Assembly: GCF_900107545.1 (NCBI RefSeq) | Contig: NZ_FNQZ01000022.1 | Location: forward strand, 1 to 33,789 | DNA length: 33,789 nucleotides | Reading direction: 5' to 3' | DNA from: Pseudobutyrivibrio sp. ACV-2 | GTDB taxonomy: Bacteria > Bacillota > Clostridia > Lachnospirales > Lachnospiraceae | In this document: in pieces, positions 1 through 33,789 of the stretch | How the letters are laid out: every line of letters starts with the position of its first letter | How positions within the stretch are numbered: position 1 is the stretch's first letter | Notes under the pieces: generated by a model | The model's input: only the letters and a program-made list of their open reading frames with translations | The model's database searches: none | Told to the model about the DNA's origin: nothing | Position numbers and translations under genes: made by a program

Positions 1-318
1 AAGCTTGTCTACCTCGTCAGCAGGTGTCTGACCATCATCATCCAGGCATACAACTACATCACCTGATACAAAGCTGAATCCAGCCATCAAAGCTGCGTGC
101 TGACCAAAGTTTTTAGCATGGTCTATTCCAATGATATTTTCATTGTCTGCACAGAGCCTACGAATAACACTTAGTGTGCCATCAGGCGAACAGTCATTGA
201 CCAAAATGATTTCGTAAGTATGCTCTGTCATTTGCTGCATTTTATTTTGTATTTCGCTTACTACTATTTCCAGAGTTTTTTCAGATCTATAGCATGGTAT
301 TACAAAAGAAACTTTCAT
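1..318 (-). CDS. GT2 glycosyltransferase, N-terminal part (cut by window edge)
   Basis: The first 106 codons of the glycosyltransferase that is complete at 32654-33586, repeated here because of the terminal overlap. The ATG at 318 is preceded by AAGGTG five bases upstream, and the stop codon of the acetyltransferase gene lies inside that ribosome site. The fragment shows the GT-A start (VIPCYR, residues 6-11), LVNDCSPDG and the metal-binding CLDDDGQTP (about 91-99), then runs off the edge. It has no stop codon or frameshift, so it is truncated only by the window boundary. See the full copy for function. Confidence 0.9.
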   Translation of the reverse strand, partial: MKVSFVIPCYRSEKTLEIVVSEIQNKMQQMTEHTYEIILVNDCSPDGTLSVIRRLCADNENIIGIDHAKNFGQHAALMAGFSFVSGDVVVCLDDDGQTPADEVDKL

Positions 319-521
319 TTTCTGCACCTTCAATCCTTATATCTAGCCATAAAAATCACGTCATGATAGAGTCCATCTATACAAACATCGTCATGGAATA
401 ATCCCTCTTTTACAAACCCTGCATGCTCATAGGATTTGTATGCTCGAATGTTGTCAGATAAAACTCTTAAATATATTTTATGCATACTCAAATGTGAAAA
501 AGCATAGTCTACTATAAGTTC
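1..521. repeat. 521-bp terminal direct repeat, left copy
   Basis: Bases 1-521 are identical, as far as I can read them, to the last 521 bases of the window (offset 33,268). The copy begins inside a glycosyltransferase reading frame and ends inside the neighbouring acetyltransferase frame, so neither edge matches a gene boundary, inverted repeat or target-site duplication. This is what a linearised circular sequence, or a tandem unit cut at an arbitrary point, looks like. It is not what a transposon end looks like. Confidence 0.97.
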
Positions 522-854
522 TGCAGCCTCGCGTCCTCGGCCACCTCCCAAATAGTCTTCCTCACCTATGAAAATGCCATATTCACCTTTGTGATTAACA
601 TTGTCAATATCCTGGATATACACGCAGCCGATTCTTTTATCATCCTGCTTATCCCAGATAATGTACTGAATGGCTTCACCTGTATCCACATGGCACTTTA
701 TCCAGGCCTTTTGCCCTTCTATGGTAAATTCGCCTCGGTATATATAGCGTTCTCTTACCAACTGGCTATTACGCCAGCGGACAAAATCTGCCAAATCCTC
801 ATCTGAAATAGGGGTTAGATATATTTTTTCTCCGTCTATTCTCATATTTGCCAT
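330..854 (-). CDS. GNAT family N-acetyltransferase (RimL/PseH-like)
   Basis: A 174-residue acetyl-CoA-dependent N-acetyltransferase. The GNAT fold is visible: an N-terminal RWRN..LVRERY segment as in PseH/RimL-type enzymes, a GEYGIFIGEEDYLGGGRGREA stretch forming the acetyl-CoA pyrophosphate loop (about residues 90-110), and the C-terminal NIRAYKSYEHAGFVKEG motif typical of GNAT proteins. The ATG overlaps the wecE stop by one base (TAATG) and has only a weak ribosome site, so translation is probably coupled to wecE. Because it directly follows wecE, it most likely N-acetylates the 4-amino group of the WecE product, giving a dTDP-4-acetamido-4,6-dideoxy sugar. That substrate is inferred from position: the protein does not closely resemble E. 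coli WecD. A ribosomal-protein or unrelated substrate cannot be excluded. Confidence 0.85.
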   Translation of the reverse strand: MANMRIDGEKIYLTPISDEDLADFVRWRNSQLVRERYIYRGEFTIEGQKAWIKCHVDTGEAIQYIIWDKQDDKRIGCVYIQDIDNVNHKGEYGIFIGEEDYLGGGRGREAAELIVDYAFSHLSMHKIYLRVLSDNIRAYKSYEHAGFVKEGLFHDDVCIDGLYHDVIFMARYKD

Positions 855-1987
855 TAGTTCTTGCTATAGAAATCCTTTACTGTTTTTACTACCTTTGCAT
901 GATCCTCATCTGTAAGACCATAGTAAAGAGGAAGTCTGACAAGTCTCTCACTTTCCTTTGTGGTAAAGATATCTTCGCCATTGAAGCGACCATATTTTTT
1001 ACCGGCAGGTGCTGAATGAAGTGGAATATAATGGAACACCATGATAATATCATTCGCCTTACCATAATTAATAAGTGCTGTACGTTCCTCTAAATCCTTG
1101 CACTTTAAATAGAACATGTGAGCATTATGAGTACATCCTTCTGGAACCACTGGTAACTCAACCTTGCCTGCATCGGCTAATTCCTTAAATGCATCATAAT
1201 ATTTGTTCCATGAGTTCATTCTATCGTCAAAAATTTTGTCAGCAGATTCCAACTGTCCATAGAGATAGGCAGCGTTAAGCTCCGATGGCAGATATGAAGA
1301 TCCTGCCTCTACCCATGTGTATTTGTCAATTTGTCCACGGAAGAATTTCGCTCTGTTTGTACCCTTTTCACGGATGATTTCTGCTGGCTCAATCATATCC
1401 TGATTTTTAATCAAGAGAGCTCCACCCTCACCCATTGAATAGTTTTTAGTTTCATGGAATGAGAAAGCGCCGTAATCTCCGATTGTACCAAGGGCCTTTC
1501 CCTTGTATGTACTCATAATGCCCTGGGCAGCATCCTCTACTACAAGCAGATTATGTCTGCGGGCGATATCCATTATAGTATCCATCTCGCAAGACACACC
1601 TGCATAATGAACAGGCACGATTGCCTTTGTATTTTCTGTGATTGCTGCTTCGATTTTGTTTTCATCAATATTCATTGTATCTGGGCGGATATCGACAAAC
1701 ACAACCTTTGCTCCACGCAGTACAAACGCATCAGCTGTAGATACAAATGTATATGAAGGCATGATTACTTCATCACCTGGCTTAATATCACATAAGAGGG
1801 CAGCCATTTCTGTAGCATGTGTGCAAGATGTGGTCAGAAGTACCTTGGGTGATCCTGTTTTTCCCTCAAGCCATGCATTACATTTTTTAGTGTATTCGCC
1901 ATCACCGCAAATCTTGTGCTTTGCAATGGCATCCTCGATATATTTTGTTTCTGTTCCCACAAATGGTGGGACGTTAAATGGTATCAT
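854..1987 (-). CDS. wecE: dTDP-4-amino-4,6-dideoxygalactose transaminase
   Basis: A PLP-dependent DegT/DnrJ/EryC1/StrS aminotransferase of 377 residues, the usual length for WecE (RffA). It matches the E. coli WecE family along its length, including the opening MIPFN.PP.VGTE, CGDGEYT, PGDEVIMPSYTFVST, VFVDIRPDTMNIDE, VPVHYAGVSCEMDTIM and EDAAQG (151-156). The PLP lysine is K181 in SFHETKNY. The family converts dTDP-4-keto-6-deoxy-glucose to dTDP-4-amino-4,6-dideoxy-galactose using glutamate. A strong ribosome site (AGAGGAAGGA) lies about 8 bases before the ATG. The gene is coupled to the downstream acetyltransferase by a one-base overlap. rmlA/rmlB, needed to make its substrate, are absent from the window. 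Its base composition is clearly richer in GC than the YfhO-like gene upstream. Confidence 0.95.
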   Translation of the reverse strand: MIPFNVPPFVGTETKYIEDAIAKHKICGDGEYTKKCNAWLEGKTGSPKVLLTTSCTHATEMAALLCDIKPGDEVIMPSYTFVSTADAFVLRGAKVVFVDIRPDTMNIDENKIEAAITENTKAIVPVHYAGVSCEMDTIMDIARRHNLLVVEDAAQGIMSTYKGKALGTIGDYGAFSFHETKNYSMGEGGALLIKNQDMIEPAEIIREKGTNRAKFFRGQIDKYTWVEAGSSYLPSELNAAYLYGQLESADKIFDDRMNSWNKYYDAFKELADAGKVELPVVPEGCTHNAHMFYLKCKDLEERTALINYGKANDIIMVFHYIPLHSAPAGKKYGRFNGEDIFTTKESERLVRLPLYYGLTDEDHAKVVKTVKDFYSKN

Positions 1988-2042
1988 TTTACAATCCTTC
2001 CTCTTTATATATTTTTAATCTTATTATAGAAATATTTAACTG

Positions 2043-2162
2043 CTAATTCCTACTATGTAACTCCAAATATGCTACACCTAAAACCAACTGTAGTAAATCA
2101 CTTTCACAGCAACCTTTATTATACACCATATTACTACTGTGGTAAAAAACATATGATTTCAT
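2043..2162 (-). CDS. Possible small ORF, 39 codons, unknown
   Basis: An ATG-to-TAG frame of 39 codons in the 256-bp gap between the YfhO-like gene and wecE. It is preceded by GAGGAG only about 3 bases before the ATG. The predicted peptide starts MKSYVFYHSSNMVYNKGCC and shows no motif I recognise, no clear membrane helix and no signal peptide. It could be a real small protein, the 5' end of a lost gene, or chance. A plausible wecE promoter overlaps it, which argues against a well-conserved gene. Confidence 0.25.
   Translation of the reverse strand: MKSYVFYHSSNMVYNKGCCESDLLQLVLGVAYLELHSRN
2118..2146 (-). promoter_or_regulatory. Candidate promoter for wecE
   Basis: On the minus strand a perfect TATAAT (2123-2118) lies 17 bp from a TTTACC (2146-2141), which matches four of six bases of the -35 consensus. 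Transcription would start near 2111 and give a leader of about 120 bases before wecE. This is the longest intergenic gap in the window, so an internal promoter is reasonable. The region is very AT-rich, so a chance match is possible. Confidence 0.35.
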
Positions 2163-2243
2163 CGTCTCCTCACACTATTTACTTATGGTTTTCTTCCATA
2201 CATTTCACATGGTAAACATCTATATCAAATACCTTTATTGCTA

Positions 2244-4724
2244 TTATATATCAGCAAATCTCATTTTAGTATAAGACATAGACATAAGTAATAATAATAT
2301 ACCAATACAACTCATAAACAAACCTTGCTTAAACATTGGAGTCTCATATTTAATAGATACTTCATGATTGCCTGAATCAATCGGTAATCCTATAAAACCA
2401 TAATCTGCTAAAAATGTTTCAACTTTTTGATTATCTACGTACACACTCCACCCATCATCTACAGGTACAGCTATCATAACTAGACCATCATTGTCAGTTT
2501 TAATAGTTCCTTTTAGTTCACCTTTTTTATCAATGTAAAAATCACTTTGCATAGTACCATTTGCATGCGCATTCATGTATACATCGTCTGTAACCATAAA
2601 TTTATCTAATACTTGATTTTGAGTTTCTTCATCTAAGCTTTCAAACTCATTAGTAGTTATTGTGCTACCATACCATTTGGCTACTGAATCTGTATCTGTA
2701 TTTCTATAAATATAAATATCATCAATCTGATTAATCAGTTCAAACTGAGAATCAACCATTGGCTCCTTTGATAAAATATATTTTACATCTATAATTTTAT
2801 TAGCTATTCTATCACGAGTATTTGATAAAGAAAAAAACTTAATACTAGAATCAATATTCGAGTTTATGTATATTAATTCGTAAAATTTCTGAATATTTCT
2901 ATTTAACACTGAGCAATAAACACTGCCACTAGAATAATTTTCTACTAAGGAATCATTCGGTGTAAAATAGCTCCAATCATTATACGTCTTTTCAATTCTA
3001 TAAAAAGTATTATCATAATTTCTAAGCCAATTCAGAGCCTTACTCGTATCAATATCCAACGCTCCTTTATCCCATACCAATTTATAATCTTCGTTCTTTG
3101 TAACAGCTCTTCTATTAGTAGACCACTCATTATCTAATACATTAGAAAAAATTAAAATGCTTAGCCCAAAGGCCAATATAAATCTTTTAAAAACAAAAAA
3201 ATGAAGTCCCCATAAAATGAAGAAAAAAGCAATTATTAGCGTGACTACCAATAAATAAGGCGCCACTTCACTTGCCTTCACTTGCCATGCATAAACAACT
3301 CCTATCATCGTAAATATAATGCTTAAAACGTAAGCAAATATTTTTTTTCTAACTGTGAAGTCACTTGAATTATAGTCTTCTATAGTCTTTCCATATATCA
3401 AGCCCATAAAAGGTACTAATATAAACGAATGTCGATAGGCCGGATATTGGAAGCCATTAAATACCAATCCTGCAAAAGACGAAAACAGTAATATTACAAA
3501 AAAGACTTTTTTTAGTATTTCAGCTATGATACTTTTATTCTCTGTTTTTTTTGAAAAAACAAACCATAAACATAACGAGCAAATAAAAAAATAATTGATA
3601 AAATATTTAGGATTTTCGTAATAATTACAAAATAATGTTCGAGATGCATCGTTAACAAACAAAATATTATTTGAAATAATTCCTGCTATTCTCTCTGGGA
3701 TTTCTTTAATTGTATATGTAGAGAATGTTTCTAATATCCTTAAAAAAATATTACTGTCGTAAGATATTCTTGAGGAATTAGTTAATAAATTATATAAAAT
3801 TGGAAGAAATCTTAATCCTGAAATTAATATTGCATCAATTACTATGAAGGCAGATTGAAATAAATATCTAAAAAAGTTTTCCTTTCCATCATTACATATC
3901 CAAATTTGTCTATATACAAAATATATCAGTAGTCCAAGTAAAATCATATAACCTGTATAGACGCCATATGCAAGCATCCAAGCCAAGGCTAATGTTAACA
4001 GTATCTTTCCTTTTCTGAACTTAAAAAAAAGAGCTCGTTCAAGTAGTAGCAAAAGTAAAACATAATAAAACAGGGCTGTTCCTAAAAAATAATGTTGGCC
4101 CCATAAATATATATATCCACAATGCGCAACAAAAAATGATGCGCTATTAACTAAAATATCGTTCTCAAAATGATATTTTAAAAATTTCTTAGATAAATAA
4201 AATAAAACTATTATTTTTATTATCTGCATCCAAACCAGTAGATAATGTAATGCTCCAGCGCCAAATAATAATCCACAACATATTAATACTATTGCAAAAG
4301 GATCCATAATCCACTGATTATTTGTTATTAAGCTCACACCAAGTCCATATGACCAATTCCATTTAATAAGACCATACTCTTTTATTTGGTTAATAATACT
4401 AATATAATACGAATAGTACTGATCATGTGTATCAGCACCTACGTCATAATACATGTAATATTTCTTTCCAATAATATAGTCGCTAAATACATATGTAATT
4501 GATAAAATATTCAATATTATAAAAGCAACATCTGAACTAATATAATTTTTGAACAATCCTAGACTAGTTATTAATATCGCAAATAAAACTAATGCCGTTT
4601 TCAACATTAAAAAATGTGTAGAAGACATTATATTAGTAGTCCAAACACTAATTACTATAAATAATAAAGTCATTATAACTGTAACTTTTTTATATACATC
4701 GCTGTCAGCTATATATTTTTTCAT
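2244..4724 (-). CDS. YfhO-like polytopic membrane protein, probable GT-C glycosyltransferase
   Basis: An 826-residue membrane protein with about a dozen hydrophobic helices, then a soluble C-terminal domain (about 560-790) and a last helix. The motif DVGADTHDQY (about 94-103) in the first extracytoplasmic loop is the acidic signature of the YfhO family. The end of the soluble domain (VPVDDGWSVYVD, then a Gly-Asn-His turn) is also typical. Family members are GT-C-like and have been linked to glycosylation of lipoteichoic acid and other surface polymers using lipid-linked sugars. A GtrB-like enzyme in the same locus could supply such a donor (inferred). The start ATG at 4724 has AGGT seven bases upstream. 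The gene is markedly more AT-rich than wecE and may have been acquired separately. The exact substrate is unknown. Confidence 0.85.
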   Translation of the reverse strand: MKKYIADSDVYKKVTVIMTLLFIVISVWTTNIMSSTHFLMLKTALVLFAILITSLGLFKNYISSDVAFIILNILSITYVFSDYIIGKKYYMYYDVGADTHDQYYSYYISIINQIKEYGLIKWNWSYGLGVSLITNNQWIMDPFAIVLICCGLLFGAGALHYLLVWMQIIKIIVLFYLSKKFLKYHFENDILVNSASFFVAHCGYIYLWGQHYFLGTALFYYVLLLLLLERALFFKFRKGKILLTLALAWMLAYGVYTGYMILLGLLIYFVYRQIWICNDGKENFFRYLFQSAFIVIDAILISGLRFLPILYNLLTNSSRISYDSNIFLRILETFSTYTIKEIPERIAGIISNNILFVNDASRTLFCNYYENPKYFINYFFICSLCLWFVFSKKTENKSIIAEILKKVFFVILLFSSFAGLVFNGFQYPAYRHSFILVPFMGLIYGKTIEDYNSSDFTVRKKIFAYVLSIIFTMIGVVYAWQVKASEVAPYLLVVTLIIAFFFILWGLHFFVFKRFILAFGLSILIFSNVLDNEWSTNRRAVTKNEDYKLVWDKGALDIDTSKALNWLRNYDNTFYRIEKTYNDWSYFTPNDSLVENYSSGSVYCSVLNRNIQKFYELIYINSNIDSSIKFFSLSNTRDRIANKIIDVKYILSKEPMVDSQFELINQIDDIYIYRNTDTDSVAKWYGSTITTNEFESLDEETQNQVLDKFMVTDDVYMNAHANGTMQSDFYIDKKGELKGTIKTDNDGLVMIAVPVDDGWSVYVDNQKVETFLADYGFIGLPIDSGNHEVSIKYETPMFKQGLFMSCIGILLLLMSMSYTKMRFADI

Positions 4725-4835
4725 ATTTTGTACCTATCTTCATTATGTAAGATGTCAGCCTACATTTTCATATACTCCCCCTATATAATATACGAAAGTA
4801 TAGCTACAATTGTTGATTAACTAATTTCGTTTTTG

Positions 4836-5942
4836 TTATTTTAATAACATACGCAATAAAGGAGTCAGTTTTTTCTTTTTATTATATTTAGATAATTCTG
4901 CACTCAAATCACTTACTTGCTTCTGTAATTCTAATATATACTGTTCTTTCTTTAGGTTCTCTTCTTCCAACAAGTTTTTTCTTGCCTGGTCAATTTGTAA
5001 CTCTCTGATGAAACTCTCTTTTTTCTCATTTTCTGCTAATAATAAATTTCTTTCATCAGTTATTCTATGATTATTTTTTGCATAACAATTAATAGCTTTT
5101 ACAAAGTAATGAACAAGAGATTTCAAGTCTGATGCTAGGATGTAATTATCCATTTGATCTAATCTATCTGAAATAGACATTCCCTCATAATCGACAGAGA
5201 ACATCTTTTCCATCATGGTGCCTAATATATTATATTTACGATATAAGTCCTGATGATTAACAAAAATGGTTAGTAATGACTCCCATGTTGTACTTGTATT
5301 ATAAGAAATTGAATCATTTTGTCGGTAGTTATTTATTAACACATCATCGCAGAAATAATACTTAAATTTATTGCAACCAATTATTTTCATGAAATAGTCC
5401 CAATCGTCAAACTTCCTTAAGTTATCGTGAAATCCTCCACACTTATCATAACAATCTCTAGTCATAACAACTGCATTTGTGTCAATAACGTTATGCTCTA
5501 GAATTACTTTCATTAACTCTTCATAATCGTTAAGCACACTTGATGACTCTATTGGCAATACGACACAATTTCCATTTTCTTCTATTATTTCTATTCTTCC
5601 AAATACGAAATTATAGCCTTTAGAAATGTACTTTAATCTATTTTCTAAATAATGCTCATTCCATTCATTATCTGAATCTAAGAATGCTATTACATCCCCA
5701 ATTGCATGACTCATTCCCAAGTTTCGTGATGTAGCACTCCCCAAATTAACATCATTTTTTAAGTACATAATTCTATCATCATTATAGCTTTCGATAATCT
5801 CATATGTACCATCATTAGAACAATCATCTATGATAATAATTTCAAAATTCTGATATGTCTGTTTAATAACACTATCAATAGCTCTTTGAATTGTGTTTTT
5901 TCTATTGTATGTAGGAATAATAATCGAAACTTTTAAATCCAT
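4836..5942 (-). CDS. GT2 glycosyltransferase with C-terminal coiled coil
   Basis: A 368-residue cytoplasmic GT-A enzyme. The N-terminal domain shows VSIIIPTYNRKNTI, IIDDCSNDGT, the metal-binding FLDSDNEW (about residues 91-98) and a catalytic-region FDDWDYFMKI. After about residue 285 the protein becomes a charged, heptad-like coiled coil, ending in a basic stretch (KYNKKKK) and a short amphipathic end (LLRMLLK) that could touch the membrane. The gene directly follows the Wzt ATPase gene. In ABC-exported O antigens a coiled-coil protein (WbdD) scaffolds the polymerase and sets chain length, so a scaffolding role is conceivable here but only inferred. The ribosome site before the ATG at 5942 is weak. 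The sugar transferred cannot be predicted. Confidence 0.85.
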   Translation of the reverse strand: MDLKVSIIIPTYNRKNTIQRAIDSVIKQTYQNFEIIIIDDCSNDGTYEIIESYNDDRIMYLKNDVNLGSATSRNLGMSHAIGDVIAFLDSDNEWNEHYLENRLKYISKGYNFVFGRIEIIEENGNCVVLPIESSSVLNDYEELMKVILEHNVIDTNAVVMTRDCYDKCGGFHDNLRKFDDWDYFMKIIGCNKFKYYFCDDVLINNYRQNDSISYNTSTTWESLLTIFVNHQDLYRKYNILGTMMEKMFSVDYEGMSISDRLDQMDNYILASDLKSLVHYFVKAINCYAKNNHRITDERNLLLAENEKKESFIRELQIDQARKNLLEEENLKKEQYILELQKQVSDLSAELSKYNKKKKLTPLLRMLLK

Positions 5943-6003
5943 ATTTTCAGTACCAAATCTATTTATTACACCCTATAGTCATCAAGTAATAACTATCTCT
6001 TTA

Positions 6004-7293
6004 CTAAAATTGCCATTTATGCTTTACCCAAGTCACACCATCTATCTTTTCCATAGAATTCACTTCAAATTTCAAACAATTATCATAATAATCAATTGTA
6101 TTTCTCATAGAATCCTCAATTGTGGCATCGACATAATATATTCCTGATAGGAATCGATTTTCTATCCATAGAGTAACTTTTCCATCTTCTGTCAAGTTCT
6201 TTTCCATCTGGTATGACACAAGACTGTTACAACCAAAGCATCTAACACCATCTTCCCTTATAATACAAAGTCCAAAAATAGCGTCTTCCACAGGTTTATT
6301 TACTTTATAAGATATTTCTAACTTTATATAATCAGAGTCCTTTACCAATGATAACGGTTGACCCTTTTCATCTAATATTTTGACATCACTGATTCTTGCT
6401 TCACCTGTACCTCTTCTCTGAGATTTTTCAGGTTTATTGCCATTATCATTTTTAGAAGCATCACTTTTTTCTTCTGAATTTGATTCAGCATTTTTACTAT
6501 CATCTGGTTTATGAGCTTCACTACGTTTTTCTTCTTCCTCAATCTGAAGTCGACGCATTTCACTCATATGCTCTAAATATGCATTGTGGACATCTCTTGG
6601 TTTGCCATCCATCTTGATTTCACCACTATCAATCCAAATACTTCTTGAGCATATTTTTTCTATCTGATCCATAGAATGAGAAACTATGACAATAGTTGTA
6701 CCATTCTTTTTAATCTCATGTAGCTTACTAAAGCATTTTGCCTGGAAATTAACATCGCCTACAGCAAGAATCTCGTCGATAAGTAATATATCTGCACTAA
6801 CATTTATAGCCACGGAAAAAGCCAAACGCATATACATACCTGATGAATATGTTCTTACCGGGTTATCGATATAATCTTCCAGTTCAGAGAACTCAATAAT
6901 ATCAGCCATTCTGGCATCAATTTCTTTTCTGGATAGACCAAAAATCGATGCATTTATATAAATGTTCTCACGACCACTCATATCTGGATGAAAGCCTGCA
7001 CCTAACTCAATCAAACTCGATACTCGACCCTTAAGCTCCACAGTGCCTGAGTCAGGATACATTATTCTGGTTAGAAGTTTTAAGGTTGTACTCTTTCCAC
7101 AGCCATTATGTCCAACAAGTCCTATAGCCTCGCCCTTCTTTACTTCAAAAGAAATACCCTTCAGTACTGCTCGTTCTTCAAATCTATTTCTCTTTTTAAA
7201 TATAACTTTTTCTTTAAAGCTGTTTGATTTATCCAAATAAACTTTAAAGCTCTTTTTTAAATTTTTTACTTCAATTGCATTTTGCTCTTTCAT
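6004..7293 (-). CDS. wzt: Polysaccharide ABC exporter ATPase with C-terminal glycan-binding domain
   Basis: A 429-residue ATPase of the Wzt/TagH/RgpD type. Walker A is GHNGCGKST (61-69), the signature is YSSGMYMR (149-156), Walker B is ILLIDEILAVGD (169-180), and the switch histidine is in IVSHSMD. Residues 299-429 form a beta-rich region (ARISDVKILD, then FLSGIYYVDATIED) resembling the Wzt carbohydrate-binding domain that recognises the finished chain end. Between them, about residues 244-298 form a long, highly charged, low-complexity linker rich in Glu, Lys, Ser and Asn. The ATG follows the permease stop directly (TAAATG) with GAGGA about 7 bases upstream, so the two are translationally coupled. 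The presence of the C-terminal domain suggests a capped or end-marked polymer, as in known Wzt proteins. Confidence 0.93.
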   Translation of the reverse strand: MKEQNAIEVKNLKKSFKVYLDKSNSFKEKVIFKKRNRFEERAVLKGISFEVKKGEAIGLVGHNGCGKSTTLKLLTRIMYPDSGTVELKGRVSSLIELGAGFHPDMSGRENIYINASIFGLSRKEIDARMADIIEFSELEDYIDNPVRTYSSGMYMRLAFSVAINVSADILLIDEILAVGDVNFQAKCFSKLHEIKKNGTTIVIVSHSMDQIEKICSRSIWIDSGEIKMDGKPRDVHNAYLEHMSEMRRLQIEEEEKRSEAHKPDDSKNAESNSEEKSDASKNDNGNKPEKSQRRGTGEARISDVKILDEKGQPLSLVKDSDYIKLEISYKVNKPVEDAIFGLCIIREDGVRCFGCNSLVSYQMEKNLTEDGKVTLWIENRFLSGIYYVDATIEDSMRNTIDYYDNCLKFEVNSMEKIDGVTWVKHKWQF

Positions 7294-8088
7294 TTATAAT
7301 TCCTCAGCAAATCCTCTCTGTAACTTTTGAAAAGTCAAGTATCCAATAACGCAAACCAACATACCAAGTATCACAGCTGCCAACAGTGTATGTAAATCTG
7401 GAACAGACTTATAATATAAAATCTGTCTATAGGCATTAATCAAAGGAGTGGTTGGATTTAAATTCCAAATATATAATAGTATCCTGTGATTTGCCAACTG
7501 TTCTTCAACCATAGCGCTTGAATAAAGTACTGGAGTAAGATACTGCCATGCCATTGAAATAATACCAAGAATATACTGTAAATCCCTAAAATATACTGTG
7601 CAAGCTGATGCCAATAGAGTAATTCCTAAGGCTAAAAAGAATTCAACAAGCATTACAATTGGTAAATATAACAGTGCTACGGGATTCAATCCATATCCAG
7701 AAAACAAAAGCACGACAAATACTACTACAAATGTTAATAGCATATTTATAAATGCAGATGTTGCAAACGCAATTGGTATTACTTCTCGTGGAAAATATAT
7801 TTTTTTTACCATATCCTGGGAAGCCATAATACAACCCGCACCTCCGGTAAGACAGGTACTAAAAAATATCCATGGAACAAGTGCAACAAAAAGGAATAGG
7901 TAGTATTTATCTATTCCAGCACGCATAATTACTGAGAATACCAACGTATAAACTACTAACTGTAAAAGAGGATTAATGAAAGTCCATAAAAATCCAAGAA
8001 CAGATCCTTTATATCGTCCTCTTAATTCTCTTCTAACAAGACCGTATATCATTTCTCTATATTCAAAAATTTCTTTTAAGTGATTCAT
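7294..8088 (-). CDS. wzm: Polysaccharide ABC exporter permease
   Basis: A 264-residue ABC-2 type permease with about six membrane helices, the normal size for Wzm/TagG/RgpC. The N-terminal cytoplasmic segment RRELRGRYKGSVLGFLWTFINPLLQL is the conserved entry to the first helix in this family. The central VYFRDLQYILGIISMAWQYLTPVLY matches the helix 5 region. It forms the channel for the ATPase encoded immediately downstream and exports lipid-linked glycan from the cytoplasmic face. The permease stop codon abuts the ATPase start. The glycosyltransferase upstream ends 19 bp before its ATG, so all are probably on one transcript. Confidence 0.94.
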   Translation of the reverse strand: MNHLKEIFEYREMIYGLVRRELRGRYKGSVLGFLWTFINPLLQLVVYTLVFSVIMRAGIDKYYLFLFVALVPWIFFSTCLTGGAGCIMASQDMVKKIYFPREVIPIAFATSAFINMLLTFVVVFVVLLFSGYGLNPVALLYLPIVMLVEFFLALGITLLASACTVYFRDLQYILGIISMAWQYLTPVLYSSAMVEEQLANHRILLYIWNLNPTTPLINAYRQILYYKSVPDLHTLLAAVILGMLVCVIGYLTFQKLQRGFAEEL

Positions 8089-8107
8089 TTTTATAATGTC
8101 AACCCTT

Positions 8108-10729
8108 CTAATGACTCTTATTTAACAAACGCCATAACTGTACCTTGAATGGAATATCAATTGATCGAATCTTCTTTGCAACTTTAAATGTAAAGCTATT
8201 TAAAATGTCTTTGTCTGCTTGTGAGATTCCAGCCATAATACCATCCATTTTTTCGGCTGTGTCTATGAAGAATGTTCTTTTCATATAACACTTGTATAAT
8301 TCTTCGGCATTGAAGTTGCCATAGCCACTCTGCCTTGTTTCTTCATTAAAGAGATTCTCATATACAGTCTGGTACTCTTTTGCCATCATACTTAATGTCT
8401 TATTGACATAATTTTTTGCCGAAGTTTTTTTAACATCTAATACATTTCTGTCAGTTTGAATCAAATGAATGATATTAGCTATCTGTCCAGCTGCATCATC
8501 AATTGTGACAGTCCAACCAGCATCCGTACGTTTCATTCTCTCTCCTAATGCGCCTATATCTGTGACTATGGTAGGCATATCACAAATAAGCGACTCACTC
8601 AAAGTATAAGAAAATGTTTCAGGCCAAACTGATAGAATGCCTACAGCATCTATATTGTAAAGAGATAATAATTTTGGCAAATCGTTAGAATTATACTGTC
8701 CAAACTTATATACATTATCAGCGTTAATTAAATTCAAGTCATCATATCCAATATTTCCTAAAATATAATAATTAACATTTGGAATATGCTTTTTTATTAA
8801 ATCGCAGATAATGCTTCCACCTTTTTCTCTATTTATACCACCTATAAAGCCAATATTAATTAGTTTAGAGCTATTATTGGACTTATCAACACTATCTAAT
8901 TCATATATATCATTTTTCTTAAAAATATTACTGCTTGTCCTGATTAACAAATTGAGAGATACATGAATATCAAATATATTAAATGGAATAAGCGTTTTAA
9001 AGCTCTTCCCCCTGAACCCCTTTGCGTTTACAATATCTCCTCTTTCAACAGTCGTTGTTGGTATAGTGGTAGCCTTATCACCTATATTTATTTCAAGATA
9101 AATAGATTCTATCTCATAATCAGATTCATCTAATATTGCCCAACCTTCGATAACATACCCCATAGGAGTTTTCTTTACAGATTCAATGAAATGCTCAATA
9201 TTACCATTTTCTGTAGCGGTTTTGACTTCAGCTGTTTTAAACTCATAACCATGTTCTATCACTTTTATCTTAGCAAATAACTCAGGATAAAATTGCCCCA
9301 TATTTTCCTTTACAGACACGTTTGGAACAATGATGTCACTACATTTAGACAATACATCAAGGCTCTTTTTCTGCCATAGTTTAATATAATCTGTACCGTT
9401 ATAGATATCCGCCCAATACCCCAAAGCATTCTGCCATACTTCATCATTGACTGTTTTGCTATCGATCGGCATAAAGTCAGCGTCCAATAATTTCACAGAT
9501 GGAGATACAAAGAAGTAGTCATGGCATGTAACAACAACAGGCACATTCTGCGCAAATGCAATGTCAAAAATATCAAACGAGAGACTATGAACATGATGTA
9601 CATGTACCAAATCGAATTTGAACGCACCAAAAACAAGATTCCATATTCTGCTAATATTTCTATCATGGAATCTAAAATATCCTTTATATTCTCCTATATA
9701 AAACTTCCAAAAATGTTCTGTTTTATCTGTATAAAGTGTGAGATTTAAAAATTCTCCATCTCTGGCTGCAACAAATACATTGTATTCAGAAACCATGCTG
9801 TCTTTTAAATGATTAACATGCAGTTGAGTTCCTCCCACATTATCTGATGCATCTTTTCTAAAATCAGTATGTACAACATATAAGATGTTCTTTTTTCCAT
9901 TTTCTACATCCATAAATATGCTGACATTTTCTTGAACATAGCCATTTGGATTATCTCTTACATATACATCATTTGTATGCATTTGTAATGGGTAACGCTT
10001 TCTCAAGATTGCGTCATGCTCCCTTATATAAGCTTCTTTTTCTGCACTAACAAATGATTTTGTACCTGTGTGAAGTATAAAAGTGTCATCACATTGAACA
10101 TGTATATAGCCTACCTGTTCTGCACGATTACAGAAATCATTTTCCTCTCCATAACCTCGTCCGAAAGTTGCAGCGTCAAAATTGCCGATTAAATCTATTA
10201 CCTCTCTTTTAACCAGCATGCAAAATCCATGTGCAACTGAAATCTGTGGGTATTTGTGCATGCTACAGTGCTCAACTATCTCTCCCATCTTTTCTGCATC
10301 AATATTTTCTGGAAGCTTATTTTCTTCACAAAAAACAGGCACTGAACAAAGAGTAGCGTTATTTGAAAGAGGTGTAACTGTACCAATCTCAGGGTTGCTA
10401 TATGCACACACAACCATCTTTTCTACCCATCTGTCTGTGACAACTGTATCAGAGTTCAATAAAATTACATCATTTTCTACTGACTGCTGCATGCCTAAAT
10501 TAATATTTGCAGAAAATCCCTGATTCTTTTCATTATTAATAACTATAATATTGTCACCAATTTGCCTATCCAGAATTTCTTTTATTCTAGGGTCCGGACT
10601 ATTATCATTAATTAAGACCAGTCTATTTTTAGACAGGTCTGTGTGTTTATAGATGCTTTCGAGACATATCTCTAAATCATCTGCTGCATTATATATTGGT
10701 ATAATTATATCTACTGATTTATCTATCAT
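8108..10729 (-). CDS. Bifunctional glycosyltransferase, GT2 fused to GT4
   Basis: An 873-residue two-enzyme protein. Residues 5-245 are a GT-A (GT2) domain with VDIIIPIYNAADD, INDNSPDP, a metal-site LLNSDT (91-95) and GRGYGEENDF (190-199). Residues about 280-870 are a GT-B (GT4) domain: it opens with NILYVVHTDFRKDASDNVGGTQ, and its C-terminal half begins at INIGFIGGINREKGG (about 624) and carries the EX7E motif (E704 and E712 in VWPETFSYTLSES). Between the two GT-B halves, about residues 520-612 form an extra beta-rich insert (VIEGWAILDE onward) that is not part of the standard GT4 fold. Such fusions usually add two consecutive sugars. The ATG has GAGGAA about 5 bases upstream. Confidence 0.88.
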   Translation of the reverse strand: MIDKSVDIIIPIYNAADDLEICLESIYKHTDLSKNRLVLINDNSPDPRIKEILDRQIGDNIIVINNEKNQGFSANINLGMQQSVENDVILLNSDTVVTDRWVEKMVVCAYSNPEIGTVTPLSNNATLCSVPVFCEENKLPENIDAEKMGEIVEHCSMHKYPQISVAHGFCMLVKREVIDLIGNFDAATFGRGYGEENDFCNRAEQVGYIHVQCDDTFILHTGTKSFVSAEKEAYIREHDAILRKRYPLQMHTNDVYVRDNPNGYVQENVSIFMDVENGKKNILYVVHTDFRKDASDNVGGTQLHVNHLKDSMVSEYNVFVAARDGEFLNLTLYTDKTEHFWKFYIGEYKGYFRFHDRNISRIWNLVFGAFKFDLVHVHHVHSLSFDIFDIAFAQNVPVVVTCHDYFFVSPSVKLLDADFMPIDSKTVNDEVWQNALGYWADIYNGTDYIKLWQKKSLDVLSKCSDIIVPNVSVKENMGQFYPELFAKIKVIEHGYEFKTAEVKTATENGNIEHFIESVKKTPMGYVIEGWAILDESDYEIESIYLEINIGDKATTIPTTTVERGDIVNAKGFRGKSFKTLIPFNIFDIHVSLNLLIRTSSNIFKKNDIYELDSVDKSNNSSKLINIGFIGGINREKGGSIICDLIKKHIPNVNYYILGNIGYDDLNLINADNVYKFGQYNSNDLPKLLSLYNIDAVGILSVWPETFSYTLSESLICDMPTIVTDIGALGERMKRTDAGWTVTIDDAAGQIANIIHLIQTDRNVLDVKKTSAKNYVNKTLSMMAKEYQTVYENLFNEETRQSGYGNFNAEELYKCYMKRTFFIDTAEKMDGIMAGISQADKDILNSFTFKVAKKIRSIDIPFKVQLWRLLNKSH

Positions 10730-10812
10730 TAATGTTCCTCATTTTCTTATCTAGTCACTGTTTCGTATTGTACTATATAACATCAAATTTAACAAATTTC
10801 ATAATACGTAAT

Positions 10813-11817
10813 TTATTTGACAAATAGTGCTAATATTAGTTGGCTAATTCGCCTTACTATCCAGGCTCCTATAATGATGACAAACATAAGTGCAAGAAGT
10901 ATTATCATTGAGTTTTTTATATCTGTTGGGTTATATCTCCGTGTCACCTGAATTATTGCCGCATGTTGCAACAAGAACATTGGGTAGGAAATACCTGCTA
11001 TAAATGTTATTCCTTTGTCAATTACGCTGTCACTAGTTACCCAATTTCCCAGCCTATATATTATTACAAAAGTAAATATGGCAAAGAAATGTGTCACGAC
11101 ATTAGAGTTGAAATTAATATGCACGAAAAACTGCAATGTTGTAAAAACGCCTGACACTATCAGAAAAAAATTGTTGTTAAGCAACGATTTATTGCTAATC
11201 ATGAACATACCAATGACGAATGAAAACAGACATGTAATCAAATTACGTTGTGGCTCTATTAGAAAAATATCGAAAAAACTTACCCATAAAAATAATGCCG
11301 TCACTATAGTCAGCAAAGCTTTTGGCTTCCATTTCATCATCCCTGCCACCATCGGATATAGTAAGTATATAAGAATAATGGCACCTAGAAACCAATCGCC
11401 GCACAACTCATATCCCGGTATTAAATACTGAAAATACCCACTTAGCCCAGCTATTGCCATAGGCACTGTCAAAAGTTGAGGGCCTGGCCCATAAAATATT
11501 TTCCCCTCCGAATAAATCTTTAGTATTATTATTAATCCAGAAACTAACCAGTACATTGGATAAATAGCTTTGGCTCGTTTGATAAAAAATTGTTTGTATG
11601 AGGCAATGTTACAATTGCTCATGTATAACACTGCTCCTGAAATCATAAAGAATAGATTAACGGCTAATTCACCCCATGAACCATTTTTATAGGATACCAA
11701 ATGCTGAAGATTTGCTGAAGAATGGCACCCGAAATGATATATAACTATGGTTAAAGCGCTTAACGCCCTGATTAATTCTATACCTTTATCTTTTTGTTTT
11801 GAATTGACTGGTTTCAC
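10813..11817 (-). CDS. Acyltransferase family 3 (OafA-like) membrane protein
   Basis: A 334-residue integral membrane O-acyltransferase with about ten helices. The first helix carries the family hallmark arginine and histidine (IELIRALSALTIVIYHFG), and NLFFMISGAVLY follows as in OafA/YrhL proteins. These enzymes move acetyl or other short acyl groups from the cytoplasm onto sugars. It lacks the extra C-terminal SGNH domain found in long OafA proteins. The start is GTG at 11817, directly after the TAA of the upstream glycosyltransferase, with GGGAAG 8 bases upstream. No ATG lies between it and the conserved first helix. The substrate is unknown. Confidence 0.88.
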   Translation of the reverse strand: MKPVNSKQKDKGIELIRALSALTIVIYHFGCHSSANLQHLVSYKNGSWGELAVNLFFMISGAVLYMSNCNIASYKQFFIKRAKAIYPMYWLVSGLIIILKIYSEGKIFYGPGPQLLTVPMAIAGLSGYFQYLIPGYELCGDWFLGAIILIYLLYPMVAGMMKWKPKALLTIVTALFLWVSFFDIFLIEPQRNLITCLFSFVIGMFMISNKSLLNNNFFLIVSGVFTTLQFFVHINFNSNVVTHFFAIFTFVIIYRLGNWVTSDSVIDKGITFIAGISYPMFLLQHAAIIQVTRRYNPTDIKNSMIILLALMFVIIIGAWIVRRISQLILALFVK

Positions 11818-13080
11818 TTACAATACTTCCCTGTATCTTAATCTATATAAAATATCTGCAATAAATGATTTGTTAAAATTAATTGATTTTGCCTCATCTA
11901 AACTAACAGCTATAGGAATATCTGCCAATAATTGCAAATAGTCTTTGTTGTAAGACACTTCATATTCCTGATTAAACATCCTCTTTTTATAATCAACACA
12001 CAATTTGTGGAATTCATCAGGATTCGCTAGTAGTTCTCTTAAAGCCTGGTTACCCGGCTTTATTATCGTCCCATTTTTATAAATATTGACCTGCTTTTGT
12101 ATATTTCCACTAAGCTCGGTCGTCACCACATAACATCCACACTGCAATGCTTCAAAAAAAGTGTAACAATACGTTTCTGGCCACAATGACAACAACATCG
12201 CGACATCTATGTTGTATTTCCGCAATGCGTCAACCATTGCATTTGGCCCATCATCCGCTATGGAAACAGGGATGTATTTGACATATGCAATCTCTTCAGG
12301 AGCGAAACCCAAATGATAAAAGTTATATCTGTTTCTTATATCATCGGGCAGATCTTTTATTGTATCTATCCACAAATTCCACCCTTTAGATTTTTTTCCC
12401 GTACCTACAAATGCCACATTTAACTTGTCATTTGAATATGGATGCGTTTTTCTTGCATGCTCTCTTACGCTAAGATGTTCAATAACCTTGATATTCCCTG
12501 TATATTTAGGATATCCATCTGACCATATTTTTGCAGCTATTTCAGATGGCGCAACTACAGCTATTTTCTCAAAACTAGCTAAAAAATTTTTTGTTGCCTC
12601 CTTTTTGTCAATTGATATTTTGTAGAAACTACAATCACCGCACTTTTCATCCTTCAATGCTCCATCACCACAATAGTACTCATTGTTTTTTAATAAATTC
12701 TCCTGCTCACAACATGAATAATAGTCGTGCACATAAAATATTATTTCAGGTGAAAAAGATAATATTTTTTGCAAAGACTGCAGATTACACCACATTAAAT
12801 GATGCACCATAACACCTTTACAAGAATGGCTTGCTAGGGCTTCATGTAAAAGCTTGATTACTATTTTTTCATCATATACACCTATGAATTTCTTATTTAC
12901 AATCATGCCCCAACCAAAAATAGTGATGCCTATCTTCTTTCTAACTGGGAATACGACAATAGTATCTATATTATTTTTTTCTAATTCAGCAACTTGTACC
13001 TGTATATATTTCTCTGATCCCGCACTCACTATAAATGGGTTACGCCAATGGATCAACAGACAAAAATTATTATTTATCAT
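11818..13080 (-). CDS. GT4-type glycosyltransferase with Cys-rich N-terminal domain
   Basis: A 420-residue GT-B protein. The N-terminal half contains HWRNPFIVSAGSEKY near residue 10, and a cysteine cluster (CC, then CGDG, then CGDC, about residues 130-160) that could bind a metal or stabilise the fold. The C-terminal half starts at LNVAFVGTGKKSKGW and has the EX7E pair in LWPETYCYTFFEAL, closely resembling the motif of the GT2-GT4 fusion two genes downstream, so the two GT-B domains may share ancestry. The ATG at 13080 has AAGGA about 10 bases upstream and follows the previous gene by 13 bp. The donor and linkage are not predictable. Confidence 0.85.
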   Translation of the reverse strand: MINNNFCLLIHWRNPFIVSAGSEKYIQVQVAELEKNNIDTIVVFPVRKKIGITIFGWGMIVNKKFIGVYDEKIVIKLLHEALASHSCKGVMVHHLMWCNLQSLQKILSFSPEIIFYVHDYYSCCEQENLLKNNEYYCGDGALKDEKCGDCSFYKISIDKKEATKNFLASFEKIAVVAPSEIAAKIWSDGYPKYTGNIKVIEHLSVREHARKTHPYSNDKLNVAFVGTGKKSKGWNLWIDTIKDLPDDIRNRYNFYHLGFAPEEIAYVKYIPVSIADDGPNAMVDALRKYNIDVAMLLSLWPETYCYTFFEALQCGCYVVTTELSGNIQKQVNIYKNGTIIKPGNQALRELLANPDEFHKLCVDYKKRMFNQEYEVSYNKDYLQLLADIPIAVSLDEAKSINFNKSFIADILYRLRYREVL

Positions 13081-13093
13081 AGATTATTTTTCC

Positions 13094-14023
13094 TTAAAGC
13101 TTCCCCAAAAGCAGTGACAACCTGTACACCCTATCACGCCCCGAATCGTTTCTATATATTTCACTGCAGTTTGCCAGCTGTATTTTTTTGATAAAACTAT
13201 GTTCCGAACCAAGGACTTGCCTTATCTGAGATTTATGCCTTGCAGTGATTGATGGGTCCTCTTGGATGCAATTTACAAGCTCCTCCAGTTGCCTATAAAT
13301 CTGACCTCGTTTAGTGAAAAGCTGTTTGATTCGGTATTTTAGGACAGCTCCTTTTGTGGTCTTTACCCCCCATTCATTATGACCATGCTGACGATAATTC
13401 ATGTGGGGCTCACTATCAAAAATGGTCTTTCCGTAGGCTTCAGCCAAAAGGTAAATCCACCAATCGTGCATGATAATATTATTGGGATTAGGGATGTTTT
13501 CTCTGATTTTCTCCAGTAGTGCCCTGCTAATTACAGCTGTACAGCCTGTGCAGATATTTTCTACCAATGCATTACCAAAGCTTGGTCGTGGGTTCTTGTT
13601 TTCCCTTACAATCAAGTTTAGATCACCATCTACAAGGTTTGTATCACCACAATATAGCAGTGGAATTTCCACACCACGCTTCTGCTCCTCTGCCTGCAAC
13701 ATTTTCACTGCACTTTCAATTTTGTCTGGCATCCACACATCATCCTGGTCGGCGAAAGCATAATAATCCGCTTCAGGTGCATTTTTAATCAGTTCAAAAA
13801 AGCTGGCGATAACACCGAGATTTCTTCCACGTTCCAATTTAATGTTTACACTATTACCATCATTCATGTACGTTTCTATAATAGGTATTGTGCTATCCTT
13901 TGAGCCATCATCACGGATATACAATGACAGTTTCTTCGCTACCGATTGCTGCTCTATGCTATCTAGCTGTTGTTTTATATATTTTTCACCATTGTAGGTA
14001 GACATAAGTACTACTATATTCAT
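13094..14023 (-). CDS. GT2 glycosyltransferase, rhamnosyltransferase-like
   Basis: A 309-residue GT-A enzyme. It opens with VVLMSTYNGEKYI and has IRDDGSKDST, the metal site FADQDDVW (about residues 92-99), CTGCTAVISR, a MHDWWIYLLA motif and YRQHGHN. This set (DQDDVW, HDWW, Y.QHG.N) is typical of RfbF/RgpB-like rhamnosyltransferases, so a dTDP-L-rhamnose donor is likely, though not proven. The start ATG has GGA eight bases upstream. A 51-bp gap separates it from the upstream acyltransferase. No rml genes are in the window, so rhamnose precursor would have to come from elsewhere. Confidence 0.88.
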   Translation of the reverse strand: MNIVVLMSTYNGEKYIKQQLDSIEQQSVAKKLSLYIRDDGSKDSTIPIIETYMNDGNSVNIKLERGRNLGVIASFFELIKNAPEADYYAFADQDDVWMPDKIESAVKMLQAEEQKRGVEIPLLYCGDTNLVDGDLNLIVRENKNPRPSFGNALVENICTGCTAVISRALLEKIRENIPNPNNIIMHDWWIYLLAEAYGKTIFDSEPHMNYRQHGHNEWGVKTTKGAVLKYRIKQLFTKRGQIYRQLEELVNCIQEDPSITARHKSQIRQVLGSEHSFIKKIQLANCSEIYRNDSGRDRVYRLSLLLGKL

Positions 14024-14074
14024 AAATTAATTCCACACTTATTTCACAGAAATAGACCTCATAGACCAATTAAT

Positions 14075-15217
14075 TTACAGGGATGTATTTTTCCTCTGCA
14101 ATAATCTCTTAATATCAAGGATCTTTGTGATTGCTTTTACCTTATAAAAAAATAATTGAATAGCTATTGGTAACAATATGCCTGCTACTAAATACACCAT
14201 TCTCATTTGACGTAAGTCAAGTGGTATAAACATATACCATATATCAGACTTATAAAGTCCAACATCAAAACTACTGAATACTGAACTATATTTTACTAAA
14301 ACCATATAAATATAATTTACTATCCAAAAACCAAGAAACTGATTCATCATAATTGAATAAGTATTATTTGCAATTAAACCAATATACTTGGATTTTCCAA
14401 TTGCCGGTTCTAGCACTTTTGAAATTCTAAACCAAAATGCAATCTCTATAATACCTGACACTATTGGCATTAATGGTCCTGAGAAGTCATTGCACCACGA
14501 AGGAGTAAAAACCAAATTTGTTTTGAACACTAGCATCATTCCACATTTCAATATCATCAATATTGCAAGATACCAAAAATCAGGAATTCTCAAATCATAT
14601 TTCTCAAGTGCCGCTCTATAGAATATACCAATTTCATAAAATGTTACAAAATATGTAAACCTGACCAATACAAGCCACCAGCCTGTATTTCTACCCTCCC
14701 ACGCCAGTGTATTGCCCACAATACCAAAGATAACATTTATAAATAGGAATAAATATTCATTTTTAATTCCAAATATTGAAAAAATTTTTCTAGAAATAAT
14801 ATTGTAGAACTGAGCCATAAATAGAGGAACCACAAACCATCCTGCCATGTTAAAAAGGAACTGATGACCATTTGTAATTGGCGCTATCACTACGTTCTCA
14901 AATGTGAAATCTCCACCCAACATAAAGCCTTTAGCCCCAAGCGACATTACAAACAGACCATAACCTATTGTATATAGATATAATGGTATTATCAGTTGCT
15001 TGACTTTTTTCCAAATATATCCTAATACATTTTCCTCTACCTGAGAGTTATAGAAATAACCCGATGCAAATATAAATAAAATCAAATTTTGACCGGCCAT
15101 TGGAAACCATTCAAATATTCCACCATTTATTCCACCACCTCCGCAATGACCTGCAACAAGCATAATCATAGCTATTGCATAAAGAATCTTAAATCTATAA
15201 TCTATTTTTTTAGTCAT
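14075..15217 (-). CDS. Acyltransferase family 3 membrane protein
   Basis: About 380 residues, with ten or so membrane helices. The first helix reads YRFKILYAIAMIMLVAGHC, with the family histidine in AGHC, followed by NLILFIFASGYFY. It belongs to the OafA/WecH superfamily that acylates sugars, but it is distant from the other acyltransferase 3 in this locus. I chose the ATG at 15217 (MTKKIDYRF), which has CAGGGG nine bases upstream and overlaps the preceding stop by eight bases. A TTG 18 bases further upstream is in frame but lacks a comparable ribosome site. Two acyltransferase 3 proteins plus the MBOAT/SGNH pair suggest several acylated positions on the polymer. Confidence 0.85.
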   Translation of the reverse strand: MTKKIDYRFKILYAIAMIMLVAGHCGGGGINGGIFEWFPMAGQNLILFIFASGYFYNSQVEENVLGYIWKKVKQLIIPLYLYTIGYGLFVMSLGAKGFMLGGDFTFENVVIAPITNGHQFLFNMAGWFVVPLFMAQFYNIISRKIFSIFGIKNEYLFLFINVIFGIVGNTLAWEGRNTGWWLVLVRFTYFVTFYEIGIFYRAALEKYDLRIPDFWYLAILMILKCGMMLVFKTNLVFTPSWCNDFSGPLMPIVSGIIEIAFWFRISKVLEPAIGKSKYIGLIANNTYSIMMNQFLGFWIVNYIYMVLVKYSSVFSSFDVGLYKSDIWYMFIPLDLRQMRMVYLVAGILLPIAIQLFFYKVKAITKILDIKRLLQRKNTSL

Positions 15218-16328
15218 TATTTTTTTCCCCTGCAAACCTAATATATTGATTTGCTAAAATCTTAGCTTGTTTTTTTATATTAAATCCCTTCTCTTCTAAG
15301 ATTGAACAATTGTCCTTTCTATTTCCCTGCACACCCAAAATCCACGCTGCCCAATTTACAGGATTGTCGATTGAACATTGAGCAATGTTATCAGTCATGA
15401 GAGTCTCTGGTGTGACATTTGTGGATAGTAGGGTTGGCAATCCTGCGGCCTGAGCTTCAACTCCGACAACTGGTAGTCCCTCATAGAGTGATGGAAGAAT
15501 AAACACATCCATGGCCTGATAATAGTCTCGCGGGTTGCTAACTACACCAGGCAATATGAAATAATTCTCCAACTTCTTTTCTTTTATTTTCTGTAAGATA
15601 TCGTTTCGTAGTGGTCCATCTCCAATAAGTAAAAACTTAACATTTGAATCTTCTTTTATTACCTGCTCTGCAATATCTACTATAAATAGATGGTTCTTCT
15701 GCTCAGCCATGCGGCCAATATGGCCTACTAAAATTATATCATCAGATACACTCAGTTGATTTCTAATCGCGTTTCTCACACTGGCGTCAAATTTAAATGC
15801 TTCCAGATTAATAGCATTATTTAAAATAAAAGCTTCATCATCACCATATAAATACTCTGATGCAACCTTTGAGCAAGCAAATCTTTGGTTGGCATTTGCT
15901 ATTGCCACACGACTCATTAATCTATTTCTAATACGTTTTATAGATGAATCCGCACCTCTAGAATTGTGACTATGCAATATTCGCACCGGAATACCATACT
16001 TTTTTGCCACCGGCATATAATAGGCTGCTGCATTGGGTGTATGACCATGAATAATCTGATACTCACCTTGATGATTCCTGAAGAATTTTTCCAGTTCTTT
16101 TTTATATTTGAAAGTGTTTTTAATGGTCAGGCTAGGCATAACAAATATCTTTGAGCCCCTGCTTTCAATCCATTTTTTTAAATCGTCCTCCACGGGCTCA
16201 TTTACCATAAAATCAAAAAGCACTTCACTAGGATTCATAAAGCGATAATAATTCATTATCACCTCACTAACACCACTTCCGTGCCTTATGCAATCTGTTA
16301 TTTGTAGAACTCTTATGGGGTTGCTCAT
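15210..16328 (-). CDS. GT4 glycosyltransferase (EpsF/CapM-like)
   Basis: About 372 residues, a complete GT-B retaining glycosyltransferase. N-terminal features are IRVLQITDCIRHGSGVSEV and an IIHGHTPNAAAYY region. The C-terminal domain has VGHIGRMAEQKNH, FLLIGDGPLR, and the nucleotide-sugar-binding EX7E in SLYEGLPVVGVEAQAAGLP. I placed the start at ATG 16328 (MSNPIRV), which has GGAG eight bases upstream. The frame remains open to a TTG at 16367 that would overlap the preceding gene. It is the first sugar gene downstream of the AAA-ATPase pair and may be read from that operator-controlled promoter, because no separate promoter is obvious in the 31-bp gap. Confidence 0.9.
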   Translation of the reverse strand: MSNPIRVLQITDCIRHGSGVSEVIMNYYRFMNPSEVLFDFMVNEPVEDDLKKWIESRGSKIFVMPSLTIKNTFKYKKELEKFFRNHQGEYQIIHGHTPNAAAYYMPVAKKYGIPVRILHSHNSRGADSSIKRIRNRLMSRVAIANANQRFACSKVASEYLYGDDEAFILNNAINLEAFKFDASVRNAIRNQLSVSDDIILVGHIGRMAEQKNHLFIVDIAEQVIKEDSNVKFLLIGDGPLRNDILQKIKEKKLENYFILPGVVSNPRDYYQAMDVFILPSLYEGLPVVGVEAQAAGLPTLLSTNVTPETLMTDNIAQCSIDNPVNWAAWILGVQGNRKDNCSILEEKGFNIKKQAKILANQYIRFAGEKNND

Positions 16329-16359
16329 TTGTAAATCTCCACCACATATATTTTTATTA

Positions 16360-18240
16360 TCACCCAATCAGCACCTTTTTCCCCTGAAAAGCAAATCCAT
16401 AGTGATGAATCTTATCTGCCTCTACTCCAGCATTAATCAATTCAGCATCATACTGTTTTTCTGTGATTTGGTTCAACGCATTTCGTACTGTATCGTCAAG
16501 GCCAGCTTCCACATCAGAATCATAGACTTTAAACTCTAACACGTATGCTGGATTATTTTTATCTTTGGGTATTAGGCAAACATCATATCTGCCAAATCCA
16601 CTTTCTCTATTGGATTTAATCTGGTATTTTTCTGCCAGGTCTACGATTAAGCCCAGCACAAAGCCATGATAAAACCGTTCTGGTTCTGCATATTCCGATG
16701 GTCGCTTTCCTGTGTCAAATGATGAATAAGTATTCAGCGCAATTTCGTTCATGAATTTATTCATATATTTCAAATCGTTGTTTAATAGAGCCTGAATGAA
16801 ATCGTTGTACCTAGTGTTGCTACCTTCAAACCATCTTTTTACCATGTCTTTAAACATGTGCATTACCTCGGTGTTTGTGATGGCTACTCTGCATTTTTTG
16901 CGCATTCCTGCTCCTTCAAGAAGCTCTGTTTTTTTCAGATATCCTGAAGCTAAAAGCATACTGAATACCGCTGATTCACTTTTATCAATCAAATTAAAAA
17001 CTATTTCTTCATCAATTAATGTATCAACACTCTCACCGTCTAATAACGTTTCAAACTTTTTCTTGATATCTGGGCTTCCCTCACGTATCAATTTGTCAAT
17101 CAGCATATTGCTACTTGTGTTTGCCCAATAATCATCTAAGATTTTTGTATCCAAAAACTGTGTTATGGACCACGGATTATAAATGTCCTTTTTGGTGCCA
17201 ATCACAAATCCATCATACCACTTTTGAACCTCCGCATTCAGTGCAGACAATCCATACTCTTCAAGTGATGATGATACTTCATCTCCAGTGAATCCAAATG
17301 CCGTTTCATACTTGGCAGTTGTTATTGATGCCACCTTTAGATTATTCAGATCAGAGAAAATAGATTCCTTGCTGACTCTTGTGATTCCAGTCATTATTGC
17401 ACGTTCAAGATAGTTATTTGTCTTGAAAGTTGCATTAAAAATATTTCTAATGAAAACTGTAATCTCATCCCAAAATCCATCTACAAAAGCTTCTTGCAAT
17501 GGAGTGTCATACTCATCCATGAGGATTATGACCTTCTTACCGTATTTACGATACATAAGTTCACATATAAAATTAATAGCATTGCTAGCTACAGCATCTG
17601 ACATATCATAACCCACAAGTGACCAAAAATCCCTGTCTTTTTCAGATACAAAATCGCATTCTATCAAGTCCTGATTATTTCGATATAGCCTTACAATCTC
17701 TTGGATTATCTGCTGTCTGGCCATTTCGTATGTGTTGCCCTTTACAGATGCAAAGCTGATGAAGATGGTTGGATACTGCCCCTGGAGCTTCTGGTAGTCT
17801 TTATATTTCCATATTGCCAGGTTTTCAAATAGCCTTTTTGTATCCTCAATAGAGTTTGAGAAGAAATAATCTAACATACTCATATTGAGGGTTTTACCAA
17901 AGCGCCTTGGTCTGGTAATAAGAGTTACAACATCACCACTTTCCCACCACTCTTTGATAAACATAGTCTTATCCTGATAAAAATAATTGTTTTCAATAAT
18001 GGTTTTAAAATCCTGATTACCAATGGATATCTCTCTCGTGTGAACATTTTCAGGTACTCCTGATTCAGCCAAAAGTATTTTTTCCAAAGCCTCCATGGTT
18101 TCAAATCTAGGAGATGCTATTTTCCCACCCAAGACTTTTTGAACTGTACTTAAGTTGACACCTGACTTTTCAGCAATTTGCTCATATGTCATTTTCGACT
18201 TTTTTTTAGCATTTATCAGTTGTTCTATTCTCATATCCAT
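16360..18240 (-). CDS. XRE helix-turn-helix fused to AAA-ATPase/PD-(D/E)XK protein
   Basis: About 626 residues in three parts. Residues about 8-42 form an XRE/Cro-type helix-turn-helix (TYEQIAEKSGVNLSTVQKVL). Residues about 70-420 are the predicted AAA-ATPase family (PF09820-like): a modified P-loop RPRRFGKT (110-117), Walker B IILMDEYD (238-245), MTGITRVSKES and WYDGF. Residues about 530-626 are a PD-(D/E)XK-like nuclease fold (PF08011-like) with D553 in GRYD and E569-F-K571. The family is widespread in Clostridia and Bacteroidetes, but its function is unsettled; defence, selfish-element and DNA-repair roles have all been proposed by inference. The start is ATG 18240 or 18234; both follow a weak GGTGA, and the frame extends only to a TTG further upstream. 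The HTH and the palindromes before the gene imply autoregulation. Confidence 0.9.
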   Translation of the reverse strand: MDMRIEQLINAKKKSKMTYEQIAEKSGVNLSTVQKVLGGKIASPRFETMEALEKILLAESGVPENVHTREISIGNQDFKTIIENNYFYQDKTMFIKEWWESGDVVTLITRPRRFGKTLNMSMLDYFFSNSIEDTKRLFENLAIWKYKDYQKLQGQYPTIFISFASVKGNTYEMARQQIIQEIVRLYRNNQDLIECDFVSEKDRDFWSLVGYDMSDAVASNAINFICELMYRKYGKKVIILMDEYDTPLQEAFVDGFWDEITVFIRNIFNATFKTNNYLERAIMTGITRVSKESIFSDLNNLKVASITTAKYETAFGFTGDEVSSSLEEYGLSALNAEVQKWYDGFVIGTKKDIYNPWSITQFLDTKILDDYWANTSSNMLIDKLIREGSPDIKKKFETLLDGESVDTLIDEEIVFNLIDKSESAVFSMLLASGYLKKTELLEGAGMRKKCRVAITNTEVMHMFKDMVKRWFEGSNTRYNDFIQALLNNDLKYMNKFMNEIALNTYSSFDTGKRPSEYAEPERFYHGFVLGLIVDLAEKYQIKSNRESGFGRYDVCLIPKDKNNPAYVLEFKVYDSDVEAGLDDTVRNALNQITEKQYDAELINAGVEADKIHHYGFAFQGKKVLIG

Positions 18241-18278
18241 AGAGTCACCATCTATCCTATAAAAGTTTTGCAAATACA

Positions 18279-18353
18279 AAATTGCAATTTCGGCATTGCT
18301 CGCATTCTTATTATAGCAAAAAATTGCAATTCCGTTAACTGAAATTGCAATTT
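18279..18353. promoter_or_regulatory. Three-site palindromic operator array (AAATTGCAATTT)
   Basis: The perfect palindrome AATTGCAATT occurs at 18280-18289, 18322-18331 and 18343-18352. Copies 1 and 3 extend to the 12-base AAATTGCAATTT. Centres are 42 and 21 bp apart, that is four and two turns of B-DNA, so all three sites lie on the same face. The middle copy sits between the -35 and -10 elements of the downstream promoter. Copy 3 lies just upstream of -35, inside the last codons of the preceding gene, and copy 1 lies about 13-24 bases after the expected start of transcription. The obvious candidate ligand is the XRE domain of the protein encoded directly downstream. Confidence 0.8.
18310..18338 (-). 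promoter_or_regulatory. Promoter of the XRE-AAA-ATPase gene
   Basis: Minus-strand TTAACG (18338-18333) and a perfect TATAAT (18315-18310) are separated by 17 bp. The -35 element overlaps the TAA stop of the upstream gene. Operator copy 2 fills the spacer. The predicted start of transcription is near 18303, leaving a leader of about 63 bases. Placement of the palindromes over and around this promoter supports it being real and repressible. Confidence 0.6.
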
Positions 18354-20041
18354 AAAGCACTCATCTCCAACGTGGCCAGCTTATCATCAAACAGACCTCC
18401 GCCCCTAACAATCCTACAAAAATGCTTCTTATATCCCTCATCCACATTCCTAGCATCAGCATCATAACTGATTCCTATTATCAGCATATTTCCCTTATAA
18501 TGCTCTAACCTGTCAGAATAATTTCTAGAGAGGATTTGGTCTATGGCTTCTTGCGGGCTCTTACCATTTTTTAACTCTATTAGTAGTAAAGGTTTGTCCG
18601 TATGTTTAGGCGATGGTATGTAAACCAAATCTGCATACCCTTTACCAGAATCCACTTCCTTGAATTCTGTATAGTACTGCTGACCTGCGTAGAGAGCGTA
18701 CTGAAGCGTGTGACTTAAGGACAATTCTGAGTTATAGGATTTATTATCTGTCCTGTCATGAGTCCATTCGATGATATCAGCGACCGTTTTTTCATCACAG
18801 TTCCAAATAGCATCTAGCAACTCTATTGATTTTGTCATTGCCTCAATTGGCTCTTGCCACTGAGGGTCATCACTGGTTGAATCTTTGAATACTTCAAAAA
18901 TTTCTCTGTTTGGAATAAAAACTTCTTCAGTTTCAGAATCATATCCTAAATATCCCAAATGAATAAGCAGAGCCAACACATCGTCTTTACTTTTGAAAGT
19001 GGTCATATCATTTTGATATTTAGATATGTTTATTTTCATTCTGCCGTTATTCATCAAAATACCCGTATATTCTTTTAAGCCATCAAAATCTTTACGGATA
19101 TACTCTGCCAATGCCTCATAGGTTTCGGTATTATTCCAGTAGTTACCTATTATGCCTGTGCGCATAGCCTGGACAACCGACAGCGGACTATAAATAGCGA
19201 TTTTGTGTCTCTCGTATTCCCCTGCCCTATATAACTCACGCTTATCAAGTGGGATGCTATCAGCCACAGTGTAACCATCGTACCATTTTTCCACTTCCTC
19301 TATATCCATTTTGTATTCATGGCACAGTCCCTCCACTTCCTCTGTGGTAAAACCTGTATATTTGGCAAACTGCATAGGATATAGCATAGAGTATTCATCA
19401 AACATATTTAATGCCGAGTGCTCTCCATATTTTTTGATAGGAAGAATTCCTGTCATATATGCTAAGGCGATGTAGCTTTTGTCTTTAAACCAATCACGCA
19501 AGAAGTCTAAATAAAGGTTCTGCCCCTCCTTATCATCTTTACGGATTCTAAAAATCGCATCCCATTCATCTATTACGATAACAAACTGAGTCTTTTCCTT
19601 AAGATACAATTTATCCAAGCTGTAAAATAAATCTTCAGAATCATATTCCACATTTGGAAATTCTTCACGTAGTTCAGATATAATTCGTGCTGTAATTAGC
19701 TTAATAGCATCTGCAACTGATTTATCCTTCTTCACAAAATCAGTCATAACTATTCTAATCACATTATATTTGCCTAATTCATCGTCCCATTCATTTGGTG
19801 ATTCACTTGCTACAACCTTGTCTTCAAACAAACTTCTGGATTCAATAGCTCCATAATAAGCACATATCATATCTGCAGCCATAGTTTTTCCAAAACGACG
19901 TGGACGTGATACGCTAATATATTTTTGCTTTGTGCCAATAACCTTGTTAAGCTCCGAAATCATCCCAGTTTTATCAACATAAATATCTGATTTTATTGCT
20001 TCTTCGAATCTTTGTATTGGCGGATTTAAATAGATACCCAT
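18335..20041 (-). CDS. AAA-ATPase/PD-(D/E)XK family protein
   Basis: About 568 residues, paralogous to the next gene but without a helix-turn-helix. It has the modified P-loop RPRRFGKT (46-53), Walker B FVIVIDEWD (153-161), MTGILPIKKYG, WYDGY, and a C-terminal nuclease-like region with D471 in GYADLVYIP and E489-L-K491. These are the features of the predicted AAA-ATPase family with a PD-(D/E)XK tail. The start was set at ATG 20041 (MGIYLNPP), where GAGG lies 8 bases upstream. Two in-frame ATGs (20062, 20086) extend the frame but have no better ribosome site. Its last codons encode NCNF through operator copy 3 of the following gene. It has its own promoter candidate, so the pair may be an independent insertion in the sugar operon. 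Function unknown. Confidence 0.88.
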   Translation of the reverse strand: MGIYLNPPIQRFEEAIKSDIYVDKTGMISELNKVIGTKQKYISVSRPRRFGKTMAADMICAYYGAIESRSLFEDKVVASESPNEWDDELGKYNVIRIVMTDFVKKDKSVADAIKLITARIISELREEFPNVEYDSEDLFYSLDKLYLKEKTQFVIVIDEWDAIFRIRKDDKEGQNLYLDFLRDWFKDKSYIALAYMTGILPIKKYGEHSALNMFDEYSMLYPMQFAKYTGFTTEEVEGLCHEYKMDIEEVEKWYDGYTVADSIPLDKRELYRAGEYERHKIAIYSPLSVVQAMRTGIIGNYWNNTETYEALAEYIRKDFDGLKEYTGILMNNGRMKINISKYQNDMTTFKSKDDVLALLIHLGYLGYDSETEEVFIPNREIFEVFKDSTSDDPQWQEPIEAMTKSIELLDAIWNCDEKTVADIIEWTHDRTDNKSYNSELSLSHTLQYALYAGQQYYTEFKEVDSGKGYADLVYIPSPKHTDKPLLLIELKNGKSPQEAIDQILSRNYSDRLEHYKGNMLIIGISYDADARNVDEGYKKHFCRIVRGGGLFDDKLATLEMSALNCNFS

Positions 20042-20070
20042 TTTATTTCCCTCAGAAATCATTTGTTCAG

Positions 20071-20083
20071 TGTTAGTGTAACA
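20071..20083. promoter_or_regulatory. Inverted repeat in leader of the AAA-ATPase gene
   Basis: TGTTAGTGTAACA is a perfect 5-bp inverted repeat around GTG, lying in the leader about 30 bases before the chosen ATG and downstream of the candidate promoter. It could be a small operator. It does not match the AAATTGCAATTT sites of the neighbouring gene. One copy only, so support is weak. Confidence 0.25.
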
Positions 20084-20164
20084 CATCAGCTGTTCAATGC
20101 TCTATCCTCAGCAGAATTATATACTTAATGTACTGAAATATTTACACGTTGTTCGATACAAATA

Positions 20165-20193
20165 ATTGTACCGCATTAGCGTAAATCTAACAA
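20165..20193 (-). promoter_or_regulatory. Candidate promoter for the first AAA-ATPase gene
   Basis: Minus-strand TTGTTA (20193-20188) and TACAAT (20170-20165) with a 17-bp spacer, in the gap after the epimerase-GT2 fusion gene. It would give a leader of about 117 bases to the ATG at 20041. A second TATAAT at 20121-20116 has no acceptable -35 partner. A promoter here would let the two AAA-ATPase genes be expressed apart from the sugar genes. Confidence 0.45.
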
Positions 20194-20204
20194 ACTTCTA
20201 GTAT

Positions 20205-21755
20205 TCATCTCCTCAAATACTTCCACACTGTCAGCCACTCGAACCTGAAAAAACACCAGGTGCTTTTAAGCCACCCAAATCCCTGACTGTCATGGTATAC
20301 ATGCCAGGTCCAGCTGAGGGTCTTTAACTTTTTGCTGCTGGCCCCCGATGATGATTTGCGGTATCGGAAGAGTGGTTCGCTGAGGCCGTAGGCTTTTATT
20401 TTATTGTCACGAAGAATTGTGAGCCAGGTGGCATAGTCCTCGTGGCCTTGTTTTGGCATTAAAAAAGATTTAAGGCCTGTTCTGTCTATTAGAACTGATG
20501 AACAAGGGATGACATTGGCATGGAGTAGCTTTTTGTAGTCTACTTCTGCTGGTACTGGCCACCATTTTTCTAGTGGTGTACTGTCATCTGTCATGAAGGC
20601 TGTGGCGCTGTAGCAGAATTTTGCTTGTTTGCTTTTAAGAAGCTCAATTTGCTTCGTAAGTTTTCCCTCAAGCCATTTATCATCACTATCTAAAAATGCC
20701 AGATATTGCCCCTTTGCTGCTTTGATTCCAGTATTTCTTGCAGATGCAATTCCGCCGTTAGTTTTGTTTATCAACTTTATGCGAGTGTCGGCTGCCGCCA
20801 GTGTCTTCACAATTTCAGGTCCCTCGTCTGTGGAGCCGTCGTTTACCACAAGTAACTCCCAATTATCATAGTCCTGAGCTTGTATTGATGCTATGGCTTC
20901 TGCCACGTATTTTGCCCCATTGTACATAGGCATAATTATAGACACCAATCCCTGCTCTGGCTTCAAGCGCTCATCAATTCTATAATCATAGGTCAGACTT
21001 CCAAATACCTTTTTGAATACTGTTACACGGCCTGTCATCAGTCGAATCAAATCTCGTCCCAGTACTATTCTGTGAAATCTATACCCAGCATCCTCTGCAA
21101 TCCCCCTCACCATATCGTAAGTACGAACATACTCCGGATCCTGCGGATGCAACACCGAAGTTCTAGGCTGCTCTACCATTTCCACAACAGCCTTTGACAT
21201 ATTTTCAATGCTAATCATACTGCGCTGGTTGTACACATCAGGAAATGCTTTGAATTTCAGTGCAAACTTCTTAAGCATCTGATAATTTCCCTTGCAGCCC
21301 TCGCCATAGACCATAGGAGGTCTGACAATAGTTACTTTAAAATCAGATGATGCCATAGCCATTATCTGCCGCTCTGCCTCAAGCTTTGACTTTCCATAGG
21401 CGTTCACTGGATGTGTTGGGGTATCCTTTGTAATGTGCCCCTCAACCATGCCAAACACGCTCATTGAGCTAAGGTAAATGAATTGTCTAACTCCTTCTGC
21501 CTTGGCCTTTTTTGCAAGCTCTACTGCCAAATCACGGTTTACTTCATAGTACAGATGTCTGTTTTCATCTGTTTCTTTTATATGGGCTATCCCTGCCACA
21601 TTGTAGACAACATCATAGCCTGACCAGTCCATGGCCTTCCAACTATCGTCTCTAACAGAAATAGCCTCGACAGAAAAATCGTCGAAGCTATTTGTATATT
21701 CTATAAACTTTTTTCCAATGTAAGAGTTTGCTCCCGTAATCAGAATTTTATTCAC
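20205..21755 (-). CDS. Fusion: NAD-dependent sugar epimerase + GT2 glycosyltransferase
   Basis: A 516-residue fusion. Residues 1 to about 255 are an extended SDR: the NAD-binding GANSYIG (8-14), NVAGIAHIKETDE, and the catalytic Y120-xxx-K124 in NAYGKSK, followed by VRPPMVYGEG. It resembles GalE/WbpV-type nucleotide-sugar epimerases or 4-keto-reductases. Residues about 269-516 are a GT-A enzyme: VSIIMPMYNGAKYV, VVNDGSTDEG, the metal site FLDSDDKW (354-361) and a GHEDYATWL catalytic region. The joint at about 256-268 is a short charged linker. Such a fusion suggests the enzyme makes and transfers its own sugar. The start is GTG 21755 with AGGAG nine bases upstream. The frame is continuous and the domains are separate families, so I see no sign of an assembly error. 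Confidence 0.88.
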   Translation of the reverse strand: MNKILITGANSYIGKKFIEYTNSFDDFSVEAISVRDDSWKAMDWSGYDVVYNVAGIAHIKETDENRHLYYEVNRDLAVELAKKAKAEGVRQFIYLSSMSVFGMVEGHITKDTPTHPVNAYGKSKLEAERQIMAMASSDFKVTIVRPPMVYGEGCKGNYQMLKKFALKFKAFPDVYNQRSMISIENMSKAVVEMVEQPRTSVLHPQDPEYVRTYDMVRGIAEDAGYRFHRIVLGRDLIRLMTGRVTVFKKVFGSLTYDYRIDERLKPEQGLVSIIMPMYNGAKYVAEAIASIQAQDYDNWELLVVNDGSTDEGPEIVKTLAAADTRIKLINKTNGGIASARNTGIKAAKGQYLAFLDSDDKWLEGKLTKQIELLKSKQAKFCYSATAFMTDDSTPLEKWWPVPAEVDYKKLLHANVIPCSSVLIDRTGLKSFLMPKQGHEDYATWLTILRDNKIKAYGLSEPLFRYRKSSSGASSKKLKTLSWTWHVYHDSQGFGWLKSTWCFFRFEWLTVWKYLRR

Positions 21756-21767
21756 TAAGATTTTCTC

Positions 21768-23207
21768 CTATTCTGTAAGCACAAGCCATCTACCATAATA
21801 ATCGTGCCATCCCACATTTCTATAGTCCTGCATATCCCATGAAAGGTCGCTAAAATAAATGTTAGAGGACAATGGTAGCGCCTTTACATATAGTATTTCA
21901 TCTGTCGAGCTCTCCATTAATTCATATCGCGCATCACAGGCCTCAGCGTAGCTTTTTGCTGTTCCATCAACAAGTTCTTTTTGCACTGATATAAAATTTG
22001 AACTTGGCAACAACATAGTAATAATTAATGCAACTAAAATACTACCAGTAATTCCTCTATCCAACCCAGTAAAATCTTTAATATCAATAAGGTCCCTATT
22101 TTTAATCCAGCAAACAACATAAACCATATTGGCAAAAGACAGTGCCATAAATGTAAGCCAGAATATATTATATACTCTAGGCGCACCAAAATTGCCCATT
22201 GGGTAAAATGGAACACATAATATTCCGCACATAATTACACAAGAACAAACAATATAGCTCAGTGGATTGATTGGTGTAACTACATCTCCCACATTTTCAA
22301 GCTCCATTGCAAATAGTAACGCAACCATCATTAACATAATCCATGTCACATTGGTATAGTTCTCTATAAGATTTACAAACTCTTTAAAGCTATTAACCAT
22401 CGTCACTCCAACACCCTGCTTCTCGAAACAAGACTGTCTGGCAGCTGTACCTGGCGCTTTGTACATGATATAAAATCCCAAAAGTGCAACAGCCCATGAT
22501 ATTGCAATTTGTAATGCCTCAATCTTTTGTTTGTAAACAGATATTACCAATACAAATGTAAGCATCATTATATTTAAAAATGCAGTCACATGGTTACCAC
22601 CCGAGATGATAAATGAAAGTACACTTGAAAGTATGATATATATCCACTTCTTCCTATCGCTATCTATTGTATTCCAAACCAATAACAGAGAAATATTTAA
22701 AACACTGAGAAAGAAAAAAGGTACATAATTCCAAGCACCATTGAACCAATATAGTCCCTCTGTTGTACTAGGCAGACCAATTAAAATAATAGCTGTAGTC
22801 ACAAATGAAAACATAGCTACAGAAAGTCTGTCAAAACGTTTACTCCAAACATACTTATTGAGTATAGAAATCGCAAAATATGTACAAAACAACATAAAAA
22901 TGATTAATAAAATCGCACCTATTCCATAAAGCTTTTCACTAATGACACCTGGCTGAAGAGCAAGGAAAAATGCTGATGTATATAGGCCCTGCCATGTGTT
23001 GTAATACATAATATCCACATCATATGCTGTCTTTAAAATATGGAGAATGTTATGATTACCTGACTTTATGGTCTGATATACCATTGCAGAATAATTCAAA
23101 TCATCAGCGCATGGTCTGCTGTACATGGCCATCACCATGAATGGAATCATGATAGCCATACAAACCATTATTATCACAATTTGAAATAATACTTTCTTAT
23201 TTTTCAA
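21768..23207 (-). CDS. DUF6056-like polytopic membrane protein, possible GT-C
   Basis: A 479-residue integral membrane protein with about ten or more helices and a short soluble C-terminal tail. After the first helix it carries MYSRPCADDLNYSAM (about residues 28-42). The Asp pair in the first outer loop, together with GLYWFNGAWNYVP in the middle, is what I associate with DUF6056-like proteins in surface-glycan loci. The loop acidic pair and topology resemble GT-C glycosyltransferases, so it may add a sugar from a lipid carrier outside the membrane, but this is inference. The start is TTG 23207, with GAGGG 8 bases upstream inside the end of the preceding gene. The two genes overlap by 11 bp. 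Confidence 0.7.
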   Translation of the reverse strand: MKNKKVLFQIVIIMVCMAIMIPFMVMAMYSRPCADDLNYSAMVYQTIKSGNHNILHILKTAYDVDIMYYNTWQGLYTSAFFLALQPGVISEKLYGIGAILLIIFMLFCTYFAISILNKYVWSKRFDRLSVAMFSFVTTAIILIGLPSTTEGLYWFNGAWNYVPFFFLSVLNISLLLVWNTIDSDRKKWIYIILSSVLSFIISGGNHVTAFLNIMMLTFVLVISVYKQKIEALQIAISWAVALLGFYIMYKAPGTAARQSCFEKQGVGVTMVNSFKEFVNLIENYTNVTWIMLMMVALLFAMELENVGDVVTPINPLSYIVCSCVIMCGILCVPFYPMGNFGAPRVYNIFWLTFMALSFANMVYVVCWIKNRDLIDIKDFTGLDRGITGSILVALIITMLLPSSNFISVQKELVDGTAKSYAEACDARYELMESSTDEILYVKALPLSSNIYFSDLSWDMQDYRNVGWHDYYGRWLVLTE

Positions 23208-24492
23208 TTTTTCTTCCCTCTAACTCCAGCCATCCCGCTATCATGCCGCTGAAAAACAGTCCTGGCATCCAAAAATACCTATGGGCGTATGCGTTTGGCT
23301 CCATAGTATAGTATAAATTTAATGATACAAAGGCTGGTACAATCAGGTACTTAATCCATGAATTTGAGTTCTTAACCAATGTCAATCTGATAGCTTGGAA
23401 TATAAACAAAAGTCTTATTAATGTGAGCCCCAGGTATACTGTCATATCGTATACTCGACCATACTCTAATACCATGCTGTGGGCTCTATCTAGGCCTGCT
23501 CGTTCTGTGTAATTGTCATTCGGCCATTTAAGCATACTCCTAAATGCTGTCAGGTTAATATCAATACGCTCGTTTTTAAGTAAACCTCCATCAGCCCAAT
23601 ATGAAGCCTTGTATTTGTCCATAAGACCAAATGTGTTTGTTGTAAACAGAACCGCTATTATAACTACTATCAGTATGCCCACTGTTGTTGCGGTTAAGAA
23701 AATCTTTTTAAGCCTTTTATTGTCTCCATGCCATCTGTCATAAACCACTAGACATCCTACAATGAGAATTGTAAGTATCAGTAGCACCGGGTTCTGTCTT
23801 CCCTGAACATGCATGACCATATATTGTAAAAGCACATTTGCTGCAATAATAATTATTGAGGCTATTGTATGCTTCTTGAATACATATAAAGCAAATGCAA
23901 ATGCACTTGTGGTAAGGACAAAACCCAGCTCGTAAGTTGTTCTAGGTTCTATTTCACCAGTCCAAAATTCTGGCCATCTTTCTGTGCCTAGCGCCCAGCC
24001 TGTTTTCCAGTTACTACCTATATCCAATACACTTTGGATATACATAGGAATTGCCATTGAAAAATATAGAATTACTATTTTTTCATTTATTGTCTCCCGA
24101 TCTGTTCCAACTATTAGCTTTCCTAAAATATATGCCATTGGTAGAATCCAAGCATAACTAACTGGAACATAATCTTCCGTGTGATAATCAATAATGGCCA
24201 CAAAAACCATTACCGTGCAAAGCAGAACAAGTGAGAAATCAAATTGTATCTGTCTTTTTCGAATCAGGTAATAGGCAGATGCTAATGCCGCGATGTAAAA
24301 GATATGGTTTACGTCCACAACAGGACCAGTCATATCTATCGTGTATTTATAATTGATATCCAAAAGCCAACTACAAATACAAAAAGTAAAAATCGTTGCA
24401 GCACATACCGTAAATACGAAACTATCCAGCAAATGTAGGTACTGTTTCTCTGATTTTCTCCAGCACTTTTTCGTTTTCGTTTTCATAAGCAT
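23197..24492 (-). CDS. O-antigen ligase/polymerase-like membrane protein
   Basis: A 431-residue membrane protein with about eleven helices and one large outer loop (about residues 285-345: KYKASYWADGGLL to AGLDRAHSMVLEYGRVYD). The EPRTTYELGF segment before the central helices, the QGRQNP turn and the big late loop with an Arg-rich HSMVLEYG motif are the layout of Wzy/WaaL-type proteins, which polymerise or ligate lipid-linked glycans. The start is uncertain: the longest frame (ATG 24492) overlaps the dehydratase gene by 71 bp and has no clear ribosome site. ATG 24486 or a TTG at the dehydratase stop are alternatives. Its presence beside a Wzm/Wzt exporter is unusual and fits a ligase role better than a polymerase. 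Confidence 0.75.
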   Translation of the reverse strand: MLMKTKTKKCWRKSEKQYLHLLDSFVFTVCAATIFTFCICSWLLDINYKYTIDMTGPVVDVNHIFYIAALASAYYLIRKRQIQFDFSLVLLCTVMVFVAIIDYHTEDYVPVSYAWILPMAYILGKLIVGTDRETINEKIVILYFSMAIPMYIQSVLDIGSNWKTGWALGTERWPEFWTGEIEPRTTYELGFVLTTSAFAFALYVFKKHTIASIIIIAANVLLQYMVMHVQGRQNPVLLILTILIVGCLVVYDRWHGDNKRLKKIFLTATTVGILIVVIIAVLFTTNTFGLMDKYKASYWADGGLLKNERIDINLTAFRSMLKWPNDNYTERAGLDRAHSMVLEYGRVYDMTVYLGLTLIRLLFIFQAIRLTLVKNSNSWIKYLIVPAFVSLNLYYTMEPNAYAHRYFWMPGLFFSGMIAGWLELEGRKIEK

Positions 24493-26383
24493 AATTCATT
24501 AAATCGTTCAGTTCTTGTATAAATAAATTTGAGTCAAAATCTATAGGCTCAGCAATGTGTATGAGCTTGTCATCAGTCTTTCTCAAGCCCTCTTCGTCCA
24601 TAAGCTTTTCTTCGTATAGCTTTTCGCCTGGGCGCAATCCCACATATTTGATTTCGATATCGATATCTGGTTTGTAGCCGGCAAGCTCTATCATATTTCT
24701 TGCTAAATCTGCAATCCTTACAGGCTCGCCCATATCCAGTACAAAGATCTCACCATGCTCGGCATTGGCCCCAGCCTTCAGTACAAGGCTTACTGCCTCA
24801 GGGATAGTCATGAAATATCTGATGATATCAGGATGCGTAACTGTAACTGGGCCACCTTCTGAGATCTGCTTTTTAAAGAGTGGCACAACAGAACCATTCG
24901 AGCCTAGCACGTTACCAAAGCGAACAGCCACAAATTCAGTGTGTGGAACATCAACGCCCTTGTGATTTGCCACAACCTCACTGTTATCATCAGAGTGAGA
25001 ATAAAGCATAGGCATTTCATCCACTCTGCCCTCACGAATCATTTTGTCAAAGGTCTGAATAATCATTTCGCATATACGTTTTGTGGCCCCCATTACATTG
25101 GTAGGGTTAATAGCCTTGTCTGTGCTGATAAGGACAAAACGCTTACAGCCATATTTCATAGCAGCATAGGCTGTCTTGTAAGTACCTACAGCATTGTTTT
25201 TGATAGCCTCGCAAGGGCTGTCCTCCATAAGTGGAACATGTTTGTGCGCTGCTGCATGATAGCATATGTCAGGATGATATGTTTCAAATACATTTTCCAA
25301 ACGTCTGGTATCTCGCACTGATCCAATTAATGTCACCAGATTAAGCTCAGGAAACCTCTTCTTAAGCTCTAGCTGAATATCGTAAGCATTGTTCTCGTAT
25401 ACATCAAAAATGATAAGCTGCTTTGGTGCATATTTTGCAATCTGTCTGCAAAGCTCGGAACCGATAGAACCGCCACCGCCAGTTACCAACACCACCTTGC
25501 CACATATTTGATTGGCCACCTCTTCCTGGTGGATGTTGATGGTGTCTCGTCCCAATACATCCTCGATGCTGATATTTTGCAGGCTACCGGCGCTGATAAC
25601 ACCAGCTTTTTCTGCATACATATTTGGAAGCTGTTTAATAACGCAATTGGTCTCCTTGCAGATATTAATCAGGTTACGTTTTTTACTAGGACTGATATTT
25701 GCGATAGCTATGTATATCTCGTTGATGCCAAATTTCTCTACATTTGCAAGAATCTTATCCTGCCCACCTACGACCTCAACACCGTCGATGTATCTACCCC
25801 ATTTGTTTGGGTTGTCATCTATGATACATACGACCTTGGCGTGATTTCTGTTGTTATTGATGTAGTTGACATCGCGGATAATCATTCTGCCGGCATCGCC
25901 CGCACCGATTATCATGACCTTTTTGTCCAGATCTGTACCTGCTCTGCTGTCTCTAAGAAGAAGCACAAAACGATATGAAAATCTGATAACTACACCAAAT
26001 AAAAACTGAAAACCTATACCAAACACGTAGTAGGAAATAGGCATTCTGCGTACAAAACTTGTAGCAAACAATGCCTTTACAAACAGAGTGAATACAGATG
26101 CGTAGGTAAGTTTCTTTAATTCAAAGAAACTGGCGAAACGCCATATACTGCGGTACAAACCAAAGAAGTAATACACAATGATAGTAAATATCGCATATAC
26201 GAATATTATCTGTTTGTAGGAATTGAAATAGAAATCCGGAATGAGGGAATATTTACAATCAAATCTAAACCAAAGTGCTAAAAAGAAGGATGCAACTATA
26301 GTAATAAAATCATAGGCAACCAAAAACCAGGCAACTTTATGCCAGTGCTTTATTTTGCTGAAAAAACTCATTTTTTGCTCCAT
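24422..26383 (-). CDS. Membrane nucleoside-diphosphate-sugar 4,6-dehydratase (CapD/PglF-like)
   Basis: A 653-residue enzyme of the PglF/CapD/EpsC type. Four N-terminal membrane helices (about 15-145) precede a first Rossmann domain (VMIIGAGDAGRM, about 156-168) and the catalytic SDR domain with TGGGGSIGSE (301-310) and STDKAINPTNVMGATKR (420-436). There the usual catalytic Tyr is Met, as is normal for this family. These enzymes convert UDP-GlcNAc to its 4-keto-6-deoxy form, the first step to bacillosamine-, QuiNAc- or FucNAc-type sugars. No matching PglE/PglC genes lie beside it, but the epimerase fusion three genes downstream could act on its product (inferred). The ATG at 26383 has GGAG five bases upstream. 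Confidence 0.92.
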   Translation of the reverse strand: MEQKMSFFSKIKHWHKVAWFLVAYDFITIVASFFLALWFRFDCKYSLIPDFYFNSYKQIIFVYAIFTIIVYYFFGLYRSIWRFASFFELKKLTYASVFTLFVKALFATSFVRRMPISYYVFGIGFQFLFGVVIRFSYRFVLLLRDSRAGTDLDKKVMIIGAGDAGRMIIRDVNYINNNRNHAKVVCIIDDNPNKWGRYIDGVEVVGGQDKILANVEKFGINEIYIAIANISPSKKRNLINICKETNCVIKQLPNMYAEKAGVISAGSLQNISIEDVLGRDTINIHQEEVANQICGKVVLVTGGGGSIGSELCRQIAKYAPKQLIIFDVYENNAYDIQLELKKRFPELNLVTLIGSVRDTRRLENVFETYHPDICYHAAAHKHVPLMEDSPCEAIKNNAVGTYKTAYAAMKYGCKRFVLISTDKAINPTNVMGATKRICEMIIQTFDKMIREGRVDEMPMLYSHSDDNSEVVANHKGVDVPHTEFVAVRFGNVLGSNGSVVPLFKKQISEGGPVTVTHPDIIRYFMTIPEAVSLVLKAGANAEHGEIFVLDMGEPVRIADLARNMIELAGYKPDIDIEIKYVGLRPGEKLYEEKLMDEEGLRKTDDKLIHIAEPIDFDSNLFIQELNDLMNYAYENENEKVLEKIRETVPTFAG

Positions 26384-26409
26384 TATATCTCCATGTTTTA
26401 CAGAAAATC

Positions 26410-27342
26410 TTATTTCTCTTCCTGCACTAAATAGATTGGTCTATGTTTTGTTTCCAAATATGCCTTGGCAAGGTACTGCCCCAAAACACCCATGCAAAGC
26501 AACTGGATGCCAGAAACAAGCAATATAATACAAACCATTGATGGCCAACCGCTGGTAGGATCACCAAGAATTAACGTCTTTACGATAATCACGATGATAA
26601 AAATAAATGCAACAAGACACATGATTACACCAAACACTGATGCCATGATAAGTGGTGCTGTAGAGAAAGCTACAATGCCATCGATGGCATATATGAATAA
26701 CTTCCAGAAGGACCATTTAGTCTCTCCTGCAACACGCTCCACATTTTCAAACTCCAACCACTTGCTTTTGAAGCCAACCCATCCAAAGATACCCTTTGAG
26801 AAACGGTTGTACTCACCCATAGCAAGGATGGCATCAACAACCTTTCTGGTCATCATCTGATAATCACGGGCTCCATCCACGATATCAGCGCTGGAGATTT
26901 TATTCATAAGTCTGTAAAACTTTCTTGCAAACCATGAACGAATAGGTGGCTCACCCTTTCTGTCCACACGTCGGGTAGCAACACGCTCATACTCACCTGA
27001 CTCAATGTAAGAAAGCATCTCTGGAAGCATGGCTGGTGGATCCTGTAAATCAGCGTCCATGATTACCACATAATCACCTGTAGATTTCTGAAGACCTGCA
27101 AAAATTCCTGCCTCCTTGCCAAAATTTCTTGAAAAAGATACATAATGTACTCGTTCATCTCTATCATGAAGCTGTCGCAATACCTCAAGTGTATTATCAC
27201 GGGAACCATCGTCTACAAAAATAAACTCCAGCTCTACCGAAGCAAGCTTATCCTCCATCCCATGTACTGTATCATAAAAAATAGGAGCTGATTCCTGCTC
27301 ATTGTAGCAAGGAACAACTATTGATAACTTCTTATTAATCAT
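26410..27342 (-). CDS. GtrB-like membrane glycosyltransferase (GT2, DPM1 type)
   Basis: A 310-residue GT2 enzyme with the N-terminal VVPCYNEQESAPIF, FVDDGSRDNT, SRNFGKEAGI and the DADLQDPP metal site (about 96-103), then two C-terminal membrane helices (about 225-295). This is the GtrB/polyprenyl-phosphate-glycosyltransferase layout. Such enzymes move a sugar from a nucleotide donor to undecaprenyl phosphate for later use outside the membrane. The ATG at 27342 has GAGG about 9 bases upstream. The gene follows the relic of a GtrII-GtrB pair, and the dehydratase gene starts 26 bp downstream. It is one of three such enzymes in the locus, presumably each feeding a different membrane transferase. 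Confidence 0.9.
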   Translation of the reverse strand: MINKKLSIVVPCYNEQESAPIFYDTVHGMEDKLASVELEFIFVDDGSRDNTLEVLRQLHDRDERVHYVSFSRNFGKEAGIFAGLQKSTGDYVVIMDADLQDPPAMLPEMLSYIESGEYERVATRRVDRKGEPPIRSWFARKFYRLMNKISSADIVDGARDYQMMTRKVVDAILAMGEYNRFSKGIFGWVGFKSKWLEFENVERVAGETKWSFWKLFIYAIDGIVAFSTAPLIMASVFGVIMCLVAFIFIIVIIVKTLILGDPTSGWPSMVCIILLVSGIQLLCMGVLGQYLAKAYLETKHRPIYLVQEEK

Positions 27343-27363
27343 TACTATATTTCCTCTTCCAAG

Positions 27364-27510
27364 TTATTGTAATTCTTCTCCATCCTTAGTAATAATGCTA
27401 TCTACTATATAAATTGGTCTTCCCTTTACCTCAGCAAAAATAATAGAAAGATACTCTGATATAAATCCCAGAATTGTAAATAGGACACCATCATCAGGAT
27501 ATGCCGGCAT
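27364..27510 (-). pseudogene. Chimeric relic: GtrII C-terminus joined to GtrB C-terminus
   Basis: An open 48-codon frame starting at the ATG right after the SGNH gene stop (TAAATG) and ending at TAA 27364. Its first eight residues, MPAYPDDG, match the C-terminal MPTYPKDG of the GtrII-like protein at 30892-32478. The next 41 match the last 41 residues of the GtrB-like protein at 29927-30889 at 36 of 41 positions (GVLF.ILGFISEYL, IIFAEVKGRPIY, ITK.GEELQ). The two parts meet at a shared Gly codon region, as expected from a deletion that removed the end of one gene and most of the next. Codon-level divergence shows it is not a recent copy of the intact pair. It could still be translated as a small membrane peptide, but a relic is far more likely. 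Confidence 0.85.
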
Positions 27511-28407
27511 TTACTGATTTAACACCTTTATCATCTCATCACCTACTTGTGCAGTGTAATGACTCTCATCTATAAAATGACTATGATCCTCTTTAGTTCC
27601 ATTCAAGTAACTGAAATCAATCACTTCTGTAAACTCACTAATTTTATCTATAAATTCCTCATATCCATTGTCTATAGCATCCTGGTAAGCCATTGCAGTC
27701 ATTGGATTAGTGAACACAACGAAATCTATATCATACTCATTACATAACTGATTCATCTCAGCAATATTGTCAACTGCTTCATCAATTTCATAAGTCGTCC
27801 CTTTTGTAACACCTTCATGGGTCCAATCATAGCTAGATTGATAATCATAATCTGCCCACCAGCCATATTCATATATTTCCGCTACTCCTGGTGCTTCCAC
27901 TCCTGAAGTAATAATCGACAATGATTTAACAGAATTAATTAAACTAAAATAATGGTCAGCAAAATTTTGAAAATCTGATTTTAAATATTCATAACTTGCT
28001 CTTGCTGCCTCGTTATTATGTAATGTTGCATCGACAGTATATGATAGGGTATCAATACCTATATACACACGTTTCGGCCTAATACCAGCTTTTAACATAG
28101 TCTTTAGGTTTGCCAAATTTTCTGAAGGCGTCCCCATAGAGTAAGTCATATTATAACAATCGACCCCATCTATTTTCTCTGTATGAATTGCTCCAACTCT
28201 GGATGAACCAAATAAAAAAGCATCGTACTTATTTGGATTATTAAGTATGTAGCTCATCTTAATATAATTTTTATTAGGTTCCACTCCATTATTCCTTGCA
28301 TTTTTCCAATGAAAAACATTATATGGATCAACCATTATTGGAACTCCTACCATTAATACTAAACAAAAACATAAATATGGAATTATTTTAAATATAAATT
28401 TTTTCAA
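27511..28407 (-). CDS. SGNH-like protein, partner of the MBOAT acyltransferase
   Basis: A 298-residue protein with an N-terminal signal anchor (KKFIFKIIPYLCFCLVLMVG) and an extracytoplasmic domain. The SGNH/GDSL marks are FLFGSSRVGAI (block I, about residues 64-74) and DESHYTAQVGDEM near the C-terminus, giving the Asp-x-x-His catalytic pair. With an MBOAT gene directly upstream, it resembles the DltD, PatB and AlgJ/AlgX-type second components that complete O-acylation outside the membrane. The start is TTG 28407 with AGAGG seven bases upstream. No ATG lies near the anchor. Its stop codon abuts the relic frame downstream, marking this end of the MBOAT-SGNH insertion. Confidence 0.82.
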   Translation of the reverse strand: MKKFIFKIIPYLCFCLVLMVGVPIMVDPYNVFHWKNARNNGVEPNKNYIKMSYILNNPNKYDAFLFGSSRVGAIHTEKIDGVDCYNMTYSMGTPSENLANLKTMLKAGIRPKRVYIGIDTLSYTVDATLHNNEAARASYEYLKSDFQNFADHYFSLINSVKSLSIITSGVEAPGVAEIYEYGWWADYDYQSSYDWTHEGVTKGTTYEIDEAVDNIAEMNQLCNEYDIDFVVFTNPMTAMAYQDAIDNGYEEFIDKISEFTEVIDFSYLNGTKEDHSHFIDESHYTAQVGDEMIKVLNQ

Positions 28408-28434
28408 GCAATAACCTCTTTAACCAAAGTATAG

Positions 28435-29865
28435 TTAAAAATTAAAATATACGAATTGTGCCTCACCAGAAGCCTTAAAAAGCATAATAAGTAAAAGCAA
28501 AAGCGCATAAACGCCATGACGGATTACTGGTGGCTTTGTAGATATTTTTTCAATTGTACCGCCATGAATATCATAGTAATCATATATTAAAAGAAGTAAT
28601 ATCGATATTGAAATCGTAATATACTTGCTTCCACCAAGACCAATTCCATTTATAACAAATGTCGTTGGGATTCCTATACCAGCAAATGCATGAGAAAGAA
28701 TGTAGAATGCTTGACCAAAGTTGTCTGCTCTAAAAAATACCCATGCGATACTACATAGGATAAAAACAATTACAACCGATAGAACTCGCCCAAATCTTTT
28801 TGCTTTAAAAGCGGCAATCTGCTGATAAAATATCTTCTCAAGCACTTGAAGAACACCATGAATCGCCCCCCATACTACAAAAGTCCAATTTGCACCATGC
28901 CACAATCCACTTACTAGAAATGTTATGAGTAAATTTCTGTAATTTTTTACTTTAGAGCAACGATTCCCTCCAAGAGGAATATACAAGTAATCCCTAAACC
29001 AAGTCGATAATGAAATGTGCCATCTACCCCAGAATTCTTTAATACTTTTTGAATAATATGGACACTTAAAATTTATCATCAAATCATATCCAAATAGTTT
29101 AGCCACACCTATAGCAATATCAGTGTATCCAGAAAAATCACAATATATCTGTATAGAGTAGAAGAGAATAACTAATAAGAAATCAATTCCTTTGTGTGCA
29201 TACACATCGCCATATACTGTATCTACATAAGTTGCCAAGACATCGGCTATACAAAGTTTCTTAAAAAAGCCCCACGCCATTAACTTCATTCCGTAAGTAG
29301 CTTTTTCGTAATCAAATATTTTTTCTTTTTTTATCTGTGGCAATAATGAATCAGCTCTTCCAATAGGTCCTGACATTATCTGTGGAAAGAAGGATACAAA
29401 TAATGCGTAGATACCAATATTTTTTTCAGGTTCAATCTTTCCGTTATACACATCAGCCATATAACCTATTGTTTGAAATGTATAAAAAGAAATGCCAGCC
29501 GGTAACACTAGTGTCAACGTAGTTGGATGAATACGGATTGAAAAGGCGTTAAAAACTTCAACTACAGAATTTGAAATGAAATTCAGGTATTTAAAAACAA
29601 CAAGTACCGACAGAGTCATTAAAACTGCTATCACAAGAATAAAATTCTTTACTTTACTAGTCTTAGATATATATATTAGTCTGGCTGCCGTATAGGAAAC
29701 TACTGAAGTAAACATTAGTATTAAAATATATTTCACATTCCAACTCATATAAAAATAGTAGCTGGCAACCAGAAGTACTGTCCATCTATATTTATTGGGT
29801 ATAGACCAATAGATTACAAATAAAATTGTTAAAAAAAGTGCAAACGTCACTGAGTTAAATAGCAA
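28435..29865 (-). CDS. MBOAT family O-acyltransferase (AlgI/DltB/PatA-like)
   Basis: A 476-residue membrane-bound O-acyltransferase with about eleven helices, the normal size for AlgI/PatA. Signature regions are PAGISFYTFQTIGYMADVY, FPQIMSGPIGR, the EFWGRWHISLSTWFRDYLYIPLGG block, and the catalytic His in SGLWHGANWTFVVWG (about residue 322). The family passes acyl groups from a cytoplasmic donor through the membrane to an SGNH partner, here encoded 27 bp downstream. The start is TTG 29865 (MLFNSV, the usual family N-terminus) with GGAGG eight bases upstream, an excellent ribosome site. The acceptor is presumably the exported polysaccharide. Confidence 0.93.
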   Translation of the reverse strand: MLFNSVTFALFLTILFVIYWSIPNKYRWTVLLVASYYFYMSWNVKYILILMFTSVVSYTAARLIYISKTSKVKNFILVIAVLMTLSVLVVFKYLNFISNSVVEVFNAFSIRIHPTTLTLVLPAGISFYTFQTIGYMADVYNGKIEPEKNIGIYALFVSFFPQIMSGPIGRADSLLPQIKKEKIFDYEKATYGMKLMAWGFFKKLCIADVLATYVDTVYGDVYAHKGIDFLLVILFYSIQIYCDFSGYTDIAIGVAKLFGYDLMINFKCPYYSKSIKEFWGRWHISLSTWFRDYLYIPLGGNRCSKVKNYRNLLITFLVSGLWHGANWTFVVWGAIHGVLQVLEKIFYQQIAAFKAKRFGRVLSVVIVFILCSIAWVFFRADNFGQAFYILSHAFAGIGIPTTFVINGIGLGGSKYITISISILLLLIYDYYDIHGGTIEKISTKPPVIRHGVYALLLLLIMLFKASGEAQFVYFNF

Positions 29866-29926
29866 TTAGTTCTCCTCCACTATATAAATGAAATAATTTT
29901 CTGTTCATTAATTAATTTCCTTTAAA

Positions 29927-30889
29927 CTATTGTAACTCTTCTCCTTCCTTGGTAATGACACTATCAACTGTATATATCGGTCTACCCTTAACCTCTGCAA
30001 AAATTATTGCTAAGTACTCTGATATAAATCCAAGAATCATAAACAGAACACCAAACATAAAACACAAAACAACTATGATTGTAGAATAGCCACTAGGTAC
30101 ATTTCCCAAAAAATACTGCACTATAGAATAAATTAAAAGAATAAATGCCATACACAAAGAAAACACTCCCGCGTATATTCCCATTTTTAGTGGAACATCT
30201 GAAAAGTTGCATATCGCATTCAATGATAACTTTAGTAAGGCTTTTAAATTATAATTGCTTACTCCAGCTACTCTAGCACTTGCTTCAAATTCCTGTGTAG
30301 TTTTTTTAAACCCAACATTCTGAACATAGCCTCGTAAAAACCGTACTCGCTCTCGATAATCGTTTTTTAGTACTAATCCTACTCTCCTCGAAATAGCGAA
30401 AAAATCTGAAGAGTTATTCTCAAATCGTGTTTTACCAGACATTGCATTCATCACGCGATAAAAGGCCGCTGAAGTTATCCGTTTAAATATACCCGCATCG
30501 GCTCTTGATGTACGAATCATTGATATGACATCATATCCAGCATCAAGCTTTTCAATAATTCCTGTTATTGCCTCTGGTGGATGTTGCAAATCAGCATCCA
30601 TACATACTATTCCGTCACCATTCGCATAATCTATTCCTGCAATCATAGCGGCCTCATGCCCTCTATTAGCAGCGAAATTGATTATTTTGACTTCCCCATC
30701 TAACGCGGCAAATTCTTTTAAATATTCTAAACTTTTGTCTCTACTTCCATCATTTACAAAAATAAGTTCGTAATCCCATCCTGTCTCTTCTGTTATACCC
30801 GTCAAAACAGATTTTGTATGTTTATAAAATTGGCGTATACCTGATTCCTCATTATATACAGAAACAACAATCGAAATTTTTTTTCTCAT
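29927..30889 (-). CDS. GtrB-like membrane glycosyltransferase (GT2)
   Basis: A 320-residue polyprenyl-phosphate glycosyltransferase: VVSVYNEESGI, FVNDGSRDKS, NRGHEAAMIAG, the metal site DADLQHPP (about 98-105), then two C-terminal membrane helices and a short tail (RPIYTVDSVITKEGEELQ). It lies 2 bp after the GtrII-like gene, whose final codons supply its ribosome site (GGAG, 7 bases before ATG 30889). This pairing is the standard bactoprenol-glucose module: GtrB-type makes the lipid-linked sugar and GtrII-type attaches it outside. No GtrA flippase gene is present. The C-terminal 41 residues have a diverged twin in the relic at 27364-27510. Confidence 0.9.
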   Translation of the reverse strand: MRKKISIVVSVYNEESGIRQFYKHTKSVLTGITEETGWDYELIFVNDGSRDKSLEYLKEFAALDGEVKIINFAANRGHEAAMIAGIDYANGDGIVCMDADLQHPPEAITGIIEKLDAGYDVISMIRTSRADAGIFKRITSAAFYRVMNAMSGKTRFENNSSDFFAISRRVGLVLKNDYRERVRFLRGYVQNVGFKKTTQEFEASARVAGVSNYNLKALLKLSLNAICNFSDVPLKMGIYAGVFSLCMAFILLIYSIVQYFLGNVPSGYSTIIVVLCFMFGVLFMILGFISEYLAIIFAEVKGRPIYTVDSVITKEGEELQ

Positions 30890-30891
30890 CT

Positions 30892-32478
30892 TTATTCTCC
30901 AAGCTTAACTATTACACGATCATCTACAATTGCAATGGCTCCATCTTTAGGATATGTTGGCATGTCTTTTACAAAATATTCAGATGCAACCGTACCATCA
31001 TCCTCTATTAGGTTATCATTTCCAAACCCCAAGTGTTCTTGCATAAAATATCTAGCCCCCCCATAGGCAATTATGTCTGTAAATCGCGGGAATTTCTCAA
31101 GCTTTATTGCCTCTAATTGATCATCAGCATCTATCTTTGCATTAGTAGCATCCTCAAGTTTATCCCATCCTACAAAGACTATTTCCATATCATCATCAAA
31201 ACCGTCAGTAGCCTTTATATTAGCAACAAGCTCTGTAAAATATGCAGTAGCTTGCTCCACAGCAATCTCACCTTTCATATAGGCGGCATTGTCCATATAT
31301 GTATATCCAACTAAAAGTATTACCAAGGATAATATCTGCAACCATGTGCTCATAGAAATTAATTTAGTAGTAAATCCATACGAGTCCCCTATTTGTTCGA
31401 GCCATTCTATCATAAGGAGTGGCAGAATAAAAATAAATATATTCCCATATAGCATCAACGTATCCACCTGATACTCATCACTAGTAGACAAAATATATAC
31501 AACGTTCATTGCCAATGGCAAAAGTGCCAATCCAACCATCGAAAGACATTTTGTTAATGTATTTTGGTTGGCATTTATAACTGCATACACAATTTGCATA
31601 ATAACAACTATCACAATAATAGCTGTAAATACTCTCTGATAAAGAGTTGCATTGATTCCTTCCTGCGAAAAAGAAAAAAATTCCTGATATGCTATGACTA
31701 ATCTTTTGGGAAATAATGCTACTGTATATCCATCGCTCATTCCTTTATATTCTACAGCTTCTATACCTTTTAGATTTAATGTTATTTTTCGCATAATAGC
31801 CCATATACCTAGCCCAACAATTAACTGACACAGTGCTATAACTCCATGTAGAATATATTCTTTTATGGATGTGATTTTGCCATTAATAACATCCATAAAC
31901 ATAGTCAATAAAAATAATCCAATCGTAACCGCAAAAAATGCCTGATATAACCCTAGGCTTATGGACAAAATCGCTGCTGATGCTACAAAATACCCTATCG
32001 AAAGTTTTTTTCGCAATATATATACTGTATAGACAGATAAAAACAATGCTAAAAAATATTCCCACGCTGTAAACATAAAAGAAAAAATACTTGTCACTAC
32101 CGGATACGCAACCATGATCATCCCAATATAAGATGCCCATACTTTATTTCTTACATTAAATAATTCAATAATTAGCATTGCAGACAAAGCTATAAATATC
32201 ATCGATAATAGCCCATTAAAAACCGGCACTGCAAAAAGCTTTGTAGTCTTCATCTGAAAATCATATATAAAGCCAAGTGCCCATCTTCCAGATTCATATG
32301 TTCCTCCTAATGAAAATAAACATGCTGCATTATCATGATATGAAATGCGGTTAAACAATGCATATCCATGTGCTATAAGGCCTAAAACCATAGTTGCAAT
32401 AAATGTGATACGCTGTTGCTCAGAAAAATGTTCTTGCACACATTCAAAAAGTTTTTCTATTTTACTTGAATAATTCAC
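30892..32478 (-). CDS. GtrII-like extracytoplasmic glucosyltransferase
   Basis: A 528-residue membrane glycosyltransferase of the GtrII family. The early outer-loop motif ISYHDNAACLFSLGGTYESG with GRW (about 45-66) is the family hallmark. About ten helices follow, then a soluble extracytoplasmic tail (about 405-528) ending DMPTYPKDGAIAIVDD. GtrII proteins glucosylate surface polysaccharides from undecaprenyl-phosphate-glucose, supplied here by the coupled GtrB-like gene. The start is GTG 32478, with GAGGG nine bases upstream. That ribosome site overlaps the stop of a decayed upstream frame, suggesting loss of a former neighbour. Whether glucose is the sugar cannot be told from sequence. Confidence 0.87.
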   Translation of the reverse strand: MNYSSKIEKLFECVQEHFSEQQRITFIATMVLGLIAHGYALFNRISYHDNAACLFSLGGTYESGRWALGFIYDFQMKTTKLFAVPVFNGLLSMIFIALSAMLIIELFNVRNKVWASYIGMIMVAYPVVTSIFSFMFTAWEYFLALFLSVYTVYILRKKLSIGYFVASAAILSISLGLYQAFFAVTIGLFLLTMFMDVINGKITSIKEYILHGVIALCQLIVGLGIWAIMRKITLNLKGIEAVEYKGMSDGYTVALFPKRLVIAYQEFFSFSQEGINATLYQRVFTAIIVIVVIMQIVYAVINANQNTLTKCLSMVGLALLPLAMNVVYILSTSDEYQVDTLMLYGNIFIFILPLLMIEWLEQIGDSYGFTTKLISMSTWLQILSLVILLVGYTYMDNAAYMKGEIAVEQATAYFTELVANIKATDGFDDDMEIVFVGWDKLEDATNAKIDADDQLEAIKLEKFPRFTDIIAYGGARYFMQEHLGFGNDNLIEDDGTVASEYFVKDMPTYPKDGAIAIVDDRVIVKLGE

Positions 32479-32490
32479 TAGTATTATCCC

Positions 32491-32597
32491 TCACCTATTT
32501 CCCAAAGATTTAACATCGTAAAACCATTTTCTATCTTGGTATTCAATTTCATCTACATATTCAGATTTAAATCAAACTCTTCTTGCTCAGCAGCATC
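32491..32597 (-). pseudogene. Coding-like remnant upstream of the GtrII gene
   Basis: In the 175-bp gap a minus-strand frame of 26 codons (32571-32491) reads FKSEYVDEIEYQDRKWFYDV then KSLGNR and a TGA that forms part of the ribosome site of the next gene. A second frame just upstream (32597-32556) gives DAAEQEEFDLNLNM. Both look like real protein rather than AT-rich filler, and a single frameshift would join them. I read this as the decayed 3' end of a lost gene once coupled to the GtrII gene. I cannot name the family, and the evidence is only composition and position. Confidence 0.35.
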
Positions 32598-32653
32598 TTA
32601 AGTTAATACAAAACATATACTATTTAGCTTTTTACGAAATATTTTTATTCATT

Positions 32654-33586
32654 TTATTTGTCATTGTATTTAATCACGCTTCTTATTACATATTGCGGAG
32701 AATTATTCATATTAATATACATACGTCCTATGTACTCACCAATGAGTCCCAAAACCAATAAGATTAGCCCCCCCAATATCAACATAACAGAAATAGTTGA
32801 ACTCCATCCAAGCATTCTGGTAGGGTCTACTAATTTACGGACTACAACAATTATCGCATATACAAATCCAATGAGCGCTATCAAAGACCCTCCATAAGAT
32901 GCAACTCTAAGTGGCAAAATAGAAAATGAAGTAAATCCATTCATCCAAAGACCAAGAAGCTTTTTCATGCTATAACCGGATTCTCCAACCATTCGCTCTC
33001 TATGATTTACTTCTACATTACAAATACTTTTTGTACTTCTAAGAACCAATCCAATTACATAAGGGTACGCGCCCTTGTAATTGAGCATTTCATCTACGAT
33101 AAATCTTTTTGCAGCAAAATAGCTTGAAACGTAGAGTTCCTTTGGCTTGTTTAGCATGGTTTCCGTCATTTTTTTGTTGACCCAGCTACCAAAGTTTCTA
33201 AACCCAGAATGCTGTTTGTGCTTGTACTCGGCATAAACAACATCATAGCCTTCATCTATTTTGTCCAGAAGCTTGTCTACCTCGTCAGCAGGTGTCTGAC
33301 CATCATCATCCAGGCATACAACTACATCACCTGATACAAAGCTGAATCCAGCCATCAAAGCTGCGTGCTGACCAAAGTTTTTAGCATGGTCTATTCCAAT
33401 GATATTTTCATTGTCTGCACAGAGCCTACGAATAACACTTAGTGTGCCATCAGGCGAACAGTCATTGACCAAAATGATTTCGTAAGTATGCTCTGTCATT
33501 TGCTGCATTTTATTTTGTATTTCGCTTACTACTATTTCCAGAGTTTTTTCAGATCTATAGCATGGTATTACAAAAGAAACTTTCAT
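32654..33586 (-). CDS. GT2 membrane glycosyltransferase (ArnC/GtrB type)
   Basis: About 310 residues. It has the GT-A domain VIPCYRSEKTLE, LVNDCSPDGT, NFGQHAALMAG and the metal site CLDDDGQTP (91-99), which replaces the commoner DADLQ.PP. Two C-terminal membrane helices (about 230-290) and the tail GEYIGRMYINMNNSPQYVI follow. Relatives such as ArnC and GtrB put a sugar on undecaprenyl phosphate. I chose ATG 33586, with AAGGTG five bases upstream; the TTG at 33601 overlaps the acetyltransferase stop and adds only five residues. Following wecE and the acetyltransferase, it may load their amino sugar on the lipid carrier (inferred). The N-terminal 106 codons also appear at 1-318. Confidence 0.9.
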   Translation of the reverse strand: MKVSFVIPCYRSEKTLEIVVSEIQNKMQQMTEHTYEIILVNDCSPDGTLSVIRRLCADNENIIGIDHAKNFGQHAALMAGFSFVSGDVVVCLDDDGQTPADEVDKLLDKIDEGYDVVYAEYKHKQHSGFRNFGSWVNKKMTETMLNKPKELYVSSYFAAKRFIVDEMLNYKGAYPYVIGLVLRSTKSICNVEVNHRERMVGESGYSMKKLLGLWMNGFTSFSILPLRVASYGGSLIALIGFVYAIIVVVRKLVDPTRMLGWSSTISVMLILGGLILLVLGLIGEYIGRMYINMNNSPQYVIRSVIKYNDK

Positions 33587-33789
33587 TTTCTGCACCTTCA
33601 ATCCTTATATCTAGCCATAAAAATCACGTCATGATAGAGTCCATCTATACAAACATCGTCATGGAATAATCCCTCTTTTACAAACCCTGCATGCTCATAG
33701 GATTTGTATGCTCGAATGTTGTCAGATAAAACTCTTAAATATATTTTATGCATACTCAAATGTGAAAAAGCATAGTCTACTATAAGTTC
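33269..33789. repeat. 521-bp terminal direct repeat, right copy
   Basis: Same sequence as bases 1-521. Across this copy the reading frames of the glycosyltransferase and of the acetyltransferase continue without break, so joining position 33268 to position 1 gives intact genes on both sides. Confidence 0.97.
33598..33789 (-). CDS. GNAT acetyltransferase, C-terminal part (cut by window edge)
   Basis: The last 63 codons and stop of the acetyltransferase that is complete at 330-854, present again because of the terminal repeat. It includes the NIRAYKSYEHAGFVKEG motif and is truncated only by the window edge. The stop codon (TGA) overlaps the ribosome site of the following glycosyltransferase gene. 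Confidence 0.9.
   Translation of the reverse strand, partial: ELIVDYAFSHLSMHKIYLRVLSDNIRAYKSYEHAGFVKEGLFHDDVCIDGLYHDVIFMARYKD

Follow-up and report, generated by a model that had tools for sequence, protein, structure and literature searches.

An array of palindromes on its own promoter suggests that an XRE-HTH/AAA-ATPase/nuclease gene of Pseudobutyrivibrio encodes a self-repressing enzyme

A gene of Pseudobutyrivibrio sp. ACV-2 encodes an ATPase-nuclease with an N-terminal XRE-type helix-turn-helix (HTH), and several copies of one short palindrome lie on its predicted promoter. What binds these palindromes, and what does this do to the enzyme's expression? We use "window" for the whole stretch of DNA that was analyzed, 33,789 nucleotides of contig NZ_FNQZ01000022.1. 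Since a fused DNA-binding domain is found together with copies of its putative target on the gene's own promoter, the enzyme most likely shuts off its own expression, and our comparisons make it quite probable that the window gene encodes an enzyme that represses itself.

The likely start of the gene is the ATG at 18240, which aligns with the ATG of both orthologues described below; the ORF finder gave a TTG at 18279. An earlier sequence-only reading of the window had described the product as an XRE HTH joined to an AAA-ATPase with a PD-(D/E)XK-like tail. Pfam places PF09820 and PF08011 over their cut-offs, and HTH_3 at 22.5 bits comes just short of its cut-off of 23 (Table 1). The protein of the orthologous locus L018 scores 17.3 bits for HTH_3 against the same cut-off. 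D553, E569, K571 and Q591, as well as the Walker residues, are invariant in 32 aligned proteins. Because the Walker and D-E-K residues do not vary, the window ATPase-nuclease looks catalytically intact by its motifs. The closest solved sequences were XRE proteins (best E 0.22), plus one repeat protein that resembles a chance match. None of the PADLOC-DB families matched the two window proteins or L020 at E<=0.01. PF09820 is named among the AAA domains of RADAR, PARIS1 and Old-tin in the accessible part of one source (PMC10952713), and the window genome contains 11 matches to it. By eye, the three Pseudobutyrivibrio copies of the gene (window 330-33601, L050 and L051) lie among or beside surface-polysaccharide-like genes, such as those for glycosyltransferases and a DegT-type aminotransferase.

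The sole promoter-like match between 18150 and 18500 is TTAACG-17-TATAAT, running from 18338 to 18310 on the minus strand; promoter-like matches as such are not enriched over shuffled sequence (1 found, 1.4 expected). Three exact copies of AATTGCAATT are present in the window, and all three lie on or near this predicted promoter (O1, O2 and O3, Table 1). The sequence-only reading had placed three palindromes with centers 42 and 21 bp apart, one upstream of the -35, one between -35 and -10, and one past the start site. Exactly these spacings were found, and the offsets of -37, -16 and +26, counted from the first base of the predicted -10 to the site start, agree with that layout. Shuffled windows contained a mean of 0.37 copies, and none of 100 contained three. 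Across the whole genome (G000, 3.66 Mb in 45 contigs) there are 13 copies, compared with 6 of the reversed control, and the 10 remaining copies are all within ORFs (minimum length 80 aa; one has just 98 aa). A chance origin of the array was ruled out by the shuffles, the genome-wide count and the ORF location of the other copies. O1 doubles as coding sequence for the final residues of the neighboring gene (18335-20086) and is therefore not strictly intergenic.

Table 1. Features of the window gene, its predicted promoter and the palindrome array
Feature	Position	Strand	Details
XRE-HTH / AAA-ATPase / PD-(D/E)XK gene, 626 aa	16360..18240	-	
HTH_3 domain, residues 11-56	18073..18210	-	22.5 bits, E 1e-4; Pfam cut-off 23
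AAA-ATPase_like PF09820, residues 73-295	17356..18024	-	155.1 bits; curated cut-off 26.1
PDDEXK_9 nuclease domain PF08011, residues 520-625	16366..16683	-	70.6 bits; cut-off 25.5
Predicted promoter TTAACG-17-TATAAT, extended -10 (TGC before)	18310..18338	-	consensus match only
O1, AATTGCAATT	18343..18352	-	immediately 5' of -35; starts -37 from first base of -10
O2, AATTGCAATT	18322..18331	-	-35/-10 spacer; starts -16 from first base of -10
O3, AATTGCAATT	18280..18289	-	presumed 5' leader; starts +26 from first base of -10
Upstream neighbor, PF09820-PF08011 paralogue without HTH	18335..20086	-	

Within the genus, a match to both HTH and enzyme was detected in 3 of 29 genomes (G000, G016 and G018). 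Among the best 80 of 206 stretches encoding relatives, L050 and L051 alone match from the HTH onward, and the others match from residue 47 or later. The palindrome pair is found in all three genus genomes with the gene and in 1 of the 26 without it (Fisher P 0.001). The one gene-less genome, G005, has two copies of AATTGCAATT 33 bp apart (L190:1501-1543), which by eye lie between citrate-synthase-like and LysR-like ORFs, and no XRE-PF09820 gene was found there. In the 299-genome sample of the family, two other genomes have the pair (L046 and L048, both within ORFs), as many as for the reversed control.

Relative to the -10, exact sites fall at -37, -16, +17 and +27 in L018. In the other orthologous locus, L017, they fall at -56 and -16, with AATAGCAATT (1 mismatch) at -37, and its leader has nothing closer than 2-mismatch copies. 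The exact three-site layout is therefore variable: the 21-bp O1-O2 pair recurs, and the leader site shifts in position. Compared pairwise, the three upstream regions are identical in 19-20 of 20 site columns and in 9-14 of 28 other columns. Residues 27-41 of the HTH are identical at 14 of 15 positions in all three proteins, which fits an identical operator in the three genomes.

The genomes compared are one per species, many of them incomplete. The 299 family genomes yielded no further XRE fusion, and 341 genomes of the class yielded one (G524). The genus of G524, represented by 79 genomes, has nine XRE fusions altogether, 54-66% identical to the window protein, so the set of XRE-PF09820 genes numbers 12 from two genera (3 from Pseudobutyrivibrio and 9 from the second genus). 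No relative was found in 58 candidate stretches of viral contigs. The sequence-only reading had staked itself on finding the palindromes upstream of homologues, and 9 of the 12 genes do have two to five copies of AATTGCAATT in the 160 bp upstream, with no more than one mismatch per copy. Each of the nine has a shuffle P of 0.004 or less, and because the 12 genes are related, they do not amount to 12 independent trials. The motif had already been settled when the upstream DNA of the second genus was first examined, and 6 of its 9 genes have at least two copies at the same tolerance.

The spacing of the sites also recurs. L226 has three exact copies spaced 21 and 21 bp, L227 has five sites spaced 21, 21, 23 and 39 bp, and L214 retains the central site at -16 with a single mismatch, which shuffled letters give at one fixed offset with a probability of 0.00018. 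When adjacent spacings were pooled, 21 bp accounted for 8 of 19, and a Rayleigh test at 10.5 bp on the 19 spacings gave R 0.67 (P about 2e-4). The proposal that the sites share one face of the DNA thus holds for the group, but the third site of the window, at 42 bp, is not a fixed element.

Exact copies of AATTGCAATT were absent upstream of 140 HTH-less relatives, three of which have one 1-mismatch copy, and upstream of 29 genes with a different N-terminal domain, HTH_17. To be kept, each of the 140 HTH-less controls had to show a Walker A pattern and have 150 or more upstream bases; as a group they are unlike the test genes in genus and base composition. A count of repeated 8-mers, which is free of any motif, reached P<=0.01 in 10 of 12 XRE, 10 of 29 HTH_17 and 13 of 140 HTH-less genes.

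Two side observations were made during these searches. Relatives of the window HTH alone (model positions 3 to 58-63) are encoded at G565:C11:400298, G681:C9:168130 and G703:C14:72202, in frames of 247-347 aa without an AAA match, and this HTH may have other fusion partners. Five genomes (G163, G182, G313, G081 and G103) each have 58-69 PF09820-like candidates at first look, 14 of which were scored and several of which have internal stops; this crowding reflects a large family expansion.

The 3 of 12 XRE genes without the AATTGCAATT motif (L229, L240 and L241) all have other repeats. In L229, whose recognition helix is GLSKSTVQKVLGGQ, TATCATT/AATGATA occurs six times (0 of 2000 shuffles), and three of the copies are spaced 21 and 21 bp. 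L241 has TATCATT three times and the helix GLSLSSVQKVLGGA, and L240 has AAATGCTATTT twice and the helix VLEGK. In two of the three outliers, L229 and L241, the TATCATT repeat and a missing lysine after GG go together. L227 and L239 have N in place of this lysine and keep the old motif, and L226 and L240 also have one TATCATT each. These few cases suggest that the change of repeat and helix is a change of specificity.

Other explanations of the array have to be weighed against self-repression. O1 and O2 could mainly serve the upstream gene as the stem of its intrinsic terminator, the palindromic look being a by-product. A terminator-like site was indeed found on O1-O2 (1, compared with 0.1 in shuffles), and the RNA fold has a z of -4.3 in the window and -6.8 in L018, followed by a U run. 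L017, however, has only a weak fold there (z -1.4) that lacks a following U run, yet its O2 is exact at the same offset. A terminator also leaves unexplained why each unit is itself a palindrome, why copies occur in the leader, why the 21-bp register exists, and why L226 and L227 have three and five copies. We therefore reject a terminator as the sole explanation and consider it very improbable as the main one; termination is a possible side role of O1-O2 in the window and L018.

The protein could also bind the array and yet activate its own promoter as a positive-feedback switch. This would suit the imperfect -35 (TTAACG) and the placement of O1, where an activator could stand, but O2 falls inside the -35/-10 spacer of the window, L017 and L018 promoters, and L214 has the site at that offset too; this placement fits a steric block better. 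Activation seems very improbable to us. The last explanation is that a different regulator binds the sites and controls the window gene. The pair between two other genes in G005, a genome that yielded no XRE-PF09820 gene, indicates that another factor may recognize AATTGCAATT. Against this, the other ten genomic copies are confined to ORFs, the array tracks HTH-fused genes and has no exact copy in the HTH-less relatives, and repeat and helix vary together. A different regulator is, in our judgment, very improbable.

Self-repression is also supported by the same habit in a second DNA-binding domain, HTH_17, which became fused to this enzyme family independently. A separate PF09820 clade has an HTH_17-like N-terminus, which scored 18.2-26.4 bits in the four proteins tested, all below the cut-off of 27. 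At least 37 of the 299 family genomes have a match starting no later than model position 9. A tree was built from 69 selected rows, with the XRE genes represented by 3 of the 12. These three group in a single clade (100/100) that is nested within HTH-less rows. The HTH_17 rows form a separate clade (100/100), which includes five rows labelled "none" (L165, L175, L187, L188 and L189) whose N-termini do match HTH_17. The separate clades indicate that the two fusions are independent.

The HTH_17 genes have an inverted repeat, TTCGGAAnnATATCAA...TTGATATnnTTCCGAA, upstream, with one arm over the -35. Of 34 loci, 29 were counted, since the same five loci had no gene start by pattern and were dropped. 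A half-site derived from the loci seen first had higher scores in 23 loci seen later than in the 140 HTH-less genes (P 6e-10), the 6 first-seen loci being excluded from this test. TTCCGR is present for 14 of 18 proteins with ER at helix positions 3-4 and 1 of 8 that lack ER and have N at position 7 (Fisher 0.003). For [GC]CGAAA, the counts are 5 of 18 and 7 of 8 (Fisher 0.009), and the background is 22 of 140 for either pattern; the two helix classes were picked after looking, and three proteins belong to neither. The operator letters of the HTH_17 genes thus appear to covary with the recognition helix. A test for a single inverted repeat reached P<=0.05 in just 11 of 29 upstream regions. A strict operator pattern was too strict for use, with 3 matches in 299 genomes: HTH_17-PF09820 genes in G155 and G164 and a hairpin next to an ORF that by eye resembles MurG. 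An HTH_17-PF09820 gene preceded by a repeat array is found in the window genome as well (L006 / L160, G000:C23). A phage-labelled faecal record (L212, MT838830.1) contains another such gene, and inspection by eye shows a GCGTTT-type inverted repeat ahead of it.

A PF09820-PF08011 protein encoded on the Roseburia sp. 831b plasmid p_831b_unnamed1 (L211:2690-4878) has a different N-terminus, with no Pfam match there. It was tried as a distant XRE member (H21, aligned from residue 9) and rejected because its N-terminus differs, and it is outside the 12. Its gene has a perfect 21-nt inverted repeat upstream that overlaps a TATAAT; a T run follows the repeat, which may therefore be a terminator. This protein is a possible third kind of N-terminal fusion.

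For the window gene, self-repression brings together the array, its conservation, its absence in HTH-less relatives, the motif that changes with the helix, the restriction of the array to this one promoter in the genome, and the intact ATPase and nuclease motifs. The N-terminal XRE-type HTH would bind AATTGCAATT at O1, O2 and O3, and the predicted target of the HTH or the full protein is AAATTGCAATTT. The HTH probably acts as a dimer or as a larger assembly joined via the AAA module. O2 in the -35/-10 spacer and O1 beside the -35 would present the same face two helical turns apart, and because of this position, their occupancy is expected to block RNA polymerase sterically. We infer binding, repression and cooperativity at the array from sequence. 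The blocked promoter would keep the ATPase-nuclease scarce. More speculatively, engagement of a target by the AAA-nuclease part, or its nucleotide state, might draw the protein off the operator, so that expression rises.

Proteins that are both enzyme and repressor are known. NadR is an XRE-like HTH fused to nucleotide-binding enzyme domains and serves in both roles. Its model matches the HTH part of the window protein only (E 0.0034, 16.5 bits compared with a cut-off of 201), and NadR differs in that its enzyme is unrelated, with no homology past the HTH. The sequence-only reading knew of no described example of this arrangement. For the PF09820-PF08011 family this stands, as no description of autoregulation was found in the literature searched, which scarcely covered subscription journals; more broadly it does not, given the enzyme-autorepressors M.SsoII and large ParA. 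According to the portion of PMC6100179 available, M.SsoII, the DNA methyltransferase of the SsoII restriction-modification system, represses its own gene via an N-terminal domain that binds a palindrome near its promoter cooperatively. The same portion describes the enzyme and repressor functions as mutually exclusive and the site as confined to its own systems (PMC6100179). M.SsoII differs in being a methyltransferase with a single 15-bp site that also raises expression of a partner gene (PMC6100179), whereas the window system is an AAA-ATPase-nuclease with an array at 21-bp steps. Type Ia (large) ParA is a plasmid ATPase that represses its own promoter with an N-terminal HTH. As described in excerpts of PMC9178275, several dimers assemble on the promoter, nucleotide state affects function, and smaller relatives without the HTH do not repress. 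In contrast to the window protein, large ParA is a deviant Walker ATPase of plasmid partition with ParB as co-repressor and no nuclease domain (PMC9178275). The DUF1703 family (PF09820 + PF08011) shares both enzyme domains, ATPase and nuclease, with the window protein, as well as its deviant Walker A, RPRRFGK; the accessible passages on it describe no N-terminal DNA-binding domain or operator and give its function as unknown (PMC1913061, PMC6387759).

PF09820-PF08011 proteins are widespread and numerous in some genomes, and the part of PMC6387759 available to us assigns them no known function. Operators paired with fused domains provide a handle on these enzymes: reporters on these promoters would reveal when the enzyme is engaged and would make its targets directly testable. 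The operator changes that accompany helix changes (AATTGCAATT to TATCATT; TTCCGAA to GCGAAA) are a small natural data set on HTH specificity. As a tentative idea, which we consider rather unlikely, PF09820 ATPase-nucleases may form a self-sensing class. Unrelated DNA-binding domains (XRE, HTH_17 and perhaps a third) would have been fused to them repeatedly, with repeat operators on their own promoters (helically phased in the XRE kind), and titration onto a target, or a nucleotide or oligomeric change, would empty the promoter and amplify expression. If true, such a class would be an alarm without a separate sensor.
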